Of a stretch of DNA of 64,000 bases, positions 1-64,000 are shown piece by piece. The stretch lies in assembly GCA_963969495.1 (NCBI GenBank), contig OZ018324.1, positions 43,770,609 to 43,834,608 on the forward strand. Direction: 5' to 3'. Source of the stretch: Ceratothoa steindachneri. Taxonomy: Eukaryota; Arthropoda; Malacostraca; Isopoda; Cymothoidae. A model generated the notes under the pieces. The model worked only from the letters and a program-made list of their open reading frames with translations, had not been told where the DNA came from and searched no databases. Numbering within the stretch: position 1 is the stretch's first letter; each line of letters starts with the position of its first letter. Position numbers and translations under genes: made by a program.

Positions 1-1500
1 GTGTATTAAGGTGGTGTTGATTTAATGTAGTAATTTGTTCCATCGACGTTGATAGGTGTGCTTACTATTGTAGTGTTGTCGAGCATTTCCATTAGTATAA
101 AGGGGATGTACGCAAGCTCATCGGGTATGGAACTGGGACCATTTCTGGAGTTCCTGCAAGTGTTATCTTGCATGTGGTTTGGGCGGGATGTGTGTGCACC
201 CTGTCTCATTGATTGTTTAATTGGTTTTAAGTGGCACGACTAGAGGGTTATTGCCATCACACTGTCTCAGCTGGATCCAAATGCTTATTCTGAGTGAGTG
301 AGTGGTTATTAGTTATGGGTATGATGAGTTTTAGTGAATCCGCGCCTACCACTCTCCTTACGCGGCACCATAAAAAAGAACGGTCAATGCATCGAGTTTT
401 ATCCGCAGTACCAACGACCTCGTGTCATGGGCGTTTACGGTCTAGCTGCAGGTAGGAGCGTGATGGTGTGTTTTTTTAGTCCTCCGTTTTAGTGGCTGTG
501 GCAAAATGTAATTAGTATCTTTGTATAAATAGAGTATGTAAATTCTTTGGTTTGATTGTATGTTTTCCGTGGTGTATGTAGGTTATGTGCGGCATTTTTT
601 CTGTCCATAAATGAACACCAGTGGACGTCTCTTTGGCTATGGTTGTTCTTCTGTAGGTTGATATTGTGTGATGTGTTTTCTGTTATCTGTTAACTGAGCT
701 CTACTCAGTTCGTGTTTCTATAGTCGAAGAGGGTGGGGGCATGAGTAATGGCGATGATAGGATCGTCACGCATATAGTAATGTGGTCGGATAGTACTTGG
801 GGGCCTGGGCAATGTGAGTGTAGAAGCGTATAATATTGTCATTGGTGATGACCACGTGGGGGAAGGCCATTCGATGTGCTCGAAGCGATATTGCTTTACA
901 GCGGTAGCCAGAAAGATTGCCGGAATATTAGTGGTATTTGAAAGTACTGTGAGATGGTGAGTGTTCATGTCCATCAAAAATAAGAGAGGCAAGTTATGTT
1001 TGGATAAGGCCGCGAGGGTGTCTGTAGTGAGTGGCCAATAGGATAGGGCTGGAACTCATTTGTATTTTGCAGGCTAGGACAGAGTCGTCTCGTGTGTTCG
1101 TAAAGGAGTTGTTTGTAGGCCGCTTATCTAGAATTGCAAGATGTAGCAGTTTTGGGTTAGCTAAGGGAATTTGCCTGCAAAGTGGAGTCTATTATCCGGA
1201 GAGTGAAGGCTGGTGGAGTTCAATAGTATGATGTCGGGTTTGTGTATTTAGTATGGCGAATGCCGTGTCAGCTGCTTATATTAAGCTTCAGGAACTCTGT
1301 AGACCACGGTTAAAGTGTGAAGTGCTCGGGAAGCTGCTGATTCAGCTTTTTGCCTTAATCTCCCGGCATTTTACTAGGAAATTGGGTTTGGGGGCGGCCA
1401 CCTATACACGTGTCTGAGGCGGGTTGAGTTTGTTGGAGGTGGTATGTTTGGTTTTGTGCTGCTGGAACTGCTGAGAAAAATAGCAGTATTAGTAGGCATG
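1..1500 (-). other. Unassigned C/A-rich minus-strand open frames
   Basis: Read on the minus strand this stretch is C/A-rich and holds two short open frames, 209 to 6 (67 codons) and 992 to 705 (95 codons). They are separated by stops and are in different frames. The bias (G/T-rich plus strand, few plus-strand C) runs across the block and looks like old minus-strand coding sequence rather than chance. I do not recognise a conserved domain. The 992-705 frame is rich in Pro, Thr and His. It could be part of a non-LTR or viral-derived open frame like the C/A-rich one at 31.4-33.1 kb, but that is a guess from composition only. Confidence 0.2.
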
Positions 1501-1530
1501 GTGTGAGAAGTGTTAGTTTTTTATATTAGT

Positions 1531-1793
1531 TTTATATTAGTTTTTTAATATTTAGTTTATTCAGATCTTTTGTAGATATCCCCCACCCCTCTCTCTAACT
1601 GGTGGAGGAGGCTGAAATGGGTGAAGGGTGGGGAGGTGGAAACTATAGAAGGGGTGGTGTGGGCAGTCGAAGGGGGGTAGAGAAATGGAAGAGGGGATTT
1701 GGCATAGCGGCATTAAATTAATTTATATTAGTTTTTTAATATTTAGTTTATTCAGATCTTTTGTAGATATCCCCCACCCCTCTCTCTAACTGG
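1531..1793. repeat. 72-bp direct repeat pair, 191-bp spacing
   Basis: Positions 1531-1602 and 1722-1793 are identical as far as I can compare them, both running from TTTATATTAG to TCTCTCTAACTGG. The spacing of 191 bp suggests a tandem duplication in which the rest of the unit (1603-1721, G-rich) has been lost or replaced in the second copy. Confidence 0.8.
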
Positions 1794-2880
1794 CGTTTTT
1801 CGAGGTGCCTTTCCTTAAAAATACATCTCTCAAATTTATTTAGATTAAACTATATAGTAAAAAATTAACTTAAAATAAGGATGAATATTGTAACCTATAA
1901 AACTTATCTGAGTCGAAGGAAAGGCAATTAATTAACGCAGGGTGGAAGATCTACGAGAGTTATATTATTCTATATAAAAAGCTTTATACATATATAATGA
2001 AAGGACATTAATTTCTTGTTAACTTAATATCTTTCTCTATTAGTGATAAATTTGAAAAGAATCATGAGATTTGCATCAACCACGTGTAATTGCTCTTATA
2101 TATAAAGGCGGAGGATATATGGAGCAGGGAAATGATATAGTGTGGTACAATATGTGAGCTTCAAATAAAAAAAACGGGCTAATAGTAGAAAGGAAACGTG
2201 CTAATGGGGTGAAAAACTCCTCAAGTATAGAGTAAAACAGAAAGAGAATACAACTTGAAAGTCATTTGATCAGAAAATATACAGATCGCGATGAGAGGAT
2301 AATAAATTTTATTGTGTGTGATCAGCACTTTTTTAACGCCCATCTGGCTACTGCCTAGAAGGGCACGTCGCCTTCATTCCCTTACAGCCTAGAGTAGTCT
2401 GGATTAAAACAAACCCAAACCTAACCCAAAACAACCATCAAAGCCAAAGGCCAAAAACAGCAAAGTAAAACAAAACAAGAAGCAAAGAAGACACGAGAAT
2501 AAAGAAAAACGTTCCTGCGTCGTGTGAGAGCAGGAATCTTATCCTCACTTCGCTTCGACAAAACTAATGTGTTTTGAATCCTCCGGAGTGATGTTTTGCC
2601 TCTTAATTTAATCCAGAAAAATAGACTAAAGGAAGAGATAGTAAAGTGCCTTCCTCTTATTTTAAGGAGAAAGTTGTATATTTAGACGATGTATTTAAAT
2701 AAAATACAATTATAAACACGAATAAATAGATGTGCATTTTAGGTGAAAGCTAATTTTAAATATGCAAAAAAAATACTCAACGTTTATGAGGAGCAGCCCG
2801 CACGAATACGGTAATTATAGCCGAATAAAAATTAATGGTATGCTCCGCGATGGATGCAATTGAATTAATGCATTAGTAAC
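1794..2880. other. No gene seen
   Basis: AT-rich sequence without a convincing open frame. 2401-2510 is A/C-rich low-complexity sequence on the plus strand. Confidence 0.5.
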
Positions 2881-3207
2881 AATAATGATAAAAGTGAATG
2901 TTTTATAGGGCGCCCTTCAATACCTTGAAGACTTCCTAGGGCACCTGTTCTTCAACTAGACAAAAGAGTAGCGCATGCCAGGAGGCAGCCCATCTTACAG
3001 CTTATGGGCAGCTACAGAGAAAGCACGCTCGCCCATGCAGCAGATCCTGTTTCGAGAAATCAAAAGCATGAGAAATTTGCTGCTAAATAGGTTCCTTAAG
3101 GTTTGAAAAACCATGACACTCTTAAGTGAATGCCTATTTGACGTCCTTAGAGGACAGCATACATGCCGCCATAGGACAAGAATATAGAATAAGCATATGG
3201 GACTCAC
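2880..3207 (-). pseudogene. LINE ORF2 3'-terminal fragment
   Basis: The minus strand reads a frame from 3207 that contains the motif GERAFSVAAHKL near 3000. After one stop it continues with DGLPPGMR, then a Phe/Lys-rich tail with two more stops. The pattern RAFSVAA..LWNxLP followed by a FK..LKT tail is the C-terminal end of many non-LTR retrotransposon ORF2 proteins (CR1/L2/jockey group). Only this end is present, so it is a 5'-truncated and mutated copy. The Trp expected before the Asn/Asp-xLP box is a stop codon here. The clade cannot be decided from so short a piece. Confidence 0.6.
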
Positions 3208-3320
3208 ACGTTCCGATGGATTTTACCTCCCCCCCTTCTCCCCCCCCCCCTATGTGATTTCAATTTATCCACAATATCCACCTTATAAAGGATGACAATC
3301 TCGGTTGGCTGTTTAATAGA
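3208..3320. repeat. C-rich low-complexity tract
   Basis: 3228-3250 is nearly pure cytosine on the plus strand, with runs of 7 and 10 C. It sits just 5' (in the minus reading) of the LINE fragment. Confidence 0.6.
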
Positions 3321-3989
3321 TGAAGCCTCCTAATACGGAGGATTTTTACTTGACTTTAAAAGGCAAAACCAACGAGGGCGAATCACGTAGAGATTTTGTA
3401 AGGCACAATGTTAAGAAATTAGAGAATTTAGAGAAGAGGGAAATATGTAAAAGATATAGAGCAGCAGTTTCCTCTGTAATCATTGGTGTTGGGGGATGGG
3501 GGCACTTATTCCTCAAGATATAAGCCACAGAAAGTTACCCGGCTACATCTGGCAGCATTTTCTTGCAGGTAAGTGCAGTAAAACTCAAAGTCAAGTTTTA
3601 ACCTCAATTCTAGCTATAAAAGATGGTGACAATTTACCACAGGAAACCTAAGCAGTAAATCCGAAATCTTCGCCTAAAAAGCAAAATTGCACCTCAAAGT
3701 CATTCTCGCGATAAAATCTATTGTGTCTATAACTAATGCCTTTAAGACATCATCGTTAACTTGTTTTTTCCCTCATAAATATTTATTAGGGATTGTGGGG
3801 GAATTCCACGTGGAATTTCTTTTCCAGCAGGGAAGTGAAGTCCATGCGCTGGAGAAAATTCTAGAATTTTGTTAGGCTTAAATTGGTAAGACTCCTCCCC
3901 TCCCCCAGCCATAAGCGGTAGCCTCAAACCGCGTCTAACACGGACCACCTTTACGTGGGTTAGAATCGCCTCGACATGAAGATTCGAGA

Positions 3990-4450
3990 CCATTCAAGAG
4001 TAGCGCTGTTTCCCCCAGCCCCACAGGTGGAGCCTCGGACATATATAGGGCTCGTCTTCCATGTGGGAGACACAAAGTTGAGGAGTCTCGCCCGGACCCA
4101 AGAAGATTCCCTTAGTTCCAAGTCAGGTGCTAACAACAAAGCAAAGTGACGGCTGAACTTTTTGTGTGTTGCAATTAGCCCAGCCAGTGAGGTAATTCCA
4201 TTTGACGATCGCCGCCGAGCGATTTTTCCGACACCACTCATCAACTCCTGTCGAAGCCCTCCTCGTTTTCGGGTGGCCGAAACACTCTCCGCTGGACCCG
4301 AAGTTACCGCCCCCTCCCCTTTTGGAAAACCGTCATCACGTCAACTTGCCGCTCAGAAGCTCCGAGCGCCCTCGCCCGCACATTTATTGCCTGCAGAAGA
4401 CATCCGTAAAGCCTTACCGTGACGTCTCACCCAGGATCCTCCGTAAGCCA
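3990..4450. other. GC- and CpG-rich block with TATA-like box
   Basis: This block stands out from the AT-rich surroundings by its GC and CpG content. It carries a TATA-like ATATATA at about 4040 followed by GC-rich sequence. Two overlapping plus-strand frames (4162-4422 and 4202-4480) are open but have no recognisable domain. It could be the promoter part of a decayed LTR or the 5' end of a retroelement. I could not find its repeated partner in the window. Confidence 0.2.
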
Positions 4451-5479
4451 ACCCCACTCCCCTTTCAGCAACCCAATTGATTTAATCCCCCCCCCATTAG
4501 AATAGTCTCATTCTGTAATACATTAATTTCTATTTTCAGAGTCTGATGAATAACTCTGAAATTTCCCCCTCGTGTACCGATTTAATTTTACCAATTACTT
4601 TTCTAATTTTATGTAAATAAAATTATATTTCTGTACATGCCTCTTTAAATTTCCTTGAGCTTTGCCATTGCTCAAATTTTACCTGACCTCGTTGCCTTCT
4701 ATCTCGCTGTTCGCACGTCAAAACTCGTGGCGTTCCATTCCTTGTCGGTTCGCCTTTAAGTTATTGGTCCCTCCTCCATAGATATAATAGGGTATTGATA
4801 TAATGTAATGTCATACCACGACAGGGATTACGTCATTATTTTGACATTCCTTAAGGTTTTCTTTAGTTCGATTCGGCCTTTTTGAAATGGCTTTCTCATC
4901 GCTTTATATATCGAAGAAAGTCCTATACCTCGGAGCGAAATTTTAGTGTGTGTATGGAATGGATGAGATATGTCCTCCCCTTTCTTGCGCTTTATCCTTA
5001 TTCTTCTCAACTTTTTGAAAAAAAATGCAATTCGCCGTTTTTCATGGCGATTTCAGTGTATAGATTTGATATATTTGGTCCCCCTTGCGAAAATTCTATG
5101 AATTATATATTTACATATATGAAATATCACGATTTTGGCTAGAAGAGCTATTTTAGAAAATTACAGTAGCAATTTCATTAAGAAATTAAAGAATACCCTT
5201 AACACGATTTTTATCTTTGGGTAGCAACTGTTCTTTTCTATTTGTTTGTGTCTATAATACATGAAAAATATTGTTATTTTTTTCAAACTTTCCTTTTATA
5301 TCCAAGATCATGATATTTATATGAAATTTACTTATTCCATCTGGAAGGAAGTGGCAAATTTAAACTTTTATTTGCACAAAGTAGAAACAAAACGACATGA
5401 TACAAAAATAGCATTTATTTTTTCTAGAATTACATATGTGAGACAATTAAAATATCAGAAATAAGTAGTTTTCGTTAAT

Positions 5480-5480
<1 letters not shown>
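4451..5480. other. No gene seen; possible 3' flank of the 5.5-7.4 kb element
   Basis: AT-rich, with only short open frames. As the minus-strand element at 5480-7360 ends near 5480, part of this stretch may be its 3' untranslated and terminal sequence, but I could not find a matching inverted terminus. Confidence 0.3.
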
Positions 5481-7360
<1,880 letters not shown>

Positions 7361-7437
7361 ATGCGCTATATCGGCTAGAGTTAAACTGATCCGTTGAGTA
7401 GATATGCTTTGTATTCATACAGTCATCTACGGTACCA

Positions 7438-7493
7438 GAAAGTTCTAGAAATTCTTCAAACGTATAAAAAATGTCAAAAGTTCTAGAAAGTTC
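7438..7493. promoter_or_regulatory. Two trimeric heat-shock-element-like motifs
   Basis: 7438-7450 reads GAA-AG-TTC-TA-GAA and 7481-7493 reads TTC-TA-GAA-AG-TTC. Each is a perfect three-pentamer heat-shock-factor site (nGAAnnTTCnnGAAn or its complement). They lie about 80-140 bp 5' of exon 1 of the minus-strand transposase-like pseudogene, where a promoter would be expected. Function is inference. Confidence 0.35.
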
Positions 7494-7499
7494 TACGGT

Positions 7500-8200
7500 T
7501 TATTTTTCACCAAATTAGTGATGAATATTTGGATTTAAGAGAACTGCCATTGATCTCCAGGTCGCCAAAAACAAAGTATTAAGGAAATAATAGCTATTAC
7601 TATTGTATTATTGTTTCTATAAATTTTAAATATAGTATATCATGTTTATACCATAACTGAAATAAAATATAACCCTTGAAAATTTTTTTTATAATTTTAT
7701 TATTTGCTTGAAAATAATGTTATTTACCATAAATGGGCTAATTTACAAATTCAATGTCTTAGCCACAAAAGCAAAGTTGTGGATTAAAAGTGACTTTTTT
7801 TATTTAATACAGCCAGAAACAATTCGGAAATAACACTGTTTAGAGGCAATCATCATCAAATATATGTATTCAAACATTCTGATGAGCAAAATATCTAAAT
7901 CTTGCACTCAGAAGCAGGACAGTTAAGCCAGTATCCGATTACTCTCTGAGCTTGGTATCTTATGTAAGTATAAATGAAGTTCAATTGCCGGAGACTGGAA
8001 TATACCGGGTGTCCCATTGAAAACTTTTAGGGAAAATTCTTGTTGAATTATGCTCATCATGTTGAAATTGTGCCCTGCACAAAATTGTAGTGTTCCATGT
8101 ACAGGGTTCCCCAAATTTTAATTTGCTTTGCAATCCTCTTCATAATCCTTCCTACTGTATATTAAAAAGAAAAAAAAGATTTGATTTTTCCTACTACGGT
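7500..8200. other. No gene seen; one terminal-repeat-like motif
   Basis: AT-rich. 8004-8030 has ACCGGGTGTCCCATTG, which resembles the ends of the TA-flanked MITEs described at 18.5 and 28.3 kb. I found no matching inverted end. Confidence 0.3.
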
Positions 8201-8201
8201 A

Positions 8202-8430
<229 letters not shown>

Positions 8431-9890
8431 ATTATACTGTAGTAGAAAGCCATGTTTGATACCAAATTCGGTAAGGTCAACAGCGACGTCCGAATGGTTG
8501 AGTTTACGTTACAGTCTTTTAACCTTTTAGACAACTCTCTTCACAGTAAGTCTAGGGTGAGAAAAAATTATGAGAAATGGCATTTCTTTATTAACCAAGA
8601 TGTCGTTGAATCTTTTCGTTTGTCATCTTCGTGACAGTCAGTAAATCTGAAATTTAAAAGAAAAGTTAAAGACAAAGAACAGATCAATTACCCGCCCATT
8701 CTCCCTTAACCTTCTTAAGAGTACGCAACGAAGGTAACGAAAGGGAGCCGAATACTTATTTTGTAGTCCTCTGCATCTTCACTGGAAAAGGCTAAAGTAG
8801 GTGCCGGGCATGATGGATCTGGAGGATAATGAGTGAGATGAAGAGAAAGAAGAACGTTTCATGATAGGATAGCTAGGAAGAAGAGGTAGACACAATAAAT
8901 TTGACTTAGTATACCTACAGATTACCTTGGATTCTAAACAATAATGTTGTTATTGTCGTTAACCCTCTCCCACGTACAGTGTATATAAAGTTGCGTGTCT
9001 AAGTTAAAAGTTTACTTCGCGTGAGAATGACGCATTTCTAGCTCTCTAGTTATTTTTTCTATTCCTATTCTGGTTATTCACGAGTATATACTTTTCTCTC
9101 GCAATGCTTTGATTTTCTAAATAATCGTAGGAGATGTAGAATAATCTTCATCCTCCATAGGTGTAAATTTCCTCTTCTTCTTCTTCTCTTCCCTCTATCC
9201 TTGGTAAACTTGGGAATACGTGATGTGTTCTCCTCTCTGCTTGTTTAGCAATCTGGTAGGTGACATCTAGGCCTATTTCATATTGCGTCTTTACTCTGAC
9301 ATTCCTAGCTCTTCTTGCATTTAGTCTGTTAAGTTATTTTATCTTGGCTTCATAATGATGGGCAGTTTGTATTCTTCTTTCGCTTTTTCAAGTATTTGTA
9401 TTTATATACATAACTTACTTCTGCCCTCTTTATACTCTTCAAGATAATGTACATCGCTATGATTTGATAAGTTTTTGCTGATTAGATTAGGTGCTATAAA
9501 ATCTTCTTCTTGTTTTTCAGGCTAAGAAGTTTAACCCTGTATATTAATACTAGTCCGCGTTTTCCCCGCTTCAATAAAGTGCTTTTTGTAACGTGATGTA
9601 ATATCAGGTAATCCAAGCACATTACGATCTGTCATACCTGAAACGCGATCCTTCTACATATATCTGACTTGAGTCTCCTAAGTAAAAGATGTATTTAGGT
9701 TTTGTCAAACGGGGAACAATTAGGAAGCAGGGAGTATGAACTTTCGTTTCACGATCAGGTTCTCATCACCTAGATGTGTGTATTTGTTTGGGGTAGTAGG
9801 GGCTTGGTAGAGTTATAGTCTTTAGAAGATATGTGTAAAGGAATTATAACATTATGCCACACAGAGGACCAAGCGGACATATATGTTATA
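8431..9890. other. No gene seen
   Basis: AT-rich, short frames only. 9175-9205 is a CTT-rich tract. Confidence 0.5.
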
Positions 9891-10920
9891 GTCCCTCTTC
9901 GGAGAGAGCGAGAGAAACCTACGAAAAGTTAAGGGGCGTGAGAACGTTTTTCGTCTCACTAACATTCAAACTGCCGAAAGGCTTTGATCTTCTCTGCCAA
10001 GTTTGTAGTCAAGTCAAGATTTAGGAGCAAGGTAACCACAAACGCCATGAAGCAGCTCTCAAAAGATCCAATTATCTACGAGGTGCGGAGGCTTGCGGTT
10101 AGGGCACCCCCAAAAGAAGTGCCAGATGAAAAAGAAAACTGAGGAGAATTAATGTGACGGTTGTTGGTGCCTCTCATTAAGAAGCAGACCTGGGCTCCGT
10201 GATGGAACCCCCTCATCCCCCTTGTGCTCCCCTTAGTGGCATTATTCCGTTCCCCTTAGGTGGGGCGGTCACCGAACGATAAATAAACCCCGTGAGGAAG
10301 GAAAAAGAGGATTATTGATTATTCTGTTAGAGACGATAGAGGACTAGATCAATGGGATCAGTCTCTCACCCAGTTCTGAAATCGACTTCTAAGACATAGA
10401 AGTTCGTCGCTTTTTCTTATCGGTGCCATACCAAGTTATCCTTCACAGACTAGAAAGAGGTCTGGCTCGATCACATTTCCTAGTGCCAAGCAGGAATTTC
10501 TGGAGTAAGACAAAAGAAGACTCGTTCACCCTCGAGTGACTCTCAAATTGCAATCTCGGTAATTGTGAGAGAAGAACTAATCTCCAAGGAAGTTCCATTT
10601 ATGTACTTTCGAAATCACCTCGTATACCAAAACCCAGTTGGACAACCCTGTGAAGAAGACGAGGATACTAAAAGAACTCAAGAGCTACCCAGAATAGTAC
10701 TCCTTGAGGCAAATAGCACAACTCCTCTCTGCTTCTTGTAAACTTATAACCGGGGATGAAGTTATAAGAAGAATTAGACATCGTCCCCCCGCCTCCCCCA
10801 CCATCCTTATATCGGGGATAACCTCTATCCGCCTGCTGCAAATCGAAGAATCGTTAAAAATCCAATATAGCAACTTCCTTCAACCTGTGTTCCTTTTAAG
10901 GTCATGTAAGTCCGAATGAC
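9890..10920 (+). other. Unassigned, possibly old coding sequence (plus)
   Basis: This stretch is less AT-rich than its flanks. It has one 71-codon open frame (10704-10919) preceded by interrupted frames rich in Lys, Arg, Glu and Pro from about 10000. I recognise no motif. It may be an eroded gene or retroelement segment. Confidence 0.15.
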
Positions 10921-12740
10921 TATATATATTTGGTTTTATTAAGTAGGATTTTAATACTGTACCCAAGCTACCTAAAGGAGAGATAATATTTAGTGACTCC
11001 TGTCATATTTTTAGATACATTAGTGGAACGTAAATTATGGCTAAATGATATACTAAAATGTCTCCATAAATTAACTAACTGGCAATTGGTCTCACTTTCT
11101 CTCTCTTACCTTGTTTTCCACGTGTCTATTCTTGATTTTTAAATTAGCCATTTGAGGATTCATTATTGGTTTTTCCCATCATTCTTAATAGTCAAATCTG
11201 TAACTTTCGCTAAATAACAAAGTGACTTAACTTTTCTGCTTTTGCTTGAAAATAAACATTACGTTTACCATGCTGCTTCTGAGACCCCTTATTCAAATAA
11301 TTTGCATGTTATTGCAAAAAATAGATTTGATTTTCGTTATGTGGAAGTTTCGCCTCTCTAAATGATAATTATATATTTCTTTCAGTTTTTGCGCTCTATT
11401 TATGTGCTAAATCCTTTTATTATTAATTAATATGAAAGAATGACCAGTAATATAATAGAAACATGTTCGCTATTGAAAAAAAAGAGGATAAATTGCAAAT
11501 AAATGGAATAGATTTTTATCTATTAAAAATAAACACTCAGTTATATCCGTAGGAAAGTCAATAAAAGAGAGGCCATAAAATTGGTTTGGTAATTCTCTAT
11601 AATGAAAAAATACCAATGAGGGTAATCTCTGCTACATTGTTTGAAATGTAAGTAAAATGGAGAAGATGAGCAAGTGAAAATATTTGAAAGGTACAGGGTT
11701 GGATATATTCTGTACATTTTTAGATGTTGGCAACACTGATTCAAAAGGAATGCTGCAATGTTGATTTATTTCGAAGGTAATGTTTCAATCCTTGTGTTTT
11801 GTATTTCAGTGTACAACACGTTGACAGTGATGTTCACGGCTAGGTGACGGAATAATGCGTAGCCTTTTAGACTTGTAAAGACGGAAAATTGGTGGAGCGT
11901 CTGTGGCTTAAAAGGCTTAAGTGCTTAATTTGTTACGAGCACAAGAGTCCATGTACCTGACCGAATATCTTTACCTAAAATTCTACTAAATCTCCTGGTG
12001 TTTTCTCAAAAGGTTTATGCCTCAGTAGAATGATATAGCATAATAACACTTGTAAATGAATAACTTAATGGTTTTTGGCTATCACGGCTTAAATTTAGTA
12101 TAAAAGGTGCGCCTTTTATGTTAGATTTATGGAATAAAGGAAACATCATTGGTCACAGAATACTTATATTCTAACTTACAGAAACAAATAATCCCCCAAA
12201 ATATTCACAGTAATGTTCTCTACATAATTCAAATATAAATATGGAAATTTATTAGAAAATTTTTATATTTACAGAGCATACCAATATGCTAATTATCTGA
12301 GTTAAATTCAATATGTATATAAACAGGTAAAAATACTGAAGATGACATAAATTGATTAAATCAAAATCATGAATATTATAGAAGACTAACGCTTCCAATG
12401 ATTTAACCTTGATTTTAAAAATCCATTTTCCACTGGCATACTCTTCATCCCTCCTAAGATTAAATCATTTTCTTGTCCATCAGTTTTCTGATCTTCCCTC
12501 GTTTTAAACTCTTATATATTAATTCACTGAAGTCAAAATTCAAGAAATGCATAATGTGGCAACTTGAAACCAAAGGTATATATACATACATGCCTGTTGT
12601 GGAAGACTAAGGAGATAGAGAAGAAATCTCCCCCCACCCCACTGACTTTCACAGTTCGTCGTTAACCGCTTTGAATTCGTCTGCCCTATAATGCGAAAAT
12701 TAGCACAATGAAAAGAACATTAAGAGGACATCGTAACTTC
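10921..12740. other. No gene seen
   Basis: AT-rich intergenic-type sequence with no recognisable domain or structured repeat. Confidence 0.5.
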
Positions 12741-12743
12741 TCG

Positions 12744-12986
12744 CTATGGGACTTTATCCCGACCCAAGGCAATTAAGGAAGCCTGTTGGCGATGAATCTC
12801 TCTCCACGTCCAGATAATTTCGGAGTATATATTCGAGACTTCGAAGTTCACATGCAGATTGTACCTGAAGCCGCCGTCCCGTACGTTAGCTGTAACATGT
12901 TCGTAGGTCGAGAGGAAATCGACTACATTCTCGTCCCTAGAAGAATTGAGTGATTGTTGAAAAACCAAAGAAAAGCTAGTAGTCAC
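12744..12986 (-). CDS. Unassigned 80-codon open frame
   Basis: An 80-codon minus-strand frame of ordinary amino-acid composition, locally higher in GC than its surroundings, with a Trp/Asp/Asn-containing sequence that does not look like low-complexity DNA. I do not recognise a domain. It may be an exon or a retroelement remnant. No convincing splice sites or partner exons were found nearby. Confidence 0.15.
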   Translation of the reverse strand: MTTSFSLVFQQSLNSSRDENVVDFLSTYEHVTANVRDGGFRYNLHVNFEVSNIYSEIIWTWREIHRQQASLIALGRDKVP

Positions 12987-14560
12987 TTTGTGTTGATCGT
13001 GGAGATAGTTAGGCGCGCTTCAACCCTTCTCACCATGTCTACAGATTTTAAGGATCGGAAAATCCCTCCCCGAAGCACCCTTCATTTGCCTCTTAAAGAT
13101 AAAAGCCCCTCCCCCCCCCAAAAAAACCTTCAGTTTCTCAAAGTTGGATTGAGCGTCTGGTGAGATGCCCACAAGTTTAAGGATGAACGTACATAACTGG
13201 TCCTACGTGTCTCATATCAAGATAAAAGGGATATAACCCCTGTTTCGTCACGCTCCTCCCACATTTACCGCGTCGAACCTACAGGATCCCCTTTGCTTTA
13301 GAATTTGCCTAATTGTAAAATCACTACTTAATGATCTCTTGATTCAAACTTAATTGATAGTGTTAATCATCTTAGCCGTGAACCGTCAACATTTAATTGC
13401 ATTGCCATTTAACTTGCTCTATATGTATATGTAATATTTAGTCATATTAAAGTATATTTTTCTAGCCGTGTTTGAATATTCCTTGGCCTAGCAACTGTGT
13501 ATTTAAAGCACTCTTAGAAACATCCTCAGGTGGAGCCTTAATTTCGATCGGTCAGTAGGCCAGTGTGCGTATAACCGCGTACACTTGGTTATACCACGAC
13601 AACTGGAATTAATAATAATAATATTACCGCAATCTTTATAGGCAACACACGCATCAAGTAAATTTACAGGTGCTCATCATCACCAGAGTTATATCCAAAC
13701 ATTAAGGGTCTGTAACAATTAACTAATCCTGATGGAACGCTTTCAAACTCCAGCTTGATAATTTGCACGAAAGGTATCCATGATTAGGCTGTATTTGTTT
13801 GGGGTGAGGTGACTTGATTCCAGCTACCCACGTTTTGTGCTGGAGAGTTCGGAGCGTAGTTTATTGAATTTGGAGTTGCTATGATGAAATTACATACATT
13901 TAAGTAGTAAACCTTTGTAGTTGATTAAAAAGTTTACTCTGTAGGTTTCTGGATTCACCTACCTAAGCGAAAGTTTTTCGTATCACTTATTTTTCCACGG
14001 CTTACAAAGACACAGTTAATCATATTTAGTGAATGCATGCAGACCAAAGGAGCCCAATAACATCGTCTCTAATCACCAATGTTGTAGATTGGCAACATAT
14101 TCGGTTCAAAACTTATACCTTTATTTGTATTTACGAATGTAACACTAGAAAAGGGTCGTTGTGGCCCAATAGTCAGAGGCTGGACAGCAATACTATTATT
14201 TCTATTCCACGAAAGATTGCAGCTCTACTAAAGTCAGCTGGTGGTTCAACACCTTATTGGTAAGCAAAGGTATTGTATCTCTCAAGTCTTTATATAATTT
14301 TGTCCAACCAATAAATATAGTAGCAGTTCTCCTGTGGCATTGAGGAAGATATGACAATGCTGAACCTGTTTTCCTGCCGTAACTCATGCAGAGATTCATG
14401 AAGAATCATGAAAAATCGCCAGTATGCGAATTGATGATAAAGCAAATTACCCATTACCAGAGTAATCTGTTTATTTAAAAGATTTGTCCCTTTGGTATTT
14501 AAATGATCTTATATATAAAAGTTTTCCCTTAGTTTCATGTTTTTCATTCTTATTTTGTTG
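12987..14560. other. No gene seen
   Basis: Mixed sequence with a C-rich run near 13110-13120 and short frames only. Confidence 0.4.
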
Positions 14561-14562
14561 AT

Positions 14563-15165
14563 TCACTATTGCTTAATTAAGTTTTACACTCGTTTCCTGG
14601 TTTACTCGCATTTATTGATCGTTTGAATTAACGTTACCCCTTGTATTCAACTGTTTTTTATCTATATTTTTCACTATCATATATTTGTATTTTAAACTTC
14701 TATTAAGCTGTTTGCTTTGCTTTTTTTGCCTTTCGGATTCCTGGCTTTTTTATTTTACTTACCTTTCATTTTCCATTGTTCGCCCTGCCCTTGCAACTTT
14801 GTCGGGCATTACTTTAAAAACAAATTTCTTGTATTCATATTGAGTTTAATTAATGTTTATTATTCATATTTTTTATTGCCGTGACTATTGTTTAATTAAA
14901 TTTCAAATTTTTAATTTTGCTTTCTTGGTCAAACTCGTATTTATCGATCGCTTTATCCCTTGCATTCTACTGTTTTAACATATTTTTCAATCTCATATAT
15001 CGATAAATTAACTACTTGCTTTTCATTCTGGTTTAATTTCTCTTTCCTCTCTTGTTAGGTTTAACATATTTTTCTTATCATAACTAATATTAAATTGTTT
15101 GTGCTATTTTTGCAATCTTGTCATCTAATTCTTAAGAATTTCTTGTATTCGTATTAGAGTTCAAT
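14563..15165. repeat. Diverged tandem duplication, about 300-bp unit
   Basis: 14563-14858 and 14885-15165 share a run of features in the same order: TTAATTAA, a TCGCATTTATTGATCG versus TCGTATTTATCGATCG box, CCCTTG.ATTC, a CTCATATAT-type stretch and TTTCTTGTATTC. The match is partial and T-rich. It could be the paired pseudo-LTRs of a Penelope-like element, since a hammerhead-like motif follows at once. Confidence 0.4.
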
Positions 15166-15168
15166 CCG

Positions 15169-15204
15169 CTGAAGGTGGTCATTGTTAATGACCGAAACGT
15201 CCGG
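15169..15204 (+). ncRNA. Degenerate hammerhead-ribozyme-like motif (Penelope type)
   Basis: The sequence runs CTGAAGG, then a perfect 7-bp stem GGTCATT/AATGACC with a GTT loop (15177-15193), then GAAACGTC. This is the CUGANGA / stem II / GAAAC-GUC arrangement seen in the compact hammerheads of Penelope-like elements. The expected A after the G of CUGANGA is G, and one extra T lies before stem II, so it is probably inactive. It is followed by an AATAAA-type signal and an (AT)n array. Confidence 0.4.
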
Positions 15205-15243
15205 AAAATAAATGTTTGGAGCTACCACGTGGGTCTTCATATT

Positions 15244-15248
<5 letters not shown>

Positions 15249-15342
<94 letters not shown>

Positions 15343-15356
15343 AGTGTGTGTGTGTG
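15249..15356. repeat. (AT)n followed by (GT)n
   Basis: About 70 bp of AT passing into TGTGTG with a few interruptions. The 77-codon frame across it is not a gene. Confidence 0.95.
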
Positions 15357-16010
15357 GTGTTTTCTGATAGGGGATATATCGTTAATGTGTGAGGAGTGGT
15401 GTGTGTGAAACTTAAAGAAGTAATAAAGATATGCCTTATAAATTATGTGGAGTGGAATAACGGATTGCTTATGTAGGACAGTTTACTCGGCCGTTATTCG
15501 GTTGATTAAAAAAACAACCTAAATAAGAACTCGATCTTCTCTTGCCTAACCTACCCAACGCTTCACGAAATAAAGCGTTTTGGTGACGGATGTTAAATTG
15601 ATCTATCTAAAATCAACTTTACTTTCCTCAACTTTGGTAATATCAAAACAGAAATTAACTTTAAGAGAAGGAAAGGTTAACACTACTAAAAAAATCCAAT
15701 ACATATTTAAACACTAAAATTATTAATTAATAGAAGTAACAATAAAATTGATCAAAAAGGGAAAAAACACATTTTTCTTAACATTGAAGCGACCGTAATA
15801 TGTAGGAAAACGGAACTGAAAGATAATATATTGGATTGTAGAGCGAGAGTTGAAAGATGATTTGAGGAATGAGCATAGTTAAGCAATGTATTGTTTTTTT
15901 TTAATACAATGACTATGATATTTTTAAATATTGCAGCAAATGGTCCATAAATATTAGAGTCACTTTATATTGATAAAAGAAGCCATCGCTTAATGAGGGG
16001 GACTCCTCAA
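15357..16010. other. No gene seen
   Basis: AT-rich, no open frame or repeat of note. Confidence 0.5.
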
Positions 16011-16015
16011 GCCTC

Positions 16016-16917
16016 CTAAGAAGAAATAAGATAAAAAGAGAAAAGGAGAAAAAAGACAAGAGGAGAATAAATGAGAAAAATAGAAAACAGAGAAGATGAG
16101 AAAAAGAGAATAGGATACAAAAAGGAAAGGAAAAAGAGAAAATCAGAAAAAGAGGAGGGAGAAAAGAGAGAAAAGAGAAAACAAGAAAAGAGAAAAATAA
16201 GAGAAAAATAAGAGAAAAAGAGAAAGTAAAACAGAAGGAAAAACTCTTACAGATAGAAAGAGGAATGGAAGCCGGAAGAAAATTCTAAAAAGCTTAAGGT
16301 GAAGGAGAAAGGAAACCAATAGAGAAAGGGGAGGGGAAATGGAAGCAAAAACGAAATATGAATAATAAGAGATTGAGAAATGGAAATGGAGAGCGAAGCT
16401 TAAAATGAAAAGTAATGAAAAGCGTAAAAAAGAAAACTTAAAAGAAAAAAAGAGCTAGTACTAGAAAAAGAAAGGGAAGGTTATTGAAAAGATATTAGAA
16501 AAAGGAAAGGAAATTGAAAAGATATGTGAAAAAGTAAAATAATAAAGCAGTAAAGTGAAAAAGAGAAATAAAAAAGAACAATTAAGGGAAAATAGAAATA
16601 AAAAAGAACAATGAAGTGAAAAGAGAAATATAAAAGAATAGGAAACTGAAAAGGAGAAATGAAATTGAAACGGTAAAGGTAACTAAAATAAAAGCTGAAA
16701 GTAGAAATGAAAAGTAAAAATGAAAAGTAAATAGCAATGTAAAAATAAAGAGTAAAACAAATTTAATGGTAAAGAAAAAACAACAATATAAACCATAAAA
16801 TATAAGGATTAAAAATAAACTAGAAAATAGAAAGTAGCAAATATAAAATTTCAAATGAAAAATAGATAATAGAAAATATAAACTAAAAATACAAAATCTA
16901 AAATAGAAAAAAGAAAA
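16016..16917. repeat. 0.9-kb polypurine (GAAA-rich) tract
   Basis: The plus strand is almost entirely A and G for about 900 bases, built from loose AGAAAA/GAGAAAA words with few C and T. The 146-codon Phe-rich minus-strand frame here (17022-16582) is a by-product of the composition and not a gene. Confidence 0.9.
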
Positions 16918-18460
16918 CCTCATCTTTCTCAGGCCAGTTTCGTACACGCGTGAGGGTCCTAAACTCTTTTCTTGCGCCGAGGAACAGTGGATTGGGATTG
17001 TGATATTGCATCGCCGTACCAATTCGTCGGTTTATTGATCACCACTCTCTTTCTCTCATTTTATTCACTCATACAAATTCAGTCTTAATGAATTTTTTTA
17101 AAACCATGCTATAATTCATTATTTCCCAATCTCCTTCAAATCTGCAGTCAAATATATTCTACTCCACGAAATATTACTCACATAAATTATAAAAAATTTA
17201 ACCAGGTTAAATTAAATATCACGACCTAAATATGAATAGCCACAATGTACTGAGTGGCAAAAGTAGCAAAGCCTTTGCATTGATTAAAAATATCTCAAAG
17301 TATTTGCATAACCAGGGGTTAGTTACATCATATAATTCCGGCAGTACAATTATAGCAGCACGTTATCTTAACTTTCCTTGGAATTACAAGAACGCGAGCG
17401 TGAAAACGGATTCGTTCAATTTTGAACCTTCTAGCCCATTTAAATAATTGATAATGAACAAAGGCTTTATGAAGTAGCACCCTTCAGGCGCATTTGAAAG
17501 AACTCGAAAAAAAAAGATGACAATAAATAAAGTCGCAATCGAGTTTGTTATTCAGAACCTCTTCTCTAGAGAAACTGAAGAGAGAGAGAGAGAGAGGTTC
17601 TCCCTATTGTTTCACTCCAAAACTGAGAAAAGAGGTTTTCCGTCTTCTTCCTCTCCAGATTTTCAATAACATGGACATCGATTGTGCACACCCTTACTTG
17701 GACAAATTATATTAGAAAGTTTAGCATTACATACACATACATGTAAGTAATAAAACTCCCTACGAATCAAATCCAGTCCTTACCTAGGAATAAATTGGAT
17801 CGGCTCTCCATTCCATTCAATGTTCCACTTAGAAAATTAAACTTTCATCAAAATAGTAAGCCAGCAAACGTTGAAAAATAAAACATACTAAACGGTGTCG
17901 ATTTATGTCATACATCCAAGTGATTCTCCCCTACCTCCCGCGGAGGACTATTAAGAGTTATCTCTCTAATTCCTTTCAGGTGAACTGACTTGCATTAATT
18001 AACAATGATCGCTCGTAATACATAATAAATAAATAACTATATGCTTACAATTTAGAGTGATCTGTTTCACTCCGTTTGATATATTCTCCTTGAATCGCCA
18101 ATTGTTTTCACAATAGGAAGTTAAGGGGGAGGGGTAGCTGTTTTGCGTCAGTAATATGTGGATAGGAGTGGCCCAAAGCACTAGTACTCTACTTCGACAG
18201 GGTCACGAAACAGAGGAGAGAGAATGGGTAGGTTGTGCTTCAAAAAAGTGAAACGATAGCGATTTTGTTAATGACTACATGCAGAATATTGCGTGAGAGC
18301 TACTTAAATCTCAAGTGGAGAGTATTAGCGTATACCCCTAAAAGGAGGCTGGCTCAAATATTTGTGTCCGCGTTTGCTGGGAGTGAACACGGGCCTCGAC
18401 GCTAGAAAGCCATCGCTTTATCTAGTAGAGTAGCTCCTATTTGCTTTTGTTCCGAATTCT
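16918..18460. other. No gene seen; (GA)n at 17577-17597
   Basis: AT-rich with short frames. One 20-bp GA microsatellite at 17577-17597. Confidence 0.5.
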
Positions 18461-18470
18461 CAAGAATATA

Positions 18471-18599
18471 CAGGGTATCCCATAAGTCCCAGGACACTCT
18501 ACGTAGAACCTTTGTACAATTAATAACGTATAATATATTTAATAACATATTTATTCGAAAGTTGTACGTCGCGTCTCCTAGGACTTATGAGCCACCCTG
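18471..18599. mobile_element. 129-bp MITE with TA target duplication
   Basis: The left end reads CAGGGTATCCCATAAGTCC and the complement of the right end reads CAGGGTGGCTCATAAGTCC, giving imperfect terminal inverted repeats of about 26 bp. TA flanks both ends (18469-18470 and 18600-18601). Small size, inverted ends and TA duplication fit a non-autonomous Tc1/mariner-type element. No coding capacity. Confidence 0.75.
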
Positions 18600-18651
18600 T
18601 ACATATTAGCAGTATAGTTATTATACAGGATTGCTATTTTTAATATATATG

Positions 18652-18920
18652 CATCACAAGGTGTACTAAAAGTTGCTATGTACTTGAAATAAATAGCCTC
18701 GTCAGAATCAGTGAGGAAAATCCAATTCTTAGAATGTCTACAAGAGATCCAGGTTGAAAACCTTTGGACACCCTGTATATGAAAAATGGATGATATCTTT
18801 TAAAGATTTACTACTGGATCTCTTGAAGACCCTCTAAGAGTTGCCTTTTCTTTACTGTGATTCTGGCGTGAGTATTTATTACTAGTGCATAGTAATTTTT
18901 CGGATTCCGTGTATAGAAAT
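18652..18920. repeat. Foldback: two inverted copies of a 125-bp repeat
   Basis: 18655-18778 and 18810-18918 are inverted copies. Both share CTGGATCTCTTG, AGAC, TTTTC and a CTATG.ACT / ATAAATA box in reverse order. The outer ends (about 18655 and 18918) have GGTGTAC-like versus CACGGAATCC-like sequence, and the inner end of the left copy is ACACCCTGTATA. The pair could fold into a long imperfect hairpin. It looks like a MITE inserted twice head to head or a single foldback element. Confidence 0.6.
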
Positions 18921-19129
18921 TAATAAGCTTATTTTTCTTTGTGGATTTTAATAAATACATTTTAATTATTTCGGTGAATTTAAGTAAGTAGACTTCAAAT
19001 TCAATGTAATTAAAATATAAGAGTTATTGTCTAGATGAGGAATGTTTTCGCAGATATTCCTACATATTAAGTCGTATTTATAGAAAATTTTAATTTCCTT
19101 GATAGGCAACGAATCATCTTCGTGGAAAG

Positions 19130-19354
19130 GTGTTTAATAAGAATGATACTGATGCCATTAAGATAATTCAAGCCATTTATTTCTCAAAGGGAACTTGGAA
19201 GTTTAAAAATGATTATCCACAGAATAAGGCAGCACAAATGAATTCAACACTCATCCGGACTGTATCTGGTGACTTATCACAGTGCCAAATGGGCATCAAC
19301 TTCGCTGTACTTGGAAGCACTGTTTTCTGTTCAGCTTGGCGAGAGGTGAATTAA
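19130..19354 (+). CDS. Unassigned 75-codon open frame
   Basis: A plus-strand frame of protein-like composition containing AIYFSKGTWKFKNDYP. That segment has a faint likeness to the serpin AIYFKGxW motif, but the rest does not support a serpin and there is no start context or neighbouring exon. Treat as unknown. It may be an eroded exon. Confidence 0.15.
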   Translation: MFNKNDTDAIKIIQAIYFSKGTWKFKNDYPQNKAAQMNSTLIRTVSGDLSQCQMGINFAVLGSTVFCSAWREVN

Positions 19355-20050
19355 GAGCGCGTGCAAGTTACTAAAATTCCATACACTGCTACCAGGTAAA
19401 AATATATCGATTTCTGAAAAATCCGCCTCTATAGTGTTAGTACTAAATTTGATGTAGTAAATTGAGAGGTCCTCTACAAAATTCTGAACCGGCTAAATCC
19501 TGTTGGCTCATTCCCACGCCTTAGATAAATCTAATTTGCAAATAATTACTTTATTATTGTTTATATTATACCAAAAATAGCCTGACACGATACTAAATTT
19601 ATTTTAAAATTTAACATTTTATTTCTTCTTCTTACAAACTAACTCTCTATTCCACTTTGATCTTGATTTTGTACTTCTTGACTTTCCTGTAGTCGAAAAC
19701 GTTTATGAAATCACTGCAGGAAAACTGACGCCAATTTGTTGTTAAAAGTAATTGATGTAAATCCACTCGGCTTTGATTGTGCGATGGAAAAGCTCAAGTA
19801 GTAAATATCAATTAGAGCTCAAAAAACCTTCGTTCTAAAGATGATAGAGTGACAGTCAAACTTGCGGGCTATACAAGAAGCTTGCTATTCAAAGATTTGG
19901 ATCAAATCCTGAAGGATAATTGTGAAGCTTAAAAACGGTCATCTTCACTTAAAGTTGTTCTACCTGAATTTTTTATCTCTCAAGCGGCTTTGGTAAGTGA
20001 TAGAAAAGGTTCCAGCAAACATAATTAAAGGTATAATTTACCAGCATGTG
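19355..20050. other. No gene seen
   Basis: AT-rich sequence before the mariner pseudogene. Its 5' terminal inverted repeat may lie here, but I could not find a matching pair. Confidence 0.4.
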
Positions 20051-20059
20051 TAATTAAAA

Positions 20060-21010
20060 CGTATTTTCCATTGTGCAGAGGTGTGGCGAGAGGAAAGTAA
20101 AAAGGAACGAGATGTATGCTCACCTGCGCGCGGGGCACAATATCGCCAAGTGACTCACTGTCAGCCGGATGACCGTCCACAAAGTCGTGGAGAGGTTCAA
20201 GAACGGGCAAGACTTCAAACATTGACCTCGTTCAGACAGACATCAAATTGAAAGCCGTTTTCTTTTATAAAGGCCTTCGAAAGTGTTCCGAAGTTTAAAA
20301 TGACAGTTTCTAAGGAAAAACATCACACGGGCTAGTGCCTAGGCCCCTTAAGGAGGAGGGCAGCAAGAGCTTAAAGTTAAGGTGCGTGAAAAGCTCTATG
20401 CTCAGCGACCGTATGCGACATCAACGTCAGTATTGCTCTCATCACGTTTTCAACGAACCGAAGAGTGATGGCAATCGAATCCTCTTTTTCTTTCTCTGAT
20501 AGGAAAAAACCTCACAGTCGATCTGATCATCAACTCGCAGGAAGACCGCGTGAGAAGCTTCGGCTATGATGTCTCCAAGGTCAGCTATGTGTCCAAGACC
20601 AAGCACCCGGCCTCCTTGAAGATGGTCGACGGTATGGGCTCGAGTGGCCCCAAGATGCCACTGGTGTGGTTTGCGGCCGTTTAAAGACTCAACGAGGCCA
20701 ATTAGAGTGAAATCTTGGCCATAAAACGCCTGGACTTACAGAAGGATGGGGCCCGGCCCAGGGAGCCAAGACCGTACAAGAGCGGTTGGGGTGGAACATG
20801 AACTTCTCGTTGAAAGACCTCTGGCCACCATAGTGCCCCAACTTCAATCCCACTGACAACAACACGGGGGCGCTTGTTGATGGCAAGGCCTTCCCGGCCA
20901 GCCACAGCAACGTTGACAAGCTGATGTGCTAATTAACCGCGTGTGTGCTAGAATTAGGAACGACTTAAGGTCTGGCCTGGGGCGCGTGTTTGCCGCCAGG
21001 CCAGCCATAT
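20060..21010 (+). pseudogene. mariner/Tc1-family transposase pseudogene
   Basis: Plus-strand reading in several frames gives the expected domain order. An N-terminal helix-turn-helix reads LTVSRMTVHKVVERFKNG (20150). A DDE start near 20500 reads FSDRKK and then LTVDLI with RVRSFGYDV. Next come TKHPASLKM and MGSSGPKMPLVWFAA (20610-20680). A damaged second box, KDGARPRE (about 20735), stands for the usual QQDGAPAH. AKTVQERLGWNM and KDLWPP*CPNFNPTD follow, where SPDLNPLDY is usual, and a C-terminal KVCARIR..L-type tail ends near 21010. Sequences of this build act as cut-and-paste transposases with TA targets. At least four frameshifts and many stops make this copy dead. It is GC-richer than its flanks. 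It is the same subfamily as the minus-strand copy at 39.6-40.3 kb. Confidence 0.8.
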
Positions 21011-21056
21011 TGATCAATATTACAATTCACTCTATGTTTTTTCTCTTTCTCTTCCA

Positions 21057-21057
<1 letters not shown>

Positions 21058-21135
<78 letters not shown>
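21058..21135. repeat. (AT)n array
   Basis: About 78 bp of alternating TA abutting the tail end of the SINE copy at 21136. Confidence 0.95.
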
Positions 21136-21137
<2 letters not shown>

Positions 21138-21265
21138 AGAATACCATAAGAAAGAGAAAACTGAATAATTGTTTTCTTCTGAAAATGTTATTTCCTAATT
21201 CGAAAATTCCGTACTGGGGTGGGTTTTTGTACTAAGCACACTGAGGCAGCGAGCAACCGCTTTGA
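21136..21265 (-). mobile_element. tRNA-derived SINE fragment (copy 1)
   Basis: Minus-strand reading gives TGCTCGCTGCCTCAGTGTGC and, after about 80 diverged bases, CAGTTTTCTCTTTCT and then the (AT)n. The order is the same as in the better-kept copy at 41871-42030. The B box is damaged here. Confidence 0.6.
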
Positions 21266-21810
21266 TCTTAATTTAAGTTAGCCTCATCAATTCGGCTACG
21301 TGGAAGAAATTGTATTCTTCCGCATAGACAAGCTTTTAAGGCACGCTTCGCTACGTCAATCGGGACTATGAAAGAGAGAGAAATTAATTGGGAATTCAAA
21401 GGATAAAGGAAACATTGAGTTAAACACGTAGTAAATATACAATGTATATCCCGCATGAGCGCGAGAGAATGATGAAATAAATCCAGCATTTCTAGGATTT
21501 TACCAGCGCCAAAACTGGCATGCTTATTTCCATGGAATTCATCCCATGAATTAGAAAGTGTAGGAGCCGGTTTTGAAAGAAACCACCCGCTGCACCTGCT
21601 CCCCTAAGAATTAACTGAAGGCCTAGATCAAGGAGGCATTCGAATATCTTCCCAGAAATACAGTGAGGAATGCATATTTGGAGCCACCTTGAGGCCGCAG
21701 TGGAAGCTGAGTTTGGCTACTTTGAGTGAACTGTTATCTCCCACCCCTAATATAGAAGATATTTTTTTAAATTTTTAAAGTTAATTTATTTTAGGCATAG
21801 ATTTTGCAGA

Positions 21811-22230
21811 GTGAAGGTTTATTACCTCTTAGTGCCCCCAAATAGGTGGCACCCAGGGACCTGTCAGGAAAACCTTCATAGAAATGGAGAGCGTAAACGA
21901 ATTTTCTCACGTTTGAAAGTGAGCCAAGAAGAGCCATATTTGGATGTCTTGAAAATGAGATTCAGTGTCAGACCACCTGGGTCTGTTTCATATGATTTAT
22001 CTAAATGGTTAATAACTGCCGTTATCCTTTTTGTAAGGTGCATCTCAGATTCACATATATTTAATAGTTCTAACCACATAGAAAAACTTAATAACTTTCC
22101 TTACTCTTCCATCTTTGCTCTTTTTAGCTACGAAGATTATTCTCTTTTATCAAAGTTTCGGTCGATGATCTGTTTTAATCTCTTAAAGGTAAATTGTGTA
22201 AGGTTAATTTACCTCTGCCCACTAATTTAA
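21811..22230 (+). CDS. Unassigned 139-codon open frame
   Basis: One of the longest frames in the window that is not low-complexity DNA. The first 60 codons are of ordinary composition and the rest is AT-driven (Phe, Leu, Ser, Tyr, Ile). No domain, signal peptide or clear membrane segment is recognised. It may be a chance frame or an eroded exon. Kept at low confidence. Confidence 0.15.
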   Translation: MKVYYLLVPPNRWHPGTCQENLHRNGERKRIFSRLKVSQEEPYLDVLKMRFSVRPPGSVSYDLSKWLITAVILFVRCISDSHIFNSSNHIEKLNNFPYSSIFALFSYEDYSLLSKFRSMICFNLLKVNCVRLIYLCPLI

Positions 22231-22368
22231 TTTTAGATCTTGTTTCACTGTCTAATTAGTTTTTAGTCAATGGTAAATTAGGTCGACAAAAGTTTCTTTA
22301 AATGGTAAATTCTTTCGCTAAAAGTTTTCTCTAGTTTAATCAAACTTATATAGAGAATTTTTACTCGA

Positions 22369-22780
22369 GTGCACTTAGCACGGACGACTCTATGTATATC
22401 TCACTAAGTCGTTCGGTCGGTTCCCGATTGTAAATATTTGGCTGATTCTAACAAAATTTGAAACCCTTGTTATTTTACATTCTCTCAGTAGTGATATAAT
22501 TACCATTCTATTTCAAATGATGGAATTGCCAAGGTACTCCCGAGGTTATCCCAGAAATTATTATTTATGCCAATAACATCATAACTATTAGGCAAATTCT
22601 AGCCAAATTTGAAACCCTTATGTTGACTGACATTCTCTTTTAAATAATATAATTGCCAAGGTACATCCAAGGTTAGTCTGGGAATTCTTAAAATTTTGAA
22701 GGTCGTAAAGTTATAAATCAGAAAGTTAGTTAAAGCATACGACTTTTTGCTTAGTAGACCTTGTTTTGACTTTACTATCA
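22369..22780 (+). repeat. Dispersed repeat family with 128-bp units, copy A
   Basis: The copy starts with a GTCGGTTCCCGATT-type head and has two or three units of the motif GATTCTAACAAAATTTGAAA / TTACATTCTCT / AATTGCCAAGGTAC / AACATCATAACTATT. It ends in GAAGGTCGTAAAGTTATAAA and TAGTAGACCTTGTTTTG. Copies B (23896-24570) and C (34195-34886) have the same head, units and tail. Confidence 0.7.
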
Positions 22781-23662
22781 TTTGGGTTTGTTATATCGAT
22801 GATATGTATTCTTATGGCCCATTTCTGAAATGTTCCCGTTTTTCGGAACAAGCTTAACTCGCTCGTAACTTCAATTAAACTTAGTCCTGAAATAGAAGAG
22901 AACGCAACCCTTCCTTCCCAAGATTTAATAATACACCGCACGCTCTTTGGTTTCAAATCTGTTTATCGTAAATCTACTAATTTTTCATTCTATATTCATT
23001 ATTACTGCTCTCATCATATTATAAATAAAAGTTCTCTTTTTATCTCCATGTTTCTCCCTCCGTACCCTTCACCTGCTTAGTCCTGAATTCTTTGATATAG
23101 AAGTTTTTAAAAAAATCGACATTTTCCTGAAATATTTCTATTTCTTTAAAAATAAATGTCTTGATTTAGCAAAAAAATCCTTTTTCAATTTTGCACGTAA
23201 GCCCTCCTATTAATAAGAAGAATACTCTCGTATTACTATTTAATCCCTCTTTTGCTACTCTCCTTGATATTTTTAACGAATTAGTTATTTCTAATGTAGT
23301 TTACTATAAAAAAAATATTCATGAACTTTTATTGCAGAATGCTCCATCCACCAATGGCAATAATACTTAAGGCAAACTAGTAAATGTTTGCCAAGACGTA
23401 TATCTCAAAACAAATATAATGTCCGAGGTGAAGACCAGAGTAGTTCATTTTATAGACATATGTCACAATTTAACCTAACATCGATTGGAATTCAGATAAA
23501 ATCTTTTGTAATGCTAAAGATAATATTACGCGTGTTATTGAATCGACATTTATTAGTAAATTCCTTAATCTAAATATAAATCATGACTTGTATTAACTCG
23601 ATGACAATGTATATTATAAATTGCATTCAAACAAAAATGTCCAAACATTTATCGTGTAATGA

Positions 23663-23665
<3 letters not shown>
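22781..23665. other. No gene seen
   Basis: AT-rich, short frames only. Confidence 0.5.

Positions 23666-23666
<1 letters not shown>

Positions 23667-23699
<33 letters not shown>
23667..23699. repeat. (AT)n array, short
   Basis: About 33 bp of alternating AT. Confidence 0.9.
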
Positions 23700-23703
<4 letters not shown>

Positions 23704-23895
23704 TTTCAATAGTTATTCTCTTTCTATGCATAAATATACATGTATATGTGTGAATGCATGTATATAGGTATTAGCATTTGTATTCGTGTTTCTATGTTTG
23801 TGTGTACATTTAATTATATATGTACTTACATATCTGCCTCCCTTTTCTTTTCCTCCTCCTTTCTAAATTTATCTCCATCGTTAATTAATTTTTTA

Positions 23896-24570
23896 GTCGC
23901 ATATGAGTCTAGTCGTGAGCGAATCTACATATGACTTGGTCGGTCTCTCGGTCCCCGTTTTGATATTTTTTGCTGTTTGTGTAATAACGTTGTAACTATC
24001 CTGCTTATTTTAAAGAAATTTGAAAGCCTTATTTTGTTTTACATTCTCTTTCGAATAATATAATTGATAGCGTCCTGCTAAGGTTAGAGAGGGAATTTCT
24101 TTCTTTTGGCAATAACATCCTAACAATTCGGCCGATTCTAATAAAATTTGAAACTCTTATGTTGATTTACATTCCCTTTCAGATAATATAATCGACCTGG
24201 TCTTCGCAAGTTTAGCCCGGGAATTATTTTGTTTTGGCTATAAGTTCCTAACTCTTCTGCCGATTCTAACGGAATTTGATACCAACATATTGTTTTACAT
24301 TCTCTTTCGTATTATATAATTGCCAAAGTCTTTCTAAAGTTAGCCGGACAATTATTTTATTTTGGAAATAACATCATAACTATTCGGTCAATTCTAACTT
24401 TATTTGAAACCCTTATGTTGTTTTACATTTTCTTTGAATTATAGGATTGCCAAGCTCCTCTCAAGGTTAGTCCTGGAATTATTAAAGGTTTTGAAAGTCG
24501 TAAGGTCATAAATCAGAATAAGTGAGAGCACGAAACTTTTTGGTCAGCTTATTTTGTATTGAACTTTCCT
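23896..24570 (+). repeat. Dispersed repeat family with 128-bp units, copy B
   Basis: The head reads GTCTAGTCGTGAGCGAA and GGTCTCTCGGTCCCCGTTTTG. Four tandem units follow, with TTACATT boxes near 24039, 24166, 24294 and 24422, so the period is about 128 bp. The tail reads GAAAGTCGTAAGGTCATAAA and GAGAGCACGA. There is no coding capacity in any frame. Confidence 0.8.
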
Positions 24571-25480
24571 AATCATATCAACCATTGCTCCATTTTTCAA
24601 TCTATAATCCTCTATTTTATTTTTGATGGGTTTATTTTCTATCTTACAGAGGGGAACAATCCCGCCATACACTTTAATATTCATTTTCTATAAAGCAATT
24701 TTCCATACAGAACTCAAAATAACTAAATGATTTGCTTCGGTGCTTTATCATTATTTACCAACATTCGCATTGACTAGACACGCACTATAATTTTGGAGGA
24801 AGAATTCAATTATCAAATCAAATTTTATGTTTTTCTGCGTAATGAATTAAATAGTTACTACACATTATCTGGTTCATGGTTCGCCTACGTCAATTAATTT
24901 TTTCATCAAACTAGTAGAGTTATAATAGGCTCTCTATAAGGGTAACTATTTGTAGACTTCTTTATGACCCCATTAGGGAAGTAATATTTTATGTATACCT
25001 TCTTATTATTGGCATTTTGTTGTTGAGTTTTTGTAATTTTTGAAGTACCTGCTAATTGGTCAATAAATTTAAATTATCTTCAACCCTAATTCCCTTTATA
25101 AAATTCACGTTTGTGGAAGAACTGTATAATAAAATGCCGTTTATAGATATAGTAACTTTCAAACAACAATGACCGCTAACGGAAATTCACTGTGAATTGA
25201 CATATAAAAGTTCAACAAATAAAATCTTACTATACAGATCTTTCCAACTTATGTGTTCTCAACTGCCTTTTATAATTAGTTTGTTTTCCTGAAGGAATAT
25301 TTTGATACTAACTTCTTTTCACCTAATCTCCATGACAGTCCTTAAACTATTTCTAAATGAGCAGTTGCACTCCCTATCCCCCCTGGATTACCTATTGATG
25401 TTGCCAAAAAGCCTAAATTTTAGCCCAATTTAGAAATAAGTTTTCTTAAATAATATTTTAGTAGTAAGCTTTTCATAATT
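24571..25480. other. No gene seen
   Basis: AT-rich sequence, no recognisable feature. Confidence 0.5.
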
Positions 25481-25488
25481 AAATTTTA

Positions 25489-25707
25489 GTGCCAACTAAT
25501 AAATCCCCATATTTATTTTATAAACAGTACGAGTATCTCTATATGAATGATTCTCGCTTCGAAGATGATATCCTTCTTGAAACTGCAGCCATGGCGTTTC
25601 TTTCCAAATGTCCCAGTTCTACGAGTGCAACTGATATCGGCAATATTGTCAAGGCTCTTGTGGCGAGATTCCCTTGTTGCAGAAAGGAAACATACTGGAG
25701 AAACTAG
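25489..25707 (+). CDS. Unassigned 72-codon exon-like frame
   Basis: The frame follows a plausible splice acceptor (TTTTAG at 25483-25488) and is locally GC-richer. It contains SSTSATDIGNIVKALVARFP and ends in CRKETYWRN and a stop. The composition is protein-like and the frame does not overlap a repeat, so an exon of an old gene or domesticated element is possible. I do not recognise the family with enough certainty to name it. Confidence 0.3.
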   Translation: MPTNKSPYLFYKQYEYLYMNDSRFEDDILLETAAMAFLSKCPSSTSATDIGNIVKALVARFPCCRKETYWRN

Positions 25708-25980
25708 AAAATAATAATTGAGTATGAAACATATGTAGTATAAAATGTAAAATCAACATTTTTATAGATAGCTTTAAAGTATTAGCCTTTAATTCAAACC
25801 TAAAGCAATAAAAAAATTTAGCCCCACTTAATTATCCTAAACTAAATATTTTATGAGTCTGAGGATAAAGAGGGTGTTGTATGAAACGTTTGATCAATCA
25901 TTTCAAGAAGGTTCACTACTTATTGACGCTAGGTGTTTCCTTAATAAAATGTAACCTTGATAGCAAGGCTCATTTGAAAA
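25708..25980. other. No gene seen
   Basis: AT-rich spacer. Confidence 0.5.
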
Positions 25981-25981
25981 T

Positions 25982-26038
<57 letters not shown>
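25982..26038. repeat. (AT)n array
   Basis: About 57 bp. It abuts the tail of the minus-oriented SINE at 26039. Confidence 0.95.
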
Positions 26039-26041
<3 letters not shown>

Positions 26042-26226
26042 TCTATTAAACCACATAGAAAGAGAAAACGAAATAATTTTTCTTTGCAATAATATTTTGA
26101 TTACCTTTTTTCGAAAAAATCCGTGCAGGGAAGCGATTCGAACCAGGCACAGTGAGGCAGCGAGCACCACTTTCTCTTTCTATGTTGTTTAATGGATTCA
26201 TTTTTATCATTCTCTCGTGCTACTTT

Positions 26227-26228
<2 letters not shown>
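26039..26228 (-). mobile_element. SINE copy 2 plus inverted SINE tail
   Basis: 26039-26167, read on the minus strand, holds GTGCTCGCTGCCTCACTGTG, a B box GGTTCGAATC, TGCACGGATTTTTTCGAA, and the tail CGTTTTCTCTTTCTATGTGG. 26165-26228 then repeats the tail in the opposite orientation (TTTCTCTTTCTATGTTGTTT to CTACTTTGAGA) and runs into another (AT)n. So the piece has (AT)n at both outer ends. Confidence 0.7.

Positions 26229-26279
<51 letters not shown>
26229..26279. repeat. (AT)n array
   Basis: About 51 bp after the inverted SINE tail. Confidence 0.95.
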
Positions 26280-26282
<3 letters not shown>

Positions 26283-27939
26283 CAGAAATACCCGTCGGTG
26301 ACTGGGTTGAAAAAGACTGCCAAAATTATACTATGAAAAAAGAAATTGAAAGTTATTTACTTAGATTGCATTGAACATATATAAAAATATCACTGTTAAC
26401 GTTCATCTAGATGATAGAACTGCTTTCTTCTGTCTATTTTATATGAAATGACTCTTAATTTTTGGCCAAAATATAAGATAATGTAATTATATTGTAGATT
26501 CAAGTGGAATCACCTAGGTCAAATAATAAAAAGATCCACCATATATTCCTCGGATAGTTTTACATGTTATATTTTATTCTTTAACCTAGTATATGTATGT
26601 AAGTTTTTGGAAATGAAATTTAACATATCTGAGAAATACGAAAATTTTGAACAATTTTGATGTAAATTATCAACATTCTAGGACATATAACTAGAGAACA
26701 CTTTGAAATAGAAAACCTCTGGTGTGCGGCATTGTATTTGGAACTCATTGTTCTTATACTGTGCTGCTAGATATCTTTTTAGATTTTGTTTAGTTTCCAA
26801 TTTATAGCCATTAGAAAGCCTAAAATGACGTCTGTAAGATTTCTAGAAGCTATTTTTTTCTTATCTATAACTAGATTTTAAGTAAGGGATTTTTTTTATC
26901 TTGATTTAGATGTCGTTATGTAGAGGAGGATAAGAGGGGAGGGGAGAGATTGAGGGAAAGAAGTAGAGATTGGAAGAGGAGAAAGGGGGGGAGAGTAAAG
27001 AACAAAGAAGAGGGGAGATTGTGGGCGGAGTGGAGGTGATAAATATGGGGGAGAGGATTAGAATGGGAGCCTTTGATTCCTATAAATGGACAAACATACA
27101 CATACTTAGGCGACAGTTGTATAGGAATAACACGCACGGTGACCGGGATTGTTATTGCCTTTGCATTGAACCTTTCACCTTCTCCTTCAACCTAGGTCAA
27201 CACACTGTTTAGCAGGGTAAGAATGTATTTCTTATGTGCCAAATTACGTGGTGAGTAATAAAAACAGCTGAAATCGGTGTTTTTGGTCAATAGCAATCAG
27301 AAACCGTTGTTAAAGTAGGGAAGAAGTCCTTTACTTCGAACCGACACCGAGACACAACGCAAGAGAAACACTTTCTTTTTCATAATTAGGCCATCGCCGA
27401 TAACGGTAATTCTGTCCTTTCTGCATGACATCGACCTAACCCTTACCGCTAGACAGAACAATACCTTCGAGGCCATCTCCCTAAGGTGAAGGACAGGCGG
27501 AGAGAGGAAGAACAAGCCAGATCATGTATGACAACAGATGTTAGTATTGATTTTCTAAAACTATGAGAGAGACAAGGAAACAACTGCGTAGAAAGATTGA
27601 AGAATACAAGAGAGATACCAAGAGAAACGTCCTTCTCTGAGTCATTGAATGACACCTTAACTCTTACATGAATTGGAAAGATACCAAGAATTTAGGATGA
27701 TCCGCCAGCTAATATTGCAGAAATTCTCGAAGCCTATATTGCAGTTGCTTACTCTTTTGCAGTGCACGTAGATAATTATAACCACTACAGGAGCTAAGTA
27801 ACATAATTTCTCTATCCTTTCAACATTTGAAACAATTTATTCCTTGTTTTTGTTAGGGAAACATTTAAATTTTATTTAAAATTGTCTAGACCCTTGGATC
27901 ATTTAACAACTTTCCCCCAAACCAAGAAACCTTCAACAA

Positions 27940-27940
<1 letters not shown>
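26280..27940. other. No gene seen; GA-rich stretch at 26925-27025
   Basis: AT-rich apart from 26925-27025, which is G/A-rich on the plus strand, including a run of seven G. Frames in this stretch follow composition. Confidence 0.4.
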
Positions 27941-27941
<1 letters not shown>

Positions 27942-28034
<93 letters not shown>

Positions 28035-28038
28035 TATA

Positions 28039-28121
<83 letters not shown>
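27942..28121. repeat. (AT)n array
   Basis: About 180 bp of alternating AT with one ATAAAAATATATATC interruption near 28025-28040. Confidence 0.95.
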
Positions 28122-28125
<4 letters not shown>

Positions 28126-28290
28126 AAAGGGAACCACTGCATTTAAAGTGAGAGCTGAGTTTGAATTGCTTAGGGCCAGTAGCTCCTTTGCCACATTCTT
28201 CCTTTTTTGAAACAAGATATTTTAAGGCTTATATGCTTGTAAAAGCAACGAATTTTCACATTTTCAATAGGGCTTTAATAAAAAGTAATA

Positions 28291-28525
28291 TACAGGGTGT
28301 GGCAGAAGTAACGCCCTATTTAACATTTTTAATTTGAGCAAAACTTGATTGGAGTAGATAAAAACATCAATCCACTAAAGTCGTTAAAGGATGAATACAG
28401 AGGTTCAATACAATAATTTTATATTAATTACCGTGCTCAAAATGCTTCCGTTCTTGTTTAATACATTTGCTTCTTCAACATTCTCTGAACACTTCAAAAT
28501 GGCGTTACTTCTCCTGCACCCAGTA
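28291..28525. mobile_element. 235-bp MITE with TA target duplication
   Basis: The left end reads TACAGGGTGTGGCAGAAGTA (28291-28310), continuing ACGCC. The complement of the right end reads TACTGGGTGCAGGAGAAGTA, continuing ACGCC, so the 25-bp terminal inverted repeats differ at few positions. TA lies outside each end (28289-28290, 28526-28527). There is no transposase frame; the 114-codon frame across it runs into an (AT)n array. Confidence 0.8.
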
Positions 28526-28624
28526 TATAACCACTTTAAAAATAATTTAACAACCTCGAGCCTGCGATTCTATCAGTTTATAAATTTTGAATTTCAACAA
28601 ACGCAGAACAAGATAAAGTTAGGG

Positions 28625-28627
<3 letters not shown>

Positions 28628-28684
<57 letters not shown>
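28628..28684. repeat. (AT)n array
   Basis: About 57 bp of alternating AT. Confidence 0.95.
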
Positions 28685-28686
<2 letters not shown>

Positions 28687-30600
28687 ACCTTATATGCAAT
28701 TTTATAGAGCTTATATATTGCCTTTATATTTTTAATGCCACTCTAAAGCAAGTATTTTTTTGCTTTTGTAAAACTTCTAATCATGGAGTCATTTTTAAAA
28801 TATACGCCTTTTCTGTATACTCCGTCTCTAATTCTCCCTAAAATCTATGATAATGTTAACGAAAGAATTACTCTCATTTCACTAACCCAAGATGTAAAAA
28901 AACTCTTACCACACACTGAAAAGATGAGAATAATTTGGTAGCTTTTTAAGATTGTCCCCACTCTTATGAGAATGAATGCGGTCACGTAAAGACGAGCGAG
29001 AAGCACCGCTAAAATATGAGATAAATTTCACTTTCATTCAGTCCATTTGCGAAAATGCAAAACCCAAGATCATAGTATTTATTTTAACAATGCAAATGTT
29101 TGTATAACTCGAACACTTACATTAAAAGATGCATCGTAAAGAGAGCTTTTAATTAATCTCATTAATTTAATGTAAATCAAGCATCTATTGATTTATGAAA
29201 CTTATCCTATAAATAAACCGATCGAGAGAGTGATAAGGAATCGAATGCAAATACGCTAATGAACTCATTATATTTGATGAAGAAAATGAAGCTGTCATTT
29301 TGCTCAATCGATTACCATTTTGTCCAAATATATAAAAAATCTATGCGAAATCTAAATACCTCTTGTATTGAGGCACAATTACAAATATGCAAATCCTATA
29401 ATAAATTATAGAGTCAACATGATTGTATTAAATTGTATTCAAATGTTTATAACTATGTAGTGATGTTAAAGGTATGTACCATGCATCATTATTATTTTTC
29501 AAATTAAATTTTATAATTTCAGTATAAAAAAAAATAATTTAATTTATGCTAAGAAATTTCTTATTTTGTTGAATAGCCTCAAGTGGAAAGGATAAAATAA
29601 ATTTTCGCTACGACTTATGGACTATAGATAATTTTTTTAATACTAATTGCTCTTCCTTTACTGTTAAATGTGTGAAGTTAAACTAGTATTGATTGCTATT
29701 TGATGAGTATATTCATTAATTCAAATGCCTATGTAGCGCATATTGCTTGATACGAGTATATATGATATTTTTTTTAAACCATCCAAGCCACCGCAAAGAC
29801 AGGTACAAACAGTTAAAAGTGACGACAAAATTCAATTGACTACTTGAAAGTTTGTTTTAAATTCAATTTCAAATCAATTATTTCCTTTCTAACTTAGACT
29901 TGAAAATGTATTGACTCGTGATTGTATGTAATTAGCAAAAATTAAAATATAACTTAAAAGAATTCCTTCAAGACATGCAAGTAAAAACAGAAGTTGAGAT
30001 TTGAGTGCGTTCCGAGAACTTGGGAAAATTAAAAGTTACTGAATGGATTATTAGTACCCTTTAAAATCCTAATCTAAAATAATGACAGGTATTTAAACTT
30101 GTTATATGAGCTACTTAGATGTTTTTGGAGAACAAAGCTCAATCCTTCTTCAAGAGCAATGGGTCTAGTTTATTTTGGCTTAAAGTTAAGATTGTCACAA
30201 ACAATTCCAAAGAATGTACAAATGTGTTGCCTCTCTTACTTGCATTTCGAAATTCATAATTGGTTGAAGGCTTGATGGCAGTGCAGTGCCGAACTTCCCA
30301 ATTGCTGAAAAAATGAAATTTATTTATAAATAATCGTTTTAAAGAGAGTAGGTTATTAAATAGATGCTTCCATTTTCGGTGTCGATTATATCAAGATTGA
30401 AAATAGAAGCAGGATGCTTCCTAAACTAGTTATTTCATTGCTCCCCAGGAAAGAATAACCTCTGCTTACTTCCACCGCTTGAAGGATTAAGAGTGAAAAC
30501 TTTTGAGCCTGCAGCCTGGGATGTAGGCTAGGTTAACGTTACAACAATTAAGTGGGGCCGCATCTTCCGTGAAGCAGCCATGAGGGAGTAGGGTAAAGAA
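28685..30600. other. No gene seen
   Basis: AT-rich sequence with no frame or repeat that I can support. Confidence 0.5.
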
Positions 30601-30608
30601 GGTTGAAG

Positions 30609-30662
30609 CTGTTGCATGCTATGATAATTTTTTAACACCTATCATAGCGGGCTATGCAACAG
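30609..30662. repeat. Inverted repeat (hairpin)
   Basis: CTGTTGCATGCTATGATA (30609-30626) and TATCATAG..CTATGCAACAG (30640-30662) are complementary, with a five-base insertion in the right arm and a 13-base loop. Confidence 0.75.
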
Positions 30663-30689
30663 TTAGGATTTCTGAGTTCAATTGCCCCA

Positions 30690-30900
30690 TAACCTCACGC
30701 GAGATACATCCTAGTTGATGCGTCGTGTCAATTGCCCGTGTAAATGACGTCATCACTCTACAACACTTTTTCTGCTTCCTCACAGGGTGGCGAGAGGTTT
30801 AAAAAAATAGCCTTGCTTGCTCGCTGCAATTCTCGCCTAATAAATATTCCCTAATATGCGTATTTTTTAGTCATAGATTGTGCTGTCTTTAGTCATGTTA
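30690..30900 (+). promoter_or_regulatory. Promoter-like block (CRE, TATA-like, AATAAA)
   Basis: 30745-30752 is a perfect cAMP-response-type palindrome TGACGTCA. About 50 bp on lies a TATA-like TTTAAAAAAATA (30799) and then AATAAA (30839). The spacing resembles the U3-R part of a small LTR. Without a second copy this remains a guess. Confidence 0.2.
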
Positions 30901-31399
30901 ATTTTCCATTAAAAAATAAATAAGCTCTCCCTAAAAGAAACTGGAGACTTGCGATTGGAAGCTCAACAAATATTAATCATTAAGGGCATCTCTCCGAATA
31001 AGGAAAGCAAAATCATGAAAAGGTAGTATACTTATTCCTTTTACCATAGTATCATACCTTTAAAATCAAATATTTTACCAGATATGTCGATAGGCCAAAC
31101 TTTTTTCCTTATTTCTTACTATGAACTTGTCCTAGAACGGAAGTAGAACTCCTGACCTATGCACTCTTTCCAACTTTTTACCCCAAATTTTGTGTTCTAT
31201 TACAGCAAAACCTCCAGAAGTTTCAGGCATTGAGAACTGCAGGGACATTCTTGAGAGTTGTTGATTGGCTGTGATTCTGGATGGTGTTGTTCCTCGAGTA
31301 CAACTTTTCCTATTAGTCCTTAGTTATATTAACTATTCTCCCTCAATCCTGAATTATTGTGCATCTTCCTTTTCTATAGCTCCTATGTGGGATTCTCCT

Positions 31400-33110
31400 T
31401 TTTGAAGTATCTCTTAGTCATTTTATACTCCTTTCATTTTTTCATGGTTTCCAAAACAATTAGTGTATTATATGTGTTCTCTGATGTTAGCTCTGTTTCT
31501 TTTTAATGAGCTTGTTCAGTACTTCTAATCAATTTTTTTGTCAGTGTTTTTTACTTTAAGTTGTTTGCACTTCTTTATTAGGCTTAGGGATTCTTATTAG
31601 AACACTTTTGGGGGTGAATGCGGGAACTTGTTGTTGGATTATGGAATAGATTTTATTGTTCCTGAGGCTGTCTGAATAGGGGAGCTTGGCCTTTGGTTAT
31701 GCTTGAGATGTGGTTGTTGCTCAGTCTGTCTCGATGGGGAGGTTGGTCTTTGTTTTTGCGTAAGTTGTTTTTTGTTCATCAGGGTATCTGATCCAGCAGC
31801 CGCCTGACACTAATGAAATATATGTAGTAAAACTATAGAGTAAACGAGAAAGTCTAAGAGATGTCCACAACGTAGCTTGTCAAGTGGACTCTCTTCCTGT
31901 GGAAGAATAGCTTGTGTATGTAGCAGCATATTATGTATAAGTGGGTGGCTACTGTGTTGAGTGAAGTGGTTGTGGATATGTTTCTGGAAGGCAGAATATA
32001 ATATAAGTTTGTTGTTGTTTTAATGTTTCTTTATAGGGGGAAAGTGTTCTGCAATTTAATAGACTGGCTGTTCTGGGTTTGTGGAGCCTACGTCTATAAC
32101 TAGTAGCCCTCCCCTCTCAAGGTAACCCTTTAAACCTGAAGACATATACCACACAGCTACTAAACCCCCATCCACTTACACGTTGAAACTAATGAGTATT
32201 TGAGAGAATGACAGGATCAAATAAAAGATTGCATTATCCCTTCCCTAGCTTTCTTCTTTTCATTGTATTCCTTGGTTGTATTTGCTCTATTCTTTCCAAA
32301 TTTTCTGTTGAAAACTGATTTGCTGGCGTTAAGTCTGAGAAGATTTGTTTTTGATGTTTGTGAAATGTTCATTGAATTTCGAATTGTGGATGTGAGGTAT
32401 ATTGTTGTTGTTTATGTTAGATTATTAGATAAACCGTTAATTGTTGAGAAGGATAGTTGTGGATTTAGTTGGTGGTATTTTGATTATATTTGTGGTAAAC
32501 CACATGTTATAGTTTTTTGAAGTAAAATTTGAAGAAATGAATTGAAATATCTTGGCTGCGTTGCATGCATGAGAGAGTTATGTTGTCTGCGTATAAAACT
32601 ATATTTAAATTGGCTAAGAAGGATTTGAGTATGCCATACATGTACCTGTTAAATAAGGTGAAGAACAGTAGGAGCGATTAGTAGATACCGTTTGTTATGT
32701 TTTAGGGTGTTTCATATCTGACAGGCAAATATCTCATGAACGTGTCTGCATGCTAAGTAGTTGGTCACCAACCTTTTTTTGTTTCATATATCATGTTTTT
32801 GACTATAAATATTGTCATTGGGATTGTATTGGGGATAACAGCAAAAGATTAGATCATGTCTGGTGTTATAAAAAGTGTTCTGTATGGTTGGGCTTGCTGG
32901 ATGCCATATAAGATTATTCGTGAGAAGTCTGTAATAAGACTGTTTCTTTATTATATTAGTCATCCATCTTTGTCTAGACTCTAAAAATATTTCTGATGTG
33001 TTTTCGATTTCTATAACTTTAGAAGTGATGCATGAGGGACAGAAAGAAACATGTGAGGAAGTAATTGTAGGAACTTTGTTGGTTTTAAAAATTGCCATGA
33101 ATGATGCATG
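31400..33110 (-). pseudogene. Degenerate non-LTR reverse transcriptase (C/A-rich)
   Basis: The minus strand is strongly C/A-rich. Near 32600 it reads LFNRYMYGI..NLNIVLYADNITLSC, a reverse-transcriptase palm motif with the YADD box changed to YADN. A likely thumb sequence, PTKSTTILLNNKRFI, follows downstream near 32450. A 104-codon frame (33098-32784) lies upstream and may belong to the same ORF2, but I do not recognise it. The LFxxYxxxI...YADD..L layout is typical of jockey/I-type non-LTR elements. Many stops and shifts are present and no ORF1 or tail was found. The plus-strand 85-codon frame at 32263-32520 is a shadow of this. Confidence 0.55.
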
Positions 33111-33640
33111 CTTCTAAATGTTGGGAATTGGGGTATGAGAGTAGCTCTTCTCCTTCACCGTCTCCGCGCATTTCATGGCCTTGCTTGAATAGCCCGGACG
33201 TCACCAGTTAAGGGGTACCCGATTTTATAGGTATAAGGGAAACGACCACCGGTTACCAGTTTGTTGTTAGACGTAGTGGTTGCCAGTTAAGTTTAAGGCA
33301 GGAAGGGCACGTTACCGTTACCTTTATAGCATGATGTAGCAACAATCATGAGTTACCACTTCATGGTAGACGGAGAAAAGCCGTCCAGAGAAGCCGCTTT
33401 ATGATACAGACGGGTAAATGTAACAGTTCCATTTATGGTTAAAAATGATGCGGATATTTCACGAGGTCCCTACTATGCCCTGAGTAAAGTGATAGGTGGC
33501 GTTAAGTTTGTATCTGACTCCAAAAAATACTTGAATAATATATCGGCTTGGTTGGTCTTAACGAAGGCTTGTGATTGAGAAAGGTCTGACAGGAATCTCG
33601 TAAACAAATAATGGTTTAATTCCAAACGAACAAAAAAAAA
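33111..33640. other. No gene seen
   Basis: Moderate GC with imperfect recurrences of CACCAGTTAA / ACCGGTTACCAG / TTGCCAGTTAA, possibly a degenerate short repeat. No coding feature. Confidence 0.3.
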
Positions 33641-33654
33641 CAAGCAAGATAAAA

Positions 33655-33951
33655 ATGAGGTTCGTGTTTACAGAGTACGTTCAGGGAAATTTCTTACTAC
33701 CGATCAGGAAAGCGAGAGTAATGAGAAATAGACGTGGACGGCTAAGAGGGGAGTTTCGCTACGGTAAGCTAAACGTAATTAATAACGGGAAGACTCTGAG
33801 GTCAGAGTTAAAATCAAGAATGAGGATGCATTCTATGAGTAGAGCAGGTGAAAGGCGTTTGCTCTTCCTCCCTCCAGGGCACGCCGTCTTTAGCGCTGCC
33901 CGCACGGCAGATCCTTTATTAAACCACTTTTATTATATAAAAAATACGTAA
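33655..33951 (+). CDS. Unassigned 98-codon open frame, Arg-rich
   Basis: A plus-strand frame with a basic N-terminal half (about 20 Arg and Lys in 60 residues). No domain recognised and no clear start context. It may be a chance frame in GC-richer sequence. Confidence 0.12.
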   Translation: MRFVFTEYVQGNFLLPIRKARVMRNRRGRLRGEFRYGKLNVINNGKTLRSELKSRMRMHSMSRAGERRLLFLPPGHAVFSAARTADPLLNHFYYIKNT

Positions 33952-34194
33952 TTAGCTTGATTTGTTTCGAAAAACTATATTTGTTGGGTAATTTGCTTAA
34001 ATACCGCCATTTACGGACATTATTTGCCAATGCCATCTGTAGCTGTCATATATTCATTTGCAAGCATTTGCCTCCTTGTTAATTTTTTATGTCTTCCATT
34101 TTACTTAGTATAGATAGAAGTTATCAGCAGAAGATTAGGGTGGTAAAGGATAGTTTATTTAAAGGTTAGGACGTTAATTAAAGGGGTTCCCTTT

Positions 34195-34886
34195 TAGTCA
34201 TGTGCGTGTCTAATCGCGAGCAAACCAAATTCTCACTATGTCGGTCGGTCGTCGGTTAGTCGGTCCCCGTTTTGCTTTGTATTGATTTTGTAATAACTTT
34301 ATAAATATTCGGCCGATTCTAAGGAAATTTGAAAAGCTTATGCTGATTTACATTCTCCTTTGAATGATATAGTTTCCAAAGTATTCCCAAGGTTAGCCCA
34401 GGAATTATTTTGTTTTGGCTATAACATCATAACTATTCGGCCGATTGTAACAAAATTTTAATAACTTACATTGTTTTACAGTCTCTTTCAAATGATAACT
34501 AGGCTAGTTTAAGCACGGCACAGCTAGTTATTCTATTTTAGGCTGGCTATTCTATGTTTGGCTAGGCTTGGTTATACTAGGTTAATACAGGGGGGGGGGG
34601 GGTTATACTATGCTATGCTTGGCTATGATATGCTATGCTATACTAGGCAAGTTTAGGCTATAGGCTTTTTTAGGCATACTAGGCTATGCTATGCTAGACA
34701 ATGCTACGCTATGCTAGGCTCGGGTGTTCTCTACTATGCTATGCTTAGGTATGTGGCTATACAAAGTTCCTGCCATGGTTACTCCGGGAATTATTTTGAA
34801 GTTTTGAAGGTCGTGAGGTCATAAATCACAATAAGTGAGGGCACGTGACCTTTTGGTGAGCAGACCTTGTTCTATATTTCATTTAA
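34195..34886 (+). repeat. Dispersed repeat family with 128-bp units, copy C, with CTATG-rich insert
   Basis: The head GTGTCTAATCGCGAGC and GTCGGTCCCCGTTTTGCTTT and about two units match copies A and B. 34498-34760 is then replaced by degenerate repeats of GGCTATGCTA/CTAGGCTA with one run of 13 G. The family tail (GAAGGTCGTGAGGTCATAAA, GAGCAGACCTTGTT) resumes at 34800. Confidence 0.75.
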
Positions 34887-36430
34887 ATTGGTCGTGCTCT
34901 GTGTTCTATAATTTAAAATTTCGCGAGAGTAAACCAAACAAAACCGCGCTAATCCGATCTAGACTGCACGCATGGCCGACACCGCGCCAAGAATTTACAG
35001 GTCTCATTGAGCGTTTTCTTTTATTCCCACGAGTTTAACCGTCACGAAATAAGAAAAATCTGTCTTAGATCCCCTCAATATTTCAAATTACATTATCATC
35101 TCAATCGAGAGTAACTTATTTGCACCTTTTACTACCCTAAATACACGATTTCTCTGCATTTTTTCCTGATTGTAGTGAATGTGACTTGAAATCTTTCGGC
35201 TGGAAACAAATTCTAAAATTTGCACGGAAATAAGTAGCGAATTTGAGAGAATCCTAGAGAGAAGCATGGAATAAACTTCAATTCTATGCTGAAAAATCAA
35301 ATTTACCGAAATGTGTGCTAGTGGAGGAGCATTTTGATTTTCTTCAAGGGTCAGTTATTGGTCCGCTTTTGTTTCACCCCTATTTTTTCTTTGGTTTTCT
35401 TAGGCATCGGGATTTAGATGAAAACATGCAGATCTCTCTTTCATTTTACCCAGCTTTTCTCGGGTACCGTGAAATTTAGGTCGCTATCTCATATCCCTTG
35501 AAATCGGGTTGGGGCTCGTTCCTAACTTGTGATAAGATTTGGAAGAAGGCGAGTAGACTCTATAATATTTATTTTCATTAAATTGTCATAAATTCGTGAA
35601 TTAGTGACGCGCCTGGGTGCCCGGATGAGAGGTGAGGAAAAGGAGAAATAGATTTGCATTTTTATCCTTCAAAATACCGACGCCTACGAAAAGCAAGGAG
35701 GAAAAAATATGTGTAAAACAAAAGCGGATCATAACCGAGCCTTGGAGAAGCTCATCATGATCCACCACAGGGAGGATGGCTTCCAGGTGGGCACCTGAGC
35801 TTGCCTTTCTTTTCTGTTGATCTCTGTATTGTCTGTTTTGATTATTTCTATTTTTGTCCTTTATGTTTTATTTTTGTTTTGTTTTTAATTAACTGAACGA
35901 TAGACCTATATTTTTGCTTACAGTGGCTATGATGCCCTCTTAAAATGCCTAAGATGAAAAGGCTGATTTTGTAAAAAAATACAGCCACTTTTGCTAAGAA
36001 TCTTAGAAACTATGTAACTGCTTATATTTTTACCACCTAACGGCCTCAAATTTAATCAAAACAAAACAGATATTAGAGGCTAGAATTCCTGAGTAATTTT
36101 ATTGCTGGAAAAATATTGCCCCTTATTTTAACCATCTCACGCCCCATGCGCCCTTTTTCGACGCAGTTAGAAATATATGAATCAACTTTATTAGTCAGTT
36201 CTCTAAAATCTAATACTGATAACGTTTGTAATCCTGTCTTGGCTTTCCTCACAAGGACAAATGCATCCTTCCATACCCTGATCGCAGCAGCTTTAAGATT
36301 ACCATTCATATTCTTCACACATCGAATATTTCCTACAGAATCTTTGTGGAATGATCTAGCTGTTAGGATATTTTCATCACCCTTGCTTGGTATGGTGGTT
36401 TATATCATGTATTTTTTTTATAGGGGTGCT
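34887..36430. other. No gene seen
   Basis: Mixed sequence. Two overlapping frames at 36073-36433 (81 and 105 codons, opposite strands) have no recognisable domain. 35700-35800 is GC-richer with a short frame containing NRALEKLIMIHHREDGFQV, not identified. Confidence 0.35.
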
Positions 36431-36437
36431 TAAATAA

Positions 36438-36556
36438 CACTGGTCTGCGTCAAAAATGTTCGTGAGGTTTTCATAGGTGATTCTTAATGAAATCTGTCTC
36501 CTAAATCCAAATAAAGCATTTATATTGCTTAATCAGGTCTAGTTTTTAAGATACAG
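36438..36556 (+). repeat. Left terminal inverted repeat of the CACTGG transposon
   Basis: Matches the complement of 39088-39216 at about three bases in four by eye, with the best-kept blocks at the tip (CACTGG.CTGCGT) and at 36505-36556. Confidence 0.8.
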
Positions 36557-37080
36557 ACCAAGCTCCCTAAATGGCGTTAGAGAGCTCAGTCTCTAGCTGA
36601 CCGCGAGCGTGAGTGGTTGTGTGTTGCTTGCTCACTCTCCAACTAAGTGTTGGTTTTTTAATCCATGACTTTTCTCATCTATGAACAGTGTTTAAAGTGT
36701 ATTTCTAAAACTTTATTTATCTTTGTGAATTTTTTTGCAGGCAAATACATTAGCAAACTCCTTATATTTCATAAAAATGAATAGAAAGTGTAAAAACAGT
36801 CCGGATAGATTTTGTTTTGTTTGTGAAAAGGTAACTTTTAGTGACCAGCAATGCACTATAACGCCCTTAGTAAAGTTCCTTTACAATGCATATTTTGGAA
36901 TAAAGCTAGGTGATCAAGACAAAAACTTTGCTCCACATATGTGCTGCAAAGCCTGTGTCATAGCCTTAAGACGCTGGAGTGAGGGCAAAACTAACTGTTT
37001 GTCATTTGGTGTAACTATGGTGTGGAGAGAAGGCAAGGACCACATTACAGACTGCTATTTTTGCATGACAAATCTTAAAG

Positions 37081-37341
37081 GTGAGATAATTACTTTAACA
37101 ATATAGTCCTTGACAAATCTAGAAATGTTTATACAAATCTTTTGGTAGCCTATTCAAATTGTAATGTGTATAAAAATAGTGTATTATGCTGGTAGAAAAA
37201 TTGTCGTTAAATTGTATATAAAAATTGATTGTATTTAAAAATTGTAAATTTACCGGGTGTGAAAAATGTGTATAAAAATGTGGAAACGAGGGTCGAGTGA
37301 ATTAAAAGTATGTAAATTAAGTATGCGAAACTTTTTTTCAG
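37081..37341 (+). other. Intron 1-2 of the transposase-like gene
   Basis: The GTGAGA donor follows AAAG and the TTTTTTTCAG acceptor precedes GTGTTAATAAG. The join restores NLKGVNKKNKH in frame (phase 1). Confidence 0.75.
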
Positions 37342-37976
37342 GTGTTAATAAGAAGAACAAACACACTGTAGTCTATCCTAATGTTCCTTCTGCCATTAAA
37401 CCACAACCACATGGTCCAAGAGTTCTAGTTCCTTCTCCACCTAAAAATACTAAGCTACAAGACAATATAGAAGATATAGAAGTGGCTGAGACTGACACTT
37501 CAGTGACATATCAGCCTACGTCTACAATGACTTTGCCAAGACCACTCACTCAAGGTCAATTAAATGACTTGAATAGAGATCTTGGTCTTTCTAAAGAGAA
37601 CGCACAACTTCTTGCATCCCGTCTTAGTGAGAGCAACCTCCTCTCTCAAGAAACTACAAAGTTTTGGTTCAGAAATAGATACGAAGAGTTTTGAAAGTTC
37701 TTTTCAGTTTATTCTTGCAGCTCTTTGGTGTGTTTCAATGATGTAAAAGGTTTAATTGAGGCACTTGGCGTTCCTTACCAACCAAGTGAATGGAGGCTCT
37801 TTATTGATTCTTCTAGCAGAAGTTTGAAGGCAGTACTCTTAAATATTGGAAATAAAATGGCATCTGTACCTATTGGCTATTCAATTCAGTTAATAGAAAG
37901 CTACGAAAATATGAAAGTATTGATTAATACAATCAAGTACTCTAACCAGAACTAGTTAATATGTGGTGATCTCAAG

Positions 37977-38172
37977 GTAAGATATATTTTACTTTATTGA
38001 ACTTGTTAAATATTTCAAGAAATGTTTGTTTCTAAATACCAATGACAGAAGGATATTATACACATATTATTTTCTCCCTACCCCTAATAAACTTAGTGAA
38101 AATTGCCTATGCAAAAAATAGAAGTTCTTAGAAACCATGTACATCAATATGCATCAATATGTTTTATTTCAG
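37977..38172 (+). other. Intron 2-3 of the transposase-like gene
   Basis: The GTAAGA donor follows CTCAAG and the TTTATTTCAG acceptor precedes GTTGTGTGC. The join gives GDLKVVCLLFGMQGG in frame. The intron separates the second candidate catalytic Asp from the zinc Cys pair. Confidence 0.8.
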
Positions 38173-39087
38173 GTTGTGTGCCTTCTTTTTGGGATGCAAG
38201 GAGGCTACACAAAATATCCATGCTTTATGTGGTTATGGGATAGCCGGGCAGATAGTCTTCACTATAAGCAAAAAAACTGGCCATCTTGAGAGGTATTCCA
38301 AATTGGCTGCCACAATGTGGTAGCTCAACCTCTAGTCCCTCCCAAAAATGTTTTACTGCCTCCTCTTCATATAAAGCTTGGCCTGATGAAGAACTTTGTC
38401 AAAGCACTGAATAAAGAAGGCCAAGCTTTTAATTATCTACTGCAAAACTTCCTACAGATCAGTGATGCCAAGCTCCATGCAGGCATATTCGATGGTCCCC
38501 AAATTAGAACTCTGTTAAAGGACAAGCATTTTTACACCAATAAGGGAGCCAGTGAACAAGAAGCATGGCGAGCGTTTAGTGAAGTAATCGACGGTCTTCT
38601 GGGAAATAAAAGAAGCTCAGAATATATCTCACATGTAAATGAGCTTATGAAAAGCTTCGAAGAAATGGGAGCTCGCATGTCGATAAAAATGCATTTTATC
38701 CAGTCACATCTTGACTATTTTCCGGCAAACTGTGGAGATTATAGCGAGGAACAAGAAGAAATATTTCACCAAGACATAAAGACGATGGAAACAAGATATC
38801 AAGGACGCTGGGACATCAAAATGTTAGCTGACTATTGCTGGTGTCTTAAACGCGACGAACCAACATCGCTTCACAAGCGGAAGTCATCAAGGACTTCTTT
38901 TCTTGGAAAATAGTTTCTTTGCACTCCTGGGTAAGCTCATAAGTAGTCTGTAAGTTTAAAATTAATTAATAGAAATTCGAATTGAGTCCGTATTTTTTTT
39001 ATTACAAGTAATTGTAATTTATTAAATAACTTTTATATAAATAAGGGATTTTTTCAAAAATTAACCTTTTCTAAAAACAGTAGTGCG

Positions 39088-39216
39088 CTGTATCTCAAAG
39101 ACCAGACCTGATTGAGCAAAATGAATGTCATTTTTCAATTTAGGAGAACTATTTCGTTAGGAATCACTAAAGAAAACCGCAGGAACAGAAAATCCTTTTT
39201 CAAACGCAGGCCAGTG
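39088..39216 (-). repeat. Right terminal inverted repeat of the CACTGG transposon
   Basis: Complement of the left repeat, with about 9 extra bases near the tip. A second GGCCAGTGTAGTA at 39409-39421 resembles the tip and could be a second old end. Confidence 0.8.
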
Positions 39217-39540
39217 TAATAGATTTAAATGTGTTGAAAACGAATCTGGGAAAAACTAATTTTGATAAACCTAACCTATATCAATTTGCATTTCGCTATT
39301 ATTAAATTGTTGATCGTTTTTCTATATTAAATAAATTAGAGTATGTCTTTTCAATGTTTTCAGCAGGTCTAATTCTATTTAATTCAAATTATAGACTTAG
39401 GTATAATCGGCCAGTGTAGTACTAGGTATTGCAAAACTACCATTGGACTGGTTATTTCTCTTTCAACAAAGGTCAGAAATATATTTTTTATACAGTTATA
39501 CACGTTTGCTCGTATATTATTTTAACATATGAATATGTGA
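39217..39540. other. No gene seen
   Basis: AT-rich spacer between the CACTGG transposon and the mariner pseudogene. Confidence 0.5.
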
Positions 39541-39551
39541 TTATATTGTAA

Positions 39552-40370
39552 TATTAATCAATGTGACCGCCCTTCGCGGCGAGTACGTTGTCTAGGGGAG
39601 ACCAGAAGGCCGTGCACGTGATGCTGACGAAGTCATTTCACATGCTAGCCCAGCTGCTGTTGACAGAGGACTTTAGCGCGTCGTCGTTGCTGCGGTAGAC
39701 CTTGCAGGCCTTCTGCTAAACTTTTCCTACACGTTGTAGTCGAGTGTATTGAGGTCAGGCGAATGCGGCAGACATAATTCCGAATCCAACCATTCTTGCA
39801 TGGCCTTGGCCGTGTGGGTCGGATCACCGGCCTGCTGAAATACCTATTTTTTCTTTTTTCATCATATTTTTCACCAAGGGCATAAATTTCTTGGCCAAAA
39901 TGTCCTAGTAATTGGCCGCGGTGAGTCTGTAACCAACCGCGAACCACACCGTAGCATCTTCTCGTCATTCGAAGCCAGGACGCCAAGCAATATCACAAAG
40001 GCCAAGTGCTTGGTTGTTGACACGTAGCAGACCTTTGAGGTGTGCTAGCGTAAGGATACAAAGCAAGTCGTACTAATTGGTAAAGACCAGATCGACCGTG
40101 AAAGATTTTTCATCAGAATAAATGAAAATTTGATTTCCATTCTTCTTCAAGTCTAAGACAAGGCGACATCAGCGCTTCTGACGTTTTTCTCGCATGCGGT
40201 CGGTGAGCAGAGTCCTTCGACGCATCTCACGCTCTTCCTTTCCTCCTTCTTGACGGCCTTTAATAGCGTGGCCACCGAGATGGTTTTCTTTTCCATAGGC
40301 ACAGTTAATTTGAGCTTCGGAGTACTTTCGAAGGTTTTATTATTATTATTATTGCCTGTTTTATGGGTTT
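39552..40370 (-). pseudogene. mariner/Tc1-family transposase pseudogene
   Basis: Minus-strand reading starts near 40300 with MEKKTISVATLLKAVKK and a basic stretch (EMRRRTLLTDRMREKRQ). The first catalytic box IYSDEKSFTVD (about 40110) is intact. DATVWFAVGYRLTAANY and DILAKKFMPLV follow. The second box reads QQAGDPTHTAKAMQEWLDS (39830-39785), where QQDGAPAHTAKT is usual, so the catalytic Asp is changed. The third box SPDLNTLDYNV (about 39750) is intact. The C-terminus reads ALKSSVNSSWASM and LAAKGGHID (39555). Several frameshifts and stops are present. It is GC-richer than its flanks, as is the related copy at 20.1-21.0 kb, which lies in the opposite orientation. No terminal repeats were identified. 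Confidence 0.85.
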
Positions 40371-40477
40371 TCTTTTTCAGCTTACGAAAAATCTTTCTTG
40401 CGTTGAAAGTTAAGCGTTTTAAGATGATTCTAGATAGAAAATAAAACTTGCTTTTATTATAGCTTTATTCATTATGA

Positions 40478-40513
40478 GCTGACGTTTCACGATTACACTT
40501 ATCCTATCTTCAG
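40478..40513 (-). ncRNA. Hammerhead-ribozyme-like motif (Penelope type)
   Basis: The minus strand reads CTGAAGA, then a stem-loop of about 18 bases with one mismatch (AGGAT..AATCGT), then GAAACGTCAGC. The CUGANGA and GAAAC-GUC core elements are intact. This compact layout is that of hammerheads in Penelope-like elements. It is followed on the same strand by AATAAAGC. No Penelope coding sequence is adjacent. Confidence 0.45.
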
Positions 40514-41080
40514 AATATAGTAAGTAAAATTAAATTGATCCACCTTTAATATTCAGGTATGAATGGAATGGTGGGATAGGCTTATCATATAGGCCGTTCA
40601 GAGGCTAGCCTTAATGAGACACGAAGGCAAGGGGGAGAGGGTAAAAGCTGCACCGGAAAGGGCTATCTATGTATCCACAACTGGATATATTGTACATGCA
40701 TTATACAGACATGATTATGTATATTAGCAGGTAAATATATACACTTTTAATTCCAAAATTTATATGCGATACTATGTATTAAAGACAGATTTTTATTATT
40801 ACAATTGTAACTATTACGGACTATTTTTAATGCGAACCTAATGAAAAATATTTAACCATTATTTTAGTTCTTCACATTTCGTGTTTAATTCCGGCTTCTT
40901 TTCTTTGAGGAGAATTGCTTCAGCAATCTTCAAGTTTTCTTCATTTGTGGATCTGATGATCTGGTTGATATTATTTTTATTATTATATAGACCATGCAAA
41001 AAGCAACACTGAAAATTTGAGAAATTATACCACCAAGAGGTGTCATTGCATGTCAAAGCACAGCAAGAAAGAAAGGTAAA
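40514..41080. other. No gene seen
   Basis: AT-rich. The short minus-strand frame at 41056-40859 has no recognisable domain. Confidence 0.4.
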
Positions 41081-41084
41081 AGAA

Positions 41085-41530
41085 TTAAAGGAGCCCTACG
41101 CTTACGCAACAAAAAGACATTAGCCAATCTTTTAAACTTATTAAGCGTAGAAGCAGTTACAATATTTGTGAGCAAGGTATTCCACAACTTACAAATGATT
41201 GGTAAAACGCACTTAGAAAACTGATATGTAGAATGACGACTAATTTAGAATACCCTGAAATTTACAGTCTCAGAATACCTAGTAACTGTGGCTGGTTTAT
41301 AAAATCTCGTGAAATTTATGCAGAGGATGATTAACATCATTTACTACTTTAAATAAAATAGAAACAGCTCCAGCGTCTCTACGATGCCCAATGTCTGAAT
41401 TCAAATCCGAGAGTTAATAGTTTTCATAATTGAATGCACGATCAAGCAATCTCAGATGAGAGTCTGCAGTAGAACTCCATATAACAGAGCAATACTCAAA
41501 ATGAGATAGAATAAAAGAAAAGAAACACTT
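41085..41530 (-). pseudogene. LINE ORF2 C-terminal fragment
   Basis: The minus strand from 41530 reads CFFSFILSHFEYCSVIWSST and ADSHLRLLDRAF, the post-thumb motif HLEYCSxVW..A...HL..LD of jockey-like LINE ORF2. It then reads GHRRDAGAVSILFKVVNDVN and HPLHKFHEIL (about 41340). In another frame near 41210 it reads LPIICKLWNTLLTNIV and ASTLNKFKRLANVFLLRKRR, the LWNxL..N..TLN.FK terminal box. Three frames are needed, so it is broken. The 5' break at about 41530 is followed by a (CT)n tract. Confidence 0.75.
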
Positions 41531-41563
41531 GCGAAGAAGATCATTGTCGTGGAATCGCCGGAT

Positions 41564-41564
<1 letters not shown>

Positions 41565-41602
<38 letters not shown>
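41565..41602. repeat. (CT)n microsatellite
   Basis: About 38 bp of CT with one TTT interruption. Confidence 0.9.
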
Positions 41603-41735
41603 GTGCATGGATTTTATAAAAAAGGTAATAAAAATATTACTGCAAGGAAAAAATATTCCGTTTTCTCTTTCAATGTGGTTTAATAGATTCATTTTCATCA
41701 TTCTCTCGTTCTACTTTGAGAGATATATACATTTG
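41603..41735 (+). mobile_element. SINE 3' part (copy 3)
   Basis: It has CCGTGCATGGATTTTATAAA, GGTAATAAAAATATTACTGC, CGTTTTCTCTTTCAATGTGG and CTCTCGTTCTACTTTGAGAG, then ATATATAC. It matches the tail half of copies 2 and 4 but lacks the tRNA-like head. Confidence 0.65.
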
Positions 41736-41870
41736 TATATATGCCACGCGATTAACTATTCCTTATTTATTCTTTGAATTGCCAATTAATTTTCTATTAC
41801 TTTCATAGTCTCCATTCGAGCTTGCGAAAGTGTTCCTTAAAAGCCATTCTATTCAGAGAATTGTTTGGTT

Positions 41871-42027
41871 CTCTGCGTAGCGTAGTGTACTAACGGCATA
41901 CTTTTAACTGTGATTAAAGTGGTGCTCGCTGCCTCAGAGTGCCTGGTTCGAATCGCTTCGCTGCACGGATTTTTCGAGAAGGGGTAATAAAAATATTACT
42001 GCAAGGAAAAATTATTCCGTTTTCTCT

Positions 42028-42030
<3 letters not shown>
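41871..42030 (+). mobile_element. tRNA-derived SINE (copy 4, best kept)
   Basis: An RNA polymerase III A-box-like TAGCGTAGTG lies at 41878-41887 and a B box GGTTCGAATC at 41945-41954, spaced as in tRNA genes with a long variable region. GCTGCACGGATTTTTCGAG and GGTAATAAAAATATTACTGC follow, then CGTTTTCTCTTTGAA and an (AT)n tail. The same order in four places in this window supports a SINE family. It is not a functional tRNA: acceptor and T stems do not pair well. Confidence 0.65.
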
Positions 42031-42102
<72 letters not shown>

Positions 42103-42113
42103 TATATATATAT
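42030..42113. repeat. (AT)n array between SINE and palindrome
   Basis: About 84 bp with one TAAA interruption. Confidence 0.95.
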
Positions 42114-43135
42114 ATGCGGTTAAAAGGATATTTTTTGGCAACGAGTCTTCCTCAAAGCCTTTGGAAGGAGCTCTTCTCACATACATAAAAAGGTAGCACT
42201 TAAAATACGCGTTCTCTCAGATAGCCAAAAAACTATCTTTCGATTAGCGTATTAAAGTGTCACCCCTGCTTTTCGAAGAGAATAGAAAATTTGTTTGATT
42301 CTCCATTTTCGCCTCGCCTTATAAATTAAGAAAAATTATTGCAGTGACGCAATTAATTATGTGGTTATAGGGCTATTTTTTGGCAAACCAGTCTTTCTCA
42401 AAGCCTTCGGAACAAGCTCTTCTCACATACACAAAAAGGTAGCACTTAAAATAGGCGTTCTCTCAGATAGCCAAAAAACTATCTTTTATTTAGCGTATTT
42501 AAGTGTCACCCCTGCTCTTCGAAAAGAATGGAAAATTTGTTTGATTCTCCATTTTCGCCTCGCCTTATAAATTAAGAAAAATTATTGCAGTAACGCAATT
42601 AATTATGCGGTTAAAAGGCTATTTTTTGGCAAACGAGTCTTCCTCTTAATTTATAAGGCGAAGGGAAAATGGAGATCAAACCAATTCTCCATTCTCTTCG
42701 AAAAGCAGGGGTGACACTTAAATACGTTAATCGAAAGATAGTTTTTTGGCTATCTGAGAGAACGCCTATTTTAAGTGCTACCTTTTCGTGTATGTGAGAA
42801 GAACTCCTTCCGAATGCTTTAAGGAAGACTGGTTAATAAAAAATAGCCTTTTAACCGCATAATTAATTGCGTTACTGCAATAATTTTTCTTAATTTATAA
42901 GGCAAGGCGAAAATGGAGAATCAAACAAATTTTCCATTCTCTTCGAAAAGCAGGGGTGACACTTAAGTACGCTAATCGAAAGATAGTTTTTTGGCTATCT
43001 GAGAGAACTCCTATTTTAAGTGCTACCTTTTCGTGTAGGTGAGAAGAGCTCCTTCCGAAGGCTTTGAGGAAGACTGGTTTGCCAAAAAATAGCCTTTTAG
43101 CCGCATAATTAATTGCGTTACTGCAATAATTTTTC

Positions 43136-43140
<5 letters not shown>
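42114..43140. repeat. 1-kb palindromic array of a 245-bp satellite
   Basis: Forward units begin at 42114, 42359 and 42605 (ATGCGGTTAAAAGG-type starts). The third stops after about 41 bp at 42645. From 42646 the sequence is the complement of the same unit, with unit ends (CCGCAT) at 42860 and 43106 and a 34-bp partial unit to 43140. Units share CCTCAAAGCCTT, AGCTCTTCTCACATAC, AGATAGCCAAAAAACTATCT (itself a short hairpin), GTGTCACCCCTGC and GTAACGCAATTAATTATGCG (42590). Units differ at only a few percent of positions by eye. Both outer ends are (AT)n. Confidence 0.9.

Positions 43141-43216
<76 letters not shown>
43141..43216. repeat. (AT)n array
   Basis: About 76 bp on the right border of the palindrome. 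Confidence 0.95.
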
Positions 43217-43219
<3 letters not shown>

Positions 43220-43234
43220 TTTTGGTGATTTATT

Positions 43235-43305
43235 GGAAATCTGTTTTGATTAACAAGGCTGACCAGCTCAAGCTCTTGGGAGTAACTCTAGATTCGAAAC
43301 TCACT
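43235..43305 (+). pseudogene. LINE ORF2 fragment (LLGVTLDSKL)
   Basis: A plus-strand reading gives INKADQLKLLGVTLDSKLT, the thumb-region LLGVTLDxxLTF motif of jockey-like LINEs. It is the segment that would precede the minus-strand fragment at 41530, but it is on the other strand and the other side of the palindrome. Confidence 0.6.
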
Positions 43306-43309
43306 TAGT

Positions 43310-46250
43310 GAACATCCCAGGCTATAGATGGCAAAACGCCTTGTGGAATTGATTATTTGAGTGTATTATCTCTGTCAATTTATCGAGAATGTCACGAATT
43401 TATCGATAGAATTTCCTAGCTGCATTCTCCTCCATTTGTACCCCTTTAAGCTACTGAGGGATTCATCTGTTAGGATATGAATCACACTTTACCTCAATTC
43501 TAATGCTTTCAACATTATTAACCTGAGCAGCTGCTTAGAAAACCTTTCAGACACATTTACTGGCTATCTAATAATTCCGAAATGAAAAACTTTATCAACT
43601 CTTTCATGAAAATGCCCAAGTGCCATTACCACATAAAACATTGACCAGTTGTTGCAATGGTGATTGCGGCCTCATGCCTAGTACTTCTCATGAGTGCAGA
43701 GCAGATCAGCAAGATACTGATTGTCAGGTATGAGTCAAATCTATACCCTAGCAAAATTTTAAAAATCCCTAAAATGACCCTTGTAATTGTACTAAGTGAT
43801 TTAAATACAGTTTACTTTTTAAAAATATATATGTATATTATCGTTTTTGGCTTTGTCAATATAAATGATTTGTTTTATATATTTTAATATATTGTAAAAG
43901 GATTTAAAAGGGTCAAATTGAAAATTTAGATACAATAAAATTAACATTAGAGATATTATTGGCTTAAAATAAGCTCATATAAGAATTTCCTAAGTAAAAT
44001 CACATTATTTAGCCGCCCCAGATTATAGGATATCTTTTAGATTCATGTTGGCATCTAAGTATCTCTAGCCATACTCAATGGGTGCCTTTAATCGTGCCTA
44101 GTAGATATAGTCCTACTATTAAGCTTCGCCTACTAGTTAGACGAAAACTCTGTGAAGATAAACTTATTCGCTTAACAAATTCGTTGGAAATTAGCAGGAA
44201 GCAAAAGCACACACTTATAAAAGCGGTGAAATGTATAACTTTTGTACCTCTGTCAAACTTTAAATGAGCAAATAATATTTGAAAACCTTGTTAACTCTAA
44301 AAAACAAGGAGACTAAATTTGGTTACAGATTCTATTAATAGGAACATTGATTGATAAAGAGGCAATATCCTGACTTAGTATTGATAAAAGATATGAGTAA
44401 GAGAATACATAGAGCATTAATGAATGATCATAAAGTAAAAATATGGTTTCGTTAGGTATTTAAAAAAAAAAATTCCAATAATTGTTTCGCAAATTATGAG
44501 ATTCAATTAAAACTTACCTTTAAAGCGAAAAATTCAATCTTTTCTTTAACGAGACTCTTCATTGATAACATGTAAATTTTGATGATTCGTAAACTTTAGC
44601 GGTTCCTTCACTATACTTCTAAATTGATATGCATAAAGGATCAAAGGAAGTCAAATAGAAATTGGCATCAATGCTATAACATTAGTGGATCATTTTTTAT
44701 ATCTCTATGCCTAAAGATCAATGGGAAATTTGTAGTTTTGCAAATGGAAAAAAGAGAGAATATGAACATTCTTGTAGTTTTTAGATTTGAAAAACGAGGT
44801 ACAAGATTTGTACTAGATTTAGAATTGAAATTACTTGAGGTTTAAGTTTGTATATTCCATTATATTTATTATTACACTTGAGACACTTTTCAGTATCTTG
44901 TTACTTAACCGTTCGTTAAAGTTAATATTGAAATTCTTATCATTCCTACAAAGTTGCCTCCTCTTCTTCTCTCATATACACGCCCTTTTACACTTTTCTT
45001 ACTCATATCGGCAAATCTACAATGTCCAATTTTGAAGGTCCATACGTATTTTCTTCCCATTCCGCTCTCTTCATTTTCTTAAGGTATCTACAACGGTTAA
45101 ACGATATATTTAACCTGAACGGTCAATTATCCATCACCAGATGAATTACTTATCCTTTCTTGTTAAAACGGAAAAGCATTCCAGTACGGCTATGAACTAG
45201 AATTTAATTTTGCTTATCCAAAAAGGACATCGCGGATATCTTAGTTTCATTTCCATCTGTCAACATAGTTATGGAGGTCATCGAGTGTTTTTGTTCTCAA
45301 TTACATTTGCATCGTAATTTTATTTAAAATTTTGGAGAACCGATGCAGCAATAACACTTTTGTTCATTTTAATTAAGAATTTAGTCATAATTAATAACTC
45401 TATTTGTCACCTTAACCACAAAAACGAGTGACTAGAGTAGCCTGGTCACCTTAACTGCGAACAAAATATGGGTCAACCTGGAGATGACGGACTAAAACAC
45501 CTTATTACTTATGAAGTTCAACCAGTTTTTTCACTGTAAATTTAGGGTTAATAAAATAAGCAATGGTGATTTGAGGTTGGAGGCTGCCATTTAATTTTGT
45601 TTAAGCCATTGTTCTAGTGTAGTGTTTCCCAAACATTTTTGTCTTGACCGTGAACACAAATTGGTTTGACCTGGCGATGGCTGCTGCTTATACTAGCTCT
45701 TCTCCCATGTTTTTGGACTTTATCGAATGTGCAATATATCATGTAACTTCAAAGGATCCCAAGTAAGCTTTCTCCTAAGAAAAAGCTGAGCATGAAGAGG
45801 CGTCTGTTCAAATTCGTTTTACCTATTTTCCTTAGCTTTCCATTATGTCGTGGTATCGTAAGTGTTTCCCTTAGCAGCTGTGAAGGCAATTACACTTACG
45901 TGGCAGGCGGCCGAGAGATGACCGGTTATACCAAGCTATTGAGGTGGGATAGTGAGTCGTCCTTAGGTTCGGAAAGTTAAAAGTGATTAAATCTATGCGA
46001 GTGCGTATTCGTTGCCCGGGGAAGGTTCTATAAATGCCAAGTTTTATTGAAGTTTATTAACAGATTAAAACCCAAAATAAAGGTTTAATAACAAAAACAA
46101 GATAAATAAGGAAATATGTACCTAAGGATGAATTGAAAATTAATTTCGGGCTCAAAAGGAATAATGAATCAATGACTAAAGCGACAATCAGGGGATAAAT
46201 GCTTACCTCAGTTAGAAAGGAAAACAATGAAAATAGGGGATAATCTTCGT
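43310..46250. other. No gene seen
   Basis: AT-rich sequence with several short frames (for example 44082-44267, 44624-44845, 45792-45980) that I cannot tie to any family. Confidence 0.4.
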
Positions 46251-46323
46251 GATGAATAAATAGGGTGGAAATGCTTTTACCTTGTAGACTTGACTCTTGA
46301 TGAAGGGGGAAATAAAGCCAAAG

Positions 46324-46535
46324 CTCGGATTATTCTGGGTGAGATAATCTTAGTGTACGGGCAAAGTAATCTCAACGGCGGAATTGGATTACCTTGGGTA
46401 CGAGTGAAGTAATCCTGAATACTAGGTAAATTACTCTTGAAAGGTGAGTCGAGATATTCTTGAACTCGGATCGAAATGCTCTTGGATGCGGGAATAAGTA
46501 ATCTCCACGAGGGGCAAGGTAATCTTGAAAATGGA
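46324..46535. repeat. 22-bp minisatellite, about 9 units
   Basis: Successive units share the core GTAATCTTGAA..CGGG(T/C)AA with 21-23 bp spacing. Examples start near 46366, 46388, 46409, 46431 and 46519. The minus-strand 109-codon frame across it is a repeat artefact. Confidence 0.75.
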
Positions 46536-47216
46536 ATCAGACGAGTGTGTAGCACAATTCTCCGAAGAAATGCCGCTTCACCAATTTGCATATTGACTAT
46601 GGCCAAAATTCACGGCAATTAGTCTAGCCGACGAAACCTTCTAACTCTGAGGTTCGACTCGAGGCGAGGGGATGTTTCCTCACTGATAGTAGGCGGTACT
46701 CTCTCTCTCTCTCGAGTAATCGGAGACCTTCGAATAAATACTCTGTTGGCTTGCTCGCTAGAAGGCCTCTACGGCATGGAAATCCCAAGGGAATCTGTTG
46801 GCGCCATTCCTCGTTACCAGCCTAGATAAGGTCTTGGGAAGACGTTCGCTTAGACGGCGATCCTCGCCTCAAGGCCTCGGGTCTGTGGGGTATTAGAATG
46901 TCCGCAGGGCATTTTGTTCTCAATGAAGGCGTCTCAGCAGGGTATCGGTCGTCGTAAGTAAGCACAGCTGTGAACAGTGGCTGGTAGTTCCCTCGTGAGA
47001 ATTTCTTTGTTGCCTCGCTTTTGTAAATCCTGGTTATGGACGCGTCGTCTCTACTCCACGGACGAGGGGGGGGGGGTCAAGGCGGACCTTCAAGGTCATC
47101 CTCTTACGCTCCTCCCTTCCGAAACTTGAAAACTTGGAAAACGGTCGTGCTCGGAGGGTACCAACGGATGGGGACGTTGGATTCCTAGCCTGCTTCAAAA
47201 ATGTGCACATAGTATC

Positions 47217-47244
47217 ACTACCTGACTCAACCGAGTTAGGTAGT
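47217..47244. repeat. Short hairpin at the border of the LTR-like region
   Basis: ACTACCTGACTC and GAGTTAGGTAGT pair with one mismatch around an AACC loop. Confidence 0.7.
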
Positions 47245-47250
47245 CCCTAC

Positions 47251-47620
47251 AAAGGGGGATTTTAATTTAAGCCGTTACTGAGGCAAACCAATTAAAGACT
47301 AAAGGATTCTTTTTGATCCTGGGCATTGGTTCTTTATTTGGTAGTAATATATGTGAAGAAAAAACACAATTGATACATAAGTCACCGAGTCGATAAAACA
47401 GATAAAAGAAATAATATTACATATGCAAAGAAAAACAAAAAAAATCAAAACCGATTTGACAGGCAAAGGGTAGTGGAACGGAGTACAAATAAAGGACAAT
47501 TGTATAATAAATATACACAGGGGACTAAAGTATACAATTAAAATACCCGCCCGTTAACGGTATACAAAGAATATGTACATCTACTATCTAATTCGAGTTT
47601 TATAACGCGAGTACGCAGAC
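47251..47620. other. No gene seen
   Basis: AT-rich stretch after the RNase H domain and before the LTR-like region of the minus-strand element. Confidence 0.4.
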
Positions 47621-50440
47621 TCGACCACAAAATTTTGTCTACAAGCGAGAACAATTCTTACTTTAACTGGGAATATCCTCCAAGAGGTTGCTAATAGGAC
47701 TGCCGGCTATGCAATTATAAGTTCCTTTTATGTAGAAAATTCGAAACTGGTACTCTTGGAGGAGTAAGCTCTATCTTATTAAACGATCATTTTTGGCTCT
47801 TCGAGTTTTGTAAATAAGCTAGAGGACGATGATCCGTCTATATAATAAATTCTTTCCCTATAAAATACCTACCGAACTTTCGAATACTCCATACAATCGA
47901 GAAAGCTTCACGCTCTATTACCGCATAGTTCTTCTCCCGCGTCAGGATTTTCAAGCTCGCCTAAGCAACAGGGTGGCTTTCGCCATCCTCTCCATATTGG
48001 AGGAGTACGCATCTGATGCCGTTATTGCTGGCGTCCAATCGAATGCCAAAAAGCTTATTTGTATTTGGGACTCTTAAAATGGAGGCTGACGCAAGCTTGT
48101 CTTTTAGTTTTGTAAATGGGCGGTATCTTTGGGGTTTCAGGCATGGGTATCTGGGATTTTTTTTGCAGCAGGGAGCAAAGGGAAGCAGCTAGGGAGGCAA
48201 AATTCAGGACGAATCTTCGTTAAAATGACGTTAATCCCATAAGTCAGCGTAACTGATTCTTGCTGCTGGGGAGTGGTATGCTTACGATGGCCCTCATCTT
48301 CTCTTCCTGGGGTGCCATTTGATTTTTCCCGATGTAGAATCCTAAATATTCTATGGTGCCGTACGCAAAATGGCACTGACTGGAGCCTACAGTAGGTCCG
48401 TGCTTACGGAGCCTAATTATGAGGGAATATAGGAAGATCAGTTGTTGATTCCAGATGCGGGTGGCAACATAAATGTTGTCAAAGTAGAATGATACATTAT
48501 GCAACCCATCCAGCAGTATCCGACGTATCATTTGATTATAGTTACTGCAAGAAGTATTTTTTTGCGAAAAGAAGCCTCTGAAACTGCATAAGTCTTTTTT
48601 CAGTGGGGAATTAGGTATATTTCCGGGCGTTTTCCTTAAGGGGAATCTGATAATAGCAGTTACATAGGGCTATTTTGGAAATCAATTTGGCCTCTTCGAA
48701 TAGCTGTATTTTTGCTCTATGAGGGGATTGATTCTGTATCGAAAACGGTCACGGCATTAAGCTTTCAAAAATCTACGTAAAAACGAAAGGACTGTTCAGG
48801 TTTTCGAACTATGACGATGGAGCAACAATAATCAGAGTTGGAGGGTATAATAATCTGCAATTTCAAAAGGTTTCATACCTCTGCGTTGAAAACCTGGCAT
48901 AAATAGATTGGTAGAGGGTAGGGTTTTGAAATTGGTTCTTGCGTTGTTAGCATGATTGTGTGTTCAAAGTGAGTCGAGCTCCCGGCTTTTTCTAAGATCA
49001 CGTCTTGGAATTGGTTTAACAGGTGTAATAATTACATCTTCTGGAAGGGTAATGAGGGGTGAGGATAATCACTATTCTGCTCAACATAAACGGCTTGAAC
49101 TTCGTTAAGGGGTTCGAAGGGGTAAGAGGCTTCCATAACTGCCGCCTTATCAAGGGCGACTATATTATTAATAAAGGCGCGGCAGTGATACCGCTTCAGC
49201 ATGTTCACGTGGAACAGCTTATTTCCGGAGTGGGTTTTATTCAGATAAACCAAGGGGCCACGACTCTCGAAGATCGTTAGGAGCTTATAGGTATCCGTGG
49301 GCAAAAGGAGTAATACTTCATCGCCAGGCCTGAATCGTCTTCCTTTTGACTTGACATCCAAATAGGTACGATATTCTTAAGATTTAGATCAGCGTTTTTA
49401 TAAGCGGTGTCCGCAAATTCTTCTAGGCGATTGCGGAAGTCCAATAAATATAAATAGGAAGAATTTATTTCTTCATCTAGACGGGCGTTTGCGAACAGCT
49501 CATTTAGTATACCCATGGGCCCTCGTACATTTCGACCATAGAGAAGCTCAAATGAGGCAAATCCCAGGGTGCAATGAGGGATTTTCCGGAAGGCCAATGG
49601 AGCAATGGGTAAGTACCGATGCCATTCTCAGGGCTGAACATGGCAGAGCTTCTTTAATACGGTTTTCAGAGTTCCATTTAACTTTTCACAGATCACGTTT
49701 GCAGAGGGGTGAAATGGGCTAGTGAACAGAGATTTAATCCTCAGGAGCTTGCCGACGTACTCCATCAATTTTAGGAAGAATTGTCTTCCTTTGTCGGAAA
49801 AGATCTCATTCGGGTTACCAACGCGAGAGAGAATAGAAATTAGGGCCACAGCAGAGATCACACTATATATGTATTATCTTGAGGCAGACCGCCTCTGGGA
49901 ATCGAGTCGCGAAGTCGACGAAGAAGAGAACGTAGGAGTCTTGTTTGCTGGACGGGAGGTGAATCAGGCCAATCAGGTCAACGGTACTCTGAAAAAGGGC
50001 TCAGAGATTATTAGGGCTTTCTGGAGTGGATCTGGCGGTATAAGTCCTTTTGCCGTTGTCTTCTGGCAAATATCACAAGCCTTGCAAAATTCGGCAATTT
50101 CGTTAGCAGCGCCGGGTTAAAAGAAGTACCGGCATATTCTTTGTGCCGTTTTGTTATGGTTCAAATCATCAGCCAACAGAGCGTCGTGGGCGAGTTTGAG
50201 GACTTGGCGGACGTGAGATCGAAGGATATACATATAAAGTGTGAGTCGCGGGGCTAACCCCAACCGAACAGGCACGGTAAAATAGGCCTTCCTTAATGAG
50301 ATAAGAGACCTCCCTTTTTCCGCGAGCAGTCTTTTTCATGAATCTTAGCTTTTTCCCGAAGGGGTAGGAGAGTTGCGCACCCTTTTTGTGTTTGCGCAAA
50401 TGCATCGCTGTGGAGTGCTTGGAATCACCGGTCATGAGCG
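47620..50440 (-). pseudogene. Ty3/gypsy-class pol with order INT-RT-RNase H (Gmr1-like)
   Basis: All domains are on the minus strand. Integrase zinc finger: LAHDALLADDLNHNKT and FCKACDICQK (50190-50060). Integrase core: TVDLIG (about 49985), IFSDKGRQF (Asp at 49795) and VICEKLNGTLK (Glu at 49687), with exactly 35 residues between D and E. Then FRKIPHCTLGFASFELLYGR (49590) and a C-terminal domain FRPGDEVLLLLPTDTYKLL to NMLKRYH (49330-49180). Reverse transcriptase follows downstream: SFRFYVDF*KLNAVT (48780), SFYFDNIYVAT (48490; Asn replaces the second Asp) and IEYLGFYIGKNQMAPQEEKM (48350). RNase H comes last: RLDASNNGIRCVLLQ (48020), YAVIEREAFSIVW (47920) and TDHRPLAYLQNS (47830). Many frameshifts and stops make it inactive. 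Most gypsy elements have RT-RH-INT; this reversed order is that of the Gmr1-like group. Confidence 0.88.
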
Positions 50441-50872
50441 GCCTCTAGTGGAACTGAAGACACAGAATCCTTCTGAGCCTGGGTCCGGGTAATGGTGGGC
50501 TGAGCGATCTGATTAGGGGGTTATTTGGGGGTTATGGCCGACTAACACGACGCAGAATTTTTTCGGGGCTGCGACTACTTCAGTGCATCCAGCAAAATAC
50601 TACCATTTCAATTAGAAGCGGACGACGGGCAAACGGTTTGCTCATCCAAGGTACTCGTGGACCACAGCGCATTTTTTATGGTTAGTGCCTACTGGGGGAA
50701 GTAATTCTTCGAATAATACGATACAGCTGCAAATGTCCCTTACGGGGCTAGCCATTCTGCATCCATTTACGAATCCGTTTTCAAATTTTAATCCATCGGA
50801 GGAACTCTTATTAAACAGAAAGTTTCGTCGACAGGGTTGCGGGATCTTCAAGACCAGAAGGCAGGGAAGTTA
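50441..50872 (-). other. Possible upstream (gag/protease) part of the gypsy-class element
   Basis: A 69-codon minus-strand frame (50851-50642) and surrounding broken frames precede the integrase. No protease active site or zinc knuckle can be read with confidence. The element seems to be cut off near 50872 by the start of the plus-strand jockey element. Confidence 0.3.
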
Positions 50873-50925
50873 AGCAGCGCTGATCTGATGAACTTGGTGG
50901 TTAGGAAGGGATTGGAAGTGTGAAT
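50858..50925 (+). other. 5S rRNA-like sequence at element junction
   Basis: GGGAAGTTAAGCAGCGCTG and, after about 20 bases, GGTGGTTAGGAAGGGATTGG resemble the internal promoter part of 5S rRNA genes (AAGCTAAGCAG..GGTTAGTACTTGGATGG). It is not a 5S gene; the spacing is off by about 11 bases. It lies between the gypsy-class element and the jockey ORF1. Confidence 0.25.
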
Positions 50926-51199
50926 TTGGGGGGCAGTTAGGTCTCACGGGACCGCACTACGGCAGGGAACAGCCCTATTCTGAATTTATATCTCACTCAC
51001 CTAAGTACATAACATCACTCACATTAAATCCATTCACATAACACGAAGAAGACGGAAAAATAAGAAAAGGACCAACCCAAAATAAGGACCTCACCCCTAT
51101 TCAGGGGGGATGGAAAGAACGAAGAGATTCTCTCTCAGGGGGCTCCCCAGCCAAGCAGTTCTGGCCAAAGCTCAAGTGTACTTGGTTCTTTTTGAAGAA

Positions 51200-51840
51200 C
51201 TTAAGGTTGCCTGATCCACTTGATCGACGTAACCAACAGCTACATAGCCCTCTGCTCGGAAACGAATGACACGGATGAAATACTGTCCCTCCGTGGAACG
51301 GAAGCCCTAAAGAAAATAGGACTTGAGGCAAGAATCCCTGACCACCCAGGTTGGCGCCAATAGGTGCGTCATCGGCCGCAAAATTGAAGGCTGGATTTAG
51401 GAAAGAACTACCGAAGAAATTAAGAAAGAAATTGAGGCACAAAACACATGGGCGAAGATTAAGGAATTAATCAAGTTTAATAACCCCCTTCATATGTTTA
51501 AAATCACCTTCCAGACAACCGAAATGGCACAAAAAACAAAAAGAGATTGGCTCCTAGGTTTCAGCATGAGGATCTCATCGGAAAACATCGAACAGGAAAA
51601 ATTCCATAATATCCAAATGTGTTTTCCCTGTTAGAAACTGAAAAGTTATACAAGCCACTCTTGCACCAACAAGGACAAGAAGCTATGCTCAGAATGCAGG
51701 CAAGATGGACATTCATTCAAAGAATGTGCCTCAACAACCAAAAGGTGCCTAAATTGCAACGGGACCACCGAACATCGGAACTAAATTGCTTCCGAAGAAA
51801 AGAAATAATAAAAAAATCAAGAAAAAGCTCAAGTCCGTAG
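51200..51840 (+). pseudogene. jockey-type LINE ORF1 (CCHC zinc-knuckle protein)
   Basis: Reading through several shifts gives IDVTNSYIALCSETNDTDE (51215) and GTEALKKIGLEARIPDHPGW (51310). A Glu/Lys-rich stretch follows, then MFKITFQTTEMAQKTKRDWL (51500). Two zinc knuckles come next, one eroded (about 51620-51660) and then CSECRQDGHSFKEC with CLNCNGTTEHR (51680-51780), before a basic tail. ORF1 proteins of jockey-clade LINEs bind RNA and carry such knuckles. It precedes ORF2 on the same strand by about 550 bases. Stops and frame changes make it non-functional. Confidence 0.7.
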
Positions 51841-52384
51841 TACCCAGAGTTATGAAACCGTAGGATCAAGAACCAATCAAATAGTCATAAACCAACCTAC
51901 GATGCAACTGAACACCGAATTGAGCTCGAAGATTCTGACATGCGTCATACGCCCATATCGATAACATAGGAATCCCAGGAAGCTACGAGAGTGAACTTAA
52001 TTCACTACTACAGGCAAATAACCTGCCTACCATCAAACGCCCAAATCACTGGAGTCACTAAAAATACTCAATATGAGCACAGCCTTATCCATATACCATG
52101 AAAAGAAGAAAAGTATTCTACATCTGAGAATGATTCAGATGATACTGAAGAAGAGTCATCAAGCGACCCGCAACCAGAAATAGAAGAGAAAGAACCAAGA
52201 ACGAGATCTCAGAGGGCCTCGAGGAGTATATGGAAGACTCCCAGCCCACCCAGAAAACAATTACCAAAGAAGAACAAGGGCATGGAAGTAATCCACGAAC
52301 AAACGAATCAACATCCATCCTCTGCTAGTCAAAAGGTCCCTAAAAGTGACCCTAGACTAAAGAAGCTGTAGATAAATACTCATA

Positions 52385-55300
52385 ATGCAAAGAGAAAGCT
52401 TAAAAATCTTGAGTATCAACACCGACGGATGGACCACAAAAAGAGGGAACTACGGTAATATTTTCCAACAAATCGTTGCTGACATAATATTCATTTATGA
52501 AAACGGAGTTAACAAGGATAGGGACATAATCAAGATCTGGAACTATGACGTGTTGACAGTGAACCATTCTCAAGAACGATACGACAGAGCAGCCATTGCA
52601 ATAAAGAAGGGAATCAAATTCAAGCAACTCAGGAACTTGGAATAATCCTACCTCACCATAGAGATAGAGATAAGCCTGGAAAAGATGGTCGTTGCCACAG
52701 GATACCAATCTCCAAGAGGTGACTATTTGCCGAACCACACCCGAGTGAGTATACTCGGGCGAAGGGTCCCTACGATATTTATGGGGGACCTAAACGCATG
52801 TTGTGCCAAGTCTGGGTATACCCAAAGCAACGGTATAGGCAGATGCTTGAATACTCTCCTGGACAGGAACTTTGTCCAGAGACTGGGCCTCGACTTTCCG
52901 ACCTTACACGGAAAGGAGAGCCACCAAGCCGGACATCTGCTTGGCCGCCTTCCTCTTACAATTTAACTATCACATGAGCCCTGAATTGATACCTTCTAGT
53001 GACCATATAGGGATTAATCTTCATATCAACGTTAACCCTATAATGATACCATCGCATACAAGGAAGAATTACAGCAGGGCGAATTGGGATAATTACGATC
53101 AAATGCTAAGAAATTTCGTCCCAGTGAACCTCGAGGAAGCAACGCTAGAGGAAATAGACGAGAAAATGGAGCGACTAGAGACCCAGATGATCGAGGCTAA
53201 CAGCGATTTAATTTCTAAAAGTACATACAAAACGATCTCAACATAAAATGGACGAATCGGTTTAAAGGTTTACACCGTGAACTGAAAAAATTGTATCAGG
53301 TTAGCATCAACACGGGAGCATCCCGTGATATAATTAGCCGCATGAGAGAGATAAAAGAAGAACAAAAAATTCTAATTTACGAACAACAAGAGGATAAATG
53401 GAATGAAGCTATCGAAGAACTAGATAGCGGAGCAACATCAAAAGAATTATAGGCGAAAATCAGGTGAAAAAGAGTAAAGCTCCAGAAGAAAAAAGATGGA
53501 ATTAGAAGACGACCAAGGTGGAAATAAATCAGAGGAGATTTAAATGGAAGAGATTTCCATCCCAGGCAATACTGGGAACAGATTTTCCAAATCAGTGAAG
53601 AAGAAAATGAAGACTCAGACATAGATTTTGAAAATCACATTATAGCCTAGCTGAACGAGATTATTGAGAGGACGCATCCTAACCACCAAGTGAACAGGCA
53701 GGAATGAGAATGAGAAAAAGTGACGCTAGAAGAACTAGAAAGCGCGCTCCACTCCTTTAAGTGTAAAGCTCCAGGACGGTCAGGCTTGTAAAAGTTAAAC
53801 TTCGTCAAAGCACCGATATGCTTGTGGGAAGGTTTACTCAACATCTTTAATGCCTGCCTAAATGTAGGCTGCTTTTCTGACTCATACAAAATGACAAAAA
53901 TGATCTTTATTGCCAAACCTGGAAAGCCAACGAAGAGGAAGATTTATCACCCAACATCCCTTCTGGAAATTAGGGGAAAACTCTTAGAGAAAATGCTAAA
54001 CAGAAGACTAGTCAAACACTTGGAGGAAAATTCGCTCTACAACGAACACCAATACGCCTTCAGAAAGAAGAGAAGCCCTGAGATGGCAATAAATGTCATC
54101 ACAGAAAAGATTCCTCAAGCGAAGAAAAACATGAGCTATATCTAATAGTATGCAAGGACGTGTCAAAGGCATTCGATAAAGTATGACTAAGCGGGATGCA
54201 ATACAAGATCCTCCAGCTGGGTTTGAACTCAAAACGTGAAAATATCCTCTGTGATTATGTCATGGAGAGATCAGCCTACATCAGTATGGGGTGCACGAGA
54301 ACCCGCCTTTAATCTATAGGCAGGATTGCCTCAAGGCGGATGCCTCAGTCCAACCTTATACTCGATATATACAGCCGACATACCAGAGCCAACCCACCCT
54401 TCTAACCTGAATATCCAGTTCACCGATAACACAAGTCAAATCATAGTTAGTGGATATAGAGAACGCGACTTGGCAAGCTCTAATGACTGCCGAGGAAATA
54501 AGAAAAATCTCCGCTCATGAATCAAAATGGAAAATCCGAACTAATGGCGACAAATTCAAGATCATCGCCTTAGAAAGAAGAAAAACAGCAGATATTAGAG
54601 TGGGGGATACGCGTTATCTCTACACGAACGAGTGCAATGTACTTGGGATGAAGATCACTTCTAACGGTTACAATAGGCACCTCACAGAACGGATAAAAAA
54701 AACTTAGGCAGTCAGAACCCTCTACAACTTCGCAAACCTCAGCCAAAATAACAAAAAGAAACTGTATTTGACGCTTGTCAGACCCACCCTCATATATCCC
54801 TTAGCATCTCTGTTCAAAGTCTCTAAAACAGCACAAAAAGAGCTGGAGAATATACAAAGTAAGTGTATGTATTTCATTCCCAATAAACGAAGGAGGACCC
54901 AGGAGTAATAATGAGTAACAAGGAAAATAAGTACTCTAGAAGACCTTACGGTCCCTTCAATGCGGGAAATCTTTGGACTAGCTGTCGAGCGGGCACATCC
55001 CTGCTCAATTGCCTTGCGTCCTCCCTAAACGGCCACTTTTCAAGACATTGACTAGTTTTGTCTTGAACTGGTCAAAAGACTTGCTGCAGACAACCTCCAT
55101 CGGAAGTGGATCTTCACAGAGCGGTGGACATCAAACCGCTCAATATAATCTTAAAGGAAAGAGCGTCAGATATAAAGAGAAAATTACAATGCATAGCAAC
55201 GAGAAAATTAGAGCACTTATCGCAGAAAATCAAAAAGGTCCCAGGCGCGCAAGATTCCCAAGCAGCGTCAGCAAGATTGGATACGCAATTGTCCCATTTT

Positions 55301-55402
55301 TTGCATAGGAATAAACTATCGACCAAAACCGATGATGAAAAGCAACCGATAATTACGAACCAAACCGATTTTACCTTAAGACTAAAGAAGACCACAACAA
55401 CC
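52385..55402 (+). pseudogene. jockey-type LINE ORF2 (endonuclease + reverse transcriptase)
   Basis: The APE-type endonuclease begins LKILSINTDGWTTKRGNY (52391), then DIIFIYENGV where Q/E-E-T is usual, IFMGDLNACC (52780) and, in a second frame, PDICLAAF (52935) and ELIPSSDHIGIN (52985). The linker has NWDNYDQML. Reverse transcriptase has ELESALHSFKCKAPGRSGL (53725), GKPTKRKIYHPTSLLEIRGK (53925) with KLLEKMLNRRL, EHQYAFRKKRS (54045), KDVSKAFDKV (54155), MPQGGCLSPTLYSIYTADIP (54326) and a damaged palm box FTDNTSQ (54419; FADDT is usual). The C-terminal part (ECNVLGMKITSNGYNRHL, RPTLIYPLASLFKV) runs to 54890. A foreign CR1 3' fragment then interrupts it, and it resumes at 55106 with LHRAVDIKPLNIILKERASD. 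At least six shifts or stops. Confidence 0.85.
54888..55105 (-). mobile_element. CR1-type LINE 3' fragment nested in the jockey element
   Basis: Read on the minus strand: SFDQFKTKL, LKSGRLGRTQGN and a stop, then GCAGGGATGTGCCCGCTCGA, TAGTCCAAAG, and GACCGTAAGGTCTTCTAGAG to TTGTTACTC. The same 3' end (ESVDQFKSRLDRVFKNGRER, AGAGATGTGCCCGCTCGACT, GGACCGTAAGGTCTTCTAGG) ends the plus-strand CR1 element at 61.8-62.0 kb. It lies antisense to the surrounding ORF2, which reads on across it, so it inserted later. Confidence 0.85.
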
Positions 55403-55660
55403 TAATAAAGATAATGATGAAGAAAAAATGAAGAAAATAGGTAATTACGAATCACAGAACACACAAAACACATACTAAAAAAACAAAGATGAATATAGCA
55501 AAACATTTATAAAAACAAATAAGACACACGTAAAAATTGATGTAGAAACAAAAACTTAAAATAAATTTAAACAATCAAACTACACATACTTGTCTACATA
55601 TATATACATATATAAAAAAAAATAATAAAACAAAAAAAAACAGACAATTAAAGAGATTAG
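55403..55660 (+). other. 3' untranslated A-rich end of the jockey element
   Basis: A-rich sequence ending in AAAAAAAATAATAAAACAAA-type tail at 55615-55642, where the poly(A) of a jockey element is expected. Confidence 0.5.
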
Positions 55661-55839
55661 CGTGATCTCCAGGCGCCTTTGCAAATCTTGCAACCCTCAG
55701 ACTTCCTTATTTCAACACTATTCCCAAACCCCACTATTCTAATACTCGCTACTTCCCCAAAGACAAAGACAAAGTCTGACTATTTATAACTCTGATGTAG
55801 TTCTCTGGCAAAGGAGGCAAAAAAATGAAGTTTAAAAAC

Positions 55840-56425
55840 GTGCTTCTTTTAACGGCGTTCAACTCAGAGACGCCGAGATGTTAGGAGTATGGTTTGCGGC
55901 TGAAGTTGGACGTTTATTTCCGGTTTCTTAATATGAATGATCACGTCTTCGGCCATCCACAATCTTCTCCAAATTTCGAGTTTCAGGATGATGGAGGTCT
56001 CTTGATTCAGTTTTTCACGGGTTAGGGTAGTTCGATGAGAGTGGGCGTGTTTTTTAATCGCGCCATCTTGAAGGTGAGCTGTCAGTTGCCTTGACAGCGT
56101 TGTTAAGGGTTACGCTAATGTACTTTGAATTGCGGTGTTCGCAGTCACCGACTTTGCACGAATATTCGTGCACGAATATTCGCTCATTGGAGCGAGACAG
56201 CTGTTTTTCATGATGCAACTACTTGTTTTCTTAGTGTTGTAGTATATAATTAGATTATTATCTGTATTAGGGTCGGTTAGGGTCACGTTACGATGCAGAA
56301 TGGCTTTTCGAGCATTGTAATAAAGGTCGATATTACTCTTCTTCGGAGTAGACATGACGCCAGGGCCCGCAGCCAAGTTCATTTTCTCTTTCATGGTGGC
56401 GTCAAAATACGTCTAGGAATAAAGG
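55840..56425 (-). pseudogene. Penelope-like element C-terminus with GIY-YIG domain
   Basis: Minus-strand reading from 56395: MKEKMNLAAGPGVMSTPKKS, then NNLIIYYNTKKTSSCIMKNS. After a frame change comes CKVGDCEHRNSKYISVTL (56160-56105), followed in the first frame by SRQLTAHLQDGAIKKHAHSH and RTTLTREKLNQETSII (56080-56000), and RLWMAEDVIIHIKKPEINVQ (55960). CxxxxC..YIG.T...L..RL..H..GAI..H is the GIY-YIG endonuclease part of Penelope-like retroelements; here YIG is YIS. Upstream reverse transcriptase is absent. Broken by at least two shifts. Confidence 0.7.
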
Positions 56426-56527
56426 ATGTCTCACCTCAAAGACCACGTTAAAAAACTTGTAAGAAATATTAAGAAAATACAAGTTAAAATTAATAACGCT
56501 GCCATAGCTGTAGACCTCAATTGAACC

Positions 56528-56642
<115 letters not shown>

Positions 56643-56649
56643 GCACCAT

Positions 56650-57530
56650 TCCCTGTTTTAAATTACTAATTAATAGAATGACATACACGCTCACTCAAAT
56701 GCTCAAGGTTATTAACTTTAAACGTAAAAAAACATAGGTATAAATTGCTAACCTTATCACAACAGTGGTAAGAGTAACTTTATCTTTAGCAATCTTCCTT
56801 TATGAGTAAAAATTTACAAGCTTATGCTGTTTCCTGTTCATTAGACTGTTAAAGATACTAATGCTGAATTAGATTGGCATTTACAGAAAATTAAAAAGTA
56901 ACATGCTTTGGCGTACACTACAAGTTTTGGACCTGATCATACTCGTATATGTTTATTTTATCTCCATTTTTCGTACCTCATTTTTCATAACTATATTCCT
57001 GCCAAGGTTAAAAACATGATTTATCTTCCACAATTATGATGTTAATAATTATGTTTTAGCTATTTTTACTTCTAATATTTCTCTCGCATATTTTCTCTAT
57101 TTACTTTCATTTTTTGTATTCATCCCGCAACCTTCAATTAGGTCGTGAAATTTCATATTGGAACCACTGTTCTAGTGTGTTTTTGTATCGATGTACTGTT
57201 TTGGTGGCTGTGAAGATTTGGGGGTTTTGTGTTGTTATCAAGAGGTGGTTTGAGTATTTTTTTAAGAATTCGGAATTGTCGTTGCGGAATATTCTGAATT
57301 AGTTAAAAATTAGGGGTGAAAGGTTAATAACCCTTCTGATACCATACGAGAGTGGGAATTTAGAATATTAGTTTTCTGCTGCTGTGTACATGGCCTAAAT
57401 AAGTGAAAATTGTCGGTCTATATTCTATATACCTAGTATTTATTCTTAGATCTTGTTGGTTGCCATTGTTCCAATAGCTGTTTTAATTGATTCGTAATAG
57501 CTTAGTCCAGCAGAATGAGGTCAAATAGCG
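56650..57530. other. No gene seen
   Basis: AT-rich, T/G-biased in 57110-57300; short frames only. Confidence 0.45.
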
Positions 57531-57534
57531 GACA

Positions 57535-58170
57535 CGTACTCTCTTCTACCCCCGGGAATCCGGAGATCACCGGAGGGAGCTAGTGTAAGCATGGGAACCT
57601 AGGCGAGGAGGCGGCTGAATCTGTTATCACACGGTCCAGTTGTATTTGCCTAGGGACCAATGTCATCTCCTTGCCCCTTACGCGGCCACCTCTCCGCGAG
57701 CATACGGGCATTTCTGCTCAAAGATTGGAATCCGTTGTACATTCCAACGAGCGTTATCAAAATTCCCCCTTTCCCCTAAGAAGTCGCTGACTTTTCACCA
57801 AGATTGCACACGCCTCCTCTCCGGGCTCCTATATAACGCTTCGACTGAGTTTAGAGAGGAGCACTGTCACACTTCTACCTACTCCGACGAACGAGCTAGA
57901 GGATGCTTGCCCCCTTTCCCCCCCAGCGGCGATTTCGATTCAAGTAAAGGATAAATCGATCCGTGTACCGTGCCTTAGTCAATCGGCAGGTTTCGACATC
58001 AGTGAACTATGCCCTAGTCAATTGGCAAGGACTGCCAAGGATTTCCAACTCCGAAGACGAATAGGGCTTCCTCGTATAAAGCCAGATGTAAACCAACTTC
58101 TTCCGTCGCCTTCACCCTACCCTAACTTGCCCCTTTTTGGCAATGAGCTCATAAGGTAATCGTAACAGTT
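57535..58170 (+). other. GC-rich promoter-like block (possible solo LTR)
   Basis: A sharply GC- and CpG-rich stretch with a TATA box CTATATAACG at 57829. About 25 bases on lies a TTTAGAGAGGAGCACTG start-site-like segment. It contains a repeated TAGTCAAT(C/T)GGCA (57976 and 58016). The 104-codon frame at 57640-57954 follows composition. The layout resembles an arthropod LTR or retroelement leader. No partner copy was found. Confidence 0.3.
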
Positions 58171-60405
58171 GCCGCCTGCAGATTGATCTTAAATCTAGCT
58201 TATACAATTGCTACATTATTTGTGTGAACACCCCAGTTTAAAATCCACCTTTAAATCACTAACTGTATCTGACCTCTTTAATCCTTCCATCAACCTATCT
58301 GATCGCGTGTGGATCTTTAACCCTGTCTTGGCGACTATTCCATTTAAACCCAATTCTACGTAAATATATACTGTATATCCTTTTTTTGTTGTTAGTAAAG
58401 TTATATTTTTGTCATTGTCTTTTTTTTGCAACCCCAACGGGTACCAGCTACCTTTTAAGCTTTAGCAAACCTGCACTCTGAAATATTTGTTTAAAAGAAC
58501 GCAGCAAATTAAGAATAAACCATCCCCCCTGTACTCCTAAAAATTTCCGCTTTTACGCTCGGTCTTCAACCCACTTTGGGCCAATACCCCAAAAGCACCA
58601 CGTATATATAAATATATCGTCTGGCCATTCCACTTCACTTAGTATCCAGGGAAAGTTATTTTTCTCAGGTCTAGGCATTTTGTTTTTTAAGATCCCAGCA
58701 CAGACAAAAATTGCGAAAGATTTGTCTGTTGAAAAAGTGCCTCAACTATTGGTAAAGACTTTCGAATGAAGAGAGCTCCAAGGATTTGAGGTCCAAGGAA
58801 AGAAGTAAGTATCGAAACAGCCTACCTTTGAGTTCCTATTGATTACACAATGAGGGTTGGAATCAGCGGCTGGATGATTATTGTATGTTTGAGCTATTGT
58901 TGGAGAGACACAAACATTACGATCATGGAGCTTAGACCAAATTATAAAGTAGGAAAGAAAGAAAGTGAACCACCATCGCGATGAAGGGCAAGTTGGTCAA
59001 ATGTAATTATACCTAGATTCTAAAAATGGTTCACCTTAGGTTATTACGTATCTCTTCTTTTCTTTTAACAAAACCCAAATGACATCTGAAATTTGTATAA
59101 ACTCGGCATTTTGATATGGCTTACTTGAAAACCATTAATTCCTCATAAGTCTGGTAACAGTGATATATACACATTTTACTGACATGCGGGTATAGCAATA
59201 GGAAATTTGTACTTGTATAGTGATGTAAATTATACATAAAATGTATTGATGGTGTGCTAAAATAGTTAGCTTGTAGAGTTTACTCCTAAATGGTGGTATA
59301 TTTTTAAAGAAACGACACAAATTATCTTTCATAATCTGCCACCATAAACTTAAGTAATATAAATTTTAGGTAATATGCATGTCGTTTTCGAGACTTCTAT
59401 CGTGTAGAGTTTAACTTAGGCCTGTAAATTAAACATAAAACTATGTCGCTCTGAACTTCTTGCCAGACCAGGTCTATTAATTACAGGATAAATTTCGAAC
59501 TAATGCTCTTTTATTAATACCAAGTTGTGCACAATTTCGAGCATGTAATATATCCGGTGTTTTATCCAAGATCAGTCTCGAATTTACATCGTGAATAATA
59601 TTTATTTATAAATCATGGAGGGCCAATGCAGTTATTTCCTTTCATTTTTAATAACAAATTCGACAAAATTACTAACTATATTTGTTAATTAACTAAATAT
59701 TGACCAAAGGGACCAGAGTTACCTTAACTGTGACTAAATTTTAAGCCATCCTAATGATTGATGGTTGAAAGTCTAATAGTGCTTTTTAACTAGAAGGGAG
59801 CAGTAATATTACCATCGCGTAAAGGTAAATGAGATATAAAGGAATACAAGAACTGCAGGGGAGTAATTTGATGGAACGTTATAGGCAGTCTTGAAAAAAT
59901 TTAGGATTGTGCGGATGAGAAGTATAACAGGGTTTGTTCCGGTGTAGAGCGGAGAAGCTAAGGGATCTTCGCTTACTGGATCTGTTGGATGTTTCTTTTA
60001 TTCTTAAATGGTCCCCAAATATCTCAGTTTGAAATCTCATAGTTTTTAAATTCATTAATTTTTTTGGTGTCATATGTATAAAGAAAGTGCTGTTGAACTC
60101 TCGAATTCATCGGAATTTGCCAGATTTCAGCTTAAAAAAGTTTCGAATTTATTTATTGTGTCATATCTAGACTCTATCATCATATATTTATATATGTAGA
60201 CATAATTTATTACAGCACCAGTAAAGGGAAAACGCACATTCTTTATTTTAAACACATGATTATCCACAAAGTGCGTAGCAGCAGTGCAGTTTAATGATAT
60301 AGATCTACAAAATCTTTGTTCTATGCTGTGAATTTGTTGCCTCATTCTGTTGTAATTGAATAACTTAATTCTAGATTTTCTTAGAAAATTAATTTTAAGT
60401 TCGGA
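58171..60405. other. No gene seen
   Basis: AT-rich sequence, short frames only. Confidence 0.45.
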
Positions 60406-60411
60406 TAAAAC

Positions 60412-60468
60412 GAAGTGAAAGAATTCCACAAGGTCAGGCATGCCTGACGAACCTTGTGGAATTCTTCC
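60412..60468. repeat. Palindrome at the 5' junction of the CR1 element
   Basis: The left arm CGAAGTGAAAGAATTCCACA continues AGGT. The right arm ACCTTGTGGAATTCTTCCAC continues TTCG and is its complement with one mismatch. The centre is CAGGCATGCCTG, itself a palindrome. The right arm is normal CR1 coding sequence (LVEFFHF); the left arm is an inverted copy. Confidence 0.85.
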
Positions 60469-61990
60469 ACTTCGTCTTCCGTGATCACGATCGGGACAAG
60501 GCGGTGGATGTGGTCTACTTAGACTTTCAAAAAGCCTTTGATAAGGTACCACGCTGCCGCCTTCTCCGAAAAGTGTGAGCGCTAGGCATAGACGGAAAAG
60601 TAGCCGGCTGGATCGAGAACTGGCTAAGTGGCAGACGGCAACGGGTGGTGGTGAATGGACAGGCTTCTGAGTGGGTGCCTGTTACTAGCGGGGTGCCTCA
60701 AGGTTCTGTCCTGGAACCACTACTATTCATCATCTACGTCAACGAACGATATGGACGGTGACAGGGTTGCAAAGATTTCCAAATTTGCCGACGATACCAA
60801 GCTTGGTATGAACGTTGCAAAGGATGGAAATACTGCCCGCCTGCAGGAAGATCTTCGGAAGATTGGGAAGTAATCGGGCACGTGGCAATTTCTTTTTAAC
60901 GTGAATAAATGCAAAGTGATGCATATCAGTCACCGAAACCTTCATTTTCATTATTTCATTACGGGAACTGCTTTTGAATCTACCTACACTGAGAAGGAAT
61001 TAGGTGTAACTATAACTAGTGATCTCAAGTTCTTGAGGCAGTGTATTGAGGCGGAGAAGAAAGTCCAAAGGATGCTAGGTTATATAAAGCGCCATTTTGG
61101 ATATCCGAACAAGGAAATAGTACTGTGTTTGTACAATTCACTTGTCCGAGCGCACCTGGAGTATGGCATACAATTTTGCAGTCCTTCATTTCGAAAGGAT
61201 ATCGCGAGATTAGAACGCGTGCAATCCAGGGCAACCAAACTGATTCCTTCTATCAGACATAAAAGTGATGAAGATAGATTAAGGAATTAGACCTGTTCTC
61301 GTTGTAAACCCGTAGACTGCGTGGTCAGCTCATCGATGTTTGGGCTATATAAAGCGCCAGTTTGGATATCGGAACAAAAAGATTGTACTGTGTTTGTGCA
61401 ACTCACTTGTCCAACCGCACCTGGAGTATGCCGTACAATTTTTAAGTGCTTTATTTCGAAATGACATCGCGAGATTGGAACGCGTACATGCCAGGGCAAC
61501 CAAACTGATTCCCTCTATCAGACACAAAAGTTATGAAGATAGATTAAGGGAATTAGATCTGCTCTCGTTGGAACCCGTAGATTGCGTGGTCAGCTCATCG
61601 AAGTTTTCAAAATACTTCGAGGGTTCGATAATGTTGACTACGGGGATATTTTCACACTTGTTATGAGCAGAACAAGAAATCACAGATTTAAACTTGAACT
61701 GAAGCGTTACATCCACGATCTGTGTGGAAAGTTTTTCACGTACAGTATCTGCGGTAAGTGGAACACACTTCCATTGAACGTTGTCAACAGTGAATCTGTT
61801 GACCAGTTCAAGTCAAGACTAGACAGAGTCTTCAAAAATGGCCGTGAAAGAACGTAAAGCATTTGAGCAGAGATGTGCCCGCTCGACTGCTAGTCCAAAA
61901 GTACCCTCTTTGAATGGACCGTAAGGTCTTCTAGGGTACCTTCTTTCCTTGTCGTTACTCCTTGTTGTAAAACGAAAATCACTGCAATTA
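60432..61990 (+). pseudogene. CR1-type LINE ORF2 (reverse transcriptase part), 5'-truncated
   Basis: Starts inside the reverse transcriptase: CLTNLVEFFHFVF, DKAVDVVYLDFQKAFDKVPR (60500), [48 protein letters not shown] (60725). After a frameshift come KFADDTKLGM (60781; the FADD box is intact) and NVNKCKVMHISHRN, ELGVTITSDLKFLRQCIEAE and RMLGYIKRHFG. Then NSLVRAHLEYGIQFCSPSFR, IARLERVQSRATKLIPSIRH, RTRNHRFKLELKRYIHDLCG and VDQFKSRLDRVFKNGRERT before a stop (61857). The 3' untranslated part runs to about 61990. The order and motifs are those of the CR1 clade. The endonuclease is missing. Stops and one 265-bp tandem duplication (61078-61342 repeated at 61343-61607) break the frame. Confidence 0.9.
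61078..61607 (+). repeat. 265-bp tandem duplication inside the CR1 element
   Basis: TATATAAAGCGCCA occurs at 61081 and again at 61346, and CCCGTAGA.TGCGTGGTCAGC ends both copies. Both code for the stretch YIKR.FGY to DRLR. The copies have diverged by scattered substitutions. Confidence 0.85.
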
Positions 61991-62985
61991 ATATTGTTGT
62001 AGAAGTTGAAGGTGAAGACTAATGAGAAAGAAAGCTCCCATGAATTTTAGTTAAATTACCATGAAATCAGCCAAGATATGCGACTATGATAGCAAAGAGA
62101 AGCTTTCTTGAATCTGCATCGTTTATTACTCGAGAACGCAACCCTTTCATACTAAACATTAAACTGTATCCAATAGGTAATCTTCAGGCATAAATTTAAA
62201 GTAGTTCTTTTGATGGAGATGGATAAGTTGGATTGGTATAATGAAGGTCGTCCCCCAAGAGTCTTTGTGCAGTAAATTTGTTATATAACCAAAGCATTAG
62301 ATGATGATTTTATTTCCGTTTGTGCCAAAAAAATATCATTCTGTGGGAGAAAGAAGAAGAACGTCTGGTAGAATTGATTTGGAAAGGATTTGCCAGATTT
62401 TATGGTGACTACTTGTCGGAACACAGGGAGTATTAGAACAGAGTGTTTGCTTGTGAAGTGATATTGGAGCATCTGCTAAAAAATATAAGAAAGAGCTAGG
62501 AATTGTTATAATCAAAGCTAATTATCTTTTTAATGATGTTTTTCTTGGTAAATCCTTTGGGCTTTCATAATGTGCCATGTGTACAGCAAAGGAAAATGGT
62601 GCGTGAAAACTATAACTAAAAGATTTTAAACACTTGAAAATATTTCTGAAAATAATCCGAGTAACGTTATGTAGTACATTATTTTTTTACGAGCCATTTG
62701 AGATCCCAGTAAAAGAAAATAATAAATGAATGATGAATAAAGAGCATTTAGTCTCGAAAAACAGCTCTCATGAATAAAGCAACATTTAAAAGACTGATGT
62801 AATGTATACTCACTATTCACCTAAGCTGTTGTGAGTTCTCGGAAAAAATAAATCTATTAAAATCTTTTTAAGAAAGTTAAATCAAGTATACAATCTGAAT
62901 TGTCGAAACAAATGAGCACTGAAATATTCAGTATATTTTAATGTTCCGTGCCTTGTTATATTTAGATGAATCTTTAACATATGGG
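61991..62985. other. No gene seen
   Basis: AT-rich, short frames only. Confidence 0.45.
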
Positions 62986-62987
62986 TG

Positions 62988-63111
62988 AGCTCTAATCATC
63001 TTTTTAGTGTCAACACTAAACCATATGGTTGAGATGGTGTTGGCGTCTAAGCTCTAATAATATTTTTAGTGTCAACACTAAATCATATGGTTGAGGTGGT
63101 GATGGAGTCTG
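62988..63111. repeat. 62-bp tandem duplication containing a palindrome
   Basis: AGCTCTAATCATCTTTTTAG at 62988 recurs as AGCTCTAATAATATTTTTAG at 63050. Both units hold TTTAGTGTCAACACTAAA, an 8-2-8 inverted repeat, followed by CATATGGTTGAG.TGGTG. Confidence 0.85.
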
Positions 63112-64000
63112 AAAACACTTTTTTATAGAAGTAACTAGATCTATAATATAAATTGAAAAATATCTCTTCTTGGGGCTTGCAAATTTTGGAAATATCCCGG
63201 TTTCATACCAAGAATTTAAGGGTGGGTGATTAAATATTTTCACTGGAACAGCGAACTAAAAAACAAAAGATGAAAGAAAAAAAAACATGCTTAGTTAATG
63301 GATCTGGAGAAACCTTAGGATTGTGTAGATAAGTGATTCACAAAGTTGGGCGTGTAGCACAACTCTCGTGCCTGGGAAAATTTGGGTGGAGCGTTAATGC
63401 GGAATCCAAGATTATTTTTTTACAATGAGCATCTATCTGCTTTTTCATAGTTTTCGAAGTGGCAACTTGTCATCCAACAGGTATATGGAATAAGATAAAA
63501 ACTATTTTGTTCGCTATTACCTTCGTTGCTTCAGCTTGCTTGTCGTTGCAACATGATGAATCATTGAATAATTTGTTTAAAATCAAAGGTATAATGTGGC
63601 TATGTGACCGAGGGAAAGGAAATAACCAAACACTGCTACATTGGTGAGGGAACCTTTGATTTATTTTGCTTACGATTTGCTACAAACTAAGAGAAACCGA
63701 CTCGTAATTTAAAAATGTGAAAGTTTACGGCTGAAGATAACAAAGTTATCTCATCGAATCCAGGAAATCTGCTGTAAGTGTCAGGCCAAAGGTCCTTACT
63801 AAAGTAAAGGGATCACTTATTCTTCTGTGACAAATGAATAGTTTAGTTAGATTCTTGTGTACTCAAAAGTTAAGATTGGTATATTAAAGAGTCATATATC
63901 TTTTTTAATGATATGAAGTTATAATGTGACTTGAGGGAGCAAAAGGTTGGAAAAAGCTGGTGTAGATAGATAACATTCCAGCGGGTGCAAAGAATACAGG
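63112..64000. other. No gene seen
   Basis: AT-rich. The 62-codon frame at 63459-63647 has no recognisable domain. Confidence 0.45.

Follow-up and report, generated by a model that had tools for sequence, protein, structure and literature searches.

A three-exon DNA transposon family, very probably of the Chapaev3 group, with at least 40 copies in one genome

An element with one broken gene

The window, the whole 64,000-nucleotide stretch of DNA that was analysed, contains an element at 36438-39216 bounded by imperfect terminal inverted repeats. The left repeat (36438..36556, plus strand) starts with the tip CACTGGTCTGCG, and the right repeat (39088..39216, minus strand) starts, in the minus-strand reading, with CACTGGCCTGCG, where the family norm is CACAGGCCTGCG. 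The two repeats are identical at 97 of 118 aligned positions, with a further 12 positions in gaps. Their alignment has a local score of 128; when one end was shuffled 200 times, the highest score was 61. An ungapped core of 100 nt, formed by the arms 36457-36556 and 39088-39187, is 78% complementary. When up to two mismatches are allowed, the 13-bp tip pattern CACTGGNCTGCGT occurs twice in the window, in each case without a mismatch and at an end of the element. As 1.33 matches per window are expected by chance at this tolerance, the tip pattern alone is no evidence, and the evidence lies in the long arms. A TAA target-site duplication lies on each side, at 36435..36437 (preceded by A) and 39217..39219 (followed by T). 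The repeats of about 120 bp, the flanking TAA and the single gene between the ends that the sequence-only reading had claimed are therefore all present.

The gene is one plus-strand coding unit of three exons, with 559 codons and a stop. Exon 1 (36777..37080) encodes an N-terminal zinc domain with C13-x2-C16, C57-x2-C60 and H89-x3-C93-x2-C96, which models like a ZAD. Exon 2 (37342..37976) encodes a linker, a helical region and the first two acidic residues, D257 at 37806 and D311 at 37968 (D256 and D310 in the numbering of P0002, an intact relative). Exon 3 (38173..38913) contains C(2)C, LH (38365-38370), H(4)H (38692-38709) and the acidic residues E506/E509 (38749/38758). In-frame stops are found at 37692 and 37953 in exon 2 and at 38287 in exon 3, and the second Cys of C(2)C is substituted. 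The window copy is dead, its own gene being broken. Among 42 relatives, the C(2)C, LH and H(4)H motifs are invariant, as are D256 and D310, and the third catalytic acid is E505 or E508 (P0002 numbering), both nearly invariant.

Forty or more copies in the genome

With the element as query against the host assembly (3.93 Gb, 529 contigs), 40 loci were scored among 3,586 first-look candidates, which is a lower bound on the copy number. The loci are ~96% identical, and all were read with their flanks, L001 being the window copy. Thirty-eight of them are nearly full length, one lacks the first ~317 bases, and one is split. Both ends were located, within tolerance, in 38 of the 40, L037 and L039 being the loci without a locatable end. 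Identical 3-bp flanks were found in 34 of these 38 copies, and a matching duplication is missing in L005, L016, L021 and L040. The duplication is TTA in 21 copies and TAA in 13, with A before and T after it in 34/34. The whole unit inserts into A-TWA-T and duplicates TWA. Further copies with these ends and 3-bp duplications, which the sequence-only reading had looked to for support, thus exist, contrary to the unrelated flanks that would have told against it; the length of the duplication held, and what did not hold was an arbitrary 3-bp target, as TWA between A and T was found instead.

The left tip is CACTGGTCTGCG in 30/39 copies and the right tip is CACAGGCCTGCG in 26/39, so that the family norm on the right is CACAGG, unlike the CACTGG of the window copy. 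The remaining tips mostly carry single changes, and a few are damaged (L016, L018, L029, L040 right). Of the 38 copies for which both tips can be compared, the window copy alone carries CACTGG left and right.

Pairwise divergence among 39 aligned copies ranges from 1.4 to 4.3% (median 2.6%); the window copy stands furthest from the others, 3.2% away from its nearest neighbour. The intron GT, AG, GT and AG are retained in 39, 39, 39 and 38 of 39 copies; both splice sites bordering exon 2 are intact in 39/39, and the acceptor AG of exon 3 in 38/39. With splicing by coordinates and no start codon demanded, the frame is stop-free in 8/39 copies, carries one to four stops in 26/39 and is out of frame in 5/39. 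From these figures, we conclude that the family spread fairly recently.

Six copies (L004, L006, L024, L028, L029 and L033) are inserted in the coding sequence of other mobile elements; the flanks of L004 and L033 are reverse-transcriptase-like by Pfam, and the other four were judged by eye.

Paralogous empty sites

The flanks of the copies were joined around a single duplication and aligned to the window and to every other retrieved sequence, with at least 15 bases demanded on each side of the joint. Four alignments cross the joint without the element, each with a clean joint and a single copy of the target. L003 aligns with L016 (70%, 396 columns, 274 and 78 query bases per side; the paralogue has TTG), L023 with window positions 14767-15246 (75%, 505 columns), L006 with window positions 48634-48872 (68%, 241 columns, only 20 bases on the left side), and L038 with a different part of L016 (75%, 382 columns, 31 bases on the left side). 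The four empty sites are paralogous and old, not orthologous. They support the reading of the two ends as one unit rather than as parts of separate elements. In L004 and L033, open frames of 299 residues also continue from one joined flank into the other. These frames give weak support only, because the RVT_1 match in both loci (below the family cut-off in L033) adjoins the joint and does not span it.

We note that the window stretches 14767-15246 and 48634-48872 are insertion-free repeats related to the L023 and L006 flanks.

A second family with similar ends

With P0002 as query, 78 loci were scored in the same genome among 104,719 first-look candidates. Most long matches lie in a single frame and are thus intronless, with 57-67% identity in protein. 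In this intronless family, CAC...GTG tips with A-TAA-T were found in 4 of 6 copies read, and the exact pattern found no ends in the other two. Stretches of 52-55 bp near the ends of intronless copies are 73-81% identical to the ends of the window element. As both the ends and the duplication are similar in the second family, this pairing of gene type and end type recurs.

The intronless Chapaev3 copies L042-L047 are about 2.2 kb long. At no fewer than one further locus of this genome, C39:24030537-24032564, the matches break at the two intron positions of the window gene.

Predicted fold and placement in the Chapaev3 group

In sequence searches, Pfam returned 0 families for P0002 at E <= 0.1, a search of PDB sequences with the full profile returned only two chance-like matches (E 0.098 and 0.9), and the exon-3 piece returned zero. 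The predicted fold of an intact relative's product is RAG1/Transib-like, RAG1 being the enzyme that cuts human antibody genes. RAG1 and HzTransib are the only fold matches at E <= 0.001. The Foldseek TM-scores to RAG1 are just 0.39-0.47 over the whole chain, at roughly 10-11% identity, and the Transib/RAG1 catalytic-core fold is present in the predicted model. Identity to the RAG1 core and the HzTransib transposase is given as 12% and 17%, respectively. Target-site duplications of Transib and RAG are 5 bp long, in contrast to the 3-bp TWA of the window family. A viral carrier was also considered and rejected: viral contigs contained 10 pattern matches to A1, none of them a relative, and a viral fold library gave 0 matches at E <= 0.001.

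The Chapaev motifs, the predicted transposase fold and the single gene between the ends support the earlier suggestion that this gene is the likely transposase. The sequence-only reading had also called the gene family unnamed, which is not so, as its hallmarks are those of Chapaev3 described in PMC4079192. There, Chapaev3 elements (Merrow, Garfield and Conan) are reported to have TWA duplications always flanked by A and T, CAC/GTG termini, and a transposase that is about 556 residues long and carries C(2)C, LH and H(4)H, all as in the window family. Their transposase is of the DDE type, for which the window family offers D256, D310 and, as putative third acid, either E505 or E508 (P0002 numbering). 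Chapaev3 elements are likewise multi-copy in animals, with hosts from Hydra to lampreys, and PMC4079192 also describes paralogous empty sites and recurrent horizontal transfer. The window family differs from the Chapaev3 elements of PMC4079192 in its three exons (two in Merrow and Garfield, one in most others), its ends of ~120 bp, its right tip, mostly CACAGG, and its host near the cymothoid isopods. PMC4079192 cites Repbase reports of 2007 for Chapaev3, and PMC4411706 cites one of 2008 and places Chapaev and Chapaev3 beside Transib and RAG1. Chapaev3 has also been listed in a fly (PMC3630058). With the placement based on hallmarks and fold rather than on a tree with Repbase proteins, we consider it very probable that the window element is a no longer active member of the Chapaev3 group of cut-and-paste DNA transposons (CMC / Transib-RAG1 clade), one of 40 or more copies of its family. 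It represents a new three-exon family of a known Chapaev3 kind.

The earlier reading had placed the element in the CACTA/CMC group; CMC stands, and CACTA, a different CMC branch, does not. A CACTA/EnSpm element proper would account for the CACT start of the window tips and for the 3-bp duplication, and C(2)C and H(3-4)H are common to CMC, as EnSpm, Mirage, Chapaev and Transib are grouped by common motifs (PMC12730594). However, TWA between A and T in 34/34 copies is the published Chapaev3 signature (PMC4079192), the common tips are CACTGG/CACAGG and not CACTA, and the Pfam matches of the 42 relatives at E <= 0.1 lack the CACTA transposase family. This assignment is thus very improbable. The fold matches, confined to RAG1 and HzTransib, also bear on PIF/Harbinger or another TWA-duplicating group. 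PIF/Harbinger also makes TWA duplications, but the CAC tips, the Chapaev motifs and the presence of only one visible gene oppose such an origin, to which we give almost no credence. Equally negligible is a multi-copy host gene carried by chance in a transposon moved by another enzyme: the broken window gene is indeed not the mover of its own copy, but the fold and motifs of the product are those of a transposase, and the second family (57-67% protein identity) lies between CAC...GTG ends, with A-TAA-T in 4/6.

Under the Chapaev3 assignment, the transposase would bind the element ends and cut them by DDE chemistry, using an RNase H fold and a Cys2-His2 zinc site. The excised DNA would then be joined at a 3-bp stagger in ATWAT. 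With its own gene broken, only an enzyme encoded by another copy could have moved the window copy. The assignment gives a name and a mechanism to an abundant 'uncharacterized' protein family, and predicted genes of this kind become recognisable as Chapaev3 transposase.

An N-terminal domain with a possible likeness to ZAD

The zinc domain of exon 1 has a predicted fold like the ZAD (zf-AD, PF07776) of insect transcription factors and shares its C-x2-C ... C-x2-C layout. The second C-x2-C and its neighbours align in register with ZAD over 38 columns. For this comparison, five PDB ZAD stretches were used, because no profile could be built from the Grauzone ZAD, which had only 3 short matches in the large protein set. 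By sequence the similarity is weak: PF07776 matches 12 of 22 domains at E <= 1 (best 1.6e-4), with no match for P0002, and it matches 0/20 Cys-fixed shuffles. The N-terminal profile found one FYVE chain (E 0.17) and no ZAD among PDB sequences, which counts against the ZAD reading at the sequence level. The window family also differs from ZAD in its additional H-x3-C-x2-C group, and ZAD regulators have the domain joined to C2H2 fingers, whereas here it is joined to a transposase. An N-terminal 'Chapa' zinc domain that RAG1 also has is named in PMC4411706. A tentative reading, which we hold to be somewhat less probable than its opposite, is that ZAD is a domesticated transposase part and that RAG1 and ZAD regulators share one domain derived from mobile elements. 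The lead is a possible common N-terminal domain in RAG1-like transposases and ZAD transcription factors.

The host and a mantis-shrimp relative

Among the best 120 of 7,998 matches, COX1 from a small contig (C529) is 87% identical to Ichthyoxenos, 87% to Cymothoa, 85% to Elthusa and 80% to Asotana, which we take to be cymothoid isopods. The other isopods Ligia and Armadillidium (77%) and a Stomatopoda cluster (78%) are also among the 120 matches listed. That the host is the stomatopod O. oratoria itself is disfavoured, as COX1 lies closest to Ichthyoxenos and Cymothoa among these matches and P0047, a protein of O. oratoria, attains no more than 76% in this genome. The protein P0001, named as from the stomatopod O. 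oratoria, reaches 96.3% identity over 406 residues to copies L001-L040, and 86.4% to the window copy. Over exon 3 (192 residues), it is 98.4% identical to the nearest copy, which falls inside the spread of the family itself, 89-98% (median 95%). By descent, a transposase should not outdo COX1 in conservation, so horizontal transfer is the natural reading. We therefore regard transfer between the isopod-like host and a mantis shrimp as a candidate, and as probable recent spread, judging from these identities. Contamination or mislabelling of P0001 is the less likely explanation but carries appreciable weight: the protein, from a contig of 623,024 bases, is known here from its protein record alone. 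Against this, the P0001 cluster represents 37 member sequences, and Chapaev3 horizontal transfer between distant animals has been documented (PMC4079192). Probable recent spread of a single Chapaev3 family across these two crustaceans is a testable lead.

Older remnants in the window

On the minus strand at 5497-7351, the window holds an older, broken Chapaev3-like gene in several frames; relatives share at most 50% identity with it over ~100 residues. Terminal repeats of this relic were looked for at 5.5-7.35 kb and not found. Adjoining it, the stretches 6966-7149 and 8200-8434 contain numerous long inverted matches that overlap one another, reach 184 nt and are 83-98% complementary; they have the appearance of simple-repeat tracts.
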